NCBI RefSeq assembly: GCF_010747475.1
Contig: NZ_VSLZ01000003.1
Location: 62,001 to 126,000, forward strand
Source of the DNA: Halorussus sp. MSC15.2
GTDB taxonomy: Archaea; Halobacteriota; Halobacteria; Halobacteriales; Haladaptataceae
Length of the DNA stretch: 64,000 nucleotides
Direction: 5' to 3'
The notes below the pieces were generated by a model, which saw nothing but the letters and a program-made list of their open reading frames with translations, did no database searches and was not told the origin of the DNA. Shown one piece after another: positions 1-64,000 of this stretch (within the stretch, counting starts at the first letter, position 1; each line of letters opens with the position of its first letter). A program made the translations under genes and the position numbers.

Positions 1-1392
1 GGTCACGTTTGACCACGAAAGCGTCCGTTGGTCGCTCGACCGTTTAGCGAGTGCAATCGAAGCCGAATCGCGAACGGTCCCGTTCACCACCAACTCGACC
101 GTCTGTGTGGAGCCGAGTTCACCTTGATTCTCGACTGTTACGAGGACATCGAGGCGGTCTCCGGTAGTAACCCGCTGGTTAGTCGTCACTTTCGAAATTT
201 GGAAGTTGGGGGACCTTAGATTCGAGCGCTCCGTGAGGGCCGTTACTGTTCCGTTCGAATCTCCGACGTAGACCACTCCGTTGGCGATTACCGGCGTGTC
301 TGGGTGGTCGCCGACCGTGTGTTTCCACAGCGTTGTACCCGACGTGGCATTTATTCCGCGGACCTTGCCATTGTTACTGACGTAGATGACACCGTCAGCA
401 ATTGCGGGCGTCGAGATAGAATCGCCGTCCGAAATCGTCCGATTCCAGTGCTCGGTTCCATCGACGGCATCGAGAGCGACTAACTCTCCACCAGTAGTCC
501 CGACGTACGCTTTCCCGTTCCAAGTCGCGAGAGACGTTCGTACGTCCGCCCCGACTCCGGTTTCCCAGCTATTCCCGTTTACGTTGAGAGGGGATGCTTC
601 GGCATCTCCGAGTCCAGTTCCGAAGTAGAGCGAATTGTTCCAAACAGTCACCGAAGACGAGATATGAATGTAAAGATGAGTTCGGGACACTTCTTCTCCG
701 GAGGTGACGTTCACTCCGTGTACTTCCCCGTCCTTATCACCAGCATACACTACGCCGTCTCCGATTGCCACCTCCGAGTAGAACTCCGTGTCCGTTGTGT
801 AGTTCCAGACTTCAGTCCCGGTCGTCGTGTTCACGGCGAATATCTTCCCCCACTCAGTCGCGAAGTAGACCGTGTCATCGGCCACTGCCGGAGACGTCGG
901 AGTGCCGTGGAAGTCGAATCGCCACTTCCGTTCTCCGGTCGTCGCATTCACGGCGATGACCTTGTAAGGGGTGTTGTCACCATCACGATATTTCCACCCA
1001 AAATAGACGGTGCCGTTTGAGGCGGCTGGGTCTCCAAACACCCATCCGTGACTGCTATACTCCCAAACCTTCTCTCCGGTCGTCGAATTCACCGCGTAAA
1101 CGGTGTTGTTAAAATCTGCAAAATAGACGGTCCCGTTCGAGACGACTGGTGTGTGTACCGCCGAAGAACCGGTTGTAAAGTTCCACCGTTCGACGATGTT
1201 CGTCGTCGGTGCCGTAGAATGGGGATTAAATCCTGTGTTCTGGGAGTCGTATCCGTATTGTGCCCAATCTCCGTTGCCACTACCAGCAGTATTGCCCGCG
1301 TTCCCCGCTGCAGCGTTTCCCACACCGCCGACAGCGAATGCTGAGAATGCGAGGAGGGCCGAAAGGAAGACCGACGAAAGCTTCAGGTTCAT
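1..1392 (-). CDS. Secreted PQQ-like beta-propeller protein with CARDB-like C-terminal part (3' end cut by window)
   Basis: Reading the minus strand from ATG at 1392 gives 464 codons with no stop up to the window edge, so the C-terminus is missing. Residues 1 to about 29 form a signal peptide (NLK, hydrophobic stretch, AAA). Then come repeated blade motifs of the PQQ/BamB type, in which G-x-VYF or VYVG strands are followed by 'A(I/L)(N/D)xxxGxxxW' (for example VYAVNSTTGEKVW, LVALDAVDGTEHW). From about residue 395 the sequence (FQISKVTT, VLVTVENQGE) looks like a CARDB adhesion-type domain. Many N-x-S/T sequons fit an S-layer-exposed glycoprotein. No enzymatic residues are recognisable; a binding or scaffold role is inference. 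Base composition is less GC-rich than in the neighbours. Confidence 0.85.
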   Translation of the reverse strand, partial: MNLKLSSVFLSALLAFSAFAVGGVGNAAAGNAGNTAGSGNGDWAQYGYDSQNTGFNPHSTAPTTNIVERWNFTTGSSAVHTPVVSNGTVYFADFNNTVYAVNSTTGEKVWEYSSHGWVFGDPAASNGTVYFGWKYRDGDNTPYKVIAVNATTGERKWRFDFHGTPTSPAVADDTVYFATEWGKIFAVNTTTGTEVWNYTTDTEFYSEVAIGDGVVYAGDKDGEVHGVNVTSGEEVSRTHLYIHISSSVTVWNNSLYFGTGLGDAEASPLNVNGNSWETGVGADVRTSLATWNGKAYVGTTGGELVALDAVDGTEHWNRTISDGDSISTPAIADGVIYVSNNGKVRGINATSGTTLWKHTVGDHPDTPVIANGVVYVGDSNGTVTALTERSNLRSPNFQISKVTTNQRVTTGDRLDVLVTVENQGELGSTQTVELVVNGTVRDSASIALAKRSSDQRTLSWSNVT

Positions 1393-1420
1393 ATTATTGT
1401 CGGACGGTAGACATAGGCCG

Positions 1421-1430
1421 AATGTTAAAC
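1421..1430 (-). promoter_or_regulatory. TATA-box candidate for the beta-propeller gene
   Basis: On the minus strand this reads GTTTAACATT and lies 29-38 bases before the ATG at 1392. That spacing suits a haloarchaeal TATA element with a leaderless or very short-leader transcript. Confidence 0.4.
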
Positions 1431-1498
1431 CACCGATTTATCAGAAAGATTGTGATGTAATCGCAACCGGGAAGTCGAGAGCGAGCAATCGACTAAAA

Positions 1499-2131
1499 TC
1501 AGCAAATCGGCTTCGGGTCGAGTCCCATCCCCTCCAGCGTCTCGGCGTACTCGTCGTACGCTATCTGGACGACTTCCTCGGCGGTCTCGCGGGCGCGCTC
1601 CCAGTCGCCCTCGCCGTCGCAGTGGGCGGCGAGCAGGTCCACGCCCGTCGAGACGCCCTCCTGCGTGTCGGCGCGCAACTCCCGGAACAGGTCTGCCCGG
1701 CGCTCGTCGGCCTCGTTGACGAAGAAGTTCACGACCTGCAGTTGGGTGCGGTCGGTCGCCAACGAGCGCCCGACGAGTCCCGCCGCGCGCTCGACGGTTG
1801 CGTCGAGACTCCGTAAGTAGTCGTGCATTCGGTCCGCGTCGGTCTCGTCCGGGGTGAACCCCCCGTCCAACTCGGCGACGACGCGCTCGTAGTGGTCGGC
1901 TTCCTCGTCGGCCAGCGCGTCGAAGGTCTCCCGAGCGTCGTCGGTCGCGGTGTCGGTCCACTCGGCGAACGTCTCGCGGGCGGTGTACTCGCTCCGGGCG
2001 GCGGCGCGCAGGACCGTCTCGGCGTCGAGGTCGGCGTCGGTCAGGGCGACGAGCGCCTGCTGAGAGCCGAGGCGGTCGAGTTCGGTCGCTTTCGCGTCCT
2101 CGATTGCGTGGGGGAAACTGGCGGCGTCCAT
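1499..2131 (-). CDS. Rubrerythrin-family (ferritin-like) haloarchaeal protein
   Basis: A 210-residue, all-helical, acidic protein starting MDAASFPHAI. The in-frame ATG at 2200 would add 23 residues of basic, non-conserved sequence, so the start at 2131 is preferred. It resembles the haloarchaeal family usually labelled rubrerythrin or 'transcription antitermination' protein, with E-rich helices (SEYTARETF, EEADHYERVV) that could carry the ferritin-like di-iron ligands. The rubredoxin domain of classical rubrerythrins is absent; only a single Cys, near the C-terminus, is seen. It is divergent from the rhodanese/metallo-beta-lactamase gene. A redox or iron role is plausible but unproven. Confidence 0.65.
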   Translation of the reverse strand: MDAASFPHAIEDAKATELDRLGSQQALVALTDADLDAETVLRAAARSEYTARETFAEWTDTATDDARETFDALADEEADHYERVVAELDGGFTPDETDADRMHDYLRSLDATVERAAGLVGRSLATDRTQLQVVNFFVNEADERRADLFRELRADTQEGVSTGVDLLAAHCDGEGDWERARETAEEVVQIAYDEYAETLEGMGLDPKPIC

Positions 2132-2256
2132 GCACGGAGCTATGGTGTCGGCACGCTTGAATGTTTGCGGGCCAGTCCTCTCCGGCGCGGTGCGTTCCAC
2201 TTCGGTAGCCGAGAGAGTCGCCCATCGTTTTGACCCCGAGGACCGTACTCACGCGC

Positions 2257-3441
2257 ATGACCGACGAGAACGACGATGCCCACTCGCTCTCGGCAGACGA
2301 GGTCCACGACCGCATCTGGCGCGGCGAGCGTGTGAACCTGCTCGACGTGCGCAACCGCGACGAGTTCGAGGCGTGGCACATCACCGGGGACGCCGTCGAG
2401 ACCGTTCAGGTCCCCTACGCCGAGTTCGTGGCCGCGAAGGCCCGCGGCGGGGTGACCGAGTTCGTCGCGGACCTCGGCCTCCGGGAACCGGTCATCGCGG
2501 TCTGCCCGCGCGGCGAGGCCAGCGCCACCGTCGCCGACATCCTGCGCGACGAGGGCATCGACGCGCGGAACCTCGCGGAGGGGATGCAGGGGTGGGCGCG
2601 GGTGTACGTCTCGCGAGAGCTTCCGACCGATTCGGACGGATTCGACGGCGCGACCGTGCTCCAGTACGACCGCCCGGCCACGGGGTGCCTGTCGTATCTG
2701 GTCGTCTCGGACGGCGAGGCGGTCGTCGTGGACCCCCTGAGGGCGTTCACCGACCGCTACGTCGCCGACGCCGCCGAGCGCGGCGCGGACCTCCGGTGGG
2801 CCATCGATACCCACGTCCACGCCGACCACCTCTCGGGCGTCCGGGCGCTGGCCGCGGAGACCGACGCGGAGGCGGTCCTGCCCGTGGGCGCGACCGAACG
2901 CGGACTGACGTTCGACGCCACGCTGCTCGAAGACGGCGACGAGATTCGAGTCGGCGACGCCGCCCTGACCGCGCTTCACGCGCCGGGCCACACGACCGAA
3001 CTGACCGCGCTCCGCTGTGGCGACCTGCTGTTCTCCGGCGACGCGCTGTTCGCCGACAGTTTCGGCAGGCCCGACTTGGAGCGAGGTGACGAAGGCGCGC
3101 GGGACCTCGCCGGCACGCTCTACGAGACGCTGACCGAGCGTCTGCTCGCGCTCCCCGAGGACACCCTCGTCGCGCCGGGCCACCGGACGCCCGACGCCGA
3201 CCCGAACCCCGACGAGGGCGACAGCTACGCCGCCAGAATCGGCCCGATTGGGGAGCGTCTCCGGATTCCCGACGAGAGAGACGCGTTCGTGGAGCGAGTG
3301 CTGGACTCGCTCCCGCCGCGACCCGCCAACTACGAGGACATCGTCGCGGCGAATCTCGGCCGGGAGTCGCTGGACGACGAGGACGCCTTCGAAATAGAAT
3401 TAGGACCGAACAACTGCGCGGTCGAAGCGGAGGGCGACTAA
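2257..3441 (+). CDS. Rhodanese / metallo-beta-lactamase fusion (persulfide-dioxygenase-like)
   Basis: 394 residues, taking the ATG at 2257 (MTDENDD); an upstream in-frame ATG at 2230 adds nine unlikely residues. Residues ~10-120 are a rhodanese domain with active-site loop C83-PRGEAS. Residues ~130-330 are a metallo-beta-lactamase fold with the metal motif H186-x-H188-x-D190-H191, H245 (APGHTTE), D262 (FSGDALF) and H309 (APGHRTPD). This domain pair is typical of ETHE1-type persulfide dioxygenases and related sulfur-transfer hydrolases, which oxidise glutathione or other low-molecular-weight persulfides. Rhodanese-first order is common in prokaryotic fusions. Its stop overlaps the convergent small acidic gene by four bases. 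Confidence 0.88.
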   Translation: MTDENDDAHSLSADEVHDRIWRGERVNLLDVRNRDEFEAWHITGDAVETVQVPYAEFVAAKARGGVTEFVADLGLREPVIAVCPRGEASATVADILRDEGIDARNLAEGMQGWARVYVSRELPTDSDGFDGATVLQYDRPATGCLSYLVVSDGEAVVVDPLRAFTDRYVADAAERGADLRWAIDTHVHADHLSGVRALAAETDAEAVLPVGATERGLTFDATLLEDGDEIRVGDAALTALHAPGHTTELTALRCGDLLFSGDALFADSFGRPDLERGDEGARDLAGTLYETLTERLLALPEDTLVAPGHRTPDADPNPDEGDSYAARIGPIGERLRIPDERDAFVERVLDSLPPRPANYEDIVAANLGRESLDDEDAFEIELGPNNCAVEAEGD

Positions 3442-3662
3442 CTGGCGTCGTTCGACTCGTTCGTCTCGACGTGGCGGCCGTCCTTCCGATTGTGGTCGCC
3501 CTCCTCGTCGTCGGGCAGGGTGGCGGCGTCGGACTGCTCGGTCTCTTCGGGGTCCATCTCCTCGTCCACGCGCTCTAACTCCTCCTCTACCTCCTCGTCT
3601 CGCTCGGCCGCCATCTCTTCGCGGCGGTCGGTCTCGCCTTCGGCGGTCTCTTCGTCTACCAT
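3438..3662 (-). CDS. Small, extremely acidic hypothetical protein
   Basis: 74 residues (MVDEETAEGE...), almost wholly charged: long runs of Glu/Asp with some Arg/Lys, predicted helical or coiled-coil in the first half and disordered in the second. There is no membrane segment and no Cys. The stop codon shares four bases with the convergent fusion gene. It is probably a real haloarchaeal small protein because the start lies cleanly in the gap before the flavin reductase gene, but no family is recognised. Confidence 0.55.
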   Translation of the reverse strand: MVDEETAEGETDRREEMAAERDEEVEEELERVDEEMDPEETEQSDAATLPDDEEGDHNRKDGRHVETNESNDAS

Positions 3663-3770
3663 GTCCGGAACTCGGCCCGCGACAGCCTTTGACCTGTTGG
3701 CCCTCCGTCGATTCAGACCGACGCTCGCCGGGACCCCAAACCATTCGTCGCCGGATTCCCTTCCCCGAAT

Positions 3771-4364
3771 ATGGAAATCGACCCCGACGAGGTTCCCTCG
3801 ATGTACCGAACGCTCGCGGGCGCGGTCGTTCCCCGACCCATCGCGTGGGTCAGCACGACCGGTCCCGACGGAACGGACAACCTCGCGCCGTACAGTTTCT
3901 TCAACGTGGTCGCGGTGGACCCGCCGGTCGTGATGTTCGCGCCGGTGGACAAGTCCGACGCGCCCGAGGGCCTGAAGGACACGCCGCGGAACGTCCGCCG
4001 GAGCGAGGAGTTCGTCGTCAACGTCGTCACCGAGTCGGTCGCCGAGGCGATGAACGAGACGGCCGCGACGCTCCCCGCGGGCGAGAGCGAGTTCGACCGT
4101 GCCGCGGTCACGCGGGCCGACTCGACGGTCGTCGCGCCGCCCCGCGTCGCGGAGTCGCCGGTCGCCTTCGAGTGTTCGCTCTACGAGATGGTGGACGTGG
4201 GCGGGTCCTCGATGGTCCTCGGCGAAGTCGAGCGGGTCCATCTCGACGACGACGTGACGACCGACGGGAAGATGGACGTGGAGAAGTTGGACGCCGTGGG
4301 GAGACTATCGGGGAGTCTGTACGCGACGACCGAGGACCGATTCACGATGGAGCGACCGCCCTGA
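3771..4364 (+). CDS. Flavin reductase-like FMN-binding protein
   Basis: 197 residues with the flavin-reductase-like split-barrel pattern: an N-terminal MYRTLAGAVVPRPIAWVST strand, then NLAPYSFFNVVAVDPPVVMF, which holds the FMN-phosphate/isoalloxazine-contacting region, and a later VNVVTESVAEAMN segment. Members reduce free FMN/FAD with NAD(P)H or serve as the reductase of two-component monooxygenases; the partner cannot be read here. It is a single gene between convergent and co-oriented neighbours, and its length is normal for the family. Confidence 0.85.
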   Translation: MEIDPDEVPSMYRTLAGAVVPRPIAWVSTTGPDGTDNLAPYSFFNVVAVDPPVVMFAPVDKSDAPEGLKDTPRNVRRSEEFVVNVVTESVAEAMNETAATLPAGESEFDRAAVTRADSTVVAPPRVAESPVAFECSLYEMVDVGGSSMVLGEVERVHLDDDVTTDGKMDVEKLDAVGRLSGSLYATTEDRFTMERPP

Positions 4365-4546
4365 CGTCCGCCCGCCCGCTCGATGCAACGTGGTATCACA
4401 TCTCGAACTATGACAACGATTTTATCACTGGGCGCGATTGCCTGAGATAGACGACGGACGCTTTCACGGCGGAACCGGTTCGTGGGTCTGCCCTGAAGCG
4501 ATTGCACGACGGCCGAGAATCGAACTGCCACGGAGCATCCCCGAAC

Positions 4547-5359
4547 ATGGAAGAACGAATCGAACGAACCGACGAACCGGTAACGCCCGATAGAATCGCA
4601 GACGACCTCCGCGACCTCGGCGTCAAGTCTGGCGATACTCTGCTGGTCCACTCGTCGCTCTCGTCGCTCGGATGGGTCACCGGCGGTCAACCCGCGGTCG
4701 TGGACGCGCTGATGGAGGCAGTCACGCCCGAGGGGACGGTCGTGATGCCGACGCACTCCACCCAGTACTCCGACCCCGAAGGCTGGGAGAACCCGCCGGT
4801 CCCCGACGACTGGGAGGACGTAATTCGGACCGAGCGCCCGCCCTACCGGCCCGCGGTGACGCCGACGTGGAACGTGGGCGCGATTCCGGAGTGCTTCCGG
4901 ACGTATCCCGAGGTCCTCCGGAGTCGCCACCCGGTCTACTCCTTCGCCGCGTGGGGCGCGGACGCCGAAGTCGTCGTCGCCGACCACGGTTACGACCACG
5001 GACACGGCGAGGAGTCGCCGCTCGCGGCGGTCTACGACCGCGACGGGACGATTCTCATGCTCGGCACCGACCACGGCACCAACACGTCGTTCCACCTCGC
5101 GGAGCATCGCGCCGACTTCGAAAAGGAAGTCTCGTCGCACGAGACGACCGTCGTCGGCGACGACGGCGAACCGGAGCAGATTACGCTCGAACACCTCTCG
5201 TACGACGCCGACGACTTCGACGAAGTCGGCCGAGACTTCGAAGACGAGAACCCGGAGGCGGTCACGCGGGGGACGGTGGGTCCAGCGGACGCGAAACTCG
5301 TCACTCAACGGGATGTCGTGGACTACGGTGCGGAGTGGTTCGAGAAGAATCGGGAGTAG
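4547..5359 (+). CDS. AAC(3)-family N-acetyltransferase
   Basis: 270 residues from ATG 4547; an upstream ATG at 4502 adds 15 residues unlike the family. Family features are the LLVHSSLSSLGWV strand-turn near residue 40, a VVMPTHS strand, the HPVYSFAAWG segment and LMLGTDHGTNTSFHLAEH near residue 190, the region of the CoA/aminoglycoside site and its conserved His. The family acetylates the 3-amino group of aminoglycosides, but archaeal members probably have other amine substrates. The stop is one base before the convergent SHOCT gene's stop region. Confidence 0.88.
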   Translation: MEERIERTDEPVTPDRIADDLRDLGVKSGDTLLVHSSLSSLGWVTGGQPAVVDALMEAVTPEGTVVMPTHSTQYSDPEGWENPPVPDDWEDVIRTERPPYRPAVTPTWNVGAIPECFRTYPEVLRSRHPVYSFAAWGADAEVVVADHGYDHGHGEESPLAAVYDRDGTILMLGTDHGTNTSFHLAEHRADFEKEVSSHETTVVGDDGEPEQITLEHLSYDADDFDEVGRDFEDENPEAVTRGTVGPADAKLVTQRDVVDYGAEWFEKNRE

Positions 5360-5360
5360 C

Positions 5361-6005
5361 TCAGTTGCTCTGGAGGACTTCCATCCGTTCTTCGAACTCT
5401 TCCTTGCTGATTTCGCCGGTCGCGTACTTCTCGCGGAGGGCCTGAATCGCAGGGTCGTCGGTGTCGTCCGGCGAGTCGTCTTCGGAAGCAGATTCGGACT
5501 CGTTGAAGTTCCGAATTGCGCGCTCGGCTTTTTCCTTCAGCGTCTCGAACTCGTCGGCTTGGCTCCGACGGAATTTCACTTTGTAAACATCGATTCCCCA
5601 TTGACGTCGAACTTCGCTCACGTCTCGGCCGTCGTCGAACCGAATCCAACCCCCAGTCAGTCGAAGTGGCGTTTCTTTGTATTTGATTTGCTGTATGTTC
5701 GAAAACTTTAACGCGAACCCTCGACTGGACCGTCCGAGAGTCGCTACGGACAGTCCCTCCCGGTCGATAGTAACGCCATTTTCGTACAGTTTGACGTGAC
5801 CGTTCGAACCAGCGGCCTCGTAAATCGGTTCCTCGACGTTCTCTTCGAATGTCACTTCGTGGGCGTCGCCCAATCCCACTGTCGAGTCCGCCGCCTCCGA
5901 AAGCGTCTCGGCCGCTTCTGAGAGAAATCCGGAGTCGTCCGCGTCCGCTTCTCTCACCTCGGCTCTTTCTCCTCGTTCTTCGTCGTCTTCATCTGAGCCA
6001 ATCAT
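5361..6005 (-). CDS. PH-like / SHOCT-domain protein
   Basis: 214 residues from the ATG at 6005; an ATG three codons upstream at 6014 is equally possible in frame, but the TATA-like GGTTTACA complement at 6024-6031 favours 6005. The N-terminus is acidic and disordered. The middle (about residues 65-145: VKLYENGVTIDRE, FSNIQQIKYK, FRRSQADEFETLKEK) looks like a bacterial-PH/GRAM-type small beta domain, and the last ~30 residues (IQALREKYATGEISKEEFE) are a SHOCT motif. SHOCT motifs are short C-terminal helices often found on membrane-associated or oligomerising proteins. No catalytic role is apparent. Codon GC is lower than in neighbours. Confidence 0.75.
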   Translation of the reverse strand: MIGSDEDDEERGERAEVREADADDSGFLSEAAETLSEAADSTVGLGDAHEVTFEENVEEPIYEAAGSNGHVKLYENGVTIDREGLSVATLGRSSRGFALKFSNIQQIKYKETPLRLTGGWIRFDDGRDVSEVRRQWGIDVYKVKFRRSQADEFETLKEKAERAIRNFNESESASEDDSPDDTDDPAIQALREKYATGEISKEEFEERMEVLQSN

Positions 6006-6096
6006 GCCAGCCACGTCACACCCGGTTTACAAAAATCTGTCTTGACAGAGACAGCTCGGAAGAATAACAGAACCGGTTACTGGCAGCTCGCGTCCG

Positions 6097-6429
6097 TCAG
6101 TCGTCGGCGGCCGCGGCCTCGTTCTCCAACGCTCCGGCCTCGTCCTCGATGCTCGACGGGTACTTCCCGCGGTCCAACTTGAGGTCGCTCGCCGGGCGAG
6201 CCATGCAGGTCAGCGCGTACTCCTCGGCCTCCTCGTCAGTGAGTCCGCGGGCCGCGGGTTGGGTCACGTCGCCCTCCACGATTTCGGCTGAGCAGGCCAG
6301 ACACATCCCGACGCGACAGGAGTACTCCTGAGCGATGCCCTCCTCGATGCACTTGCTCAGGATGGTCTCCTTCTCCGAGACTTCGATGGTCTCGCCCGTG
6401 CCGACGAACTCGACGGTGTACTCGCTCAT
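6097..6429 (-). CDS. Plant-type 2Fe-2S ferredoxin
   Basis: 110 residues with the [2Fe-2S] ligands C38-x4-C43-x2-C46 and C75 in the beta-grasp fold typical of plant-type/halobacterial ferredoxins. It lacks the N-terminal acidic insertion of the main ~128-residue haloarchaeal ferredoxin and has a short acidic tail instead. It is divergently transcribed from the geranylgeranyl reductase gene across a 111-base shared promoter. Low-potential electron transfer is certain from the family; donation to the reductase is inference from gene context and from the known ferredoxin dependence of a methanogen enzyme. Confidence 0.9.
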   Translation of the reverse strand: MSEYTVEFVGTGETIEVSEKETILSKCIEEGIAQEYSCRVGMCLACSAEIVEGDVTQPAARGLTDEEAEEYALTCMARPASDLKLDRGKYPSSIEDEAGALENEAAAADD

Positions 6430-6458
6430 GCCTCGTGCTACGAAACTCCGGCACTTTA

Positions 6459-6510
6459 CTCTTTATCGCCGTGGCTGTCGGGGTCGAAGCGACAGATTGC
6501 GTATAAAGAG
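6459..6510. promoter_or_regulatory. Symmetric divergent TATA elements (ferredoxin / geranylgeranyl reductase)
   Basis: CTCTTTAT at 6459-6466 and its exact complement ATAAAGAG at 6503-6510 form an inverted repeat. Read outward, each is a TATA box: 30-37 bases before the ferredoxin ATG (6429) and 31-38 bases before the reductase ATG (6541). Both genes would have leaderless or very short leaders. Confidence 0.55.
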
Positions 6511-6540
6511 TTTTCCCCCCTCCGTCTCGTAGCCGAATGC

Positions 6541-7910
6541 ATGGCTACGCACGAGTGCGACATCGTCGTCGTCGGAGCGGGGACCGCGGGTTGTTACGCC
6601 GCCGCGACCGCCGCGCGCGAAGGATACGATGTCGTCATAGTGGAGCGCAAGGACGAGGAGGAAGCGGGCCACATCGCCTGCGGCGACGCGCTGAAGGGTG
6701 CCGACGCCTTCCCGGAAGCCATCCCGAAGTCCCAACTGGAACCGTCGTTCACCAACACCGGCGTGGACCACGGCCGGTTCGAGATACCACAGGAGAACAC
6801 GGTACTGGAGATTCCCGTCCCCGGCGAGTTGGCGGTCATCGACCGCTGGGAGTACGGTCGGCGCATCATCGAGGGCGCGGACCGGGCGGGCGTCGAGTTC
6901 CACTACGACACCGTGGTCAAGGACGTGACCCAGCGCGAGGACGGCCGCGTGACGGGCGTCCGCGGTAAGCGCAAGGGCGACATCCAGCGGTACGACGCCG
7001 ACGTGGTGGTGGACGCCGCGGGGTCGCTGTCCATCCTGCAGGACAAGGCGAACCTCGCCGACGCCACCTTCGACACCAACGTCACCTACTCGCAGTTCAG
7101 TTCGGCGTACCGCGAAATCGTGGAGGTCGAGGAACCGGTACCGTGGGACGACGCGCTGGTGTTCAAGCCCACCGAACGCGCGGCGGGGTACCTCTGGTAC
7201 TTCCCGCGGACCGACACCGAAATCAACGCGGGACTCGGCTTCCAGATGACCGAGGAACCGATGAAACTGGTCGAGGACCTGAAGCAGGACCTCCGCAATC
7301 GGCCGGAGTTCGACGGGGCGACGGTCCAAGACAAACTCGGCGCGGCGCTCCCGACCCGGCGTCCGTACGACTCGGCGACCGCGCCCGGATTCATCGCCGT
7401 GGGCGACGCCGCGGGCCACGTCAACCCGACCACGGGCGGCGGCATCGCCGGTGCGGCTTACGCGGGCAAGTACGCCGCCGAGGCCGCCATCGACGCCATG
7501 GAGGACGGCGACGTGAGCGAGGCGAACCTCTGGGAGTACAACCAGCGCGTGATGGACCACTTCGGGGCGCGCTACGCGGTCTCGACGTGTACAACATCTT
7601 CTCGACCGCGGTGGACGTGGACGACCTGATGGGACTGCTCGGCGCGCTTCCCGCCACCAAACTCGCGGAGGCGCTCTACTCCGGGAGCGCCAACATCGGG
7701 TGGTGGCTCAAGGTCCAGACCGCCATCAAGTCGTTCGGCCACTGGGACCTCATCTACGAACTCTACGAGACCAAGAGCCTCGCGGACGACCTCATCGACC
7801 ACTACGAGAAGTACCCGAGTCGCCCGCAGGGTCTCGAACCGTGGCAGCAGAAACGCGATTCCATCATGGACGACATCTACGCGACGACCGGCGCGGACCC
7901 CAAATACTGA
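6541..7910 (+). CDS. Geranylgeranyl reductase family flavoprotein (one -1 frameshift)
   Basis: Frame one gives MATHECDIVVVGAGTAGCY (FAD-binding GxGxxG at residues 12-17), the reductase loop HIACGDALKG, and the FAD-ribityl motif GFIAVGDAAGHVNPTTGGGI. It then breaks near 7578, where GCGGTCTCGAC would need GCGGGTCTCGAC. The next frame continues exactly as the family does (LDVYNIFSTAVDVDDLMGL to GADPKY). With one base restored the protein has 456 residues. The family saturates geranylgeranyl chains of archaeal ether lipids or other isoprenoids. The divergent ferredoxin is a likely electron donor. Confidence 0.9.
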
Positions 7911-7974
7911 CTACGACCGCTTCCGGCGGCGCGATTTCACCAAGCCTTTCTCGGTGCCTCGCTTTCTGTAGCGT

Positions 7975-8127
7975 ATGAGTGACCTCGAAGACGCAGTTTC
8001 GGAGTTCCTGAGCGAGGCGAACACGGTGTACGACGAGTACGACAAGGGCTACATGGACGCCGACGCCGCATTGAGTCGAATCGAGACCGAAGTGGAAGAG
8101 CTACGGGAAGCGGCCGACTCCGAGTAG
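7975..8127 (+). CDS. Small acidic helical protein
   Basis: 50 residues from ATG 7975, beginning MSDLEDAVSEFLSEAN and ending REAADSE. It is acidic with a heptad-like pattern, so probably a single long helix or helical hairpin. Codon third positions are GC-rich and the start sits in its own gap, both suggesting a real haloarchaeal microprotein. Function is unknown. Confidence 0.6.
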   Translation: MSDLEDAVSEFLSEANTVYDEYDKGYMDADAALSRIETEVEELREAADSE

Positions 8128-8267
8128 CCAGCTCCGAGCAGGGGACTCCAACGTCCGCGTTTTACAGCGAGCAACTGGAAGGAGCGAGCGAATCAGTGAT
8201 TTTGCGGTGCCGTCCCTGCCAGCGATTCTACCGCGAGCGAACGCAGTGAGCGAGCGGCAGTTTTTTC

Positions 8268-8327
8268 ATGAAAGTTTTGCAAGGGAGAGCGCGCCTACGG
8301 CGCTCTCGACCGCAGCAAAAGTTTCAT
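8268..8327. repeat. Nested inverted repeat (stem-loop) at the end of the PAC2 gene
   Basis: The outer arms are ATGAAAGTTTTGC (8268-8280) and GCAAAAGTTTCAT (8315-8327), complementary with one mismatch. Inside lies the perfect 8-base stem GAGAGCGC/GCGCTCTC (8285-8292 / 8300-8307) around GCCTACG. The structure overlaps the PAC2 stop codon and lies between convergent genes, so it may work as a two-way terminator. The preceding ~100 bases hold GCGAGCGAACGCAGTGAGCG-type intergenic sequence that looks repetitive. Confidence 0.6.
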
Positions 8328-9070
8328 TGGAACATCCGAATCGACTGGGCCTGCGAACTCTCGTCGGGGTCGGCCTCCTGCATGCGCTGGGCCAGTTGCT
8401 CCTTCTGGTCGCTTATCTCCTCGGCGCGCTCGACGAGGTCGTCGGTGTCGGCGTCGGTCCCCGTCAGCGGGACGATGCCGTGTTCGATGAGGATGCGGGC
8501 GGCCTCCGGGTCGGGGAACTGCGGGTCGCTCTGCACGACGAGACCGAACGCGTCCAGACCGCGCGCCTCGGCCTCGTAGAGGAGCGCGCCCGTGGGACCG
8601 CTGACCGCGCCGCGGTCGCGCGGCAGACCGATGTCGTGTTCGTCGAGTCGGCCGCCCGCGTCGCCGGTCGCGACGCCGTAGAGCGACGGAATCTCGTCGG
8701 CCTCCTTCTGCTCGGGAAGCCCGCTCATGTAGATAGGCGTGGCGTCGTGGTCGGCGACCCACTCCGTGACGCAGGTCGCGAAGTCCGACGCCGCGGAGGC
8801 CGACACCGGCACGTCGCTCTGGAGCGCCACGAGGTCCCGGGACTCGTCGGCGTAGAGCCGAACCGGGGGCTGGACACTCCGGTTGCCCTCCTCGTAGACC
8901 GAAATCCGCGGCAGGCCGTCGCAGTCGATGCTGGCGTAGTACGTCATGTCGAAGGTCTCCACGAGGTGGTCGGTCGCTATCTTGCCGACCAGTCCGACGC
9001 CCGGGAGTCCTTCGACCAGCGTCGGTCGGTCCAGAGACACGTCTTCGTCGCGTATCGTGACGGTTGCCAT
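8324..9070 (-). CDS. PAC2-family protein (proteasome assembly chaperone-like)
   Basis: 248 residues from ATG 9070 (MATVTIRDEDVSL). A longer in-frame start at 9148 adds 26 residues unlike the family. The PAC2 hallmark PTLVEGLPGVGLVGKIATDHL is near residues 15-35, followed by YASIDCDGLPRISVY and an ATP-grasp-like acidic ending. The C-terminal ~30 residues (ERAEEISDQKEQLAQRM) are a helix seen in the archaeal PAC2 group. These proteins resemble eukaryotic PAC2/PSMG2, but their role in archaeal proteasome assembly or other pathways is not established. Confidence 0.85.
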   Translation of the reverse strand: MATVTIRDEDVSLDRPTLVEGLPGVGLVGKIATDHLVETFDMTYYASIDCDGLPRISVYEEGNRSVQPPVRLYADESRDLVALQSDVPVSASAASDFATCVTEWVADHDATPIYMSGLPEQKEADEIPSLYGVATGDAGGRLDEHDIGLPRDRGAVSGPTGALLYEAEARGLDAFGLVVQSDPQFPDPEAARILIEHGIVPLTGTDADTDDLVERAEEISDQKEQLAQRMQEADPDESSQAQSIRMFQ

Positions 9071-9185
9071 GCCGGAGAGTTGCGCCAGTGACCGCATAAA
9101 GGTCGGGGCCATCGCTCCCCCAATCGCACGCCCCACGGGCGTCGCCACCGGGTCGCTCTCCGAGGGCTACGAGACCCGACGCCCA

Positions 9186-9926
9186 TCAGTGCGTCACGAA
9201 CGGGAGGTCGATTCGGTCGAGCGACACGAAGTCGGCGACGAACTCGTTCGCGGGCGACTCGTAGATTTCGCGGGGCGTGCCGACCTGCTCCACGATGCCT
9301 CCGTTCATCACGGCGACGCGGTCGCACATCACCATCGCCTCCTCCTGGTCGTGGGTGACGTAGAGCGCGGTCACGCCGAGGTCGTCGAGCAGGTCGCCCA
9401 TCTCGGTCCGCAGGCGGCGCTTGAGTCGGGCGTCGAGTCCCGTCATCGGTTCGTCGAGCAGGAGGACCCGCGGTTCGATGGCGAGCGCCCGTGCCACGCC
9501 GACGCGCTGTTGCTGGCCGCCCGAGAGCGTTCGGGGGTCGCGGTCTGCGAGGTCGGCGATGCCGACGAGTTCGAGCAGTTGCGTCGCGCGCTCGCGGCGC
9601 TCGTCGGCGGGCACGCCCTGCATCTTCGGCCCGAACTCCACGTTCTCGCGGACGGTCATGTTGTCGAACAGCGCGTACGACTGGAAGACGAGTCCGGCGT
9701 TCCGGCGCTCGGGCGGGATGTGAGTCACGTCCTCGCCGCCGAAGTAGACTCGGCCCTCGTCGGGCGTCTCGAAGCCGGCAACCGTCCGGAGCGTGGTGGT
9801 CTTCCCGCACCCGGAGGGACCGACGACGCCCAACACGTCGCCGTCCTCGATGGTCAGCGAGACCGAATCGACCGCGGTCGTGTCTTCGAAGCGTTTCGTC
9901 ACCGAGTCGAGTGTGATGTCGGACAT
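9186..9926 (-). CDS. ABC importer ATP-binding protein (PotA/Fe-type family)
   Basis: 246 residues: Walker A G36-PSGCGKT-43, Q-loop VFQSYALF, signature LSGGQQQRVGVARAL, Walker B VLLLDEPMTGLD and switch His in YVTHDQEEA. The order and ALFDNMTVRENVEFG segment match importers of the polyamine/iron(III)/thiamine group. The usual C-terminal TOBE/OB domain is missing, because the protein stops soon after the nucleotide-binding domain. It is the last gene of a four-gene minus-strand operon (binding protein, two permeases, ATPase). Confidence 0.88.
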   Translation of the reverse strand: MSDITLDSVTKRFEDTTAVDSVSLTIEDGDVLGVVGPSGCGKTTTLRTVAGFETPDEGRVYFGGEDVTHIPPERRNAGLVFQSYALFDNMTVRENVEFGPKMQGVPADERRERATQLLELVGIADLADRDPRTLSGGQQQRVGVARALAIEPRVLLLDEPMTGLDARLKRRLRTEMGDLLDDLGVTALYVTHDQEEAMVMCDRVAVMNGGIVEQVGTPREIYESPANEFVADFVSLDRIDLPFVTH

Positions 9927-9946
9927 GGTTGTGGTTCGGTCGTGGG

Positions 9947-10828
9947 TCAGGTCCGTGCCGTGAATCCGCGAGTGCCGACGACCTGCAGGAGACCGGTGAT
10001 GCCCGCCACGAGCAGGAAGAACGCCGACACCGCGGCCGCGGTCGTCAGGAAGGAACTGTTCGAGATGTTCGCCTTGAGGAACAGCGAGAGGGGTCGGTTG
10101 CCGCCCGAGACGACGACGTACGAGAAGTTGAACTCGGCCGCCGCCAGCGTCCAGCAGATGATGGACCCCGAGACGATGCCGGTTCGGGCGTTCGGCACGA
10201 CGACCGTCAGGAAGGTCCGGGGCCACGACGCGCCCAGCGACCGGGCGGACTCCTCCATCTGGCGGAGGTCCATCGACTCGAAACTGCTCTGGACCGCCAT
10301 CACCATGTAGGGCGCTTTCAGCAGCGAGTAGCCCACGACGAGTCCGAGGTTGGTCGCCGCGAGGTCGGGGTACGCCCGCAGGAACGCGACCCCGAGGACG
10401 ATGCCCGGCGCGAGCGGGAGGACCGCGAAGGCGTTGACCCACTCCCGGCCGGGGAACTCGTATCGGGCGACGGCGTAGGCGATGGGCACGCCCGCGACGA
10501 GGTTGACCGCCACGCCCCCCAGCGCGAGGACGAGGCTGGCGAACAGCGGACTCGCCCGCACCATCGCGCCGACGTTCGGGAACGCCCGAATCACGGCGTC
10601 GAGGTTCAGCGAGTAGTTGGCGGCGTCCGAGACCTGCTGGAACCCGAGGACGTACCGCCAGTGTTCGAAGGTCACGAACCCCGAGGGGAGCGGCCCGGTC
10701 CACGAACGGGCGAACGACGCGACGAACGTCACCACGACCGGGACGAGCAGGAACAGCACCGTGACCGCGAGGACGCCCGTGACGAGCGTCCGGCCGTACT
10801 TCGCGGAGAGACTCGCGTTCCCGCTCAT
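9947..10828 (-). CDS. ABC importer permease, second subunit
   Basis: 293 residues with about six membrane helices. The first is LVTGVLAVTVLFLLVPVVV after a short cytoplasmic N-terminus, and the last is AAAVSAFFLLVAGITGLLQ. The coupling (EAA) loop reads EESARSLGASWPRTFLTVVV. Its ATG overlaps the stop of the upstream permease gene in an ATGA junction, so the two are translationally coupled. It resembles PotC/ThiP-like permeases of the same transporter class as the adjoining ATPase. Confidence 0.88.
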   Translation of the reverse strand: MSGNASLSAKYGRTLVTGVLAVTVLFLLVPVVVTFVASFARSWTGPLPSGFVTFEHWRYVLGFQQVSDAANYSLNLDAVIRAFPNVGAMVRASPLFASLVLALGGVAVNLVAGVPIAYAVARYEFPGREWVNAFAVLPLAPGIVLGVAFLRAYPDLAATNLGLVVGYSLLKAPYMVMAVQSSFESMDLRQMEESARSLGASWPRTFLTVVVPNARTGIVSGSIICWTLAAAEFNFSYVVVSGGNRPLSLFLKANISNSSFLTTAAAVSAFFLLVAGITGLLQVVGTRGFTART

Positions 10829-11811
10829 ATGCCGACCTCCGCGCTCGTGTACCGCAGGCCCAGCACGGTGAACCCGAGGACGAACCCGAACCAGACTACC
10901 GCCATCGCCGACGCCAATTGGATGTCGAACTCGGGACTCAGCACGTCGTTTATCTGGTAGGTCCACGGCTGCTCGACGAGCGCCTGACTCAGAATCACCA
11001 GCGTGCCGAAGACCGCGAGCGCGGTCCGGAAGGTCAGGATGGCCGCCCCGACCAGTCCCGGTTTTATCTGGGGGAGCGTGACGTACCAGAAGGTCCGGGC
11101 GGGCGAGGCCCCGAGCGACCGCGCGGCCTCCTCTGCCTCGGCGTTGAGTTCGGAGTAGGCACCGCGTAACAGCAACAGCGACCGCGGAATCATCGAGTAG
11201 AGGTAGGCCAGAAACAGGCCGACGACGCTCGTCGAGAGCGCGAGCGAGGTCACGGACCGACCCGACGCGACGGCGGCGAGTTTCGTGAGCAGTCCGCTGT
11301 TGCCGAACAGCACGATTATCATGAACGCCGCGACGATGCCGGGGAGACTGATGGGGAACGACAGCAGGGTCAGCACGTGGCGCTCGCCCGGCAGGTCGTA
11401 CTTTTCGAGCGCGTGAGCGACGGGCACCGCGACGCCCAGACTCGCCGCCGTCGTGACGGCCCCGAACCAAAGCGTGTTGAACGCCGCCTCGTGGAACGCG
11501 CCGCCCGTGCCGCCCTCCAGCAGGAGTTCGTAGGTCCGCGCGGAGACGCCCGACAGCACCACCTTCCCCTGCGTCAGACTGGCCACGACGATTCCGAGGG
11601 GGTCGAACGTCGTCACGTACTTCGAGGTCGAGAGGCTGATGCGCAGCATCTCCCAGAGCGGGTAGAGACCCGCGACCGACGCCAGCGTCAGGAACGGCAG
11701 ACAGAGCGCGACGATGCGGCGGCGCTCGCGGCCGCGCTCGGTCCGCGGCGAGACGACGGTCCGGGCCGCGCTCGCCAGTCGCTCGCCGGTACTCGCGTCG
11801 CTGGTCGCCAT
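10825..11811 (-). CDS. ABC importer permease, first subunit
   Basis: 328 residues with about six helices after a basic N-terminal arm (VSPRTERGRERRR). The EAA loop is EEAARSLGASPARTFWYVTL. The start MATSDAS at 11811 is placed one base after the binding-protein stop, and the stop overlaps the next permease start by four bases (ATGA), showing an operon. Topology and loop fit the PotB/iron-transport permease family. Confidence 0.88.
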   Translation of the reverse strand: MATSDASTGERLASAARTVVSPRTERGRERRRIVALCLPFLTLASVAGLYPLWEMLRISLSTSKYVTTFDPLGIVVASLTQGKVVLSGVSARTYELLLEGGTGGAFHEAAFNTLWFGAVTTAASLGVAVPVAHALEKYDLPGERHVLTLLSFPISLPGIVAAFMIIVLFGNSGLLTKLAAVASGRSVTSLALSTSVVGLFLAYLYSMIPRSLLLLRGAYSELNAEAEEAARSLGASPARTFWYVTLPQIKPGLVGAAILTFRTALAVFGTLVILSQALVEQPWTYQINDVLSPEFDIQLASAMAVVWFGFVLGFTVLGLRYTSAEVGI

Positions 11812-11812
11812 C

Positions 11813-12952
11813 TCAGAGTCCCGCCTTGCTCTCGATTTCGTCGATGAGGTCGGACTGCTTGCCGACGAGTCGCTGGTAGTCCACTTGGAACTCGGCGTTC
11901 GAGTAGGTCTTCTGGGACGGGAACTCGTCGGGCATCTCCAGTTCGGGGGCGCGAATCGGGCGGACGTAGGCGTCGAGGAACTGCTTTTGGCCCTCCTTCG
12001 AGAGGACGTAGTCCATGAACAGTTTACAGGCACCGGGGTTGGGCGCGCCCTTGAGCATGCCGAACCCGTAGGGCTGATTGAACGCGCCCTTGTTCCCGTT
12101 CTTCCCCTTCAGGAGGGTGACACCGACCTTCTCCTCGTCGATGTCGGCGTTGTTGTACTTGAGGTTCAGACCCGAGTAGTCGTATCGGACGAACGTGGCG
12201 TACTCGCCCTTCGTGAACTGTGCGAGGAAGTTGTCGGTGAACTCCGCGCCGCCCTCCTGAATCTTCTCGTAGTAGTCCACCACCGGTTGCACGTCGTCCA
12301 TCGACCCGCCGCGGGCGTTGTTGATGGAGAGGGCGCTCGCGAGACCGACCGCGGCGGTCGGCGTCTGGAGCGCGAGGTCCTTCGTGACGTCGGGGTGGAG
12401 CAGGTCGTCCCACGTCTCCGGTTCGTCGAGACCCCGCTCCTCGTAGATGTCCTTCCGGTAGGTGACCGCGGTGGTCATCCGCCGGGTCGCGGTCATGTGC
12501 CCGTTGTCGGACTTGAGTTTGTCCGGCACCTTGTCCCAGTTTTCGGGCTTGTACGCCCGAGTCAGGTCGTCCTGCATCGCCAATATGCCGTAGGTGTACC
12601 CGCCGTTGTACGCCGAGTGAGTCGGGTTCTGGGCGTGCGAGCGCAGGTCCTTCAGCGCCTCGCCCGACGACCTGTCGTCGTCGTTCAGGGCGACGCCGTA
12701 CTTCTTCTTGAACGATTTCATGATGGCGGGCCAGTTCGACCACCCGGACTGGACCGCGTAGACGTAGAGTTTCTCCGGGAAGTTCCCGGCGTCCACCGTC
12801 GTCTGGTAGTCGCCGTGACCGACCTCGTAGGTCTCCCCGCTCGAACTGTTCGCCCCGTCGCCGCTCTCCAGCATTCCGGCGCACCCGGCGATTCCGGCCG
12901 CCCCGGCCGCAGTCGTCGCCCGGACGAATCGACGTCGAGTCGTTTTGCGCAT
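11813..12952 (-). CDS. Tat-exported substrate-binding lipoprotein of the ABC importer
   Basis: 379 residues starting MRKTTRRRFVRATTAA: a twin-arginine signal (RRRFVR) and lipobox GIAGC, so the mature N-terminus is probably a lipid-modified Cys. An ATG at 12973 would add seven residues, but the TATA-like ATATAAAC at 12988-12995 is only ~15-22 bases from it, which makes 12952 more likely. The body (AVTYRKDIYEERGLDEPETWDDLL, YVLSKEGQKQFLDAYVRPI) matches extracellular solute-binding family 1/6 proteins for iron, polyamine, thiamine or phosphonate-type ligands. The ligand cannot be fixed from sequence. Confidence 0.85.
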   Translation of the reverse strand: MRKTTRRRFVRATTAAGAAGIAGCAGMLESGDGANSSSGETYEVGHGDYQTTVDAGNFPEKLYVYAVQSGWSNWPAIMKSFKKKYGVALNDDDRSSGEALKDLRSHAQNPTHSAYNGGYTYGILAMQDDLTRAYKPENWDKVPDKLKSDNGHMTATRRMTTAVTYRKDIYEERGLDEPETWDDLLHPDVTKDLALQTPTAAVGLASALSINNARGGSMDDVQPVVDYYEKIQEGGAEFTDNFLAQFTKGEYATFVRYDYSGLNLKYNNADIDEEKVGVTLLKGKNGNKGAFNQPYGFGMLKGAPNPGACKLFMDYVLSKEGQKQFLDAYVRPIRAPELEMPDEFPSQKTYSNAEFQVDYQRLVGKQSDLIDEIESKAGL

Positions 12953-12985
12953 CTCGGTCGGAGACGCGGACACCGAGAGTTAAGC

Positions 12986-13007
12986 CGTTTATATTTTCAG
13001 TATACTG
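12986..13007 (-). promoter_or_regulatory. TATA element and adjacent palindrome before the ABC operon
   Basis: On the minus strand ATATAAAC (12988-12995) is a TATA candidate 36-43 bases before ATG 12952. Directly upstream of it lies a perfect 10-base palindrome, CAGTATACTG (12998-13007), where a transcription factor or TFB could bind. No repressor is encoded next to it. Confidence 0.4.
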
Positions 13008-13185
13008 TCTTCTGTTTCGGTATGTCCCCTATATAGCCGCAAACAAATCCGCGAGGTTCGGCGAACGACAGGGGGAACCACACATAATATCATGAAAAAA
13101 TAGATATAAGGACCCTTATTTGGCATTAACACCCCTTTAGTCATTCAGGAGTAGCCTCTTGTAGCGGTTCCCGATTGATGTATCT

Positions 13186-16100
13186 ATGGCCGAGTACTCA
13201 CCTTCTGACTCCGGAGACCGACCCCGCCGCGGCACCGCGGACCGAGAACTGCTCGCCGACCCAGACGACTACCGCGCGAACTGCGGGGTCGGGGTCGTGA
13301 TGGACCTCGACGGGGGGAGCGGACACGACGTACTCGCGGACGGACTCGACTTGCTCGCCGACCTCGAACACCGCGGTACGACCGGGGCCGAGGAGGACAC
13401 GGGCGACGGCGCGGGGGTCCTGCTACAGAAACCGCACGACTTCTTCGCGGACGAAGTGGGGGCCGAGGACGAGACGGGGACTTCCCCGGACCCGACGAGT
13501 ACGCGGTCGGGAGCCTCTTTCTGCCGAAGGACGCCGCGGCCCGCGAGCGACTGCAGCGTCTCACCGAATCCGTCTTCGCCGACGAGGGTCTCGACCTGTT
13601 CCACTGGCGGGAGGTCCCCACCGACAACTCGGACCTCGGACGGACCGCGCTCGACTCCGAACCCGCTATCTGGCAGTGCTTCGTCCGCCCCGCGGCCGCC
13701 GACACCGACGCCGAGACCTTCGACAGCAACCTCTACGTCGCTCGGCGCGCGCTGGAGCAGGCGGTCGAGGCGAGCGACCGGCCCGGCGCGGACCGCTTCT
13801 ACGTCTGCTCGCTCGACCGCCAGACCGTCGTCTACAAGGGACTGCTCAAGGGCGAGCAGCTACCGGGCTACTTCCCGGACCTCCGCGACGACCGACTCGA
13901 GACCACCTTCGCCATGGTCCACGCCCGGTTCTCGACCAACACGCTCGGCGCGTGGCACCTCGCGCACCCCTACCGCCGGGTGATTCACAACGGCGAGTTC
14001 AACACCATCCGGGGCAACGTCAACTGGATGCGCGCCCGGGAGAACGACCTCGAAGCCGACGCGTTCGACGCCGAGCGCGTGACCCCGGTCGTCGCCGACC
14101 CCGAGGGCAGCGACACCGCCACGGTGGACAACGCGCTCGAACTCCTCCTCCGAGACGGGCGCGAACTCCCCCACGCGCTCAGACTGATGGTCCCCGAGGC
14201 GTGGCGGAAGGACGACCACATGGCCGACGAGCGCAGGGAGTTCTACGACTTCCACGCCTCCCTGCTCGAACCGTGGGACGGTCCCGCGCTGGTCGCGGCG
14301 ACCGACGGTGAGCGAGTCGGCGCGGTGCTGGACCGGAACGGTCTCCGGCCCTGCCGGTACGACGTGACGACCGACGACCGCCTCGTGATGGCCAGCGAGG
14401 CCGGCGCGCTCGACACCCCCGAGAGCGAAATCCGCGAGCGCGGCCGCCTCGAACCCGGCCAACTCTTTCTGGCCGACCCCGAGGAGGGGCGCGTGATTCC
14501 GGACGCGGAGGTCTTCGACGACCTGACCGACGAGAAGTACGGCGAGTGGGTCGAAGACGAACAGGTCGAACTCGACGTGCCCGCCGACGCCGACCCCCGC
14601 GCGTCGGCGGCCACCGACGCGCGCATCGACGCCGACCTCCGCCAGCGCCAGACCGCCTTCGGCTACACCCGCGACGAACTCGACGAACTGCTCGAACCCA
14701 TGGCGGAGGCGGGCAAGGACCCCGTGGGGTCGATGGGCGACGACACGTCGCTGTCGGTGCTCTCGGAGTTCAACCGGCCGCTGTTCTCGTACTTCAAGCA
14801 ACTGTTCGCGCAGGTTTCGAACCCGCCCATCGACTACATCCGCGAGGACTGCGTGACCAGTCTCGAAAGCCGGTTGGGCAACCAGCGCAACCTGCTGGAC
14901 GAGTCGCCGGAACACGCCCGCCAACTCGTGGTGGACTCGCCGGTCCTGACCGACGCCGAGATGGAGGGCGTGCGCGACTGCTCGATTCCGACCGAGACGG
15001 TGGACCTGACCTACCCGAAAGACGGGGACCTCGAAACCGCGGTCGAGCGCGTCCGCCGGGCGGCCAGCGAGGCCGTCGCGGACGGGGCCGAGATTGTCGT
15101 CCTCTCGGACCGCGACGTGGGTCCCGACAGACTGGCGATTCCGAGTCTGCTGGCGACCGGCGCGGTCCACCACCACCTCGTCCGAAACGGTCTCCGGAAC
15201 CGCGCCGGACTCGTCGTGGAGTCGGGGGACCCCCGGACGGTCCACCACCTCGCGTGTCTGGTCGGCTACGGCGCGGGCGCGGTCAACCCGACGCTCGCCT
15301 TCGAGAGCATCGCGGACCTCGTGGCCGGACCCGACGGGACCGGCGAGTCGGCGGCCGTCGAGGCGTACGTCGGCGCGCTCGAAGACGGTCTCCAGAAGAC
15401 GATGGCCAAGATGGGCATCTCGACGGTCGAGAGCTATCAGGGCGCGCAAATCTTCGAGGCGGTCGGTCTCGACTCGGACTTCGTGGCCGAGTACTTCGAG
15501 GGCACCGCCGCGCGCACGGAGGGCATCGGCATCGAGGGCGTGGAGGACGACCTGCGCGAACGCCACGCGGAGGCGTTCGGCGGGGGAGACGACCTCGACC
15601 CCGCGAGACAGGGCGAGTTCGAGCACCGGTCGAACGGCCGCCACCACCAGTGGAACCCCGACACCGTCGGCACCCTCCAGCGAGCGGTCCGGCAGGACGA
15701 CGCCGACGCCTACGGCGAGTTCGCCGAAGCCATCAACGACCAGAACGGCAACCTCCAGACGCTCCGGGGCCTGCTGGCGTTCGACGACGAGGGCAGGGAG
15801 TCGATTCCCGTCGAAGCGGTCGAACCCGTCTCGGACATCGTCGAGCGGTTCTCCACGGCCGCGATGAGTCTCGGGTCGCTCTCGCCCGAGGCCCACGAGA
15901 ACAACGCCGTCGCGATGAACCGACTGGGGGCCAAGTCGAACACCGGCGAAGGCGGCGAACCGCCCGAGCGGTTCGGCACCGAGCGCGAGTGCAACGTCAA
16001 GCAGGTCGCCTCCGGCCGGTTCGGCGTCACCAGCGCCTACCTCTCGAACGCCGAGGAGATACAGATAAAGATGGCCCAAGGGAGCAAGCCCGGCGAAGGC

Positions 16101-17783
16101 GGCCACCTGCCGGGCGGGAAGGTCAACGAGATGATAGCGCACGTCCGGTACGCCACGCCGGGCGTCGGTCTCATCTCGCCGCCGCCCCAGCACGACATCT
16201 ACTCCATCGAGGACCTCAAGCAACTGATTCACGACCTGAAGTGCGCGAACCCCGACGCCGACGTGAACGTCAAACTGGTCTCGGAGGACGGCATCGGCAC
16301 CATCGCGGCGGGCGTCGCCAAGGCCAACGCCGACGTGGTCCACGTCTCGGGCCACTCCGGCGGCACGGGCGCGAGTCCCAAGACCTCCATCAAGCACGCG
16401 GGCCTGCCGTGGGAGTTGGGCCTCGCGGAGGCCAACCAGATGCTCCGGGAGACCGGCCTGCGCTCGCGGATTCGCGTGAGCGTGGACGGCGGTCTCAAGA
16501 CCGGCCGCGACGTGGCGGTGGCCGCGCTGCTGGGCGCGGAGGAGTACGTCTTCGGCACCGCCAGCCTCGTCACCTCCGGGTGCGTGATGGCCCGGCAGTG
16601 CCACGAGAACACCTGCCCGGTCGGCGTCGCCACGCAGGACGAGGACCTCCGCAAGCGGTTCCCCGGCCAACCCGACCACGTCGTCAACTACATGCAGTTC
16701 ATCGCACAGGAACTCCGCGAAATCATGGCCGAGTTGGGCTTCGAGACGGTCGAGGAGATGGTCGGTCGCGTGGAGTGCCTCGAACAGCGCGACACCGACC
16801 ACCCGAAGGCCAGCGGACTGGACCTCTCGTCGGTCGTCGCGGAACCCGACGACTACGCCGCGGGCGACCCCCAGCGGACCAAGACCCGCGAGCAGAGCCA
16901 CGACGTGGACGACCACCTCGACCGTGACCTGCTCGATGCGGCCGAGCGAGCGGTCGAGGACGCCGACCCCGTCGAACTCGACGCCGAAATCGGCAACGAG
17001 GACCGCGCGGTCGGCGCGATGCTCTCCGGACGCGTCTCCGAACTTCACGGCGAGGCGGGTCTCCCGGACGACACGCTGGCCTGCTCGTTCCGGGGTACCG
17101 CGGGCCAGAGCTTCGGTGCCTTCCTCCAGTCGGGCGTGGACTTCCGACTCACCGGCGCGGCCAACGACTACCTCGGCAAGGGTCTGTCGGGCGGCCGCGT
17201 CGCGGTCCGAACGCCCGACTCGGCGGCGTACGACCCGACGGAGAACGTCGTGGTCGGCAACGTCGCGCTCTACGGCGCGACCGACGGCGAGGCCTACGTC
17301 AACGGCGTCGCTGGCGAGCGGTTCGCGGTCCGCAACTCCGGCGTGCAGGCGGTCGTGGAGGGCGTCGGCGACCACGGCTGCGAGTACATGACCGGTGGCG
17401 TCGTGGCGGTCCTCGGCGAGACGGGGAAGAACTTCGCCGCGGGGATGAGCGGGGGCGTCGCGTACGTCCTCGACGAGAACGGCGACTTCTCGGACAGACT
17501 GAACCGGGGCATGGTCCGACTCGACGCCGACCTCTCGGAGCGCGACGAGCGCGTCCTGCGCCGACTCGTGGAGAATCACGCGGCCTACACCGACAGCGAG
17601 CGCGCGGCGGAACTACTGGAGAACTGGGACGCTGTGCTGGACCAGTTCGTGAAGGTGATGCCCGAGGCCTACGAGCGCGCCGTGACCGAGGAGGGCCGCG
17701 AGGACGTGCGTAACTCGCCGCCGCCGGAGGCGCGGAGTCGAGACGACGGCTGCGAGGCAGTGGTCCAGAGCGGGGCGGACTAA
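13186..17783 (+). CDS. gltB: Glutamate synthase large subunit (one -1 frameshift)
   Basis: The first frame covers residues 1 to ~97. After a frame break at 13476-13479 (ACGGGGACTT, where five G would restore the frame) the second frame runs from PDEYAVGSLF to the stop; repaired length is 1532 residues, normal for the family. C33 in NCGVGVV is the class-II glutaminase nucleophile, preceded by a ~32-residue propeptide. Next come the central domain, then the FMN domain (VHVSGHSGGTGASPKTSIKH), the 3Fe-4S cysteines CVMARQCHENTCPVG, and the GXGXG helix domain (GQSFGAFL, GLSGGRVAV). It makes glutamate from glutamine and 2-oxoglutarate; haloarchaeal forms act without a partner beta subunit, probably with ferredoxin or NAD(P)H. 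Confidence 0.92.
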
Positions 17784-18943
17784 GAGAGTAACCTCATCAA
17801 GAATTGTTTGCTCTCTCTTGCCTTTTCTACAGCTATTCTTATCGCCATACCAGTTAGTAGAAGAACTGAAAGAAGGAATCCGGTAAATGCGAATGAGGCA
17901 GTAGTGCGAGTACCTAGGGAAGTATCAGAAAGACTCTGAAAGTCACCCTCGTTCAGTGCAAAGAAGAAATAGAGGATAAATATAATACCGGATATAGACA
18001 GGGTCCTAAGCATATATGCCGAAATGAATTCTGAATCCGTTGTGTACGATAGTATAACCATTGTGGCTAAAAGTAGAAATGTGGCCATAGAAAATACTAG
18101 CTCTATGTTTGTATCTTCATTCAGATATCCGCTAACTGCAAATAGAGTGTAAACGGTTACTATTACCCAACCTACGTCGAATTTCCAATCAAATTTTGCA
18201 TATTTTCTGAACTCATCGTAGGGAACTTTCTTCACTAGCCAAAATATTATATAGATATATAGCAAAACATTAGCCAATAATGCAGCAATAGGCTGTTTAA
18301 TAATGTATATCGGAATGAACAGTCCTATACCCGCACTAAATCGCCTAAATGAAGTCCAAAGGGATGCGTATCCATTCCGCCAGTTCTCCTGCTTCTCTTC
18401 AATGTATATCTGATTTTCTTCAATGGTGACTAAATACCTTTCTAATAAGTTGGACTTCCTCTCTGATGAAGATGAAACCTCTCTATCAGTTCCTATAGAT
18501 TGAAAGCCTGTCCCTGTATTAAGCAACTCAAGGTCTAGCATTGAAAGCAGGTTTTTCGGGATTTCTACAATAAAGGAAAACACAGACAAGTACAGTGAAT
18601 ATAGACCCGACATTATTATGAATACATAGAAAAATAGCGATAGGTTGTAGGAAAAGTAGTCTAATTGAGCCATTTGTTTAGCAAGTGATTCAATTTGGAA
18701 GTTAAATGTCTGCAATGAGAGTAAGGAAGAATGGCCAGCAGAGAGAAGAAGAGATCCAATGGCAACCATCAAACCAAAAGCAGTTAATAAGAGTCGTAGG
18801 AATTGAGCAGCTTGTTCCTGCAGCCAACGGTTCCTTTCTATTTGGATGTCAACTTCCCTTTTTGCCTCTTGGTATTGTGTCTTCCATTCCGCCTCGGAGA
18901 CATCATCGGGAATGTTAATTTGATTCCCATCTCTCTGAACCAT
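17780..18943 (-). CDS. AT-rich multi-pass membrane protein of unknown family
   Basis: 387 residues. An amphipathic N-terminal helix (EWKTQYQEAKREVDIQIERN) precedes a membrane helix (LLLTAFGLMVAIGSLLL) and a second one (LFFYVFIIMSGLYSLYL). A soluble helical stretch (~140-190) follows, then at least five more helices. DNA here is strikingly AT-rich: two counted 60-base lines have 23 and 15 G+C, against 44 in the last full line before it. Codons and residues (Ile, Lys, Asn, Tyr) also differ from the neighbours, so recent transfer is likely. The helix-2TM-helix start recalls 2TM (SLATT-like) effector proteins of defence systems, but that is only a resemblance of layout. The stop overlaps the gltB stop by four bases. 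Confidence 0.75.
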   Translation of the reverse strand: MVQRDGNQINIPDDVSEAEWKTQYQEAKREVDIQIERNRWLQEQAAQFLRLLLTAFGLMVAIGSLLLSAGHSSLLSLQTFNFQIESLAKQMAQLDYFSYNLSLFFYVFIIMSGLYSLYLSVFSFIVEIPKNLLSMLDLELLNTGTGFQSIGTDREVSSSSERKSNLLERYLVTIEENQIYIEEKQENWRNGYASLWTSFRRFSAGIGLFIPIYIIKQPIAALLANVLLYIYIIFWLVKKVPYDEFRKYAKFDWKFDVGWVIVTVYTLFAVSGYLNEDTNIELVFSMATFLLLATMVILSYTTDSEFISAYMLRTLSISGIIFILYFFFALNEGDFQSLSDTSLGTRTTASFAFTGFLLSVLLLTGMAIRIAVEKARESKQFLMRLLS

Positions 18944-19006
18944 TACAAACAGCCAAAAATTGAAAATAGTAAATATTATCGGAATTCTCCTAAAGGATGG
19001 TGCTTC

Positions 19007-19777
19007 CTATAGATACGACGCGTCCCACCGAGTCGGCTTCTTCTGGTTGCCACAGACGTTGCACTCCAGTCGCTCCATCGAGTCCATCGCGGTGTCGAAG
19101 CTCTGACAGTTCGAGCAGAACCAGCCGTAGAGGTCCTCGCCCTCCTCGTCGGTGTAGGCCGCGTAGAACGGGGCGTCGGACCCGCGCTCGCTCTCGGCCC
19201 AGTTGACGTAGAGCGAGCGGCCCTCGAACTCGCGGCTCTCGAACTTGGCGCGGCCCTCGTGGACGTAGAGGTTCTCCATGTGGGTCTCGCCGCCGATGTC
19301 GCGCTCGCGCTCCCCGGCCTTCTCGAAGCCGTTGGCCTCGTAGAAGGTGCATCCGGTCTCGTTCTCCGTGAGGACTTCGGCGGAGATGCGCTCGACGCCG
19401 CGCTCCGAGAGCGTGGCGAGGGTCTGGTTGAGCAGGGTCGTCCCGACGTTCTTGTCGCGGTTGTCGGGGTCCACGTGTAGCCAGAGGATGGTGGCGTCGC
19501 CCTCCGCCAGCAGGTTCTGGGAGAAGCCGACCACCTCGTCGCCCGCCACCGCGACGAGGTAGAGCATCCCCTCCTCCTCGAGTTCGGCCTCCATCATCTC
19601 GTCGGCGTACCAGTTCTCGGCCGCCGTCTCGATGACGTCCTCGTCGAGTATGTCGGCGTACGACGCGTGGAGCGACTCCAGCGCGATGTTTCGGATACCT
19701 TCGCCGTCGCCCGGTTCGGCTTCGCGGATTTCGATTCCGTCGGAAACGGAGTCGGCGTCCGGCTCTCTCTGTCCCAT
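19007..19777 (-). CDS. GNAT N-acetyltransferase with C-terminal zinc ribbon
   Basis: 256 residues from ATG 19777 (MGQREPDADS); an upstream in-frame ATG at 19849 looks non-coding. The GNAT core includes IREAEPGDGEGIRNIA, the acetyl-CoA beta4-alpha3 region LHVDPDNRDKNVGTTLLNQT and EANGFEKAGERERD. The final ~40 residues carry two CxxC pairs (WFCSNCQSFD and LECNVCGNQK), a probable zinc ribbon. The combination is common in haloarchaea; acceptor substrate unknown. Confidence 0.85.
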   Translation of the reverse strand: MGQREPDADSVSDGIEIREAEPGDGEGIRNIALESLHASYADILDEDVIETAAENWYADEMMEAELEEEGMLYLVAVAGDEVVGFSQNLLAEGDATILWLHVDPDNRDKNVGTTLLNQTLATLSERGVERISAEVLTENETGCTFYEANGFEKAGERERDIGGETHMENLYVHEGRAKFESREFEGRSLYVNWAESERGSDAPFYAAYTDEEGEDLYGWFCSNCQSFDTAMDSMERLECNVCGNQKKPTRWDASYL

Positions 19778-20065
19778 GCCCCACGTATTCGACGTTTTCA
19801 CTGATAAACGTTCTACCCGATTCAGACAAATCCGACGGAAACCGCACATCCCGTGTCGGATATTCAGTATGATTGTCCAGATGTTTATTTCCTAATTTAT
19901 TATCAAACGCTCGTCCGATTGTGTCCAACTCGTGGTACGACGAGACGACGTAGCGCCGGACCGTCAGGGCAACGCGACACCGAGACGCCCGACCCCGAAC
20001 GAGCGTCGCGAGTCTCGGATTTCCGACTCCAGTAGGTCTTTCAAATCCGGCGACCAACCCCCGGC

Positions 20066-21055
20066 ATGGACACTGCACTCGTCGTCGGCGGCACGCGGTT
20101 CATCGGCCGCCACCTCGTTTCGGAACTGCTCGACCACGGCTACGACGTGACCATCTTCAACCGCGGGAACCACGAGAATCCGTTCGCCGAGAACGACACC
20201 GTCGCCCACTACGAGGGTGACCGTACCAACGAGACGGCGCTCGAACAGGCAAGACGCGAGGTCGAACCCGACGCCGTCTTCGACTGCGTGGCGTACGAAC
20301 CCCGCGAGGTCCGGGCCGCCACAGAAATCTTCTCCGACGCGGACGCCTACGTCTACATCTCCAGCGGCGACGCCTACGGCAACGAGGAGATTCCCAAGCG
20401 CGAGGGCGAGACCGAACTCCGGCCCTGCACGATGGAGCAGGCCACCGACGACTCGGGCGACACCTACGGCAACCGGAAGGCCGAGGGCGACCGGGCGATT
20501 CGGGCGGCCGCCGACCGCGGCGTGAACGCCTACAGCGTCCGGCCGTGCATCGTCTACGGTCCCCACGATTACACCGAGCGCCTCGACTACTGGATAGACC
20601 GCGTGGCGAACTACGACCGCGTGGTCGTGCCCGGCGACGGCGACAACGTCTGGCACCGCGCGTACGTCGAGGACGTGGCGAGCGCGCTCCGCGTCGTCGC
20701 CGAGGAGGGGACGCCCGGCGAGTCGTACAACGTCGGCGACCGCCGCGTCGTGACGATAGACGAGATGCTGGACCTCGTCGCCGAGGCGCTCGACACAGCG
20801 GTCGAAATCGTCCACGCGGGCGAACGCGAACTCGCCGCCGCGGACCTCTCGCCCGACGACTTCGTCCTCTACCGCGACTACCCCCACGTGCTGGACACCG
20901 ACAAACTCGCCGCCCTCGGGTGGGACTCGACGCCGCTGGCGGAGGCGATGGAACGCACCGTCTCCGAACACCTCGACAGCGACCGGGACGGGAGCGAGTA
21001 CGACCCGGGCCGCGAGGCCGAACAGCGTATTCTCGACGTGCTCGACACGGTCTGA
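20066..21055 (+). CDS. NAD-dependent epimerase/dehydratase (extended SDR)
   Basis: 329 residues. The Rossmann motif G8-GTRFIG-14 opens the protein, and the catalytic pair is Y134-x3-K138 (YGNRK) with an upstream ISSGDAYG serine region. The C-terminal half has VRPCIVYGPHDYTERLDYW and a substrate-lid region. It belongs to the atypical/extended short-chain dehydrogenases related to isoflavone reductase/UDP-sugar epimerase-like haloarchaeal proteins. Probable substrate is a nucleotide sugar or carbonyl compound; not resolved. It stands alone on the plus strand. Confidence 0.85.
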   Translation: MDTALVVGGTRFIGRHLVSELLDHGYDVTIFNRGNHENPFAENDTVAHYEGDRTNETALEQARREVEPDAVFDCVAYEPREVRAATEIFSDADAYVYISSGDAYGNEEIPKREGETELRPCTMEQATDDSGDTYGNRKAEGDRAIRAAADRGVNAYSVRPCIVYGPHDYTERLDYWIDRVANYDRVVVPGDGDNVWHRAYVEDVASALRVVAEEGTPGESYNVGDRRVVTIDEMLDLVAEALDTAVEIVHAGERELAAADLSPDDFVLYRDYPHVLDTDKLAALGWDSTPLAEAMERTVSEHLDSDRDGSEYDPGREAEQRILDVLDTV

Positions 21056-21334
21056 GGCCCAGACTGTACTCCGACGTTCGCCCCGAACGTCTGACTCCTC
21101 GCCGGTCGGTCTGTTCTCAGCTTCGCCCTGTCGATTTCTAACTGGTTTACGACATCTTCGGGACCTCGTACTTCAGAATCGGTCGATTCCGGCGTTAATC
21201 CCGGGCTGAGACCGTTCGCAGGTCCGAGTTACCGAATTCAGGAGGCTGATAACAAACACCCCGTAACACCTTTGTCAGCATATGGCACAGCATCGTCGTC
21301 GCCGTCGAACGACCCGCTACTCGTCTCCGGGACG

Positions 21335-22006
21335 ATGATACGCGAGGCGATTCGGACGACGGTCAGGGGTGTCGGGGTCGCCCTCCTGACGGCCGTCGAA
21401 GTCACCGCGCTGTCGGTTTGGCTCGGACTGGTGGCGGGCGCCGACCCGCTCTCCGCGTCTGCGTTGGTCGGAGTGTCCGGACTGTCCGCCGGGATGCTCG
21501 TGGAGATGCTGCTGGCCCACGTCACCGTCAACGGGTGGAGTCGGCCGGTACCGGCCCGGGCGGTGGCGGGCCTCGCGCTGGCCGAGACCGCGCTGTGGGT
21601 CGGGTGGTTCGCGGCGGTCCGGTGGACCGACGGACTGCTCGGCGTCGTGGTCGCGGGACTCGCGTTCGCGGTCGCGCTGATTCCGCGTCACACCGCGACG
21701 GACAACGCGATTCAGGGTCGGCGTCCGCTCGCCGCGCTGGTCCAGCGCCCGACGGTCGGACTGGCGGTGTTGGAAGCGGCGGGAGCGACGGCGTGGCTCC
21801 TCGTCGTCTCGCGCGCGGTGTCGCTCCCCGCGTGGGTCACCACGACTCCGGTCGCGGGTTTCTCGCCGCACGCGGTGGTCGGTGCGGCCCTCCTGACCGG
21901 GGCGGTGTTCGCTCGACACCTGCTCGCGGTTCGCCACGCGCTCCGGCGGCCCTCGCGGACGGCGAAATCGGGCTGGCGGTCCTCGCGCGGGACGCTCCGC
22001 GAGTAG
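21335..22006 (+). CDS. Haloarchaeal integral membrane protein
   Basis: 223 residues from ATG 21335 (MIREAIRTTV); the longer ATG at 21272 adds a Ser/Pro-rich tail lacking coding character. About six hydrophobic segments are visible (for example GVALLTAVEVTALSVWLGLV, AVAGLALAETALWVGWFAAV, LLGVVVAGLAFAVALI). The ends are basic, consistent with a cytoplasmic C-terminus (RHALRRPSRTAKSGWRSSRG). No channel or enzyme signature seen; function unknown. Confidence 0.7.
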   Translation: MIREAIRTTVRGVGVALLTAVEVTALSVWLGLVAGADPLSASALVGVSGLSAGMLVEMLLAHVTVNGWSRPVPARAVAGLALAETALWVGWFAAVRWTDGLLGVVVAGLAFAVALIPRHTATDNAIQGRRPLAALVQRPTVGLAVLEAAGATAWLLVVSRAVSLPAWVTTTPVAGFSPHAVVGAALLTGAVFARHLLAVRHALRRPSRTAKSGWRSSRGTLRE

Positions 22007-22052
22007 TCCGAGCACGACGGAGCGTGTCGGTCCCGGTCGGGTCCCGTCGCGG

Positions 22053-23102
22053 TCAGATGACGCCCGTCGTCTCGGCCGCCTCGATGGCGGCGTCCTGATT
22101 CATCCCGTTGCCCAGAATCGTGTACCGGTCCCGAATCTCGTGGGCCGCGGTCAGCGCCGCGACGACCGTCTCGTCGTCGATGCCCAGTTCCGCGGCGGTC
22201 GTGGGCGCGCCGATGGTGTCGAGCGCCCGCCGGACGCCCTGCCAGTCGCCGCCGTGGAGGTACTCCGCGACGATGGTGCCGACGCCGACTTGGTGGCCGT
22301 GGAGCGCGGCGTCGGGGACCATGCGGTCGAGTTGGTGAGAGAAGAGGTGTTCCGCGCCGGAGGCGGGTCGCGAGGAGTCCGCGATGGACATGGCGACGCC
22401 CGAGGAGACCAGCGCCTTGACGACCACCCACGCCGACTCTTCGAGACCCTGCTTGATGGAGTCGGCGTTGCCGACCAGCATCTCGGCGGTCATCTCGGCC
22501 AGCGCGGCCGAGTACTCGGAGTACTGGACGTTCTGGAGTCGGTTGGCGAGTCGCCAGTCCTTGACCGCGGTGTAGTTGCTGATGATGTCGGCGCACCCGG
22601 CGGTCGTGAGCCGCCACGGCGCGTCCGCGAGAATCTCGGTGTCGGCCACGACCGCGAGTGGCGGTTCCGCGGCCACGCTGTGGCGGGTGTCGCCCTCCGG
22701 GACCGACCCGCGGCCCGAGACGATGCCGTCGTGACTCGCCGCCGTGGGGACCGAGACGAACCCGGTGCCGAGGTCGTCGCTGGCCATCTTTGCGATGTCG
22801 ATGGCCTTCCCGCCACCGACGCCGACGAGGTAGCCCGCGTCCACCTCCTCGGCGACTTCGATGACGCGCTGGACCGCCTCGAAACTCGCCTCCCCGATTT
22901 CGACTATCGCGGGGTCCTCGCCCGCCGCCTCGAAGTCCGCGGCCACGCGCTCGGCCGCGACTTCGCGGGGCGTGGGACTGGTGACGACCAGCGGACGCCC
23001 GTGGAGGTGGAGTTCGGAGACGGCCTCGACGGTCTGGTCGAGGACGCCGTGACCCACCAGCACGTTGCGGGGCAGGCGAATCCACGTCGTTTTGTCGAAC
23101 AT
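22053..23102 (-). CDS. egsA: sn-Glycerol-1-phosphate dehydrogenase
   Basis: 349 residues, usual length. The NAD(P)-binding loop GVGGGKAIDIAKMAS and the TAASHDGIVSGRGS segment are diagnostic of archaeal G1P dehydrogenase. Zinc ligands are expected at the Asp in CADIISNYTA and the His residues of LFSHQLD and LHGHQVG. It reduces dihydroxyacetone phosphate to sn-glycerol-1-phosphate, the backbone of archaeal ether lipids, so it sits in the same pathway as the geranylgeranyl reductase at 6.5 kb. Confidence 0.93.
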   Translation of the reverse strand: MFDKTTWIRLPRNVLVGHGVLDQTVEAVSELHLHGRPLVVTSPTPREVAAERVAADFEAAGEDPAIVEIGEASFEAVQRVIEVAEEVDAGYLVGVGGGKAIDIAKMASDDLGTGFVSVPTAASHDGIVSGRGSVPEGDTRHSVAAEPPLAVVADTEILADAPWRLTTAGCADIISNYTAVKDWRLANRLQNVQYSEYSAALAEMTAEMLVGNADSIKQGLEESAWVVVKALVSSGVAMSIADSSRPASGAEHLFSHQLDRMVPDAALHGHQVGVGTIVAEYLHGGDWQGVRRALDTIGAPTTAAELGIDDETVVAALTAAHEIRDRYTILGNGMNQDAAIEAAETTGVI

Positions 23103-23204
23103 ACCCCTACTCTCTCGCGGGCCGGGAAAACAGTTTACCTCTCCTCTCGGGGTGTTACGGCTATCCCCGCGGCGGTTTGTCCCGATTGGACCCGCGGCGA
23201 AGCG

Positions 23205-23361
23205 GGAGAGATACAGTGAGGAAGTGAAGGAGGGACGAGCGAAGCGGAAGCGAGAGGCCGGGTGAGACAGCACGGAGAGGACGAGCGAGACGGAACGAAG
23301 ACCAAGAACGGAGACGAAGGCGAGAAGCGAGGACGAAGAACAGAAAGAGACCGAGAGACCG
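23205..23361. other. Purine-rich strand-biased intergenic tract
   Basis: For about 155 bases the plus strand is dominated by G and A in short motifs such as GAGCGAAGCGGAAGCGAGAG and GAACAGAAAGAGACCGAGAG, so the minus strand is C/T-rich. It follows the stop of the minus-strand S10 paralogue, placing a pyrimidine-rich 3' extension in its transcript. It could serve as a terminator or RNA-binding tract. No ORF of quality is seen. Confidence 0.45.
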
Positions 23362-23688
23362 TCAGGCCATCTGTTCGATTTGTTCGAGTTCCACTTCGAC
23401 GTGAACGCCGTCCGGGAAGTCGAACTCCGCGACCTGCCGGGCGAGGTCGTTGTGGCCGACGATTTCCATCTGGCGGGTGTACACCGTGTAGTCCCACGAC
23501 CGGAACTGTCGGGTCTCGTTTCCGCTGGTCGATTTGTACTGGGGGACGTCGAGGCGTTCTGGCGGTGCCGAGTGCGGGCCGCGGAGTTCCGCGCCCTTGC
23601 GTTCGGCCGTCGAGCGAATCTCGTCTACGACGTTCTCCAGCGCGGGGCGATTCCCGCTCTGCAGTCGGATTCTAGTGACGAAGGTCAT
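23362..23688 (-). CDS. uS10-family ribosomal-protein paralogue
   Basis: 108 residues with the uS10 fold pattern: MTFVTRIRLQSGNRPALENV, then RGPHSAPPERLDVPQYKS (loop of the S10 'GPxPLP' type) and RQFRSWDYTVYTRQMEI. It is diverged from the genuine haloarchaeal S10 and lies outside a ribosomal operon, so it matches the group annotated uS10/mL48-like. It may bind RNA or replace S10 under some condition; not known. Confidence 0.75.
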   Translation of the reverse strand: MTFVTRIRLQSGNRPALENVVDEIRSTAERKGAELRGPHSAPPERLDVPQYKSTSGNETRQFRSWDYTVYTRQMEIVGHNDLARQVAEFDFPDGVHVEVELEQIEQMA

Positions 23689-23887
23689 GGCTGGGTTCGG
23701 TGTCGATGTGTTTCAGCATCGAGGTACGTAAAACGTCTGTTCTCGCTGCGGGCCTCCGGCGACCGACCGCCCGACGGGGAGCGTGCGCCGTGTCGTCACG
23801 GCTCGCGATACCGACCGGCGTTCGGAGTCGTCTCGGCGAACCTCCCTCCGACATTCTCTTAACGCACCGCCGTATATACTCCAGTAA

Positions 23888-24325
23888 ATGACGATTGAAG
23901 CTACGTCCGCGGGTGCGATCCTCTACCGGGATACCCGCGGTCGCCGGGAATATCTCCTCCTCAAGTCGCGTCCGGGCGACTGGGAGTTCCCCAAAGGCGG
24001 CGTGGAGGGGGACGAAGAGTTACAGCAGACGGCCATACGCGAAGTGAAAGAAGAGTCCGGAATCAAGGACTTCCGGCTTCTCGACGGCTTTCGCGACGAT
24101 TACGACTACGTCTTCGAGGCCAACGGCAACACCATCCACAAGACGGTCCACCTGTTCGTGGCCAAGTCCTACGAGGCGAGCGCGGAACTCTCCCACGAAC
24201 ACCGCGACCACCAGTGGCGCGACTACGAGCAGGCCATCAACACCATCACGCAGGACGGCCCGCGCGAAATCCTCGAAGACGCCCACGAGTTCCTGAACGA
24301 GAAGGAGGAAGACGACGACGTGTAA
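23888..24325 (+). CDS. Nudix hydrolase (bis(5'-nucleosyl)-tetraphosphatase-like)
   Basis: 145 residues with a complete Nudix box: G37, E43, R51-E52, E55-E56 and G58 in the GX5EX7REUXEEXGU pattern. The N-terminus (SAGAILYR, YLLLKSRPGDWEFPKG) is typical of Ap4A hydrolase-like members, which cleave dinucleoside polyphosphates asymmetrically. The C-terminal tail is acidic. It is a single gene. Confidence 0.88.
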   Translation: MTIEATSAGAILYRDTRGRREYLLLKSRPGDWEFPKGGVEGDEELQQTAIREVKEESGIKDFRLLDGFRDDYDYVFEANGNTIHKTVHLFVAKSYEASAELSHEHRDHQWRDYEQAINTITQDGPREILEDAHEFLNEKEEDDDV

Positions 24326-24429
24326 TCGCTCGTCGGGGCGATACTTTTCGGACGCTACCCCGACCGACGGTCGTATTGCCGACCAGTCGTCGCGACGGAT
24401 TAGCCTTCGTTATCGTCCGTTCGCCACCG

Positions 24430-25122
24430 CTACCGCCGACCGGCCAGCATCGCAGCGCCAGCGAGCGCGACTACCGTGAGTCCCGGACCGAAACCGGGGA
24501 CGCCACCGTCGGCGTCCGTCGTCGTCTCGGTCGCAGTGGTCGTCGGTTCGGAGGTTGTGGTCGCCGTCGGTTCGTCGGTCGAAGTCTCTGCGGCGTCGGT
24601 CGTGGTCGAAGCGGCCGTGATTACCGCGTGCAACTCGGCGACGGCCTCGGCGTCGGTGTCGTTGCTCGCGTAGAGCGTGACGGGGTAATCGCCCACGGCT
24701 AGCGGCGGATAGGGCGACTCGCCGCCGAAGTGTTCGACCTCGGAGTGCACTGTGGCGTCGTCGGCCGCGGCGTCGGTCGTCACCTTCGTTGCGTTCGGTT
24801 CACCGGCGGCGTCGGTGTCGAACGTGAGCGCGACTCGCCCGTCGTCGTTCCCGTCCTCCACGTTCACGACCAGCGCGTAGTTCACCACGTCCTCGGAGCC
24901 TATTTTGACCGTCGCAGCGTCGGTGTCGTTCAACTGGACGGGAATCGTGACGTTCCCGCCGCGCTCGGTCTGGACGGTGTCGGCTCCGAACCCGACACCG
25001 TTCCCATCTGCCGTTTCTGGGGTCGTTTTCTGACTCTGTACTGCCTCCGCGGGCGCTCCGAGCGCGACCCCGCTGGTTACGAGGACAAGCGCCAGAAGCG
25101 CGTTAACGAATTTCGGTCGCAT
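24430..25122 (-). CDS. Secreted surface protein with PGF-CTERM anchor
   Basis: 230 residues. The N-terminal signal peptide (FVNALLALVLVTSGVALG) ends near AEA-V28. A beta-rich extracellular domain follows (VTIPVQLNDTDAATVKIG, YALVVNVEDGND), then a long Thr/Glu linker likely to be O-glycosylated. The last ~25 residues (GGVPGFGPGLTVVALAGAAM plus Arg-Arg) are a PGF-CTERM signal: PGF motif, hydrophobic helix, basic end. Proteins with this tail are processed by archaeosortase A and anchored to lipid. The domain resembles BGTF-type surface modules, but I cannot name it surely. Confidence 0.85.
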   Translation of the reverse strand: MRPKFVNALLALVLVTSGVALGAPAEAVQSQKTTPETADGNGVGFGADTVQTERGGNVTIPVQLNDTDAATVKIGSEDVVNYALVVNVEDGNDDGRVALTFDTDAAGEPNATKVTTDAAADDATVHSEVEHFGGESPYPPLAVGDYPVTLYASNDTDAEAVAELHAVITAASTTTDAAETSTDEPTATTTSEPTTTATETTTDADGGVPGFGPGLTVVALAGAAMLAGRR

Positions 25123-25254
25123 GATTCAGGGGACAAGCGGCCGCGGTATCGCGGTCGCCAGCGTAATGATGACAATCCAACAGTAAAATACGTTCCGCTC
25201 TCGGGCGAAACCGAGTTCCGAACCACTTAGGCCGACCCGCTCCGAACGCCGACC

Positions 25255-26337
25255 GTGAGCGACGCGGACGCCGAGACCGACCCCGAGTTCGTCTTCGAGT
25301 TACGTACCTGCCGGTGGGTCGAGCGCGAGTGGCCGCCCGAATCAGATAGGGGAGACGCCGGCGACGACCGCCCCGCAATCGTCGCGCGGCAACTCGGCAC
25401 CAAGCGCAGGCGGTGGGACACCATCGTGGTCGAGGTGGACGCCGACGCGCTCCGCAAGCGCGCGAACTTCGGTCCCCGACGACTCGACTCGGACCTGCTC
25501 GACGTGATTCCCCACGCGCCGCCCGACTGGGAGTGGTACCGTGACGCGCTCCCGGACCCCGGCTACCCGTGGCGGTACGTCCGCGAGTCCATCCACCGCG
25601 CCGCCGACCGCGGCATCCTCGACGTGCGAAAGCGGAACAACCGCATCGAGATTCGCCGGAAGTGGGCCTACCCGGACTGGGTCGAGCGCATCGTCGCCAT
25701 CGAGAACAAGCCCGACCTCGACGCCAGCGCGGCCCGCCACCTCGCGCCACAACTGGAGTACGACGTGGCGCTCTCGCTGGCCGACGAGGTGTGGGTCGCC
25801 ACCCGCGCGACCGGCGAGTCGGTCGAACCCGCTCTGCTGGAGAGCGTCCCGGTGGAGGCCGGAATCCTCACGCTGGACCCCGACTCGCTGGCGACCGGCG
25901 GGGCGCGGACCGCCGACGTCGAGTGGTACCCCCGGACTCTCGACGCAGATGCGCCCGGCACTCGCATCCTCGAACGCGGCGAGGTCACCGAGTACGGGAG
26001 CACCGCCTCGCAGTTCGAGTACGCCGACTCCGAGTGGAAAGCCCACAAGCGCCTCGAAATCGCCGAGCGCGCCTACGAGAAGGGGTGGCGGGCGTACGCC
26101 GAGACGATGCGGCCGGACTGTCGCGAGTTCCAGTTGCGGCGCGAGGGCCGGACCCTCCTGCCGTACTGCGCCGCCAAGGAGTGCCACCAGACGAGTTCGG
26201 AGTGTTCGGGGTCGTGCCCCGAGTTCTCGCCGGAACCGCCCCAGTGGCGGACTCGCGGGTGGCCCATCGAAGGCGGACCGGGGAAGGGGATTCGGAAGCT
26301 GTTAGCAGAGCGTCGGGAGCGCAATCGGCCGGGGTGA
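25255..26337 (+). CDS. DUF5787-family protein (possible PD-(D/E)XK nuclease with Cys cluster)
   Basis: 360 residues with a GTG start at 25255. From memory it matches haloarchaeal DUF5787 proteins. The central VERIVAIENKPDLDASAA puts E150-x-K152 at the end of a hydrophobic strand, with D55 or E60 upstream. That order fits PD-(D/E)XK nucleases. Near the C-terminus C305, C310, C317 and C321 (PYCAAKEC, SECSGSC), plus C289, could bind zinc or an Fe-S cluster, as in Cas4/AddB-type nucleases. Both functional ideas are inference; the protein is not experimentally characterised as far as I know. Confidence 0.78.
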   Translation: MSDADAETDPEFVFELRTCRWVEREWPPESDRGDAGDDRPAIVARQLGTKRRRWDTIVVEVDADALRKRANFGPRRLDSDLLDVIPHAPPDWEWYRDALPDPGYPWRYVRESIHRAADRGILDVRKRNNRIEIRRKWAYPDWVERIVAIENKPDLDASAARHLAPQLEYDVALSLADEVWVATRATGESVEPALLESVPVEAGILTLDPDSLATGGARTADVEWYPRTLDADAPGTRILERGEVTEYGSTASQFEYADSEWKAHKRLEIAERAYEKGWRAYAETMRPDCREFQLRREGRTLLPYCAAKECHQTSSECSGSCPEFSPEPPQWRTRGWPIEGGPGKGIRKLLAERRERNRPG

Positions 26338-26414
26338 CCGCAGTCGGACCGGGGACCGACCGCAGTTCACGCGGAACCGGGAGAACTATTCTAGCATCCT
26401 GTGTGGTGTCGAAT

Positions 26415-27709
26415 ATGAAGACGCCCTCCATCTCCAGACGCGCTCTCCTCGGCGCGACGGGGGTCGGTGCGGTCGCCACGCTCGGACTGTCGGCGCAGAA
26501 ACGCGGTCCCGACTCGATTTCGACCCGCGCGGCAGTCCGGATTGGCCCCTCCTCCACCACGACACGCGAAACACCGGTTACAACCCCCACGCGACCGGCC
26601 CGGAGAGCGACCCAGACGTTCGTTGGCAGGTCGAACGGTTCGACCCCGAAGGCCGGTTCCGCGGCTATCTGAACTTCCCGAAGCCGGTCGTTTCCGGCGA
26701 TACGGTCTTCGTCGGCGGCCGGTCGCTCTCGGCGCTCCGAGTCGGCGACGGCCGCGAGCGCTGGTCGGTCGAGGGCGAGGACAGAGAGACGTTCCACGGT
26801 GTCGCGTTCGCCGACGGCACCGTCTTCGCGACGACACAGTACCCGGAGACGTCGGGCGTCACCGCGGTAACGTCGGCCGGTGAACGACAGTGGCGGAAGA
26901 CGGGACTTCACCGGATTCAAACGCCGCTGGTGGCCGGAACAGCGGTCTACGTGCCGGGGAACGACATGCTCGTCGCGCTCGACAGGTCGTCGGGGACGGA
27001 ACGGTGGACTGCGGAAACTGGCTCACGGCCCACCGGCCACCCCGCAGTGACGGACGACGTGCTCTACACGGCGGAGGGGTGGGACGGACTGGTCGCCCGC
27101 GACCGGCGCAACGCCTTCTACGAGATTCCGCTCCAGACACCGCCGCGCGTTCGGTGGCGGTACGAACCCGACGAGCGGGCGTACCCCGCGCCGGCGGTCG
27201 GCGACCGAGGGCGGGTGTTCGTCCCGGAGACCGAAGAGTGGTACCCCAATCACGACGAGGGACCGGGGAGATTCGCCGCCTTGGACGCCGACGGGTCGCG
27301 TCGCTGGACCGAGTCCGGCGGGACGTTCGGCACCTCTCCGGTGGTCGCCGACGGAACGGTCTTCTACAAGTGCGGGACGAACACCGAAAAGAAGGACATG
27401 GGCGAGTACATCGACAGTCACTCGGACGCCCGGATTACGGCTCACGACCCTGCCGACGGAACCGCTCACTGGACTCGTACCGTCGAGGGGTTCGGCGACT
27501 GGCAGATTGCGCCCGTCTCCGACGGCCACCACCTCTACGTCCCGCTTCACGACGACATCGACGAACGGAGTGCGCTGGTCGCGCTAAACGCCGAATCTGG
27601 GACGACAGAGTGGCGACGAAAACTGGAGTCGCCAGCCTATCACCTCGCACTGGCGGGCGAGACGTTGTTCGTCAGCACGGAGGACGGAGCGGTGTTCGCG
27701 CTGGAGTAG
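26415..27709 (+). CDS. Tat-exported PQQ-like beta-propeller protein (one -1 frameshift)
   Basis: The ATG at 26415 starts a twin-arginine-like leader (SISRRALLGATGVGAVATLG). This frame fails soon after; the next frame, from about 26510, holds DWPLLHHDTRNTGYNPHATG and then continuous propeller blades to the stop at 27709 (LVALDRSSGTERW, RFAALDADGSRRW, LVALNAESGTTEW). A missing C in the CCC run at 26508-26510 would join them. The repaired protein has 431 residues. Blade motifs are PQQ/BamB-type; no enzyme residues are recognised, so a binding or assembly role outside the membrane is inferred. Confidence 0.82.
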
Positions 27710-27730
27710 TACGGTGTCGGTGCGACCGGG

Positions 27731-28231
27731 CTACCCCGACACCGACACGTCCACCTCGTCGCGCTCGACGGACAGTTTGAACGTCGGCACGGTCCGGTAG
27801 ACGACTTCGACGACGCCCTTCCGCCGGAGCGCCTGCAGCGCGCTCCGAACGTCCTCGGCTTCGGGGTCCACGTCGTACTCCGCGCGCAGTTTCTGGAGGA
27901 CCGACACCACGCTCTCGGACTCGTCGTCCGGACCGGCCACGACCGAGAACACCTGCTGTTGGAGTTCGGGCACTCGGATGGCCGACGGTGCGCCCGACTC
28001 CTCGTCGTCCACGACGCCGGGTTCCACGTCCACGAGGTCGGCGGCCTCGTTGGTCGCGCGGATGAGACTGTTGTCGTCGCGGTAGTAGTAGTCCTTGAGT
28101 TCGTTTTCGAGATACTGGTGGACCTCGCTCCCGCTTTCGAGACCCCAACGCTCCTGCAGTTCGGCGTTCTTGGTCGGCTGTAGCTCCACGAGGTCGGCGA
28201 GTCGCTCGCGGGCCTCATCCGAGAGAGTCAT
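27731..28231 (-). CDS. Haloarchaeal winged-helix-like protein (DUF5797-like)
   Basis: 166 residues, beginning MTLSDEARERLADLVELQPT. Two HTH-like stretches can be seen (TKNAELQERWGLESGSEVHQ and EDVRSALQALRRKGVVEVVY), followed by short strands ending in DVSVSG. The family looks confined to Halobacteria; from memory it is DUF5797. It is probably a DNA-binding or regulatory protein, with no ligand domain seen. Its stop lies 21 bases from the convergent beta-propeller gene. Confidence 0.65.
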   Translation of the reverse strand: MTLSDEARERLADLVELQPTKNAELQERWGLESGSEVHQYLENELKDYYYRDDNSLIRATNEAADLVDVEPGVVDDEESGAPSAIRVPELQQQVFSVVAGPDDESESVVSVLQKLRAEYDVDPEAEDVRSALQALRRKGVVEVVYRTVPTFKLSVERDEVDVSVSG

Positions 28232-28390
28232 CGGTCGGCGCTACGGCGGGGTGATATTTCCGCTTTCCGGAAGTGAGAACGAGCCAGTTCCGTCGGTCGT
28301 CACTCGGGGCGATACCTACCTCCGGTAGAGAGAAGAGGACCGAGAGACCGAATCGGGCGCAGGGACGACCGAGTGACCGAACGACCCAGT

Positions 28391-28663
28391 TCAGACGTTC
28401 AACTGGAACCGCACCGTGTCGCCGTTCTCCAGCGAACTGCCGGTCGAGAGCGTCTCGGTGGAGTCGAACGACTCGCGGACGACCACGGTGTCCGAGCGCA
28501 GGCGCTGGCCGTCGAGGACCCCGGCGCGGACCTGCGGGCCGTACTGCTCCGCGAGTTTGTCCACCACGTCGGCGACCGTCGCGTCGTCGGGGACAGCGAC
28601 GCGCGCCTCGTGGGTGCCGGTGCGCGCGACGAGGGTACCGGTGAGTTTGATAGTGACGTTCAT
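28391..28663 (-). CDS. MoaD/ThiS (ubiquitin-like) protein without terminal Gly-Gly
   Basis: 90 residues from ATG 28663 (MNVTIKLTGTLVAR); the ATG seven codons upstream is less likely. The beta-grasp pattern VPDDATVADVVDKLAEQYG and the hydrophobic VRFQL end fit MoaD/ThiS/SAMP proteins. The C-terminus is LNV, so the di-glycine needed for adenylation and conjugation is absent, arguing against activity as a SAMP modifier or sulfur carrier unless processed. It may be a regulatory or structural paralogue. Confidence 0.75.
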   Translation of the reverse strand: MNVTIKLTGTLVARTGTHEARVAVPDDATVADVVDKLAEQYGPQVRAGVLDGQRLRSDTVVVRESFDSTETLSTGSSLENGDTVRFQLNV

Positions 28664-28763
28664 ACCAACTACTCCGGACCCCATCGACTAAAAGTTTACT
28701 CACACGCGAAAAAGTACTGCCGACATGCCACCGCTTAAGGACGGCGCTCACCACGTGTCGCGT

Positions 28764-29720
28764 ATGGCGAACCACACATCCGACTCCGCGGAGACGTCCG
28801 ACGACGGTAACGCACCCAGTCCCGGCGCGAGCGACCCCCTCGACATCCACGGGGTCGTCCCGCCGACCGTCACGGCGTTCGACGCGGACGAGTCGGTCGA
28901 TTACGACGCGACGGCCGCCCACGCCCGATTCGTCGTGGACCGCGGCGCGCACGGCGTCTTCCCGCTCGGGACCAACGGCGAGTTCCCGCTGTTGACGCCC
29001 GACGAACGAGACGGCGCGGTCGAAGCGGTGGTCGAGGAAATCGGCGACGACGCGCCGGTCATCGCGGGCGTGGGCGCGCCGAGTACCCGTCAGACCGTCG
29101 CCCACGCCGAACACGCCGAGCGCGTGGGGGCGGACGGCGTAGTCGTCGTCACGCCGTACTACTATCCGCTGGACCACGAGGCCGCGGTCTCTCACTACCG
29201 AGCGGTCGCCGAGGTAGTGGACCTGCCGGTGTACGTCTATCACATCCCGAGCAAGACCGGTAACTCGCTGTCGCTCGACACGCTCGACGCGCTCGCCGAC
29301 ATCGAGAATCTAGTCGGACTCAAAGACTCCAGCAAGGACGTGCCGTGGCTCGGGCAGGCCATCGACGCCCATCCCGAACTGACGTTCCTCGCCGGGTCCG
29401 ACTCGCTGCTGTTCCCCGGACTGGAAGTCGGCTGTTCGGGCATGGTGAGCGCCGTCGCCAACGCCTTCCCCGAACTGGTCGTCGAACTCTACGAGGCCTA
29501 CGACGACGGCGACGAGGAACGCGCCCGCGAGTTGCAGAGCGAAGTGTACGACGTGCGCTCGGCGCTCAAGCGCGGTCCCTACATGGCCGGTGTCAAGACC
29601 GCGCTCGACGTGCGGGACCTCGGCTTCGACGTCGGTTCGCTCCGGAGTCCCCTCCGGACGATGGACGACGAGGACCGCGAGGCGCTGCGGAGCGACCTCT
29701 CGGAACTGGACCTGCTCTGA
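28764..29720 (+). CDS. Dihydrodipicolinate synthase-family aldolase (2-keto-3-deoxygluconate aldolase-like)
   Basis: 318 residues from ATG 28764, with a 25-residue disordered N-terminus. TIM-barrel family motifs: GVFPLGTNGEFPLLTPDER, TPYYYPLD, catalytic Tyr in VYVYHIPSKTGN and Schiff-base Lys in VGLKDSSKD. The GTNGEF (not GTTGE) loop and the gluconate dehydratase gene 470 bases downstream favour a KDG/KDPG aldolase of the Entner-Doudoroff type over lysine biosynthesis. Substrate assignment is inference. Confidence 0.8.
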   Translation: MANHTSDSAETSDDGNAPSPGASDPLDIHGVVPPTVTAFDADESVDYDATAAHARFVVDRGAHGVFPLGTNGEFPLLTPDERDGAVEAVVEEIGDDAPVIAGVGAPSTRQTVAHAEHAERVGADGVVVVTPYYYPLDHEAAVSHYRAVAEVVDLPVYVYHIPSKTGNSLSLDTLDALADIENLVGLKDSSKDVPWLGQAIDAHPELTFLAGSDSLLFPGLEVGCSGMVSAVANAFPELVVELYEAYDDGDEERARELQSEVYDVRSALKRGPYMAGVKTALDVRDLGFDVGSLRSPLRTMDDEDREALRSDLSELDLL

Positions 29721-30189
29721 GCGGTCGAGTCGGTCCGTGCGGGTTCTGTTTTCCACTGACTCTGTCGCTCGACTGCGTTCTCTTTCGCTCGGTCGCGTTC
29801 GCTCCCGCTCCGTTTCGACAGTTCCGTTTTGTCCTCCGTAAACGGTCGGAAGTTTTAATGCCGCTCTCACGCTAATCGGTGGCGTACGACGGTCCTCGTC
29901 GGGGCGGCACGGCGACTGCCGCCGAGTCGGGAGTGGGACTGCTCGCACCGACCCCGGCAGCCGTGACTGTCGCCCCTCCACAGCCATGAACCACGCCACA
30001 CCTGCCCTCAACAAGCGGACGGTACTCGGCGGACAGTTCTGCGCGTTCGGGGTGTTGACCCTCGAGGTCGCCCTGCTCGCCCTATTGCTGGTCGCCGTGG
30101 GCGTGTACCTCGTCCTCGAACCGACCCTCTCGTCAGTTCGCAACGGCGGACCCTCCAGATTTTTACTATAGGGGGAGTAATCGATTCGC
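29721..30189. other. 468-base gap between aldolase and dehydratase genes
   Basis: No confident gene. It holds a TATA-like GTTTTAATG (29852-29860), an 36-codon GTG-started frame (29879-29989) of poor quality, the weak membrane ORF at 29986, and the TATA-like stretch TTTTTACTATA (30160-30170) 20-30 bases before the dehydratase ATG. Confidence 0.5.
29986..30171 (+). CDS. Doubtful small membrane ORF
   Basis: 61 codons with one clear hydrophobic segment (TLEVALLALLLVAVGVYLVL). It overlaps a preceding GTG frame in an ATGA junction and runs into the presumed promoter of the dehydratase gene, which speaks against it. It is listed because the membrane helix and GC-rich third positions are gene-like. 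Confidence 0.25.
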   Translation: MNHATPALNKRTVLGGQFCAFGVLTLEVALLALLLVAVGVYLVLEPTLSSVRNGGPSRFLL

Positions 30190-31428
30190 ATGGTTCGAAA
30201 CTACGAGTCGCTCCACGACCCGAACGCCGAGTACACGATGCGGGACCTCTCGGCGGAGACGATGGAGTGCGGCGGAACGCGGGGCGCGGGCCGCGACGTA
30301 GAGATTACCGACGTCCAGACGACGATGATAGACGGTAACTTCCCGTGGACGCTCGTCCGAATCTACACCGACGCCGGCGTCGTCGGGACCGGCGAGGCCT
30401 ACTGGGGCGCGGGCGTCCCGGAACTCATCGAGCGGATGAAACCCTTCGTCGTCGGCGAGAACCCGCTGGACATCGACCGCCTCTACGAGCATCTGATTCA
30501 GAAGATGTCGGGCGAGGGGTCCATCGAGGGCGTGACCGTCACCGCCATCTCGGGCATCGAAATCGCGCTCCACGACCTCGCGGGCAAGATTCTGGACGTG
30601 CCGGCGTATCAGCTTCTCGGCGGCAAGTACCGCGACGAGGTCCGAGTCTACTGCGACTGTCACGCGGGCGAGGAGGCCGACCCCGAGTCGAACGCCGACG
30701 AGGCCGAGCGCGTGGTCGAGGAACTGGGCTACGACGCGCTCAAGTTCGACCTCGACGTCCCCTCGGGCCACGAGAAGGACCGCGCGAACCGCCACCTCCG
30801 CAACCCCGAGATTCAGCACAAGGTGGACATCGTGGAGGCCGTCACCGAGCGCGTCGGCGACCGGGCCGACGTGGCGTTCGACTGCCACTGGACGTTCTCG
30901 GCGGGCAGCGCCAAGCGCCTCGCCAGCGCGCTCGAAGAGTACGACATCTGGTGGCTCGAAGACCCCGTCCCGCCGGAGAACCACGACGTGCAGAAGAACG
31001 TGACTCACTCCACGACCACGCCCATCGCGGCGGGCGAGAACGTCTACCGCAAGCACGGTCAGCGCCGCCTCATCGAGGAGCAGGCCGTGGACCTCATCGC
31101 GCCCGACATGCCCAAGACCGGCGGGATGCGCGAGACCCGGAAGATAGCGGACATGGCCGACACCTACTACATCCCGGTCGCCATGCACAACGTCTCCTCG
31201 CCTGTGGCGACGATGGCCTCCGCGCACGTCGGGGCGTCCATCCCGAACGCGCTGGCGGTCGAGTACCACAGCTACCAACTCGGCTGGTGGGAGGACCTCG
31301 TGGAGGAGGACGTCATCGAGAACGGCCACATCGAGATTCCCGAAAAGCCGGGCCTCGGCGTGACCCTCGACATGGACGTCGTCGAGGAGAACATGGTCGA
31401 AGGCGAGGAACTGTTTGACGAGGCGTAG
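30190..31428 (+). CDS. Mandelate racemase/enolase-superfamily sugar-acid dehydratase (gluconate/xylonate dehydratase-like)
   Basis: 412 residues. The N-terminal cap (VEITDVQTTMIDGNFPWTLV, GTGEAYWGAGVPELIERM) precedes the enolase barrel: D-C-H (VYCDCHAGE), KFDLD, the acidic metal ligands in AFDCHW, WLEDPVPPENHD and AAGENVYRKHG, and VAMHNVSSP. The start MVRNYESLHDPNAEYTMRDL is very like haloarchaeal gluconate/xylonate dehydratases, which convert the acid to its 2-keto-3-deoxy form. It probably feeds the aldolase encoded upstream. Gluconate and xylonate cannot be told apart here. Confidence 0.85.
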   Translation: MVRNYESLHDPNAEYTMRDLSAETMECGGTRGAGRDVEITDVQTTMIDGNFPWTLVRIYTDAGVVGTGEAYWGAGVPELIERMKPFVVGENPLDIDRLYEHLIQKMSGEGSIEGVTVTAISGIEIALHDLAGKILDVPAYQLLGGKYRDEVRVYCDCHAGEEADPESNADEAERVVEELGYDALKFDLDVPSGHEKDRANRHLRNPEIQHKVDIVEAVTERVGDRADVAFDCHWTFSAGSAKRLASALEEYDIWWLEDPVPPENHDVQKNVTHSTTTPIAAGENVYRKHGQRRLIEEQAVDLIAPDMPKTGGMRETRKIADMADTYYIPVAMHNVSSPVATMASAHVGASIPNALAVEYHSYQLGWWEDLVEEDVIENGHIEIPEKPGLGVTLDMDVVEENMVEGEELFDEA

Positions 31429-31576
31429 CCGACGTCAAGTTCCCAGAGCGAAGCTCTGCGGTATTCGACGAAGCGTAACTTCGTCGTGCTCGAAAATCCG
31501 AGATTTTCGGCGTTCGACGAAGCGTAGAGCCGTCTCGCTCGGGCGGCCGTGGTTCACGACGCTCGGCGAGGCGTGG
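31414..31576 (+). repeat. Tandem ~49-50-base repeat with stem-loops at the 3' end of the dehydratase gene
   Basis: TTTGACGAGGCGTAG (31414-31428, the gene's own last codons F-D-E-A-stop) recurs as TTCGACGAAGCGTAA (31464-31478) and TTCGACGAAGCGTAG (31513-31527). A degenerate copy, CTCGGCGAGGCGTGG, lies at 31562-31576. Spacings are 50, 49 and 49. Between copies are perfect hairpins: CAGAGC/GCTCTG (31444-31458), CGACGAAG/CTTCGTCG (31466-31486) and CGAAAATC/GATTTTCG (31491-31509). The rest of the gap to 31795 holds only one weak minus-strand ORF. Confidence 0.7.
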
Positions 31577-31620
31577 CGTCGTCCGGTTCGAGCGTGCTGA
31601 TTTTCCGCACGTAGCACTCG

Positions 31621-31725
31621 TTAGTGTGGCGGTTTCGGACGTGCGATGGGCCACGCGCAGGTCCGGAATCCGTGACCGAGGACGAGCAGGACGAACACCG
31701 CGACGAGACCCGGAGCGTCGGACAT
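31621..31725 (-). CDS. Doubtful 34-residue membrane microprotein
   Basis: ATG at 31725 gives MSDAPGLVAVFVLLVLGHGF followed by a short Arg/Pro tail and TAA. One hydrophobic helix and GC-rich codons are seen; no ribosome-binding site stands out. It lies downstream of the enoyl-CoA hydratase stop on the same strand. It may be chance. Confidence 0.25.
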   Translation of the reverse strand: MSDAPGLVAVFVLLVLGHGFRTCAWPIARPKPPH

Positions 31726-31795
31726 CGCCGGGTCGAACGGCGTTCGTCGGCAAAAGAATGGGCCGCGTCTCCGCAGTTCGGCCGCGTCTTCGGGC

Positions 31796-32572
31796 CTACT
31801 CGAAGTCGGGGTCCCGGTCGTCGAGGAACGCCGCCATCCCCTCTCGCTGGTCGTGAGTGCCGAACAGTCCGCTCCAGAGGCGGCGCTCGTAGCGCAGGCC
31901 CGCCTCCTGACTGGTCTGGTGGGCCTGATTCAGCGCCTCCTTGGCGGCGGCCAGCGCGTAGGTCGGCTTGGCCGCGAGGTCGGCCGCGAGTTCTTCGACG
32001 TGGTCGTCGAGTTGGTCGGCGGCGACGACTTCGCCGACGAGTCCGTGTTCGTCGGCGTCCTGCGCGTCGATGCGCTCGCCGAAGAAGACGAGGCGGCGCG
32101 CGAGTTCGTCGCCGACGAGTCGGGGGAGACGCTGAGTGCCGCCCCACCCGGGGATGATGCCGAGGTCGATTTCGGTCTGGCCGATGACCGCGTCCTCGCT
32201 GGCGACCCGGAGGTCGCAGGCCAGCGCGAGTTCGCACCCGCCGCCGAAGGCGTAGCCGTTGATGGCCGCCACGACGGGTGCGGGGAACCGCTCGATTTTG
32301 TCGGCGACCCGGTGGCCCAACTCGGCGTAGGCCTGCGCCTCGGGCGTCGTAAGGTCCTGCATGTAGCTGATGTCCGCCCCGGCGACGAACGCGTCGTCGC
32401 CCGCGCCGGTGAGAACGAGCGCGCCCGTGCCCTCGCTCTCGGCCACGTCGAGCGCCTCGTCGATGGCTTCGAGGGTCTCGACGTTGAGCGCGTTGAGTCG
32501 GTCGGGACGGTCCACCGTCAGGGTCGTCACGTCGCCGTCGGAGTCGAGGCTGATGGTCTCCCAGTCGGACAT
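31796..32572 (-). CDS. Enoyl-CoA hydratase/isomerase family protein
   Basis: 258 residues from ATG 32572. Crotonase-fold landmarks: AFVAGADISYMQ (first oxyanion loop), GYAFGGGCELALACDLR (second), and the catalytic-Glu region GQTEIDLGIIPGWGGTQRLP. These retain both Glu positions expected for hydration of trans-2-enoyl-CoA in beta-oxidation. Standard length. A TATA-like palindrome GGATTATTCC lies ~25-34 bases upstream on the minus strand. Confidence 0.9.
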   Translation of the reverse strand: MSDWETISLDSDGDVTTLTVDRPDRLNALNVETLEAIDEALDVAESEGTGALVLTGAGDDAFVAGADISYMQDLTTPEAQAYAELGHRVADKIERFPAPVVAAINGYAFGGGCELALACDLRVASEDAVIGQTEIDLGIIPGWGGTQRLPRLVGDELARRLVFFGERIDAQDADEHGLVGEVVAADQLDDHVEELAADLAAKPTYALAAAKEALNQAHQTSQEAGLRYERRLWSGLFGTHDQREGMAAFLDDRDPDFE

Positions 32573-32760
32573 ATCGGCACCGACGACGCCGCGCGGAATA
32601 ATCCTTCCGAGACACGGCCGGTTCGCTGACACGTTCGCGGCTTCGTTTCTCTGCGGTTCCCTCGGGTACGTTCGACGGTTGCGCTCGTCGGACGACCGAT
32701 AGAACGTCCCGACTAGAGCGCAGACGAAACAACGCGACGGAGACGCGATGGCGAGACGAC

Positions 32761-34029
32761 TCACCCCAAATTCGCCAGTCGGTTCAGCGCGAAGATGGTC
32801 CGGAACACGTCCCCGGCCTTCCCGCGGTCGAAGACCAACTCGTCGGTCCGGATGACGTGGTCCAGCACGTCCCGGGATGCGTGTTCGGGAGCGGCCGCGA
32901 TGCCCGCGTCGTTCTCGGCGACCCACTTCATCACGCGGAGGTCGCTCTTGCTGTCGCCGAGGACGGCCGCGAAGGGGTCGTCGATGCCCAGCACCTCGAA
33001 GGCGGTCTCGACCCCCACGACCTTGTTGAGTTCGAGGCTCCCGATTTCGGCCGCGTCGGCCTCGTAGTAGGCGACGTCGATGCGCTCGAAGGTGTCGCGT
33101 ATCGGTTCGGGAACGTCGTCGGGACTGCAGTCGGGCGTCGCGCCCTCGCTTTCGAGGACGCCCCTGATTTCGGGGTCCTGCTCGGCGTAGTAGGCCCGCG
33201 CCCAGTCGCTCGCTCTCCCGGCGCTCTCGTTCGCGTCCTCGGAATCACCGCCGACTTCCTCGACGACGGCGTCGCCGAGCAGGTCGAGTTCGTAGACCAG
33301 CGCGCGGTCGATGACCTCCCGGGCGTCGTCGCTCCCGGTCTCGAAGTTGGGCTTGAGCGTGACGTTGAACTCGTTGCCCTGCAGGTGACACCCTCGGCGC
33401 AGTTCCTCGGGCGCGTCAGAGAGGACCCGCGAGCGGACCGTGTCGAAGATGGTCCGCACGTCGTCGTCGAGGTCGTCGTAGAGCAACCGCTTGGTGTCCG
33501 CGCCGTGGCCCGGCGTGAACACGCCCGTCCCGGCCTCGTAGACGATGGAGAGGTCGCCTGAATGGACGAGTTCGTTGCCCAGTCCCTGAATCAGGAATCC
33601 CTTGACGTTCTCCAGCGTCTGGCCCGTGCAGACCACGATGGGCGTCCCGGTCTCGTGGAACTCGGTCAGGAGGTGGAGTGTCTCCCGAGGAATCTCGTTG
33701 TCGGTGCCGCCCGCCGAGCGCAGGGTCTCGTCCACGTCGAGGACGAGGACGTTCACGCCGCGGTCGTACTTGGCGTGGAGGTCGAGGGCGGTGAACGCTT
33801 GGTCGCGGGACGCGCGGGCGGCGAGTTCCGAGAACGTCTCGCCGGCCGCGGGGAACGCCGCCCGAATCTCGGCCTTGCGGTCGGCGAGGTCGTCGCCGAC
33901 TTCCTGCCAGTGTTCGAGGGTGACCCGCGAGTCCACGGGGGGAAACAGGTCCACGAAGTCCTGCAACGCCCGGAGGGTCTCGGCGTCGAATTCGTCGTAG
34001 AGTCGATAGAGTTGGTCGTACCGCTCCAT
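32761..34029 (-). CDS. HAD-superfamily hydrolase (large, haloarchaeal)
   Basis: 422 residues. After ~90 helical residues comes HAD motif I, VLVLDVDETLRSAGG. Motif II is IVVCTGQTLENV, and motif IV is AVLGDSKSDLRVM near residue 365, with a Lys in ELNKVVGVETAFE. The cap between them is long and acidic. The layout is like phosphoglycolate/mannosyl-3-phosphoglycerate-type phosphatases, but the substrate is not predictable. It stands alone on the minus strand. Confidence 0.8.
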   Translation of the reverse strand: MERYDQLYRLYDEFDAETLRALQDFVDLFPPVDSRVTLEHWQEVGDDLADRKAEIRAAFPAAGETFSELAARASRDQAFTALDLHAKYDRGVNVLVLDVDETLRSAGGTDNEIPRETLHLLTEFHETGTPIVVCTGQTLENVKGFLIQGLGNELVHSGDLSIVYEAGTGVFTPGHGADTKRLLYDDLDDDVRTIFDTVRSRVLSDAPEELRRGCHLQGNEFNVTLKPNFETGSDDAREVIDRALVYELDLLGDAVVEEVGGDSEDANESAGRASDWARAYYAEQDPEIRGVLESEGATPDCSPDDVPEPIRDTFERIDVAYYEADAAEIGSLELNKVVGVETAFEVLGIDDPFAAVLGDSKSDLRVMKWVAENDAGIAAAPEHASRDVLDHVIRTDELVFDRGKAGDVFRTIFALNRLANLG

Positions 34030-34173
34030 GCCGGAACTGAGTCGCTCTCTGGGATAAAGGTCGGGGTCGGGGCGAACGTTAGCGGTCTACTTGGACACGG
34101 ATTCAGTATCACGGTGTCGGACGGCCGCGACCGGCACCGAGTGACGAACGGCGTCTCGGTCGGCGACGAGCGG

Positions 34174-34464
34174 TCAGGTCTCCTTCTCGATTCGCCAGTA
34201 GACGTACTGTTCGAGAAACGGCGGGAAGTTGTCGTGCCCGCACGTGGGACACTCGTACTCGACGCCGCCGTCGATACCGTCCGGGAACACGTATCCGCAG
34301 TCGTTGTCGCACTCGTTCCCGCCGAACGCGACGGCGAAGACCTCTCGGAGTTCGGTGACGTGGTACGCTTCGAGGTGCGCCTTCGCCTCCTCCTTCACGA
34401 CCGCGGCCGTCGCGGCATCGACCGTTACGTCGCAGAACGCGCAGTCGAACCGGAACTCGTCCAT
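34174..34464 (-). CDS. Small zinc-ribbon protein
   Basis: 96 residues with a CAFC pair at residues 8-11, an A-H-x4-H segment (KAHLEAYH), and further Cys in NECDNDCGY and YECPTCGHD, making two probable zinc sites. The ATG overlaps the stop of the HalOD1 gene (TGATG), indicating translational coupling. It may act with that protein in signalling; function unknown. Confidence 0.65.
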   Translation of the reverse strand: MDEFRFDCAFCDVTVDAATAAVVKEEAKAHLEAYHVTELREVFAVAFGGNECDNDCGYVFPDGIDGGVEYECPTCGHDNFPPFLEQYVYWRIEKET

Positions 34465-34721
34465 CAGGAGTCCTCCAACTCGTCGACGACGATGGTCTCG
34501 TCGTCTTCGACCCGAACTCGATACCCCTCGTACTCGAACTCGACGCGTCCACCGGCGTTGCGAGTCGTCCCGCCGTGGAGGGAGGCGAACACGGCGTCTA
34601 ACGCTTCCAAATCGACGACCTCGTACAGCGGCGGATGCAGTTCGGCGGGGGTCGTGCCCTCTCGTCGAGCCAGTTTCTCGACCAGTCGCTCGCTGATAGC
34701 GTCAACCTCGCTCCCGAACAT
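34464..34721 (-). CDS. HalOD1 output-domain protein
   Basis: 85 residues. The pattern PPLYEVVDLEALDAVFASLH then GGRVEFEYEGYRVRVEDD is that of the haloarchaeal HalOD1 output domain, found alone or attached to signalling proteins. The first ~25 residues are an acidic helix. The next gene overlaps it by one base. Role probably regulatory by family; no DNA- or ligand-binding site is shown. Confidence 0.8.
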   Translation of the reverse strand: MFGSEVDAISERLVEKLARREGTTPAELHPPLYEVVDLEALDAVFASLHGGTTRNAGGRVEFEYEGYRVRVEDDETIVVDELEDS

Positions 34722-34859
34722 ACGTTTCGTATACGAACGAACAGAAACGGATAAAAATGGTGATGAAGTGCTACTGTGTCCGGATAGAGATACATAACTG
34801 CTACACTGACAACGCCAAGGCTGCGATAATAGCAGTGGTGACGGTCCCCCGAGCGTTCG

Positions 34860-35345
34860 TCAATCGCCTTCGTCGTCCGTAACCGCCGAGACGCCGAAGT
34901 GGTTGAAGGGTTGGTGGAGTTGCGCTTTCAGGATGTCCGACCGCACGATTTCCAACCCCATCTCGCGGAGCGAGTCCGCGATTTCGGTCAGTTGGTCGGT
35001 GTCCGTCCCCACCGCCTCGACGTGGAGATTCTCGGTACCGGCGAGCAGTTCGCGCACCGCGATGACGCCTTCCTGTTCGAGAACGTCCTGACCGAAGTTC
35101 TCTGGTTCGTCGGGTGCCGTGCAGGTGAACAGCACACGGAGTTGGAAACCGGCCTTCTCGTAGTCGAGTTGCGGGATGTAGCGCTCGATGACGCCCTCGT
35201 CCTCCATGCGGGCCAGTCGATTCCGGACGGTGCTGGCGGCGATGTCCAACTCACCGGCCATCTCGGTACTGGTGCTGTTACGCGCGTCCTGTTGGAGATG
35301 GTAGAGAATCCCCTTATCGACCTCGTCGAGTTCGTAGGTATCCAT
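34860..35345 (-). CDS. Lrp/AsnC-family transcription regulator
   Basis: 161 residues from ATG 35345 (MDTYELDEVDKGILYHLQQD). The HTH is ARNSTSTEMAGELDIAASTV with recognition helix RNRLARMEDEGVIERY; the RAM ligand domain follows (AGFQLRVLFTCTAP, AVRELLAGTENLHVEAVGTD). The C-terminal ~25 residues (LKAQLHQPFNHFGV) are an extension seen in haloarchaeal members. Such proteins usually sense amino acids and control nitrogen or transport genes. Targets are unknown. Confidence 0.9.
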   Translation of the reverse strand: MDTYELDEVDKGILYHLQQDARNSTSTEMAGELDIAASTVRNRLARMEDEGVIERYIPQLDYEKAGFQLRVLFTCTAPDEPENFGQDVLEQEGVIAVRELLAGTENLHVEAVGTDTDQLTEIADSLREMGLEIVRSDILKAQLHQPFNHFGVSAVTDDEGD

Positions 35346-35544
35346 ACTCGTGATAGTATCCGTTCGGATAAAAGACCGTTTCTGTCGCCGTCTCGTCTGC
35401 CGATTCAATCCGTAGTCCGTCCGGCCGCACGGCGGACTGTCGAACCGCCAAGCGAAGTCGCCGACCGAGTAGCGAGTCGCGGCATTACTGCGCCCCGACG
35501 GGGTATCCGCCGAAACTTAGTCCCCTGCCCACCGAGAGACGGGT

Positions 35545-36503
35545 ATGATTGGGAAACTCGACCCAGAGGTTCTCGCGCGTGTCCTCTCGCGGACGGGCGC
35601 ACGCGACGACTCGGTAGTGATGGGTCCCCAGTACGGCGAGGACGCCGCGGCGATGCGGGTCGCGACCGACTGCTCGTCGCCAGTTCCGACCCGCTCTCGC
35701 TGGCGAAAGAGCGCCTCGGCACGCTCGCGGTCCACGTCGCGTGCAACGACGTGGCGGCGTCCGGGGCCGACCCGCGGTGGTTGACCAACGTGCTGTTCCT
35801 GCCCGACGACGACCCGGAGACGCTGGACGCGCTGACGACCCAGATGGACGACGAGGCCCGCGAACTGGGCGTCGCCATCGTCGGCGGCCACTCCGAGTAC
35901 ACCCCGGCGCTGGAGCGCCCGATGGCGTCGATGACCGCGATGGGACTGGCCGACGAGTTCGTCCCGACCGGCGGCGCGCGACCCGGCGACCGCGTCCTGC
36001 TCACGAAAGGTGCGGGAATCGAAGGGACCGCGGTGCTGGCGTCCGACTTCCGGGACGAACTCGACCTCCCCGCGGACCTGCTCGAACGCGCGGAGGGCTT
36101 CTTCGGCGAGATAAGCGTCGTCCCGGAGGCCCGCGTCCTCCGGGAGTCGGCCACCGCGATGCACGACCCGACCGAGGGCGGACTGGTCAACGGCATGGTC
36201 GAGATGGCGAGCGCCTCGGGGGTCCGCCTCGAAATCGACCGGAGCGCGGTCCCCGTGCGCGAAGAGACCACCGAACTCTGCGCGGCGATGGGCGTCGACC
36301 CGCTCCGAATATTCGGGTCCGGCGCGCTGCTGGCGACCGTTCCGGCGGCCGAGTGCGACGACGCGCTCGCGTCGCTCGACGCGGAGGGCGTCCCGGCCGC
36401 CGAAATCGGCGTCGTGGACGAGACCGACGACCCCGGGGTCGCCATCGGCGGCGAACTCGTCCGCGAGGCGATACGCGACGACCTCTACGACCTCTGGGAG
36501 TAG
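35545..36503 (+). CDS. AIR-synthase-related (HypE/PurM-like) protein (one -1 frameshift)
   Basis: The first frame runs from MIGKLDPEVLARVLSRTGAR to YGEDAAAMRV. The second continues LLVASSDPLSLAKERLGTLA onward to DDLYDLWE. A G lost at ~35662 (GTCGCGACCGA for GTCGGCGACCGA) explains the break; the repaired length is 319. The family's ATP-grasping parts are visible: GEDAA, AVHVACNDVAASGADPRW, GGHSEYTPAL, HDPTEGGLVNG. PurM-superfamily proteins make phosphorylated intermediates. The haloarchaeal subgroup has no proven substrate. A TATA-like AAACTTAG is ~30 bases upstream. Confidence 0.85.
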
Positions 36504-36642
36504 TGCGAACGAGCGGTGGCTTGTCTGTGGGTTAGAGGGGTAGCGGAGTGGGAAATAGAAGAGTGAGAGGAGGGACAGGTCGCGATGACGAGAGCGATAG
36601 GTGTCCACCCCCCACATCCATCCACAGATGTTTACTCGGTAT

Positions 36643-36657
36643 AGAATAAAATTTTTT
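36643..36657 (+). promoter_or_regulatory. TATA region of the glucose dehydrogenase gene
   Basis: AGAATAAAATTTTTT lies 26-40 bases before the ATG at 36683, in otherwise GC-rich flanking DNA. It is the only AT-rich stretch near the start, and fits a core promoter. Confidence 0.45.
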
Positions 36658-36682
36658 GCCCCTCCCGCTACTACCCCCTGCT

Positions 36683-37749
36683 ATGGAAGCAGTTGTTATC
36701 CGACGGAGTGAGATGACGCCGACAGTCGCCGACGTACCGCGTCCGGAACCCGAACCCGGCGAGGTGCTGGTCCGGACGCTCAGGGTCGGCATCGACGGGA
36801 CCGACCGAGAGGTCATCGCGGGGAGTCACGGCGGGTTTCCGGACGGCGAGGACCACCTGATTCTGGGCCACGAGGCGGTCGGCGTGGTCGAAGACGCCAA
36901 CGGCACCGTCTTCGAGGAGGGCGACGTGGTCGTTCCGACCGTCAGGCGACCGCCCGCCGGGGGTTCGAACGAGTACTTCGAGCGCGACGAACCCGATATG
37001 GCCCCACCCGAGGCGTGCGTCGAGCGCGGCATCGACGGCGCGCACGGGTTCATGTCGGAGTACTTCACGAGTCCGGCCGAGACCCTCGTTCCGGTACCCG
37101 ACGACCTCGCGGAGTGGGGTTTTCTGGTGGAACCCATCAGTATCTCCGAGAAGGCTATCGAACACGCCGCCGCCTCGCGGTCGGCGTTCGACTGGGACCC
37201 CGATACGGGTCTGGTCCTCGGCAACGCAGTCTCGGCCTGCTCACGCTCGCCATGCTGGAAGTCGGGGGCTACGAGCGAACGTACTGCCTCGGTCGGCGGG
37301 ACCGACCGGACCCGACTATCGACATCATCGAGGAGTTGGGCGGAACCTACGTCGATTCGCGCGAGACGCCGGTGTCCCGAATCGCAGAGGTTCACGAACC
37401 GATGGACTTCGTCTACGAGGCCACCGGCTACGCGAAACACGCCTTCGAGTCCATCGAGGCGCTCGCGCCCGGCGGAGTCGGAGCGCTGCTCGGCGTGCCG
37501 GAACCGTGGGAGTTCGAAATCGACGGCGGGCGACTCCACAAGGAGTTCGTGATGAACAACAAGGCGCTGGTCGGCAGCGTCAACTCCAACGTCTCGCACT
37601 TCGAGTCCGCGGCCCGGACCCTCGGTGACCTCCCGGCGTGGTTCCTCGACGCCCTCGTGACGCGCGTCCACGACTTCGACGACTACGAGGCCGCATTTGC
37701 GTCGGACGAAACGACAATAAAGACCGCCCTCCAATTTAGCCAGATATGA
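36683..37749 (+). CDS. gdh: Glucose 1-dehydrogenase, zinc MDR family (one -1 frameshift)
   Basis: Frame one has MEAVVIRRSEMTPTVADVPR, the zinc-ligand region LRVGIDGTDREVIAG, HLILGHEAVGVVED and EWGFLVEPISISEKAIEHA. It breaks at ~37226 (AACGCAGTCTC where AACGGCAGTCTC gives NGSLGLLTLAML). The second frame carries the coenzyme domain, including VYEATGYAKHAFESIEALAP and NNKALVGSVNSN. The repaired length is 355 residues, normal for haloarchaeal enzymes that oxidise glucose with NAD(P)+ to gluconolactone, the first Entner-Doudoroff step. The stop overlaps the gfcR start (ATGA). Confidence 0.9.
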
Positions 37750-38386
37750 AGAACGTAGACGACCTCATCGAGAGCGCGGCACAACTCGCCGAGCAGGGGC
37801 TGTCCAAGGGCGAAATCGCCGACGAACTCAACGTGTCGCGCGAGACTGCGAGCTGGTTGGTCGAACGGAGCGGCACGGGCACGCCGACCACTGCGACCCA
37901 GACCGAACCTTCGGGCGGTCCCCACGACATCCACGTGGACTGGTCGGCGCTCGGCCGTGACAGCAACCGCCTCCACCACGCCGGGGCCGCGATGGCCGAC
38001 CTCATGGCGAAGCAGAGCGACGAAGTGGACCTCACCATCGGCATCGAGAAGGCGGGCGCACCGCTCGCCACGTCGGTCGCGCGAGAACTCGACACCGACC
38101 TCGGAACCTACGCCCCGAGCAAGCACCAGTGGGAGGAAGGCGACATCGAGGACCTCGGTGGAACGTTCTCCCGGAACTTCGCCCAGATTCGGGACCGCGA
38201 GTGCTACGTCGTGGACGACACCATCACGAGCGGACGACGATGGGCGAGACCGTCGAAGCCATCCGCGAGGAAGGCGGCACGCCGGTCGCCTGCGTCGTCC
38301 TCGTGGACAAACAGGGCGTCGAAGAGATTCAGGGCGTGCCGGTCCACTCGCTCATCAACGTCGTCCGCGTCGGCAACGACGAGTAG
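37746..38386 (+). CDS. gfcR: GfcR sugar-catabolism regulator, HTH plus phosphoribosyltransferase-like (one -1 frameshift)
   Basis: Residues 1-45 are an HTH domain (LSKGEIADELNVSRETASWL); residues ~60 onward are a PyrE-like domain with the PRPP motif CYVVDDTITSG. The frame breaks right after it: GAGCGGACGACG for GAGCGGCACGACG at ~38233. It continues MGETVEAIREEGGTPVACVV to VRVGNDE; the repaired length is 213. In Haloferax, GfcR activates glycolytic and Entner-Doudoroff genes and lies beside gdh; that arrangement recurs here with a four-base overlap. Confidence 0.9.
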
Positions 38387-38423
38387 CACAACTTCTTTGC
38401 GCACGGGGGTCGTATCGGAGGGT

Positions 38424-38765
38424 ATGACCTTTCAGCCGGAAAGTGACCTAACCGAAGAAGAGGTGCGAGAGCGCGTGGATTCGACCATCGCCGACAACGA
38501 GGTCGTCCTGTTCATGAAGGGAAACGAACTGATGCCCCAGTGTGGCTACTCCCAGAAGGCGCTGGAACTCCTCCAGCAGCACCGCGACGACTACGAGACG
38601 GTGGACGTGCTGGACGCGCTCCCGGAGTTCCGGGCCGCGCTGGAGGACCACAGCGGGTGGGAAACCATCCCGCAGACGTTCGTGGACGGCGAGTTCGTCG
38701 GCGGGAGCGACGTGCTGGCCGAACTCGACGAACGCGGCGAACTCGCCGACGAGTTGTCGGCTTGA
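38424..38765 (+). CDS. Monothiol (CGFS-type) glutaredoxin-like protein
   Basis: 113 residues from ATG 38424. Active site C40-GYS replaces the usual CGFS. FMKGNELMPQ precedes it and IPQTFVDGEFVGGSDVLAEL is the substrate-binding half. CGFS glutaredoxins carry Fe-S clusters; haloarchaea use other thiols than glutathione, so the ligand here may differ. It starts 37 bases after gfcR, with no clear terminator between. Confidence 0.88.
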   Translation: MTFQPESDLTEEEVRERVDSTIADNEVVLFMKGNELMPQCGYSQKALELLQQHRDDYETVDVLDALPEFRAALEDHSGWETIPQTFVDGEFVGGSDVLAELDERGELADELSA

Positions 38766-38877
38766 GTACTTATTTCGACGGACTGACCGAGGACCAAAAG
38801 AGTAGCCCATATATGTTCGGACCACCTACACTGCCGTGTACCGTGTCGTCAGCCGGGAACCTGCATGTAAATTACAA

Positions 38878-39465
38878 ATGACGGGGCAAGTATATCGACT
38901 TCATTCGACGCTCGAACTGCCGCTAGAGAACGTTTACGACTACTTCGAGGAGGACCCTGACCTACCCCCGAAAATCTCCAGCGTCGATATCACCCGGCGC
39001 AAGAACACGCTCATCATCAGCGCGGTCGCCGACGACGAGAGCATCAGCAAGTATACGCCGACCGCGCAACTGAAGGCCTCCATCTCGGAGACCCGCGTCT
39101 ACACCGAGGAGGAACAGAAGCGACGCGAGGGTCCCCGGTGGGGCGACGACGCCGAGGAACTCGACGAAGAGGAAGACGACGAACCGATGGGCGAACTCAT
39201 CGAGGTCGCCGCGTTCAAGGGCGACCGCGAGACCGTCCTCCAGAACACGGCAGTTCAGTATCCGATGTTCCTCGTCCTCTGCGAAATCGCTCGGTTGGCC
39301 GAGAAAGGAACGCTGACGGCCATCACCGAGGTAGACGGCGAACTGCAGGCGACTCGCATCGTGGACGGCGAGGACCGACCCGCGTCCATCGAGGTCGTCG
39401 AGGGACCGACATCCTCGAATTCCGGGTCCAGCGGAGTCGATTGGCGCGACAACGAGTTTATCTAA
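38878..39465 (+). CDS. Conserved haloarchaeal protein (DUF7110-like)
   Basis: 195 residues from ATG 38878 (MTGQVYRLHSTLELPLENVY); the GTG at 38836 is less like the family. Two conserved blocks, ITRRKNTLIISAVADDESIS and AFKGDRETVLQNTAVQYPMF, flank a variable acidic linker, and a Ser-rich tail follows. From memory it corresponds to the haloarchaeal family numbered DUF7110; no function is known. A T-run follows the stop. Confidence 0.65.
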   Translation: MTGQVYRLHSTLELPLENVYDYFEEDPDLPPKISSVDITRRKNTLIISAVADDESISKYTPTAQLKASISETRVYTEEEQKRREGPRWGDDAEELDEEEDDEPMGELIEVAAFKGDRETVLQNTAVQYPMFLVLCEIARLAEKGTLTAITEVDGELQATRIVDGEDRPASIEVVEGPTSSNSGSSGVDWRDNEFI

Positions 39466-39469
39466 CCAC

Positions 39470-39478
39470 TTTTTTCTT
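39470..39478 (+). terminator. T-rich terminator candidate
   Basis: TTTTTTCTT begins five bases after the stop at 39465, like many archaeal intrinsic terminators. No stem is needed. Confidence 0.55.
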
Positions 39479-39860
39479 CGTCGGGTGTCCTCGTTCGCTT
39501 CGCTCACTGCGGGCACCGCTCTCTGCTCGCGGCTTGCCGCTCGCACGGTACGAGGGACGTAGTCCCTCGCTACTCGAAAAATCTGGACCAAAAAAAAGAC
39601 CTGCTCGCTCGTTGCTGGCGCTCCTCACTCGCAGTACAGAAACGGTGTGGCGAGAGACTACTGCGCGAGCCTCCGGCTCGCTGCCAAGAGAAAAATAGGT
39701 TTGCTGTCGAGGCAGGAAATCGGCCCCGGCGCGCGATACCGTGCGCAGTTTTACCGTGCTACGCTGTCCCACCAACGGCGGCCTGAACCCGCGGTAACGG
39801 AGACCTTCGTGCGACTGCGGTCGCCCTGCGCGATTGGAGAGCCGAAAAGCACTTTAGGGA
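39479..39860. other. Gene-free gap with stem-loops
   Basis: No plausible gene in ~380 bases. Two perfect hairpins occur: CGAGGGA/TCCCTCG (39551-39569) and GCGAGCC/GGCTCGC (39665-39681). There is also an A-run AAAAAAAA near 39590. The CTTCGCTCACTGCGGGC-like and GCTCGCTGCC-like stretches resemble generic haloarchaeal intergenic repeats. Confidence 0.5.
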
Positions 39861-39880
39861 CGTAATTAGATGTAATTACG
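39861..39880 (+). promoter_or_regulatory. Perfect palindrome over the presumed transcription start of the PAPS-reductase-like gene
   Basis: CGTAATTA (39861-39868), spacer GATG, TAATTACG (39873-39880): an exact inverted repeat ending four bases before the ATG at 39885. A TATA-like CACTTTAG lies just upstream. A bound dimeric repressor would cover the transcription and translation start. No regulator gene adjoins it. Confidence 0.6.
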
Positions 39881-39884
39881 AACG

Positions 39885-40856
39885 ATGCCCGAAGACTTCC
39901 CAGACTACGTCGACGTAGACTACAGTGACGGCGAAGGCGAGGAACCCGAGGACTACGCCTCGATGGAGCACAAGATAGAGAAGGCCATCGAAGTGACCCG
40001 CGAGGGACTCGAACAGTACGAGAACCCCGCCGTGATGTGGACCGGCGGAAAGGACTCGACGCTCACGCTGTACTTCATCAAGGAGGTCGCCGAGAAGTAC
40101 GACCTCCCGACCCCGACCGCGGTCTTCATCGACCACTTCCAACACTTCGACGAGATTCACGACTTCGTCTCCAAGTGGGAAGACGAGTGGGACCTCGACG
40201 TCGTCTACGCCAGCAACGACGACGTGGGCGAGTACGCCGAGGAGAACGACCTCTCGCCGGGCGACGACATCCCCATCGACGCCCTGAACGACCACAACCA
40301 GCACCACGTCCGCGAGATTCTGGAGTACGAGGAGGACACCTTCCCGTTCCTGCTCGATACCTACGTCGGCAACCACCTGCTGAAGACCGTCGCGCTCAAC
40401 GACACCATCGAGGAACTCGACATCGACGGCATCATCTCCGGCGTCCGCTGGGACGAACAGGAGGCCCGCGCCGACGAGACGTTCTTCTCCCCGCGCCACG
40501 ACCCCGACATCTACCCGCCCCACGACCGCGTGCAGCCGATTCTCCAGTTCGACGAGCGCGCAGTCTGGGACGCCTTCTGGCACTTCGTCGTCCCGGACAC
40601 CGTCGACGAGTACCCCGACGACGGCTACGTCCCGCAGTCCGACGACGACCTGCCGAACGGTCTCACGCAGGACGACATCCCGGTCAGCCCCAAGTACTTC
40701 GCCGGGTTCCGCTCGCTCGGCAGCGAGGTCAGCACCGAGAAGTCCGACGAGGAGCCAGCGTGGCTTCAGGACCTCGAAGACACGACCGAACGCGCGGGCC
40801 GCGCCCAAGACAAGGAAGACCTGATGGAGCGCCTGCGCGACCTCGGCTACATGTAG
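39885..40856 (+). CDS. PAPS-reductase-like / PP-loop protein
   Basis: 323 residues. The PP-loop is T53-GGKDS-58 (MWTGGKDSTLTLYF), followed by HFQHFDEIHDFVSKW, which fits the adenylyl-sulfate binding region. The central DIDGIISGVRWDEQEARADE is the ARADE motif of this family. The usual catalytic C-terminal Cys of PAPS reductases (ECGLH) is not visible, so it may instead be a sulfate/AMP-handling or thiolation-type enzyme. The N-terminal ~25 residues are acidic. It stands alone behind a 20-base palindrome. Confidence 0.82.
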   Translation: MPEDFPDYVDVDYSDGEGEEPEDYASMEHKIEKAIEVTREGLEQYENPAVMWTGGKDSTLTLYFIKEVAEKYDLPTPTAVFIDHFQHFDEIHDFVSKWEDEWDLDVVYASNDDVGEYAEENDLSPGDDIPIDALNDHNQHHVREILEYEEDTFPFLLDTYVGNHLLKTVALNDTIEELDIDGIISGVRWDEQEARADETFFSPRHDPDIYPPHDRVQPILQFDERAVWDAFWHFVVPDTVDEYPDDGYVPQSDDDLPNGLTQDDIPVSPKYFAGFRSLGSEVSTEKSDEEPAWLQDLEDTTERAGRAQDKEDLMERLRDLGYM

Positions 40857-40863
40857 GAACGGC

Positions 40864-40968
40864 CGTTTACTGCACTCGGAAATTCGCTTCCGGCGAATTT
40901 CCTCGGTGGTAAACGCTCGGTCCAAAACTGTCGCCACGCCCCCACTCACGCACGCCCGTCGCGTGAGT
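40864..40968. repeat. Two strong stem-loops downstream of the PAPS-reductase-like gene
   Basis: First: GGAAATTCGC (40878-40887) pairs with GCGAATTTCC (40893-40902), with outer arms CGTTTAC (40864-40870) and GTAAACG (40909-40915). Second: ACTCACGC (40944-40951) pairs with GCGTGAGT (40961-40968). They lie between convergent genes (stop 40856 and stop 41095), so they may form a two-way terminator or stable RNA 3' end. Confidence 0.65.
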
Positions 40969-41094
40969 TCGGGGGAGTTCGGTCTGCTCACTCCCGTCAC
41001 TCGCGGTCGTCCGTTGGTACGCGACTGGGTAAGGGTTGGACGACCGCAGGAGTGAGTCTGGCCGTCGTTTCTCCGCGATTTTTCTCGCCGATAA

Positions 41095-41286
41095 CTACCG
41101 CGTCGCTCGGTACTCGCCGTGCTTGACGCCGAGGAGGAGCGCTATCAGGCCGAACACCAGCATCGAGGGCGTCACCATCATCAACACGGTGCTCGTGGCC
41201 ATGAAATCCATTCCGATGAGCGCGGCCGTCCCGGCGGCGACGATTCCCAGCAGTATCGCGGCGGTCACGGGCAAATTAAATTCCAT
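41095..41286 (-). CDS. Small two-helix membrane protein
   Basis: 63 residues, with two hydrophobic segments (VTAAILLGIVAAGTAALIG and MVTPSMLVFGLIALLLGV) and the end GVKHGEYRATR, which I recognise from other haloarchaeal small membrane proteins. No function is assigned. Its start is 38 bases downstream of the next minus-strand gene's stop. Confidence 0.65.
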   Translation of the reverse strand: MEFNLPVTAAILLGIVAAGTAALIGMDFMATSTVLMMVTPSMLVFGLIALLLGVKHGEYRATR

Positions 41287-41323
41287 ACACGAACCTCAGG
41301 ACGAGAGGAGGAAAAGCGTTGCT

Positions 41324-42073
41324 CTACTCCCCTTTCGGACGAACCACGTCGGCCAGCGTCACCAGCAGGCCGAGGAACCACCCCGTCGGCACCGAGAGAC
41401 CGAACCACATCGCCACGTAGTTCGCACCTTCGAGCGTGAACTGCTCGCGGAGGAACGTGTTGATACCCCACAGGTCGAGAGGGTTGTCCAGCAACCAGAC
41501 CGCGAGCGTGTAGCTCTTCGGGAAGATGACCGCCGAGAGGGTCGGCGAGTAGAGCGCCGCGACGACCGGCGGCAGGAAGATGGCCGTCATCGCGGAGGGG
41601 TAGGCGAGCAACACCGTGGTGAAGCGGCCACCGCGGGTGCCCGTGACGTACGCGAACGCCGCCGCGACGGTCGCCACGCCGCCCGCGGCACCGACCGCGA
41701 GGAACCCGTCGGTCGAGAAGCGCAGTCGCGCGAGCGCGGTCAGGCCGCCCCACACCAGCAGCGACAGCAGGACCACGCCGACGACGCCGAGTCGGGTCGC
41801 GGTCCCGTCTATCTTCCGGGTGTAGTACCGGGCCGCGAACCCGAACAGCGTGAGGGGGTAGAGGAGCGCGACGACCGCCGTCCCGACCGCGCTCCACGCT
41901 CGGTACGCGACCTTCCCGGAGGTCGAAGTCGGTTCCCACTTACCGAGGACGCCGCTCTGGTTCCCGCGCTGGCGCGGGAAGAACAGGGCCATCCAACTCT
42001 CGTGGAGTCGCCGCAGGTCGTATCGAATCGCGCCGAGGAGACCAGTACTTCGTGTTCCGCCGTGCATCTGCAT
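41324..42073 (-). CDS. Multi-pass membrane protein of unknown function
   Basis: 249 residues. An N-terminal cytoplasmic arm (AIRYDLRRLHESWMALFFPR) is followed by about six hydrophobic helices (VGTAVVALLYPLTLFGFAAR, LGVVGVVLLSLLVWGGL, FLAVGAAGGVATVAAAFAYV, the AMTAIFLPPVVAALY segment, and VPTGWFLGLLVTLADVV). Haloarchaea-specific; no transporter or enzyme signature. It may share a transcript with the small gene downstream. Confidence 0.7.
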   Translation of the reverse strand: MQMHGGTRSTGLLGAIRYDLRRLHESWMALFFPRQRGNQSGVLGKWEPTSTSGKVAYRAWSAVGTAVVALLYPLTLFGFAARYYTRKIDGTATRLGVVGVVLLSLLVWGGLTALARLRFSTDGFLAVGAAGGVATVAAAFAYVTGTRGGRFTTVLLAYPSAMTAIFLPPVVAALYSPTLSAVIFPKSYTLAVWLLDNPLDLWGINTFLREQFTLEGANYVAMWFGLSVPTGWFLGLLVTLADVVRPKGE

Positions 42074-42313
42074 TTTAATACGTTACGGCTAATATGAAGC
42101 TTCGGGGTGGGGACGAGGAGTGAAGTCGTTCTGACGTTTGGTTTCTATTCGTTCGCCGCGGTCTCGAACGGGATTACATCAGCGAAGTCGAAGGTCACGA
42201 AGTCCGCCTGCGATGGCATCCGCATCACCGAACGCTCGTCGGTCGAGAACACCGATTCAACGCCAAAAATACCACTTCCCCGGCGACGGTTCGCTGACCG
42301 GAACGAACGCCGG

Positions 42314-42811
42314 TTACCGATTCCGAACGCGTTCGGACCGGTCCTCCCTGCGCGTCTCCTCGGCGGTTCGTACGCTCTGACGGTCCGCTCCGTCAGTTCC
42401 CATCACGTCGCCGAGTCGGCGCTCGAACTCCTCGCGGGAGAGTTCGCCCGCGGCGTAGCGGCGCTTCAGGACCGCTTCGGGCGTCTCGACGTCCGTCTGC
42501 GCCTCGGCCGCACCGTCGGGATACGCCGCCGCCGACTCCACGTTCCCGATGAGCGAGAGGTACACCGGCCAGAGGGTGAACACTCCGAGCAGGAACGCCG
42601 GAATGCCGACGGCGGTCGCGAACAGTCCCGTCACGAAGGCGCCGAACGTGGCCGCGGGACTAATCATCTCGATGCCGCCGAAGAACAGGAACGGCGCGAG
42701 GGAGAGGGCAGTCCCGCCGAGAAGCGTTCGACCGAGCACACCGTTGGGCGTGTAATGTTCGACGAGTCGGTGGAGAGCGCGGAAGGTGGAGGTGTCAGCG
42801 GGCTGGTTCAT
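42314..42811 (-). CDS. Membrane protein with SHOCT motif
   Basis: 165 residues: two to three hydrophobic helices near residues 30-90 (LLGGTALSLAPFLFFGGIEM, AVGIPAFLLGVFTLWPVYL) and a C-terminal SHOCT motif (AVLKRRYAAGELSREEFERR), then an Arg/Glu-rich tail. It is comparable to the SHOCT gene at 5.4-6.0 kb only in the motif. Function unknown. Confidence 0.75.
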   Translation of the reverse strand: MNQPADTSTFRALHRLVEHYTPNGVLGRTLLGGTALSLAPFLFFGGIEMISPAATFGAFVTGLFATAVGIPAFLLGVFTLWPVYLSLIGNVESAAAYPDGAAEAQTDVETPEAVLKRRYAAGELSREEFERRLGDVMGTDGADRQSVRTAEETRREDRSERVRNR

Positions 42812-42896
42812 CGTCAGGATACTCGAACACCCATAAGTAAAAAATTTTGTTCGGCGAGCGAGAACGAGAGCCTCGACCGGACGGACGGTCAGCGAC

Positions 42897-43730
42897 TCAG
42901 TTCCACGGGCCGAAGTCGGGGTCCACTCGCCGGTCGCGCTCCTCGATGCTCGCTATCTTCTCGACGTCCTCGGCGTCGAGTTCGAGGTCGAGCGCGCCCC
43001 AGTTGTCGCGGATGTGGTCTTCGCTGGACGCCTTCGGAATCGCGGCCACGCCGTCGCGCTGGAGGAGCCACGCGAGGCTGACCTGCGCCGCGGAGGCGTC
43101 GTGCTTCTCGGCGACGTCCTGAATCTCGGGCACGTCGAACACCTTCCCGCGGGCCAGCGGCGAGTAGGCCACGAGATTCACGTCGTTCTCTTGGCCGTAC
43201 TCGACCAGTTCGTCCTGCGGGAGCAGCGGATGCATCTCGACCTGATTGGCGAACACCGGCGCGTCCAGAATCTCCTGCGCCTCGTCCAGATGTCGCGGTT
43301 CGAAGTTCGAGACGCCGACGTTCTCCACGAGACCGTCGTCGTGGAGTTGGTCGAACGCCGGGAGGGTGTCCTCGGGGTCGTACTCGTTGGCTGGCCAGTG
43401 GACGTACAGCAGGTCCACGTACTCAACGCCGAGTTTGTCGAGGCTCTCCTTGGCGGTCTCTATCACGTCGTCGTGCGAGAGATTGCTCGTCCACACTTTC
43501 GTGGCGAGGAAGACGTCGTCGCGGTCCACGTCGGCGTCGGCGATGCCCCGACCGACGTACTCCTCGTTGTCGTAGGCCTGCGCGGTGTCGATGTGGCGGT
43601 ACCCCATTTCGAGCGCCTGTCGGACGCTCTCGGCGCACGTCTCACCGTCGGTGTTCTCCCACGTTCCCAGTCCGAGTCGCGGCATACCGTCGAGTGACTG
43701 CGCGTCGCTGTGTTCCTCGCGTTGAGCCAT
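42897..43730 (-). CDS. Aldo/keto reductase
   Basis: 277 residues with the family signatures: MGYRHIDTAQAYDNEEYVGR (catalytic Asp and Tyr), ATKVWTSNLSHDDV (Lys), DLLYVHWPANEYDP (His) and VGVSNFEPRHLDEAQEIL. The C-terminal NADPH-binding region is present (AIPKASSEDHIRDNW). Reduces aldehydes or ketones with NADPH; in this position alone, the substrate is not predictable. Confidence 0.9.
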   Translation of the reverse strand: MAQREEHSDAQSLDGMPRLGLGTWENTDGETCAESVRQALEMGYRHIDTAQAYDNEEYVGRGIADADVDRDDVFLATKVWTSNLSHDDVIETAKESLDKLGVEYVDLLYVHWPANEYDPEDTLPAFDQLHDDGLVENVGVSNFEPRHLDEAQEILDAPVFANQVEMHPLLPQDELVEYGQENDVNLVAYSPLARGKVFDVPEIQDVAEKHDASAAQVSLAWLLQRDGVAAIPKASSEDHIRDNWGALDLELDAEDVEKIASIEERDRRVDPDFGPWN

Positions 43731-43881
43731 AACGGTTGTACGTTGTGCGACCGCGCCGAAAGTGGTTTCGGCGTCGGAAATCTCTGTGTTGCGGCCGCCG
43801 TCGCTCGGCGAAGTTTGCCGGAAGCGAAGAAAAGCCTTTTAACCCATTCACCGTATGTGGTCTGATAGCAAGGGCAGGCCC

Positions 43882-44583
43882 ATGATAGACATCACGATGG
43901 ACGTGGAGCAGTACGACTGCCCGTTTATCGACACCACCGACGACCACGGCGTCGGGTTCTCGGCCATCCAGTGGGACTTCGACCGGACGGACCGTCAACT
44001 GGAGACGCGACTGATGGTCGAGGGCGACGACCGCGACGAACTCACCGCCGGTCTCGGTGCCCTGCGCGACCACGAGAACATGCACGATTACGCCCTGCTG
44101 ACACGCCGGGACAACGTCGCGCACATCCGGACGGTCATCGGCGAGACCGACGCGATGGCCGCGATTCGCCAGAACGGCGGCTACATCACCGGCCCGTTCC
44201 ACATCGAGGAGGGGAGCGAAATCTGGCACGTCGGCTTCGACGACATCGAGTGCGAGGACACGACGCTGGCGGAACTCGAACGCGACAACGAGTTCGACGT
44301 TCTGGAACGCGACAACACCGAACTGCCCGACCTGCAGGGGTTCGTCCAGAACGCGGGGGCGGCGATGACGCTCATCGAGGGCTGTCGCGACCTCTCGGAC
44401 GTCGAGCGCGAGACGCTGGAAACCGCCGTGAGTGATGGCTACTTCGAGAGTCCGCGTGGGGCAACGCTCGGCCATCTGGCCGACGAGTTCGACGTGTCCA
44501 AGCCCGCGGTGTCGAAGAACCTCCGGCGCGGCCAGCAGAAGATGATAGAGCGCGTCGTGGAGGCCCTCGACGAACTGGAGTGA
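43882..44583 (+). CDS. Bacterio-opsin-activator-type HTH regulator
   Basis: 233 residues starting MIDITMDVEQYDCPFIDTTD. ATG 43855 would lie only ~13-19 bases after the TATA-like CTTTTAA (43836-43842), so 43882 is chosen. The N-terminal ~150 residues are a GAF-like/sensor region typical of these haloarchaeal regulators. The HTH at the end (TLGHLADEFDVSKPAVSKNL) carries the bacterio-opsin activator type motif with preceding LSDVERETLETAVSDGYFE. Target genes unknown. Confidence 0.88.
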   Translation: MIDITMDVEQYDCPFIDTTDDHGVGFSAIQWDFDRTDRQLETRLMVEGDDRDELTAGLGALRDHENMHDYALLTRRDNVAHIRTVIGETDAMAAIRQNGGYITGPFHIEEGSEIWHVGFDDIECEDTTLAELERDNEFDVLERDNTELPDLQGFVQNAGAAMTLIEGCRDLSDVERETLETAVSDGYFESPRGATLGHLADEFDVSKPAVSKNLRRGQQKMIERVVEALDELE

Positions 44584-44729
44584 GGCGGTTGCCGCCGCGG
44601 TGGTCTGCCGGTGAGTCCTACTACAGGCGTCCGGCGTGTGACCGCAAGGGGTGGCGAGACGAGGAGTGTTCCGGATACCAGTCACACGGACGATACGTTT
44701 TTGTGAGTCGGCCGTGCACCACGAAAACG

Positions 44730-44888
44730 ATGCCACGAGTCGAACGAACTGACGGGCCGAACCTCTCCTGTGACGCCTTCGAGGAGGGCCGCGAAGGGCT
44801 GATACTCAAGGACAACCACGGCCGGAACGTCGGCTGGATTCCGTTCGAGAGGGTCGAGCAGGTGCTTCCGGACGGCGGTCACTCGTAG
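44730..44888 (+). CDS. Small conserved-looking protein
   Basis: 52 residues from ATG 44730 (MPRVERTDGPNLSCDAFEEG). Beta-strand-like pattern LILKDNHGRNVGWIPFERVE. TATA-like GATACGTTTTT lies ~30-40 bases upstream. No family is recognised. Confidence 0.5.
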   Translation: MPRVERTDGPNLSCDAFEEGREGLILKDNHGRNVGWIPFERVEQVLPDGGHS

Positions 44889-45031
44889 GTCAGCGACGTC
44901 CCGTCGTCGAACCGCAGGTCCCCGCCGTTGAGGTGGCTGGCGTGCTTCGAGAAGCCGAACACGAACAGGTTCGCGACCTTCCGGCGGGTCGCTGCCAGTC
45001 CGTCCTTGCCGGACCGTGAGTCGCTGTTCAC
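44879..45031 (-). CDS. Small ORF with GTG start
   Basis: 50 residues from GTG 45031 (reads MNSDSRSGKDGLAATRRKVA, then NLFVFGFSKHASHLNGG, ends SLTYE). It has a basic first half and an acidic end, and GC-rich third positions. It overlaps the plus-strand small gene by ten bases and no clear promoter is seen. Possibly genuine. Confidence 0.4.
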   Translation of the reverse strand: MNSDSRSGKDGLAATRRKVANLFVFGFSKHASHLNGGDLRFDDGTSLTYE

Positions 45032-45081
45032 ATGTTAACCCAGCAGTATTTGCCGGGGTACGGGTATCATTCTAATCTGTT

Positions 45082-46512
45082 ATGGCGGATGACAGCGTTT
45101 CACGACGGCGATGGCTCGCTGCGCTCGGGGCGACCGGGGCGGCGGGTCTCGCCGGATGTACCGGCGGTGACGGTGGACAGAGTACGACAACTACAACTGC
45201 GAGCGACGAGACCGATGGCGGCATGACAGAGACCACGGCGAAGACGACCGAGCAGGCGAGCGTCTCCGGAAACGTGAAAATCGGCGTCCTCCAACCGACG
45301 TCGGGTGACCTCAAGTACTACGGCCAGCAGTCGCTGTGGGGCTTCTACTCCGGACTGGCGTACAAGGGCGACACCGACCCGATAACGGGGTCGAGTACGG
45401 GGACCCACACCGTCTCGGTCGGCGACACCGAGTACGAACTCGTCGTCCGGGACACCCAGTTCGCGGCCGACAAGGCCCAGTCGCTGGCGACCGACCTCGT
45501 GAAGAACGAGGAGGTGGACATGCTGTTCGGGTGTGCCTCTTCGAGCGCGGCCAACCGCGTCATCAAGACCGTGGTCAAACAGGCACAGGTCCCGTACATG
45601 GTGGGTCCGGCCGCGTCGGCCGACATCACCGCGAGTTCCGAGACCTGCGGAAATCTCGTGTTCCGCGCGAGCGAGAACACCGCGATGGACGCTCGCTCGG
45701 GCGGGAAGTACGTCGCCAACCAGACCGACGTGAGCAAGGTATACCTGTTCGGCGCGGACTACTCGTTCGGGAAGGCGGTCGTCAACAACTACGAGCAGGT
45801 GCTGAAGGACGAGGGCGTCGAAATCGTCGGGAAGAAGTTCGTCCCGCAGGGCCACTCCGAGTGGAAGGGACTGCTCGACAAGGCCAAGAACGCGGGCGCG
45901 GAGGGCATCGTGGGCGGATTTACGGTCGCCACGCTCCCGAAACTGTTCACGTCGTTCCTCAACGGGAACTACGACTACCGCGTCTTCGGCGGGTTCGCCA
46001 CCCGAATCACCAACGCTATCGTGGGCCAGACGCTCCAGAAGGCGCTGGGCAAGCCCCTGACCAAGGAGAAACTGCAGGAGACGAAACTCGGCCCGTTTAC
46101 GACGCGCTATCACTGGAACCAGTACGACAACGAAATCAACAACCAGTTCGTGGACACGTACACCAGCGCCTACGGCGTCGTGCCCGACCTGTTCACCTCC
46201 GGCACGTTCACCGCCGCCTCGGCCATCGCGCAGGCGGTCAATCAGAGCGGTTCGACCGAGGGCGCGGACATCGCCAGCGCGCTCCGCGGGATGACAGTGA
46301 CGGACACGCCCAAGGGGAAGAACGGCTACACCTTCCAGAAGTACAACAATCAGGCCCAGTCGGCGATGACCGTGGCGAACCCGGTCCCGACCACCGACGA
46401 GTGGGCCGGGAACTGGAAGGCCGCCATCATGCCCAGCGAACCGCTGGCGACCATCGGGGCGAAGGAAGCGACGATTCCCAAGGACAGCGACCAGATGAAC
46501 TGCTCGCTGTAG
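45082..46512 (+). CDS. Liv/urea-type substrate-binding lipoprotein
   Basis: 476 residues. The twin-arginine signal (SRRRWLAALGATGAAGLAGC) ends at a lipobox Cys, followed by a Thr/Gly-rich linker. The periplasmic-binding-type-1 fold follows (KIGVLQPTSGDLKYYGQQSL, DMLFGCASSSAANRV, YMVGPAASADITASSETCGN, VYLFGADYSFGKAVVNNYEQ). This resembles the LivK/AmiC/UrtA group, which binds branched-chain amino acids, amides or urea. It is the first gene of a six-gene operon with livG, livF, livH, livM and a ketoacyl synthase homologue. Confidence 0.85.
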   Translation: MADDSVSRRRWLAALGATGAAGLAGCTGGDGGQSTTTTTASDETDGGMTETTAKTTEQASVSGNVKIGVLQPTSGDLKYYGQQSLWGFYSGLAYKGDTDPITGSSTGTHTVSVGDTEYELVVRDTQFAADKAQSLATDLVKNEEVDMLFGCASSSAANRVIKTVVKQAQVPYMVGPAASADITASSETCGNLVFRASENTAMDARSGGKYVANQTDVSKVYLFGADYSFGKAVVNNYEQVLKDEGVEIVGKKFVPQGHSEWKGLLDKAKNAGAEGIVGGFTVATLPKLFTSFLNGNYDYRVFGGFATRITNAIVGQTLQKALGKPLTKEKLQETKLGPFTTRYHWNQYDNEINNQFVDTYTSAYGVVPDLFTSGTFTAASAIAQAVNQSGSTEGADIASALRGMTVTDTPKGKNGYTFQKYNNQAQSAMTVANPVPTTDEWAGNWKAAIMPSEPLATIGAKEATIPKDSDQMNCSL

Positions 46513-46515
46513 GCC

Positions 46516-47346
46516 ATGTTGCGAACCTCCGGATTGACGAAGCAGTTCGGCGGTCTCACGGCCGTCGACGACGTGGACTTCGCGCTCGACGAGGGCGAAC
46601 TCTGTTCGCTCATCGGCCCGAACGGCGCGGGCAAGACGACGTTCTTCGACCTGCTGACCGGCGTGCTGACCCCGACCGCGGGCACCATCGAGGTGCGCGA
46701 GGGGAGTGGGTGGCGCGACGTGACCGACGCCACGCCGTACGAGACGGCGAGCCTCGGTCTCCACCGGTCGTACCAGATTACGAACGCCTTCCCCACCAGT
46801 ACGGTGCTGGAGAACGTCCGGGTCGCGGCGCAGGCCGCCAGCGGCGACGCGGCGAAGTTCTGGCGCAACGCCGGGGCCTTCGAGCGACACGTCGAGGAGG
46901 CTCACCGGATTCTGGACCGAGTGGGTCTCTCGACCGAGGCCCACACCACGGCCGGGAGCCTGAGCCACGGCGCGAAGCGCCAACTGGAGGTCGCCATCGC
47001 GCTGGCGGGCGACCCCGACGTGCTGTTGCTGGACGAACCGAACGCGGGTGTCTCCTCGGAGAGCGTCGGTCGGATTATCGACCTCATCGAGGACGTGGCG
47101 TCCGACCACGCGGTCCTGCTCGTGGAACACAACATGGACATCGTGATGAACGTCTCGGACCGCGTGGTGGTGCTGAATCAGGGCGCGGTCATCGCCGAGG
47201 GCGAACCGGACGCGGTCCGGAACGACCCCACGGTGCAGGAGGCGTATCTGGGCGGCTACGAGGCCGGAAGCCTCGGCGAAACGGAGTCCGACACGGAACC
47301 GACCGCTGACGACGCCGGGGCCGACCCGGAGGAGGGGACGGCATGA
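46516..47346 (+). CDS. livG: LivG-type ABC ATPase
   Basis: 276 residues, starting three bases after the binding-protein stop. Walker A GPNGAGKTT, signature GSLSHGAKRQLEVAIAL (SHGAKR in place of SGGQ, usual in LivG/UrtD), Walker B VLLLDEPNAG and VLLVEHNMDIVM (His switch). The C-terminal ~35 residues are acidic. Energises the importer with LivF. Confidence 0.9.
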   Translation: MLRTSGLTKQFGGLTAVDDVDFALDEGELCSLIGPNGAGKTTFFDLLTGVLTPTAGTIEVREGSGWRDVTDATPYETASLGLHRSYQITNAFPTSTVLENVRVAAQAASGDAAKFWRNAGAFERHVEEAHRILDRVGLSTEAHTTAGSLSHGAKRQLEVAIALAGDPDVLLLDEPNAGVSSESVGRIIDLIEDVASDHAVLLVEHNMDIVMNVSDRVVVLNQGAVIAEGEPDAVRNDPTVQEAYLGGYEAGSLGETESDTEPTADDAGADPEEGTA

Positions 47347-47650
47347 ACGCGACGCACCGAGTTTTCGTACGCCGGTTCACAGTTACGCAGTCCACCAGCG
47401 AACGCTCGGTTGGCCAACCGACGTCTGGGTGGACGAAAGGGGCCGCCCGGTCGCGGGCCGAAGGTCCGTGGTCGTCTGACCGGCCACTATCTGCGCCGAA
47501 CGGTGCCGAGAGGCGCAGATATGTCGGTCAGCGACCGCGACCGGGCGGGGGATTTCTGGGACGAACGTCTTCTTCCGGGTCGGTTCATCTGCGAACTGAC
47601 TTCTGTACCGACACCGCCGTAACCGAGAACCAATCACAGGAGACGATACG
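47347..47650 (+). other. 304-base non-coding insert in the liv operon with a long hairpin
   Basis: It separates livG and livF, which usually abut. No credible gene: the open frame of 103 codons lacks coding character. A perfect 10-base stem TATCTGCGCC/GGCGCAGATA (47488-47497 / 47512-47521) has a 14-base loop. Outer arms GGTCGTCTGACCG (47470-47482) and CGGTCAGCGACC (47525-47536) pair with one bulge. It could be an attenuator, processing site, small-RNA gene or the remnant of a mobile element. Confidence 0.6.
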
Positions 47651-48349
47651 ATGACACTACTCGAAGTCGAGAACGCCCACACCTACTACGGCGAGAGCCA
47701 CATCCTCGAAGGCGTCTCGCTCAACGTCGAAGAGGGCGAGGTGGTCGCGCTGGTCGGCCGGAACGGGGTCGGCAAGACCACCACGCTCCGGACCATCCTG
47801 CAGTTGACCCCGCCGAGCGAGGGCACGGTCCGCTACCGCGGCGAGGACGTGACCGGAGCGGCGACCCACGACGTCGCCGACCGGGGCGTCGGGTGGATTC
47901 CAGAGGACCGGCGCATCTTCTCGCAGTTGTCCGTCGAGGAGAACGTCCGGGTCGCAGTACCGAAGGACGGCGACCCGAGGGAGGCGCTCGAACTCGCCTA
48001 CGAGACGTTCCCCGACCTCGAACAGTTCGCCGACAAGGACGCCGGGAACCTCTCGGGCGGCCAGCAGCAGATGCTCGCGCTGGCGCGGGGACTCGTGGGG
48101 AACAACGACCTCCTGCTCGTGGACGAACCCAGCGAGGGTCTCGCGCCGCTCATCGTCGAGCGCGTGGCCGAGGCGCTGGCCGACGCCGCGCGGGACACCA
48201 CGCTGCTGCTGGTCGAGCAGAACCTGCCGCTGGCGCTCGACCTCGCCGACAGGTTCTACGTGCTTGACAACGGGCAGGTGGTCGAGGAGGGCGACGCCGA
48301 CGAGACCTCCGCCGACGACGAGCGACTCAGGAGGTATCTCAGCGCATGA
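47651..48349 (+). CDS. livF: LivF-type ABC ATPase
   Basis: 232 residues. Walker A GRNGVGKTT, RGVGWIPEDRRIFSQLSVEE (Q-loop region, typical LivF), signature NLSGGQQQMLALARGL, Walker B LLLVDEPSEGLAP, switch LLLVEQNLPLALDLAD. The stop overlaps the livH ATG by four bases. Confidence 0.9.
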   Translation: MTLLEVENAHTYYGESHILEGVSLNVEEGEVVALVGRNGVGKTTTLRTILQLTPPSEGTVRYRGEDVTGAATHDVADRGVGWIPEDRRIFSQLSVEENVRVAVPKDGDPREALELAYETFPDLEQFADKDAGNLSGGQQQMLALARGLVGNNDLLLVDEPSEGLAPLIVERVAEALADAARDTTLLLVEQNLPLALDLADRFYVLDNGQVVEEGDADETSADDERLRRYLSA

Positions 48350-49356
48350 TTGAGATAGTTCTTGCAGGATTCATCGACGCGTTCGGCCAGTTCCTCCGGC
48401 CCGAGAACCTCGCGTCGGTCCTCGTGGACGGACTGGCGAAGGCCGCCATCTACGTGATGATAGCGGGCGGTCTGACGCTCATCTTCGGTCTGATGGGCGT
48501 GCTGAACTTCGCCCACGGGTCGATGACGATGATAGGCGCGTATCTGGGCGGCCTGCTGATGGTGTTCGCGGTCGGCGGGACGACCGGCGGCGCGACCCGC
48601 CTGCTCGCGTTCTTCCTCGCGCTGGCCGCGACGTTCGCGCTCCTCGCGGGTCTGGGCGGCGTGGTCGAGGTGACGCTCATCAGACGCCTCTACGACCGAC
48701 CGCCGGTCTACCAAATACTGCTGACGTTCGGGCTGACGCTCATTCTCGACGAACTGGTCCGCATCGCGGTGCTGTTCTACGGGATGCAACCGACCAGCGA
48801 CTGGCAGGCCGCGCTGGGCACCAAGCCCGGCTTCCTCGCCCGGTCGGTGGACCTCGGTCTCATCTCGGTCAGCGGTCTCTCGCTCTTCGAAATCGTCGTC
48901 GGCGCGGCCACGGTGGCGGGCCTCTGGGCGTTCCTCACCCGGACGCGCTACGGACTCGTCATCCGGGCCGGGAGCGAGGACGCCGAGATGACCGAGGCGC
49001 TCGGCATCGACGTGCGCCGGGTCTTCACCGTCGTGTTCGCGCTCGGCGCGGGCGTTGCGGGCGCGGCCGGGACGCTCCTGATGTGGGACCCCGCGTGGGG
49101 TGCCAGCGTCCCGCTCGCCGCGGACACCCTGCTCCCGGCGTTCGTGGTCGTCATCATCGGCGGTCTCGGCACCTTCCGGGGCACCGTGGTCGCGGCGGTC
49201 ATCGTCGGGATGGCCGACGCCGTGACGACGTGGTGGTTCGTCAACCACGTCGATTTCGCCAGTCTGCCCGAGATGACCGTCTTCCTCATCCTCGTGGTGA
49301 TGCTGATTCTGCGCCCGCAGGGCCTGTTCGGCGTCGAGGAGGTGGGCGGCCATTAG
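48346..49356 (+). CDS. livH: LivH-type permease
   Basis: 336 residues, about eight membrane helices. The family motif MIAGGLTLIFGLMGVLNFAH and the loop VIRAGSEDAEMTEALGIDVR are present. The ATG overlaps the livF stop (ATGA), and its TAG stop overlaps the presumed livM start. Confidence 0.9.
   Translation: MIEIVLAGFIDAFGQFLRPENLASVLVDGLAKAAIYVMIAGGLTLIFGLMGVLNFAHGSMTMIGAYLGGLLMVFAVGGTTGGATRLLAFFLALAATFALLAGLGGVVEVTLIRRLYDRPPVYQILLTFGLTLILDELVRIAVLFYGMQPTSDWQAALGTKPGFLARSVDLGLISVSGLSLFEIVVGAATVAGLWAFLTRTRYGLVIRAGSEDAEMTEALGIDVRRVFTVVFALGAGVAGAAGTLLMWDPAWGASVPLAADTLLPAFVVVIIGGLGTFRGTVVAAVIVGMADAVTTWWFVNHVDFASLPEMTVFLILVVMLILRPQGLFGVEEVGGH
49338..49344 (+). promoter_or_regulatory. Strong Shine-Dalgarno before the ATT start of livM
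   Basis: GGAGGTG matches the anti-Shine-Dalgarno end of archaeal 16S rRNA. The GGAGG core ends nine bases before ATT 49352. No ATG, GTG or TTG is in frame until 49529. Confidence 0.7.
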
Positions 49357-50656
49357 CACCGAAACCGCCGACGCCGCGGCTCCCGAGGCGGACGCGGACG
49401 AGGAGTCGGCGGCGTCGTGGCCGGTTCGCTACCTGCGCGAGCAGACCGTTCACGTCGCGGTCATCGTCCTGTTCGCGGCCTATCCGGCCGTCTACTCGGC
49501 GCTGGTCAACTCGCCGGTCGGCGCGGAGATGGTGACGGTGCTCCCCGACGTGGAGACGATGATAACCGTCCTCTACTTCGGTCTGTTCGCCATGTCGTTC
49601 GACTTCATCAGCGGGTACACGGGCTACCTCTCGTTCGGCCACGCGGCGTTCTACGGCACGGGGGCGTACTTCGTCGTCCTCGCGGCCAACGGGAAGGTAC
49701 CCCTGCTCGGGACGGGCACGCCGTTCGTCTACCTGCTGGTCCTCGGCGGCCTCGCGGCGGCGGTGCTGGCGGTCCTCATCGGCGCGGTGTCGTTCCGACT
49801 GTCGGGCGTCTACTTCGCCATGATTACGCTGGGCTTCTCGCAGGTGCTGTACGTGTTCGTCCGCGACTGGGACTACGTGGGGTCGAACCCGCGCGACGGT
49901 CCCGCGGTGCTGGAGCGGACCGACCCGTTCAGCGTCGGCGTCCCCGGCGTGGACTCGCTGGACCTCGCCATCGGCCAGCTCGCGGGCGACAGCGTCGAGG
50001 GTCTGCTCGGATTCCTCTCGTTCGGGACGACCGAGGTGTCCTACTACATGGTCGGACTGGTAGTGCTGGTCTGTTACTTCGCCATGCAGCGCGTCGTCCA
50101 CTCACCGTTCGGTCGCGTGCTGGTCGCCATCCGCGAGAACGAGGAGCGCGCCGAGGCAGTGGGCTACAACACCTTCTGGTACAAACTCGGCGCGTTCGCC
50201 GTCTCGGCGTTCTTCGCCGCGGTCGCTGGCGGCCTGTTCGCCGGATTCCAGCGGTCGGTCTCGCCCGAGAACACGTTCTACTTCCTCGTGACCGGCGACG
50301 CCCTGCTGGCGTCCATCATCGGCGGGTTCGGCACGCTCGCCGGACCGCTCTACGGGTGGCTGTTCGACGAGAGCGTCACCGAGTTCCTCTCGAAGACCGG
50401 GGAAGGCGGCGGTCTGCTCCCGTACCTCCGGGACCACCTCGGCGACGCCACGATGGCGACGGAACTGTACGACGGGTTGACCGTCGGGCAGGCCATCGAC
50501 ACGTTCCTGAACGGACACGCCGAACTGTACGTCGGCGTCGTCTTCGTGCTGTTCGTGTTGTTCGTGCCGAACGGCCTGCTCGGCACCGTGCGCGACCGAC
50601 TCGGCGGCCCGGTCGGCAAGCAGGTCGCCGCGCGACTGCGGGGTGAGGACCGATGA
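49352..50656 (+). CDS. livM: LivM-type permease (probable ATT start)
   Basis: 434 residues if translation starts at ATT 49352 (reads STETADAAAPEADADEESAA after the start). The first ATG at 49529 would remove the helix VHVAVIVLFAAYPAVYSALV, the family's usual first membrane segment. Further helices and the motif FDFISGYTGYLSFGHAAFYG are normal, as are the MQRVVHSPFGRVLVAIRENE and ERAEAVGYNTFWYKLGAFAV regions. Its stop overlaps the next ATG in an ATGA junction. Confidence 0.85.
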   Translation: MSTETADAAAPEADADEESAASWPVRYLREQTVHVAVIVLFAAYPAVYSALVNSPVGAEMVTVLPDVETMITVLYFGLFAMSFDFISGYTGYLSFGHAAFYGTGAYFVVLAANGKVPLLGTGTPFVYLLVLGGLAAAVLAVLIGAVSFRLSGVYFAMITLGFSQVLYVFVRDWDYVGSNPRDGPAVLERTDPFSVGVPGVDSLDLAIGQLAGDSVEGLLGFLSFGTTEVSYYMVGLVVLVCYFAMQRVVHSPFGRVLVAIRENEERAEAVGYNTFWYKLGAFAVSAFFAAVAGGLFAGFQRSVSPENTFYFLVTGDALLASIIGGFGTLAGPLYGWLFDESVTEFLSKTGEGGGLLPYLRDHLGDATMATELYDGLTVGQAIDTFLNGHAELYVGVVFVLFVLFVPNGLLGTVRDRLGGPVGKQVAARLRGEDR

Positions 50657-51684
50657 CCGAAGGCGAACCCACCGTCGGACTCACCGGCTACGGGACCTAC
50701 GTCCCGGACGAAGTAGTCACCGGCGAGGAAATCGCGGCCCAGAGCGGGATTCCAGAGGAGGTCGTGGTCGAGAAGATGGGCGTCCGCGAGAAGCGCGTGT
50801 GTCCACCCGACGCCGACCACGCCACGGACATGTGCGTGAAAGCCGCCGAGGACGCCTTGGCGGACGCCGAGGTCGCTCCGCAGGACGTAGACGTTGTCCT
50901 CTACCACGGGTCGGAGTACAAGGACTTCGTGGTGTGGAGCGCCGCGGCCAACGTCGCCGAGCGCCTCGGTGCCGAGGACGCCTTCGCGGTCGAGAGCTAC
51001 GCGCTCTGCGCCGGCGCGCCGCTGGCCATCAGGCAGGCCAAGTCCCAACTGCTGGCCGACGCGCCAGAGACGGCGCTGTTGGTCTCGGCGAGTCGGGAGG
51101 AGGACCTCGTGGACTACGGCAACGAGGACTCGTCGTTCATGTTCAACTTCGGCAGCGGGGCGTGCGCGATGGTGCTGGAGACCGACCCCGCCGACGCCCG
51201 AACCCGGGCCACCGTCCGGGAGAGCGCCGCGATTACCGACGGCAGTTTCTCCGAGGACGTGGTGATGCCCGCGGGCGGGTCCAGAAATCCGCCGAGCCAC
51301 GCCACGGTCGAGCAGGGGCTTCACACACTCGACGTGCCCGACCCCGAGGGGATGAAGGAGCGCCTCGCCGACGTGAGCCTCCCGAACTTCCTCGACGTGG
51401 CCGACGAGGCGCTGGCGCGGTCGGACTGCGGCCGGGACGACTTGGACTTCGTCGCGCTGACCCACATGAAGCGGTCGTTCCACGACCTGCTGACCGACCG
51501 ACTCGACGCGGAGAGCTACTACCTCGACGAGTACGGCCACGTCCAGAGCGTGGACCAGATTCTCGCGCTCGACGAGGGACTGTCTCGCGGACTGGTCGAG
51601 TCGGGCGACCTGCTGTGCTTCCTCGCGGCCGGAACCGGGTACACGTGGGCCGCGACCGTCGTCGAGTGGCACGGGGAGCAGTGA
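50653..51684 (+). CDS. 3-Oxoacyl-ACP synthase III-like thiolase-fold protein
   Basis: 343 residues. Catalytic C119 (ESYALCAGAPLAIRQAK) and H271 (VALTHMKRSFHDLL) are kept, while the FabH Asn that follows a Tyr-Gly is His here (H296, DEYGHVQSVDQILAL). It therefore has an unusual Cys-His-His triad, so standard FabH chemistry is uncertain. Overlap of four bases with livM puts it in the importer operon, implying a link between the imported substrate and a CoA- or acyl-condensation. Confidence 0.82.
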   Translation: MTEGEPTVGLTGYGTYVPDEVVTGEEIAAQSGIPEEVVVEKMGVREKRVCPPDADHATDMCVKAAEDALADAEVAPQDVDVVLYHGSEYKDFVVWSAAANVAERLGAEDAFAVESYALCAGAPLAIRQAKSQLLADAPETALLVSASREEDLVDYGNEDSSFMFNFGSGACAMVLETDPADARTRATVRESAAITDGSFSEDVVMPAGGSRNPPSHATVEQGLHTLDVPDPEGMKERLADVSLPNFLDVADEALARSDCGRDDLDFVALTHMKRSFHDLLTDRLDAESYYLDEYGHVQSVDQILALDEGLSRGLVESGDLLCFLAAGTGYTWAATVVEWHGEQ

Positions 51685-51744
51685 CTCGTCGTCCACGCAC
51701 CGCCGAGCCATCGGACGACGGGTCGTGAACGGTCCGAGTTCGCC

Positions 51745-52023
51745 CTACGTCTCGGACTCCGGTTCGGCGGTGTAGGCCATTTCGAGGCGCAGGACCGCCG
51801 AGCAGGACTTGTTCTCCACGTCGAAGTCGATGCCCTCGACCTGTTCGTCGAGGTAGCCGTTACACCGACCGTGTTCGATGATGTTCTCGATGGTGGCCGG
51901 AGAGCCACACTCGGGGCAGTCGAAGTAGTAACCGTCGCGCGATTCGTGAATCGCGTCGGGTTCGAGTTCCATCCGGGCCGCTTGCTCCCAGTCGATGTCG
52001 GCGAGTTCGTTGTCGTCTGCCAT
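51745..52023 (-). CDS. Small putative zinc-binding protein
   Basis: 92 residues from ATG 52023 (MADDNELADIDWEQAARMEL). YFDCPECGSPATIE has a CxxC pair; later single Cys occur in GRCNGYLD and NKSCSAVL, so a four-Cys zinc site is possible. The N-terminus is acidic. No family is recognised; it is divergent from the RNA methylase gene. Confidence 0.6.
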   Translation of the reverse strand: MADDNELADIDWEQAARMELEPDAIHESRDGYYFDCPECGSPATIENIIEHGRCNGYLDEQVEGIDFDVENKSCSAVLRLEMAYTAEPESET

Positions 52024-52117
52024 GCAACGGTTGACGGGAGAGGGACGGGTAACGCCTACGGCCGCCGTCGCTTCCCTTCCGAAACCCACAAACGCCGGTC
52101 GCGCCAATCAACGCCCG

Positions 52118-53026
52118 ATGGAGAAACTGGAGCGGTACGAACCGCTAATCGACGATTTCGGGGCGTTCCTCGACGCCTGCCGGCGTTCGCTCCCCTCGGT
52201 CGTCCGGGTCAACACGATAAAGGCGACCCCCGAGCGAGCGACGGCGGCGCTGGACGAGGAGGGAATCGGCTGGACCGACCGCGAGTGGTCGGACACGGTG
52301 CTGGAGTTGGACACCGACAGTCCCGGCAGTACGTGGGCGTCCTACCACGGGTGGATTCACGGGCAGGAGGAGGTCTCGGCGATTCCGGCCGAGGTCCTCG
52401 CGCCGGACCCGGGCGAGCGCGTCTGGGACGCCTGCGCCGCGCCGGGGAGCAAGACGACTCAACTCGCGGCCCTGATGGACGACGAGGGTCTGGTCGTAGC
52501 CAACGACAACAACCTCGGTCGCCTCTCGGCCCTGCGGTTCAACACCGAGCGACTCGGCGTGACGAACACCGTCGTGACGAACTCCGACGCCCGGAACTTC
52601 TCGCTCAAGCCCTTCAATTTCGACTCCTTCGACAAGGCGCTGGTGGATGTGCCCTGCTCGTGCGAGGGGACGATTCGGAAGAACCCGACCACGCTGGACG
52701 AGTGGACCATGGACCACGTCCGGAGCATCGCCGGAGTCCAGAAGGGTATCCTCCGGCGCGCGGTACAGGCCACCAGAGGGGGCGGCACCGTGGTCTACTC
52801 GACCTGCACCTTCGCGCCCGAGGAGAACGAGGCCGTGCTGGACCACGTGCTGGACGAGGAGGACTGCCGACTCGTAGAGTTCGAGGTTCCGCTCGACTCC
52901 CGGCCCGGCGTCACCGAGTGGGACGGCGAGAGCTACGACGAGAGCGTCCGGAAGGCCCAGCGGTTCTACCCGCACCACAACGACACCGGCGGGTTCTTCT
53001 GCGCGAAACTGGAGGTGGAGGGATGA
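52118..53026 (+). CDS. NOL1/NOP2/Sun-family RNA (cytosine-5) methyltransferase
   Basis: 302 residues from ATG 52118. SAM site WDACAAPGSKTTQLAALM; acidic loop VVANDNNLGRLSAL; DVPCSCEGTIRKNP and VYSTCTFAPEENE hold the two motif Cys of the m5C methyltransferases. Transfers methyl from SAM to cytosine C5 of tRNA or rRNA. The PUA domain often fused to this family is absent but a partner gene follows with a four-base overlap. Confidence 0.9.
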   Translation: MEKLERYEPLIDDFGAFLDACRRSLPSVVRVNTIKATPERATAALDEEGIGWTDREWSDTVLELDTDSPGSTWASYHGWIHGQEEVSAIPAEVLAPDPGERVWDACAAPGSKTTQLAALMDDEGLVVANDNNLGRLSALRFNTERLGVTNTVVTNSDARNFSLKPFNFDSFDKALVDVPCSCEGTIRKNPTTLDEWTMDHVRSIAGVQKGILRRAVQATRGGGTVVYSTCTFAPEENEAVLDHVLDEEDCRLVEFEVPLDSRPGVTEWDGESYDESVRKAQRFYPHHNDTGGFFCAKLEVEG

Positions 53027-53541
53027 CCGAGTCGAACCAGCAGTCGAACGACGGCCAGCAGTTCGACCGCCTCCCGGCCACCGACGACGACCGAGAGGTC
53101 GAGGGTCGCGCGACCCGCGAGGAGGTCGTCGAGTGGTGGGACGAGCGGTTCGGCGTCCCGACGGAGACGTTCGACGGCTACTCCTTCTGGGAGAAGGGGA
53201 AGGGCAAAATCTGGATTCTGCGGGGCGAGGTCGCGGACCCCATCGGCGTCGAGGCGCTCGGCATGAAGTTCCTGCGGACCCGACAGGAGCACTGGAAGCC
53301 GACGACCAACGCGGTCCAGCGGTTCGGCCGCGAGGCCAGCGAGAACATAATCGAACTCCCCCGCGAGCAGGCCCGGCGGTTCGTCCGGGGCGAGACGACC
53401 GACCCAGACTGGGACGGCGACTGGGGGTATCTGGTCGTCACCCACGAACTCGCGGGCGACCCCGAACCCCTCGGCGTCGGTCTCTACGTCCACGACGAAC
53501 TCCGGAGTCCGGTGCCGAAGGGCCGCCAGCGCGACCTGTAG
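53023..53541 (+). CDS. PUA-like partner of the RNA methylase (DUF7122-like)
   Basis: 173 residues starting at an ATGA overlap. Blocks WWDERFGVPTETFDGYSFWE, KIWILRGEVADPIGVEALGM and QARRFVRGETTDPDWDGDWG are reminiscent of the C-terminal PUA/pre-PUA region of RsmF-like and NSUN proteins, suggesting an RNA-binding domain encoded separately. From memory this is haloarchaeal DUF7122. Substrate targeting of the methylase is inference. Confidence 0.7.
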   Translation: MTESNQQSNDGQQFDRLPATDDDREVEGRATREEVVEWWDERFGVPTETFDGYSFWEKGKGKIWILRGEVADPIGVEALGMKFLRTRQEHWKPTTNAVQRFGREASENIIELPREQARRFVRGETTDPDWDGDWGYLVVTHELAGDPEPLGVGLYVHDELRSPVPKGRQRDL

Positions 53542-53595
53542 CGCGTCGCCCTCAACGCCTTTGGTGATTCGCGCCGACCTTCCACGAGATAGCCG

Positions 53596-53785
53596 ATGGC
53601 ACGTCAGGGGGAAGTCCTCGAAAATCCTGTGACCGGAGAGCGAATCGAGTTCCGCCGGGGTGCCGGGACCGGTCCAGCGGGCGCTCGCGACCGCCCTCTC
53701 GCCCGTGGGTAGACTCGCGGGCTACCGGGCGCGCTATCCGGAGTACGAGGAGGGGAGAGCGGTCCCGACTCCGCCGGACGCGTAG
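53596..53785 (+). pseudogene. Remnant of a cupin-domain gene with internal deletion
   Basis: The ATG at 53596 gives MARQGEVLENPVTGERIEFR, the usual beginning of a haloarchaeal cupin protein. The frame then leads to VQRALATALSPVGRLAGYRA, RYPEYEE in another frame and a TAG at 53783-53785, matching the C-terminus of that family. The central cupin barrel, roughly 110 residues by comparison with the family I remember, is missing and the two ends are out of frame. Confidence 0.7.
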
Positions 53786-53830
53786 CGGGGCGCTCGACGC
53801 CTCGCGTATCGCGGCCGTCGAGGTTCGGCG

Positions 53831-55360
53831 TCAAATTTCGTCCTTCCGACGAACCGTCCCGCCGCTCAACCCCTCCCACTCGACCGCGAACCCGAGTTCC
53901 GACAGCGAGGCGCTCGCGTCCTCGATACCGTGCTCGGCCAGTAACCCCTCGACCTCCGACAAGGCCATTCCGGCCTCGATTTCCTCGCGGAGGTCGGCGA
54001 GTACCGCGGGCCGGACGAGCGTCCGACCCACGCGCTCGTGGTCGGGGAACGACTTGTCCACGATGGCGTCCTCGCTGACGCCGTACTCCTCGGCGAGGGT
54101 CTCCAGCGAGACGACGTCGGCGTCCGGGACGAGTTCGGCCGGGAGGGCCGCCGCGCTCTCGGCCGCGAGGTCGCGCTCGTAGCGCCGCAGGGCGTCGCGC
54201 ACGTCCTTGAGCCGAATCGTTCCGGTGTAGGGAATCGCGCGGTGGTCGCGGGCCGCTATCTCCTCGCCGACGCCCAGACTCTCGTCCACCGCGACGAGCA
54301 GTTCCACGTCCTCGACGGTTTCGAGTTGCGAGAGTTTCTTCTCGACGTACTCGGGCGTCCAGAACCCCATAATCTCGAAGAAGACGCGGAAGTCGCTGTG
54401 CTGGTAATCGAACGCGAAGTCGGGAATCATCACTCGCGCGCCGGTTTCGAGGGGTTCCGGTTCGCGGGTGAGTTTCCAGTCCGAGTCGAGCGACTCGAAC
54501 CGAGCGGCGAAGTCGGCCTCGACGCCGCTGTCGAAGGTCACGTCCGCGACGGGTTCGGTGCCCGGCACGCGCACCGGGTCGTCGTCGGACAGCGAGAGGG
54601 TGCGCTCGGTGCCGTAGTCGTCGATGGTCGCCGAGAGCGTCCACGCGTCGGCTTTGGCGACGGTCCGGAGGAGGCGCGCGAACCGCGTGCCGTACCGCCG
54701 GGTCGAGCGGAAGAGGGCGTCGGGACCGGTGACGACGACTTCGCGGTCCGAGAGGGCTTTCTCGTCCCCCTCGGTCTTCCGAATCTCGTACATCAGGCGC
54801 AGGCGCTTGACCGCGGAGACGAGCGCCTTCGGGTCGGACGTGCGGACCCGCAACTCTGTCGCGTCGAAGAGGGCGGTTTGGGCCAGCGACAGGTTGTACT
54901 GGGCGAGGAGTTCGTCGGGACCCCACCTCGCGTCGAAGGTGGCGAGGACCTGTCGTTCGTCGAGGTCCGCGTACAGCGAGTCCGCGACCGCTTTCGGGTC
55001 GGCACCGAGACGGTCCCCCGCGCGCCGGAGGGCGTCGTCTCGGTCCGCCTCGGAGACGACGCCGACCTGTTCGGCCGCCTCGAAGGCGACACGGCGGGCG
55101 CGCTCCGGTTCGACCGCAGACCGGGTCTCGAAGGTCGCCTCGCGGTCGAGGAGTTTGGCGAACCCCCTGACGAGTTTGAAGTGGTCCGCCTCGGGTTCGA
55201 GGTCCGAGAGGGCGGCGTCGAGTTCCTCGCGGGGCCGACCGGTGTGGCCCTGATACGTGCCGAGGACCCGCGCGGCCAGCGGCCGGTGTTCCCGGCGCGC
55301 GAACACCGGCCGGTAGCCCCCGCCCGCTCTGGAGACGCGAAGCAGGTCCTTGGTGAGCAT
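53831..55360 (-). CDS. DUF790 nuclease (Bax1-type partner of XPB)
   Basis: 509 residues from ATG 55360 (MLTKDLLRVSRAGGGYRPVF). The DUF790 layout is present: N-terminal helical domain (HFKLVRGFAKLLDREATFE, QYNLSLAQTALFDATEL), then nuclease-like PDFAFDYQHSDFRVFFEIMG and LLVAVDESLGVGEEIA. Bax1 of other archaea is an XPB-binding, structure-specific endonuclease. The XPB-like helicase gene lies 550 bases away in the same orientation, with one plus-strand lipoprotein gene between. Confidence 0.88.
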   Translation of the reverse strand: MLTKDLLRVSRAGGGYRPVFARREHRPLAARVLGTYQGHTGRPREELDAALSDLEPEADHFKLVRGFAKLLDREATFETRSAVEPERARRVAFEAAEQVGVVSEADRDDALRRAGDRLGADPKAVADSLYADLDERQVLATFDARWGPDELLAQYNLSLAQTALFDATELRVRTSDPKALVSAVKRLRLMYEIRKTEGDEKALSDREVVVTGPDALFRSTRRYGTRFARLLRTVAKADAWTLSATIDDYGTERTLSLSDDDPVRVPGTEPVADVTFDSGVEADFAARFESLDSDWKLTREPEPLETGARVMIPDFAFDYQHSDFRVFFEIMGFWTPEYVEKKLSQLETVEDVELLVAVDESLGVGEEIAARDHRAIPYTGTIRLKDVRDALRRYERDLAAESAAALPAELVPDADVVSLETLAEEYGVSEDAIVDKSFPDHERVGRTLVRPAVLADLREEIEAGMALSEVEGLLAEHGIEDASASLSELGFAVEWEGLSGGTVRRKDEI

Positions 55361-55437
55361 GGGCGTAGGTCGGGGTGGCGCGTACAAAAACGGTCGGAAG
55401 ACAGAAGACTCATTCCGCTGGACTGGGACCCCCAGAT

Positions 55438-55866
55438 ATGCGTAGACGTGACATACTTCGGAACTGTGCGGCCCTCGGAGCGACGGCGAGTGTCGGGGTA
55501 CTTGCGGGGTGTGCGGGCGGCGGTGGGGACTCTGAGTCGGGACAGTCGGCGGCCCTCTCCAAGGAGTCGTTCGACTTCCGGGAAGGCGAATCCGGCAACC
55601 TCGTCGTCTCGGTGACGCTGAAGAACGCGGGGGAGGTCGAAGGGACGGGCAACCTCTACGTGACCGTGACCGCCGCCGAGCGGACCGACGGAAACCAGTC
55701 GGACGGGAACCAGTCGGACGGCGGCGACGACGGCACGGTGGCGTCCCGAGAGTCGATGGAAGTGACCGTCCCGGCGGGCGAGACGAAGACCGTCGAACTG
55801 GCGTTCGGTATCTCCTACGAGCAGTTCTCCCGTGAGGGGTCCATCAACGTGGACTTCCGCCCCTGA
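55438..55866 (+). CDS. Tat-type small lipoprotein
   Basis: 142 residues from ATG 55438 (MRRRDILRNCAALGATASVG); the ATG at 55375 is less likely. Lipobox VLAGC gives a mature Cys followed by Gly/Ser/Gln linker. The rest is a beta-rich domain (FREGESGNLVVSVTLKNAGE, ETKTVELAFGISYEQF) similar to CARDB or FxLYD-like extracellular modules, interrupted by an Asn/Asp/Gly repeat. Function unknown. It lies between the Bax1 and XPB genes on the other strand. Confidence 0.8.
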   Translation: MRRRDILRNCAALGATASVGVLAGCAGGGGDSESGQSAALSKESFDFREGESGNLVVSVTLKNAGEVEGTGNLYVTVTAAERTDGNQSDGNQSDGGDDGTVASRESMEVTVPAGETKTVELAFGISYEQFSREGSINVDFRP

Positions 55867-55907
55867 GAATCGCGCGGGAAGGCCGGACGAGAGCGTCGCG
55901 CGTCAGA

Positions 55908-57251
55908 TTACCGCCTGCGCTCGGCCACCCGCTCCTCGGCGGTCTCGGCGCTGACGACCTCGTAGAGCAGGGCGGGGCGTCCGTCTTCCTTCGGTCGGAG
56001 GATGCGCCCGAGGCGCTGGGTGAACTCGCGTTCGCTCCCGCTCCCCGAGAGCAGGACCGCGACGTTGGCGTCGGGCACGTCCACGCCCTCGTCCAGCACG
56101 TTCGAGGTGACGACCCGCGAGTAGTCGCCCTCGCGGAACCGGTCCAGAATTTCGCGGCGCTCGGCCGCGCCGGTCTGGTGTGTCACGGCCGGGAGCAGGA
56201 ACCGCTCCGAGAGGCGGTAGACGAGGTCGTTGTGCGCCGTGAAGACGATGACGCGGTCGTCGCGGTGGTCGGCGAGGACGGATTCGAGGGTCTCGACCTT
56301 CGCGTCGCTGTTCATCATCACCTCGCGGGCGCGCTGCTTGGCGAGCAGGGCCTCGCGGGCCTCCGGGTCCGACCCGGAGCGCTTGACCAGTTCCTGATAG
56401 TCGCTCCCGCTCTGCATCCGGATGTCCGACCGGGCGAGGTAGTTCGTGAACACCTCGTTGGCGTCCTCGTAGCGTTCTCGCTCCTCGTCGGTCAACTCGA
56501 CCTCGATGCGCTTGACGTCGTAGGGCGCGAGGTGGTCGCCCGCGAGTTCCTCGGGGTCGATGGCGTACACCTTTCCGCCCACGAGGTCGGCGACCACCTC
56601 GTGCGCGCCGTCCGGTCGCTCGAACGTCGCGGTCAGGCCCATCCGGGCGGGCGCGGCGAGCAGTCGGGCGATGTCTCTATACCCCTCGCCGCCGAGGTGG
56701 TGAACCTCGTCGAAGACCGCGAGACCGAACCGGTCACCGAGTTCGTCGGCCCGGAGGTACGCCGAGTCGTAGGTCGAGACGGTGAGCGCTTCGACGTTCT
56801 GCTCGCCGCCGCCTAACTGCCCGACCGGGACGCCGAACTCCGATTCGAGTTCGCGCCGCCACTGCTCCAGCAGGTCGATGGTGGGGACGACCACGAGCGT
56901 CGCTGTCTGCAACTGCTCGATGGCCTTCAGGCCGATGACGGTCTTCCCGCTCCCGGTCGGGAGTTCCAGCACTCCACGCCGTCCGGCGTCCTCCCACGCG
57001 GAGAGCGCGTCGCGTTGGTACTCGCGGAGTTCGTAGGTCGAAGCCACGTCGGGGAGGTCCGGCGCGTCGAGGACCGAATCGTCGTAGCTCAGGCCTCGTT
57101 CGTCCAGCGCGTCGCGCAGGGCGGCGTACCGGAACCCGGGCGCTCGGCGCGTCTTGGACCGGGCGTCGGTCTCGGTGAACGGCACGTCGAGGTCGGCGTC
57201 GCTCTCGACCCGAATCGTCCCGTTCTCGAAGGTGAGGGTCGCGTCGGCCAC
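55908..57251 (-). CDS. XPB/Rad25-type DNA helicase
   Basis: 447 residues with GTG start at 57251 (VADATLTFENG); TATA-like TTTATG lies 30-35 bases upstream, supporting it. Helicase motifs: YELREYQRDALSAW (Q-like), PTGSGKTVIG (Walker A), VFDEVHHLGG (DEVH), GLTATFERPDG (III), VIVFTAHNDLVYRL and TSNVLDEGVDVPDANV (V), QRLGRILRP (VI). The N-terminal damage-recognition-like region and RED-type motif are consistent with archaeal XPB. With Bax1 it forms a known helicase-nuclease pair. Confidence 0.9.
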   Translation of the reverse strand: MADATLTFENGTIRVESDADLDVPFTETDARSKTRRAPGFRYAALRDALDERGLSYDDSVLDAPDLPDVASTYELREYQRDALSAWEDAGRRGVLELPTGSGKTVIGLKAIEQLQTATLVVVPTIDLLEQWRRELESEFGVPVGQLGGGEQNVEALTVSTYDSAYLRADELGDRFGLAVFDEVHHLGGEGYRDIARLLAAPARMGLTATFERPDGAHEVVADLVGGKVYAIDPEELAGDHLAPYDVKRIEVELTDEERERYEDANEVFTNYLARSDIRMQSGSDYQELVKRSGSDPEAREALLAKQRAREVMMNSDAKVETLESVLADHRDDRVIVFTAHNDLVYRLSERFLLPAVTHQTGAAERREILDRFREGDYSRVVTSNVLDEGVDVPDANVAVLLSGSGSEREFTQRLGRILRPKEDGRPALLYEVVSAETAEERVAERRR

Positions 57252-57280
57252 GGCTTGGTGGTCTCTCGGTGCCCGCGGGA

Positions 57281-57286
57281 CATAAA
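57281..57286 (-). promoter_or_regulatory. TATA candidate of the XPB gene
   Basis: Minus strand TTTATG, 30-35 bases before the GTG at 57251. It decides in favour of the GTG start over any longer frame. Confidence 0.4.
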
Positions 57287-57468
57287 CGGCTTGCCGTGGT
57301 CCGGCGGTCACTCGGATACGCGCGTCAGGGCACCCGCCCGCGGCGGGTTCAGACGCTCGCGGTGGTTCGATAACTACTCGCGGGCGGCGAGGTTCTCCGG
57401 AACGGAATCGCCTCCGACGGACGGGCACGTAGATTAAGTTCCCGGACGGCCTTACTCCGACAGTTACC

Positions 57469-57918
57469 ATGGCGGACATAGACCAGCGTGAGGCGGCGCG
57501 ACTCGTCGACCGCATCATCGAGGAGGTCGCGGCGTGGCCTCACGTCAACACCGAGGAACACCGCTTCGAGGGCCGGGAGTTCACGCTCGGTCCGCGCGAG
57601 GTGGGTCACGTCCACCGGTGGGGTATCGTAGACGTGCCCTTCATCGAACGCCTGCGCGAGGCGCTCGTGGACGAGGGCAAGACCGGCGAGCATCACGTCG
57701 TCCCGGAGTCGGGGTGGACCACCCACTACGTCGAGAACGAGGACGACGTGGAGCGGTGCGTATGGCTGTTCCGCCTGTCGTACCTGTATCACGTCGATAC
57801 CCTGAAGAAGACGCCCGCGGGAGCAGAGCGATTCGAGGAGATAGACGTGGCGGAGGAACTGGAGGAGTTGGGGGCTAGCGACGAGGTGCGGGAGGCGTTC
57901 GAGCGGCGCGGGTCATGA
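57469..57918 (+). CDS. DUF5519 (luciferase-domain-like) protein
   Basis: 149 residues. The features HRFEGREFTLGPREVGHVHR, HVVPESGWTTHYVENEDDVE and WLFRLSYLYHVDTLKK resemble DUF5519, a family with a helical hairpin and a beta sheet, found in archaea and bacteria and labelled luciferase domain-containing by similarity only. A TATA-like GATTAAG lies ~30-37 bases upstream. No catalytic function is known. Confidence 0.72.
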   Translation: MADIDQREAARLVDRIIEEVAAWPHVNTEEHRFEGREFTLGPREVGHVHRWGIVDVPFIERLREALVDEGKTGEHHVVPESGWTTHYVENEDDVERCVWLFRLSYLYHVDTLKKTPAGAERFEEIDVAEELEELGASDEVREAFERRGS

Positions 57919-58025
57919 AATCCTGAGGATTCACGCTCGGTTGGTCGCGGATACTACCAGACGTATCGGAGCCGCGGCCGCGTTCGGCCTGACGACCGAA
58001 TAGTCCCAGCGAGAAGCGATAAGAG

Positions 58026-58565
58026 TCAGTCTCGTTGCGAAAAGTACAGCAGGATGGTCAGTACGGACGCGACGATACCTAACAAGACGTCCGTACGCTT
58101 TATGAGCGGCCAAATACCGACGCTTCGTGAAGACTTCGAGTCGGAGGTCATACTGGTCGTTTCGGCTATTCTTGCACCTTTCCCCGTCTTTGTCATTGTT
58201 TCTTCCGTGGCGGTTCGAGTACGGACGTGGATTATTTTGGTGACTTTCCGTTCAGTAGGACCCGGGCCGTAGTTGATTACTTTCAACGTCACCGCGTACG
58301 TTCCAGGTTCCGTGAACGTGTACGATACCGACTCCCCTCTGCGCTCCCATCCGCCATCCGGTTGGTCGCCCGGTTTTCCCGCCATGTTCCACAGATACGC
58401 ATTTTGGCCGGAATATTCGGCCTCGAAGACTATCGGTTGCTGTGGAGTAGGCCGTTCCGGTCGGTAATCGAAACTCGCGCGAGCGGAATTAGCCCAGACG
58501 AATAGAGACATAAACGCTACCGCAACGAACAACACTAATACCATCCGTTTCCGGTCGTCCCGCAT
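58026..58565 (-). CDS. Exported PKD-like single-domain protein with C-terminal anchor
   Basis: 179 residues. A signal/anchor (MVLVLFVAVAFMSLFVWANS) precedes a PKD-type domain (QPIVFEAEYSGQNAYLWNMA, SVSYTFTEPGTYAVTLKVIN). A Thr/Ser linker leads to a C-terminal helix (GIVASVLTILLYF). GC content is lower than in neighbours, hinting at an accessory origin. A CGCTTAAC-type TATA sits ~36-44 bases upstream. Confidence 0.75.
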   Translation of the reverse strand: MRDDRKRMVLVLFVAVAFMSLFVWANSARASFDYRPERPTPQQPIVFEAEYSGQNAYLWNMAGKPGDQPDGGWERRGESVSYTFTEPGTYAVTLKVINYGPGPTERKVTKIIHVRTRTATEETMTKTGKGARIAETTSMTSDSKSSRSVGIWPLIKRTDVLLGIVASVLTILLYFSQRD

Positions 58566-58743
58566 CCTTTACCAACTCGGTTATGATGGTTGATGACTAA
58601 AGTGTTAAGCGTCTGGGGTACCACCTCCGTGTCCTCATCCACGGAAATATATAGGAATCTGAGTTGACAAAATCACCTGCGTGAGTTCATGGTAGTGAAC
58701 AGTGGGCACGAGGTTCCTCCCGATTCATGGCTATTTCTGAATC

Positions 58744-58751
58744 CTTAAACG
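58744..58751 (+). promoter_or_regulatory. TATA element of grpE
   Basis: CTTAAACG begins 30 bases before the grpE ATG; the identical octamer precedes dnaK. Confidence 0.5.
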
Positions 58752-58773
58752 CGCCCAACCGTTTGTACCGCAT

Positions 58774-59400
58774 ATGACCGACGAGGAAGCTACCGAGCAG
58801 GTGCGGGAGGAAGCCGAGACGGAGGAGACCGACAGCGACCGAGAGGACCCCCTCGGCCCGGAGAGCACCAGACTCGTCGCCGAAGTCGCGACCGAGGACG
58901 CGCAACTCGCCACCGACCTCGAAGACCACCTCGCAGAACTCGAGACCGCCCGCGAAGACGCCGAGGAGCGGGCCGACGACTTCGAGTCCAAACTCAAGCG
59001 CAAGCAGGCCGACTTCCAGAACTACAAGAAGCGCGCGAAGAAGCGCCAAGAGCAGATGAAAGACCGCGCGACGGAGGACCTCGTGGAGAACATGCTCGAC
59101 GTGCGCGACAACCTGAAGCGCGCCGTCGAGTCCGACCACGAGGACGTCGAGAGCCTGAAGGAGGGCGTTCGAATGACCCTCAAGGAGTTGGACCGCGTGT
59201 TCGAGGACGAAGACGTCGAGGAGATAGCGCCCGAACCCGGCGCGGAGACCGACCCCCAGCGCCACGAAGTGATGATGCAGGTCGAGAGCGACCACCCGGA
59301 AGGAACCGTCGCGGACGTGTATCAACCCGGCTACGAGATGGCCGGGAAGGTCCTCCGGACCGCACAGGTCACCGTCAGCGACGGCAGCAGCGGGGAGTGA
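58774..59400 (+). CDS. grpE: GrpE nucleotide-exchange factor
   Basis: 208 residues. A ~30-residue acidic disordered head precedes the long coiled-coil helix (LAELETAREDAEERADDFES, ADFQNYKKRAKKR) and the beta-wing ending HEVMMQVESDHPEGTVADVY with QPGYEMAGKVLRTAQVTVSD, the GrpE signature. It exchanges ADP on DnaK. Separated from dnaK by 173 bases with its own promoter-like element. Confidence 0.93.
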   Translation: MTDEEATEQVREEAETEETDSDREDPLGPESTRLVAEVATEDAQLATDLEDHLAELETAREDAEERADDFESKLKRKQADFQNYKKRAKKRQEQMKDRATEDLVENMLDVRDNLKRAVESDHEDVESLKEGVRMTLKELDRVFEDEDVEEIAPEPGAETDPQRHEVMMQVESDHPEGTVADVYQPGYEMAGKVLRTAQVTVSDGSSGE

Positions 59401-59539
59401 GTCCCAGATAGGTGGGCCGAATCAGGAGTAGAATTGCGGTCGGATATATAAGTATGTCATTCACGGGCACGGGCTGCCAGTAAAATCGCAAGACGGCAGT
59501 CGAATCGCCGAGACGGCCCGTACGCCGAGACTAGCAAGG

Positions 59540-59547
59540 CTTAAACG
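59540..59547 (+). promoter_or_regulatory. TATA element of dnaK
   Basis: CTTAAACG begins 34 bases before the dnaK ATG and is shared with grpE. A second AT-rich stretch, ATATATAAG, lies at about 59443. Confidence 0.5.
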
Positions 59548-59573
59548 GAAGAACCCGCAACGTATCGAACAAG

Positions 59574-61487
59574 ATGGCGAGCAACAAGATTCTGGGCATC
59601 GACCTCGGCACCACGAACAGCGCGTTCGCGGTCATGGAGGGCGGCGACCCGGAGATTATCGTCAACAGCGAGGGCGACCGCACCACGCCCTCGGTCGTCG
59701 CCTTCGACGACGGCGAGCGCCTCGTCGGGAAACCCGCCAAGAATCAGGCGGTCCAGAACCCCGAACGCACGATTCAGTCCATCAAGCGGCACATGGGCGA
59801 GGATGATTACACCGTCGAAATAGACGGGGAGGACTACACCCCCGAGCAGATTTCGGCGATGATTCTCCAGAAGATAAAGCGCGACGCTGAGGAGTACCTC
59901 GGCGACGATGTCGAGAAGGCGGTCATCACGGTCCCCGCCTACTTCAACGACAAGCAGCGCCAAGCGACCAAGGACGCCGGCGAAATCGCCGGGTTCGAGG
60001 TCGAGCGCATCGTCAACGAACCGACCGCCGCGTCGATGGCGTACGGACTGGACGACGAGTCCGACCAGACCGTCCTCGTCTACGACCTCGGGGGCGGCAC
60101 CTTCGACGTGTCCATCCTCGACCTCGGCGGCGGCGTCTACGAGGTCGTCGCCACCAACGGTGACAACGACCTCGGCGGCGACGACTGGGACGAGGCCATC
60201 ATCGACTACCTCGCCGACGAGTTCGAGAACGACCACGGCATCGACCTCCGCGAGGACCGACAGGCCCTCCAGCGCCTGAAGGACGCGGCCGAAGAGGCCA
60301 AAATCGAACTCTCCTCCCGGAAGGAGGCCGACATCAACCTCCCGTTCGTCACGGCGACCGACTCCGGTCCGGTCCACCTCGAAGACAGCATCACTCGCGC
60401 GAAGTTCGAGAGTCTGACCTCGGACCTCATCGAGCGCACCGTCGGCCCGACTGAGCAGGCGCTCGAAGACGCGGGCTACTCGAAGAGTGACATCGACGAA
60501 GTCATCCTCGTGGGCGGTTCGACCCGGATGCCGCAAGTCCAAGAGAAGGTCGAGGAGATGACCGGCCAAGAGCCGAAGAAGAACGTCAACCCCGACGAAG
60601 CCGTCGCGCTCGGCGCGGCGATTCAGGGCGGGGTCCTCTCGGGCGACGTGGACGACATCGTCCTGCTCGACGTCACACCCCTCTCGCTCGGTATCGAGGT
60701 CAAAGGCGGTCTCTTCGAGCGTCTCATCGACAAGAACACCACGATTCCGACCGAGGAGTCGAAGGTGTTCACCACGGCCGCGGACAACCAGACCTCCGTG
60801 CAGGTACGGGTCTTCCAAGGCGAGCGCGAAATCGCCGAGGAGAACGAACTGCTCGGCGAGTTCCAGTTGACGGGCATCCCGCCTGCCCCGGCCGGAACCC
60901 CACAAATCGAGGTCGGGTTCAACATCGACGAGAACGGTATCGTCAACGTCACGGCCGAGGACCAAGGCTCGGGTAACTCCGAGGAGATAACCATCGAGGG
61001 CGGTGCCGGTCTCTCCGACGAGCAAATCGAGCAGATGCAGGAAGAAGCCGAGAAGCACGAAGAGGAGGACCAGAAGCGCCGCGAGCGCATCGAGGCCCGC
61101 AACGAGGCCGAGAGCGCGGTCCAGCGCGCCGAGACGCTGCTGGACGAGAACGAGGAGAACGTCGACGACGACCTGAAGGCGGACATCGAAGCCGAAATCG
61201 AGAGCGTGCAGGAGGTCCTGGCGGACGAAGACGCGACGAAAGAGGACCTCGAAGACGCGACCGAGAGCCTGAGCGACGCGCTGCAGGAAATCGGGAAGCA
61301 GATGTACCAGCAAGAGGCCCAAGCCGGTGCCGGTGCGGGTCCCGGCGGCGCAGGCCCCGGCGGTGCGGCGGGTGCCGGACCCGGCGGCATGGGCGGTCAG
61401 GCCGGACCCGGCGGTGCGGGCGCTGGCGACGGCGAGGAGTACGTGGACGCCGACTTCGAAGACGTTCAAGAGGACGACGACGAGTAA
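59574..61487 (+). CDS. dnaK: Hsp70 chaperone DnaK
   Basis: 637 residues. ATPase motifs: [35 protein letters not shown], the hinge region [15 protein letters not shown] and [14 protein letters not shown]. The substrate domain includes [16 protein letters not shown] and [19 protein letters not shown] Gly/Ala-rich tail ends EDVQEDDDE. Haloarchaeal Hsp70 folds client proteins with GrpE and DnaJ. The usual length and all ATP-binding blocks are intact. Confidence 0.95.
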
Positions 61488-61679
61488 GGCGAGCAGGAGC
61501 GACCGACGACGAGTCTCACTGCGACGATTGCGGACTTTCGTTTTCTCGCTTTCCAGTGTGGCCGCGACGACTCGGATGGTCGCCCTGTTATCGGTTCGTC
61601 TCGGCTCTACTCCGGGCCGCGTTCTCCGGTGCAGAGTGACGCTGCCGAACGTACGAAAAGAGCGTTCTGTATCGCGCGA

Positions 61680-61892
61680 TTACGGCTCGGCGGAGACCGA
61701 GTCGTAACACCAACTTCCGCAGATGGGTGCGGTACAGCCTTGCGTTCCCACGTCGGACTGCGTGGTGACGGAAGTGCCTTGCGCGGGCATGCAGTCGTCG
61801 GTACTGGCGTCAGTGGCGGAGACGCCGGCACTACCAGCAGTGACGAGACACAGTGCGAGTACGAGCGTGATAACGAGCCGTTTGACATTCAT
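61680..61892 (-). CDS. Small secreted Cys-containing protein
   Basis: 70 residues. Signal peptide MNVKRLVITLVLALCLVTAG then SAGVSA; the mature part would be ~44 residues with C34, C53, C58 and C62. No known family is recognised; a disulfide-bonded exported peptide fits. It lies ~190 bases after the convergent dnaK gene and in the same orientation as the Cys-rich gene just upstream. TATA-like GTAAATAAAC is ~17-26 bases upstream. Confidence 0.65.
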   Translation of the reverse strand: MNVKRLVITLVLALCLVTAGSAGVSATDASTDDCMPAQGTSVTTQSDVGTQGCTAPICGSWCYDSVSAEP

Positions 61893-62075
61893 TGTCTACC
61901 ACAAACTAGTTTATTTACCCAATATTGATAAATTTTATTCTCCCGAATCATGGACTGGCTCGGTCGAGCGGACAGACGCGAGGTTCGACCCAATGAGCGA
62001 CGCACCGCGATTCGCTCGCTTCGCGTCGAGTTCGTAGGAACCCGGTCCCCGAGTACTCTCGGGGACGACACCGTT

Positions 62076-62678
62076 CTAACAGCAGACGCAACAGAAGTGA
62101 CAGCCGTCGGGCTGACAGCACCCACAGCACGTCGTTCCGCTCGGACAGTCGTAGTGGTCGTCGGTCGTCGGGCCGTCGGTGTCGTTGACGGTGTAGAACC
62201 GCTCACCGCTTTCCGGGAACAGACCGACGTTCAGCACTTCCTCACCGTAATCGCGAACGAGCACGATTTCGGGCCGAACGGCGCCGTCGATTCGTCGGGC
62301 AGTGAACTTGACGCCGTCGAGGGTGTCGCCGGCGGTAGGGTCCTCTAGGTCCGCGAGGTCGAGGTCCGCGGCCGAGTGGCTGTCGAGGTACCCCTCGGCG
62401 GCGACTTCTGCCAGCAGGTCCTCGTGGTCGCGGAACGCGTCGCGGACTGCCTCCGGCGAGCGATACTGTGCGGTGACGGCGCGTTCTTGCATGCGGGAGA
62501 CGTCGGTCGATGGGTCTCTCTCGCTCGCGCTACCGAGACCGGAGAACCCGACGACCGAACCGACGGCAGCAAGAACACCGCCGACGACGCTTCGGCGGGA
62601 CGCCGAGGTTTCGGTCACGTTTCCGAACGTCGCACGTTCGAGCAGCGATTGCTTGCTCGGTGGAGTATCTGACGACAT
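62076..62678 (-). CDS. Tat-exported protein with an extremely Cys-rich C-terminus
   Basis: 200 residues from ATG 62678; the ATG at 62708 is less likely because the TATA-like ATAAATG complement lies at about 62705-62713. A twin-arginine motif (SASRRSVVGGVLAAVGSVVG) at 26-45 is followed by a helical region (RSPEAVRDAFRDHEDLLAEV) and a beta part (PEIVLVRDYGEEVLNVGLFP). The last 23 residues hold ten Cys: C178, 184, 185, 187, 188, 193, 196, 197, 199 and 200, the final two being the terminus. A metal site, heavily bridged domain or processed peptide (halocin-like) is possible; no known family matches. Confidence 0.75.
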   Translation of the reverse strand: MSSDTPPSKQSLLERATFGNVTETSASRRSVVGGVLAAVGSVVGFSGLGSASERDPSTDVSRMQERAVTAQYRSPEAVRDAFRDHEDLLAEVAAEGYLDSHSAADLDLADLEDPTAGDTLDGVKFTARRIDGAVRPEIVLVRDYGEEVLNVGLFPESGERFYTVNDTDGPTTDDHYDCPSGTTCCGCCQPDGCHFCCVCC

Positions 62679-62819
62679 TGCGCGATACTTGTTAACCCCC
62701 CCACTCATTTATGATATGTGCCTAATTGTTTGTAATATATTGTAATCGCGGTGGCGGTGGACACGCCGCCGACGGTGGTCTCGTCGCCGACCGACAGAGT
62801 CGCTGTCGGTCCAACCCGC

Positions 62820-62829
62820 GTTTTTAAAG
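62820..62829 (+). promoter_or_regulatory. TATA element of dnaJ
   Basis: GTTTTTAAAG lies 30-39 bases before the dnaJ ATG at 62859. Confidence 0.45.
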
Positions 62830-62858
62830 TGGGTCAGTCGCATATCAACGGATAACGA

Positions 62859-64000
62859 ATGAGCGAGGATTTCTACGACGTACTCGGCGTGAGCAGAGAC
62901 GCCGACGAAGACGAAATCAAGTCCGCCTACCGAGAGAAGGCGACGGAGTACCATCCCGACGTGAGCGACGACCCGAACGCCGAGGAGAAGTTCAAGAAGG
63001 TGAAGAAGGCCAAGGAAGTGCTGACCGACGAGGAGAAGCGCCAAGCCTACGACCAGATGGGTCACGAGCGCTTCGAACAGGCCGAGAAGCGCGGCGGTTT
63101 CGACGGCGGTGCTGGCGGCGCTGGCGGCATGGGCGGTCAAGGCCCGTTCGGCGGCGGTGCCGGAGGCGGTATGGGCGGCGGCATGGGCGACATCTTCGAA
63201 CAGTTCTTCGGCGGCGGCGGTCGCGGCCGCCAGTCCAACCGACCCCAGAAGGGGCAGGACCTCCGGACGCGCCTGACCATCGACCTCGAAGACGCCTACG
63301 AGGGCGTCCAGAAGCAGGTCAGCGTCCGCCGCCCCGAACGGTGTGACGAGTGCGACGGCGAGGGTCACCCGCCGGACACCGACTCGCACACCTGTCAGGA
63401 GTGTAACGGCCGCGGACAGGTCACGCAGGTCCAGCAGACCCCGCTCGGCCGCGTCCAGCAGACCCAGACCTGCCGCCACTGCGGCGGCGAGGGCGAAATC
63501 TACGCCGAGACGTGTTCGACCTGCGGCGGCGACGGCACGGTCCGGAAAGAGGCCACGCTGTCGGTCGAAGTCCCGGCGGGTATCCAGTCGGGCCAGAGCC
63601 TCCAGATGGAAGGTGAGGGTGCGCCCGGCCCGAACGGCGGGCCGAACGGCGACCTGCTCATCGAGGTCGAAGTCGAGGACCATCCCGACTTCGAGCGCGA
63701 CGGCGACGACCTCCACCGGCAGGAACCCATCTCGTTCCCGCAGGCGACGTTCGGCGACACCGTCGAGGTTCCGACGCTGGACGGGACCGTCGAGATGGAC
63801 GTGCCCGCCGGAACCCAGAGCGGCGAGACATTCCGCCTGAAGGACAAAGGCATGCCGCGTCTGCGGCGTCGGGGTCAGGGCGACCTCTACGTGCAGGTGC
63901 AGGTCGTGACGCCCTCCGACCTCAATCAGGAGCAGAAGGAGGCGCTGGAGCAGTTCGCCGAGGCCGGTGGCGAGGAGGTCAGCGTGGACGAAGGTTTCTT
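62859..64000 (+). CDS. dnaJ: DnaJ co-chaperone (3' end cut by window)
   Basis: 380 codons to the window end. J-domain with the HPD motif (EYHPDVSDDP), Gly/Phe-rich region, four zinc-site repeats (CDECDGEG, CQECNGRG, CRHCGGEG, CSTCGGDG) and the C-terminal client-binding region (LSVEVPAGIQSGQSLQMEGE). It stimulates DnaK ATPase. Only a few residues should be missing at the end. Confidence 0.95.
   Translation, partial: MSEDFYDVLGVSRDADEDEIKSAYREKATEYHPDVSDDPNAEEKFKKVKKAKEVLTDEEKRQAYDQMGHERFEQAEKRGGFDGGAGGAGGMGGQGPFGGGAGGGMGGGMGDIFEQFFGGGGRGRQSNRPQKGQDLRTRLTIDLEDAYEGVQKQVSVRRPERCDECDGEGHPPDTDSHTCQECNGRGQVTQVQQTPLGRVQQTQTCRHCGGEGEIYAETCSTCGGDGTVRKEATLSVEVPAGIQSGQSLQMEGEGAPGPNGGPNGDLLIEVEVEDHPDFERDGDDLHRQEPISFPQATFGDTVEVPTLDGTVEMDVPAGTQSGETFRLKDKGMPRLRRRGQGDLYVQVQVVTPSDLNQEQKEALEQFAEAGGEEVSVDEGF

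Follow-up and report, generated by a model that had tools for sequence, protein, structure and literature searches.

A putative ATT start codon sharing a base with the stop codon of the preceding gene is conserved at haloarchaeal livHM junctions

Introduction

Most known examples of start codons other than NTG concern single bacterial genes. The infC gene of Escherichia coli has an AUU start that is evolutionarily kept and serves IF3 autoregulation (as discussed in PMC5472188), while in archaea aIF1 takes the fidelity role of IF3 (PMC7531240). The sigR gene of Streptomyces starts at GTC, which is conserved in relatives and was misannotated to a nearby canonical codon; it encodes a regulator, its repression by IF3 has been shown experimentally, and no stop codon overlap is described at its start (PMC5472188).

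In haloarchaea, termination-reinitiation pairs are characterized by a stop/start overlap of -4 (ATGA or GTGA) or -1 nt, with a Shine-Dalgarno (SD) sequence inside the upstream gene and two subunits of one complex encoded on the same strand (PMC6728339, PMC10666635). Nine gene pairs tested in Haloferax were strictly dependent on upstream translation, and an SD was non-functional there in de novo initiation (PMC6728339). Overlaps of -5 nt are over 1,000-fold rarer than those of -4 nt, and annotation errors or rare non-canonical starts have been suggested for them (PMC10666635). Such short phase-1 overlaps require ATT and are listed as extremely rare (PMC3887535).

The junction described here, between two permease genes of livH and livM type, shares with the haloarchaeal pairs the overlapping stop and start, the SD inside the upstream gene and the coding of two subunits of one complex on the same strand, but has a -5 overlap with ATT. 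It resembles infC in a kept AUU and sigR in the misannotation of a conserved non-canonical start, but differs from infC in that the ATT is fused to the upstream stop codon and the product is a transporter subunit. In the open-access literature we found no earlier description of a conserved -5 ATT case, in a search that was not exhaustive.

Organization of the livH/livM Junction

The window, i.e., the whole stretch analyzed, comprises 64,000 nt of haloarchaeal DNA (Halorussus sp. MSC15.2, contig NZ_VSLZ01000003.1, positions 62,001 to 126,000). The features around the junction are as follows.

48346..49356, + strand: livH-type permease gene (PF02653), ending in EEVGGH and TAG
49337..49344, + strand: Shine-Dalgarno sequence AGGAGGTG, an 8-bp complement of the 16S 3' end CACCTCCT, within livH codons
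49345..49351, + strand: 7-nt spacer GGCGGCC (GGNGGC and the C of CAT)
49352..49354, + strand: ATT, predicted start codon of livM
49354..49356, + strand: livH stop codon TAG, which shares its T with the third position of ATT (overlap of -5 nt)
49352..50656, + strand: livM-type permease gene, 434 aa from ATT, with PF02653 at residues 69-335
49355..49447, + strand: variable acidic N-terminal tail of LivM (pN/pS 0.48 in the genus; whole-codon indels)
49448..49507, + strand: first LivM helix, hydrophobic (residues about 33-52) and conserved throughout the order
49529..49531, + strand: ATG, first canonical in-frame livM codon (residue 60), not a conserved start

The 3' end of livH reads GAGGAGGTG-GGCGGC-CAT-TAG, with GTC GAG GAG GTG GGC GGC CAT TAG as its last codons. 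The livM frame, +1 relative to livH, is open from ATT 49352 to 50656. One T, read directly at 49354, is common to ATT and TAG, and the two codons together occupy five bases. A first-pass annotation had proposed this ATT as the livM start, behind a properly spaced GGAGGTG and overlapping the livH stop with its T. We confirmed that the ATT is real in the sequence and that the junction is built as described, with the SD extended to AGGAGGTG. That annotation did not cover how deeply the junction is conserved, that the overlap belongs to the -5 class, or that TAG locks the ATT.

The 8-bp SD match was judged against the 16S 3' end of the genus, GGATCACCTCCT (14 of 18 genomes), since the draft assembly did not yield the 3' end of the window's own 16S. 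No RNA folding signal above shuffled sequences was detected at the junction. Searching a single genome for the bare pattern GGAGGTG-N4-8-ATTAG gave two matches versus three in the reversed control and hence no excess; it is the placement of the motif at the gene junction and its conservation, not the bare motif count, that exceed chance. A scan of four genus genomes for GGAGG-N5-10-ATTGA or -ATTAR junctions, which would overlook weaker SDs or diverged spacers, retrieved the livHM string as the only one recurring in all four.

Both proteins contain the PF02653 permease domain (E-values 8.9e-34 and 2e-34), which places them among the branched-chain amino acid/urea (HAAT) ABC permeases. They belong to an operon of a binding protein, two ATPases and two permeases (Peripla_BP_6, twice ABC_tran, twice PF02653), in which the livF/livH junction (at 48346) and the junction between livM and the next gene are canonical ATGA overlaps. 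The best scores of both proteins against the NCBIfam Liv and Urt models lie far below the curated cut-offs. Assignment to LivH and LivM proper (NCBIfam equivalog/subfamily) was therefore rejected, and ‘livM’ is a family-level name only. A PDB sequence search found no relative of LivM. The gene ATGA-coupled to livM (50653-51684) is 3-oxoacyl-ACP synthase III-like, and such a gene also adjoins livM in other families. Together with the low Liv and Urt scores, this neighbor suggests that the transporter may carry something other than branched-chain amino acids. Between the ATPase genes lies a 103-aa open reading frame (47343-47654) with ATGA overlaps at both ends and no Pfam match. Similar stretches are also present in Halorussus aquaticus (L167), in the corresponding position, and in L163, where two sites have them; the reading frame may represent a dispersed element or a spacer.

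Conservation Across the Order

An intact livHM pair is present in 16 genomes of the genus, and all of them carry the identical junction string GTCGAGGAGGTGGGCGGCCATTAG, including an identical GGAGGTGGGCGGCCATTAG. One further genus member (L017; G007:C1:2443158-2446808) has a livM broken in two pieces with no adjoining livH and was excluded from the junction counts. The ortholog set comprises 130 genomes with a readable livH/livM junction and covers 44 genera in 11 families of the order. Their junctions read ATTAG (123), ATTAA (1), ATGA (5) and TTGA (1). ATT is thus present in 124 of 130; because the species are related, these counts do not represent independent events, although 44 genera are covered. 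The ortholog comparison suggested in the first-pass annotation, a look for ATG at the same point, accordingly yields ATG or TTG in six cases only, all frame-shifted to ATGA or TTGA.

The five ATGA junctions are all found in genus g63, one member of which has ATTAG, and the TTGA junction in g88. These six exceptions were re-phased to canonical starts in two separate changes: in a LivH tree (last ten codons excluded, rooted on paralogues; a quick tree with several open forks), they fall within ATT lineages at two distinct points. When the whole phylum was searched, close relatives of LivM turned up in this order only. An exact scan with GGAGGTGGGNGGNCATTAG over 84,980 prokaryote species matched 88 stretches. 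The 80 of these that were listed comprise 79 livHM junctions of haloarchaea (Haloarcula, Halorubrum, Haloferax, Natrinema, Halobacterium, Halorussus, and others) and a single chance match, the lone non-haloarchaeal stretch L153, which is AT-rich coding DNA without livHM.

Constraint on the Junction Nucleotides and its Variants

The last codon of livH is CAT in all 124 ATT orthologues, while internal His codons of the same genes are CAC 66 times and CAT three times. The Val at position -4 is encoded by GTG in all 124, compared to 29% GTG among internal Val codons, and the second livM codon is AGC or AGT in 123. The SD reads AGGAGGTG in 83, GGAGGTG in 36 and is weaker in five; it stands exactly 7 nt before ATT in 119 of 124, all with one of the two strong forms. 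As judged from these sequences, the constraint is on the nucleotides of the junction and not on the protein alone. An in-frame GTG upstream (position -8), seen in some orthologues, was rejected as a start, as it needs a variable Gly wobble base; it is absent in the window.

The ATT appears locked against the simplest repair because a change to ATG would convert TAG to GAG and so abolish the livH stop. In the window, livH would thereby be extended by 430 codons. Across orthologues the median extension is about 99 codons, a lower bound given that 41 orthologues ran past the end of the sequence; in some it amounts to only a few codons. At least in part, ATT is thus kept because the livH stop begins with its third T.

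Other solutions exist in nature. The genus also has a paralogous livHM pair (L018-L030), about 33% identical, in which GAGGAGGTG is followed by GTGA, ATGA or TAATG and the second codon is mostly AGC as well. In genome G306, one inserted G converts CATTAGC to CATTGAGC, which gives a TTG start and a TGA stop with the SD kept. The ATGA junctions of g63 (L103, L216-L219) have their SD in another register (GGTGATC, 4 nt upstream of ATG). On sequence grounds, these paralogues and re-phased relatives mark the livM start, with the same need served by ordinary overlaps.

Coding Sequence Downstream of ATT

From codon 2 to the first transmembrane helix, LivM has an acidic tail of variable length that changes by whole codons and has a low pN/pS among genus members (0.48). 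Strong conservation of the protein sets in at residue 23, with Y44 and P45 present in 131 of 131 sequences, and the start must therefore lie upstream. In the livM frame of the window, no ATG, GTG, TTG, CTG, ATT, ATC or ATA occurs between the ATT and the conserved W23. The predicted N-terminal peptide is STETADAAAPEADADEESAASWPVR. It had been claimed that no ATG, GTG or TTG follows for 177 bases and that a start at 49529 would delete the first helix. Both points hold, as the next canonical codon is the ATG at 49529 and the helix, with the invariant Tyr-Pro pair, lies upstream of it. At the position equivalent to 49529, ATG is found in only 26 of 131 sequences. No ATG, GTG or TTG separates ATT from the first transmembrane helix in 68 of the 124 ATT orthologues (26 genera); the other 56 have some canonical codon there, at scattered positions. 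ATT is thus the sole plausible conserved start, as in infC-like AUU starts.

Discussion

Judged by these sequences, translation of livM very probably starts at AUU 49352, by termination-reinitiation after livH, across a -5 nt ‘short phase-1’ overlap. Overlapping stop and start codons on the same strand, the hallmark of such pairs, were found as ATTAG or ATTAA at nearly all junctions. The usual -4 or -1 NTG overlap, typical but not defining, is limited to the six re-phased orthologues (-4), and the usual, not essential, SD near the start lies in the upstream gene. At livH termination, CAU would occupy the P site and UAG the A site, and the 8-bp SD/anti-SD helix would retain the small subunit at the junction. 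The subunit would then shift one nucleotide forward, a shorter move than for ATGA, and initiator Met-tRNA would be accepted on AUU, aided by the SD helix and the minimal move. LivM would in this way carry an N-terminal Met. Arguing against this reading, AUU performs very weakly as a start in other settings, at about 0.3% of AUG in E. coli (as cited in PMC10666635), and in one Haloferax reporter lacking coupling even UUG yielded no detectable product (PMC4574771). The scattered canonical codons before the first transmembrane helix in 56 orthologues and the unremarkable RNA folding at the junction also count against it.

The junction could also be read as a programmed +1 frameshift at CAT-TAG, producing a LivH-LivM fusion with the SD as frameshift stimulator, as in prfB. 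Both systems share an SD upstream of a stop codon and the +1 phase, and the acidic LivM tail could act as a linker. The prfB SD lies 3 nt from the P-site codon. Here the spacing to the P site is 6 nt, whereas the 7 nt to ATT fit initiation. Moreover, tRNA-His re-pairs poorly from CAU to AUU, and the relative frame is not conserved, since the six re-phased orthologues and the paralogues have canonical overlapping starts beside the SD. We consider frameshifting improbable. Even less probable is that livM starts at a canonical codon farther downstream (ATG 49529 in the window) and that the ATT motif is mere livH coding sequence. Such codons are the choice of gene finders, and the Pfam domain, starting at residue 69, would survive. 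The rarity of ATG at that position among orthologues and the location of the conserved helix and W23-Y27-H34-Y44-P45 upstream of it argue against this choice, which also leaves the invariant CAT and the near-invariant TAG unexplained. With a draft genome, the ATT might be suspected to be a decayed start or an artifact of sequencing or assembly, but this is excluded for practical purposes, as 16 genomes of the genus and more than 120 species share the sequence.

Why AUU is retained in the putative reinitiation event is a separate matter. The weak AUU itself might be selected, because it blocks independent livM initiation or ties LivM output to the initiation-factor state, in the manner of AUU in bacterial infC. 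This compatible addition is a serious possibility, though a somewhat doubtful one. In its favor, AUU is kept across the order though a single G insertion yields a TTG start (which happened once, in G306), and the SD is near-maximal. However, the shared T may suffice to explain retention, two lineages replaced ATT, and blocking may be unnecessary as the SD alone is reported non-functional de novo in Haloferax (PMC6728339). Not far below an even chance, in our estimate, haloarchaeal ribosomes reinitiate efficiently on the near-cognate AUU if a strong SD keeps them one nucleotide beyond the last sense codon. Position rather than codon would then set the start after termination, the -5 overlap would be a working coupling class, and AUU would be kept for strict LivH:LivM coupling.

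Gene catalogues are affected by a systematic error at this junction. In the plasmid records checked (L256-L261), the annotated livM start lies 90-252 nt downstream of ATT, in one case at ATA (L257), and in the record of a Halobaculum marinum plasmid (L260) neither livH nor livM is annotated. The LivM N-terminus is thereby lost, with truncations mostly reaching the first helix or the region around it. If the proposed start is correct, a non-NTG start would be kept across an archaeal order, and the junction would be a conserved short phase-1 (-5) overlap, of a kind that surveys and simulations call impossible or erroneous. The junction would then offer a natural test of codon selectivity in reinitiating ribosomes, with its ATGA, TTGA and GTGA versions as controls.
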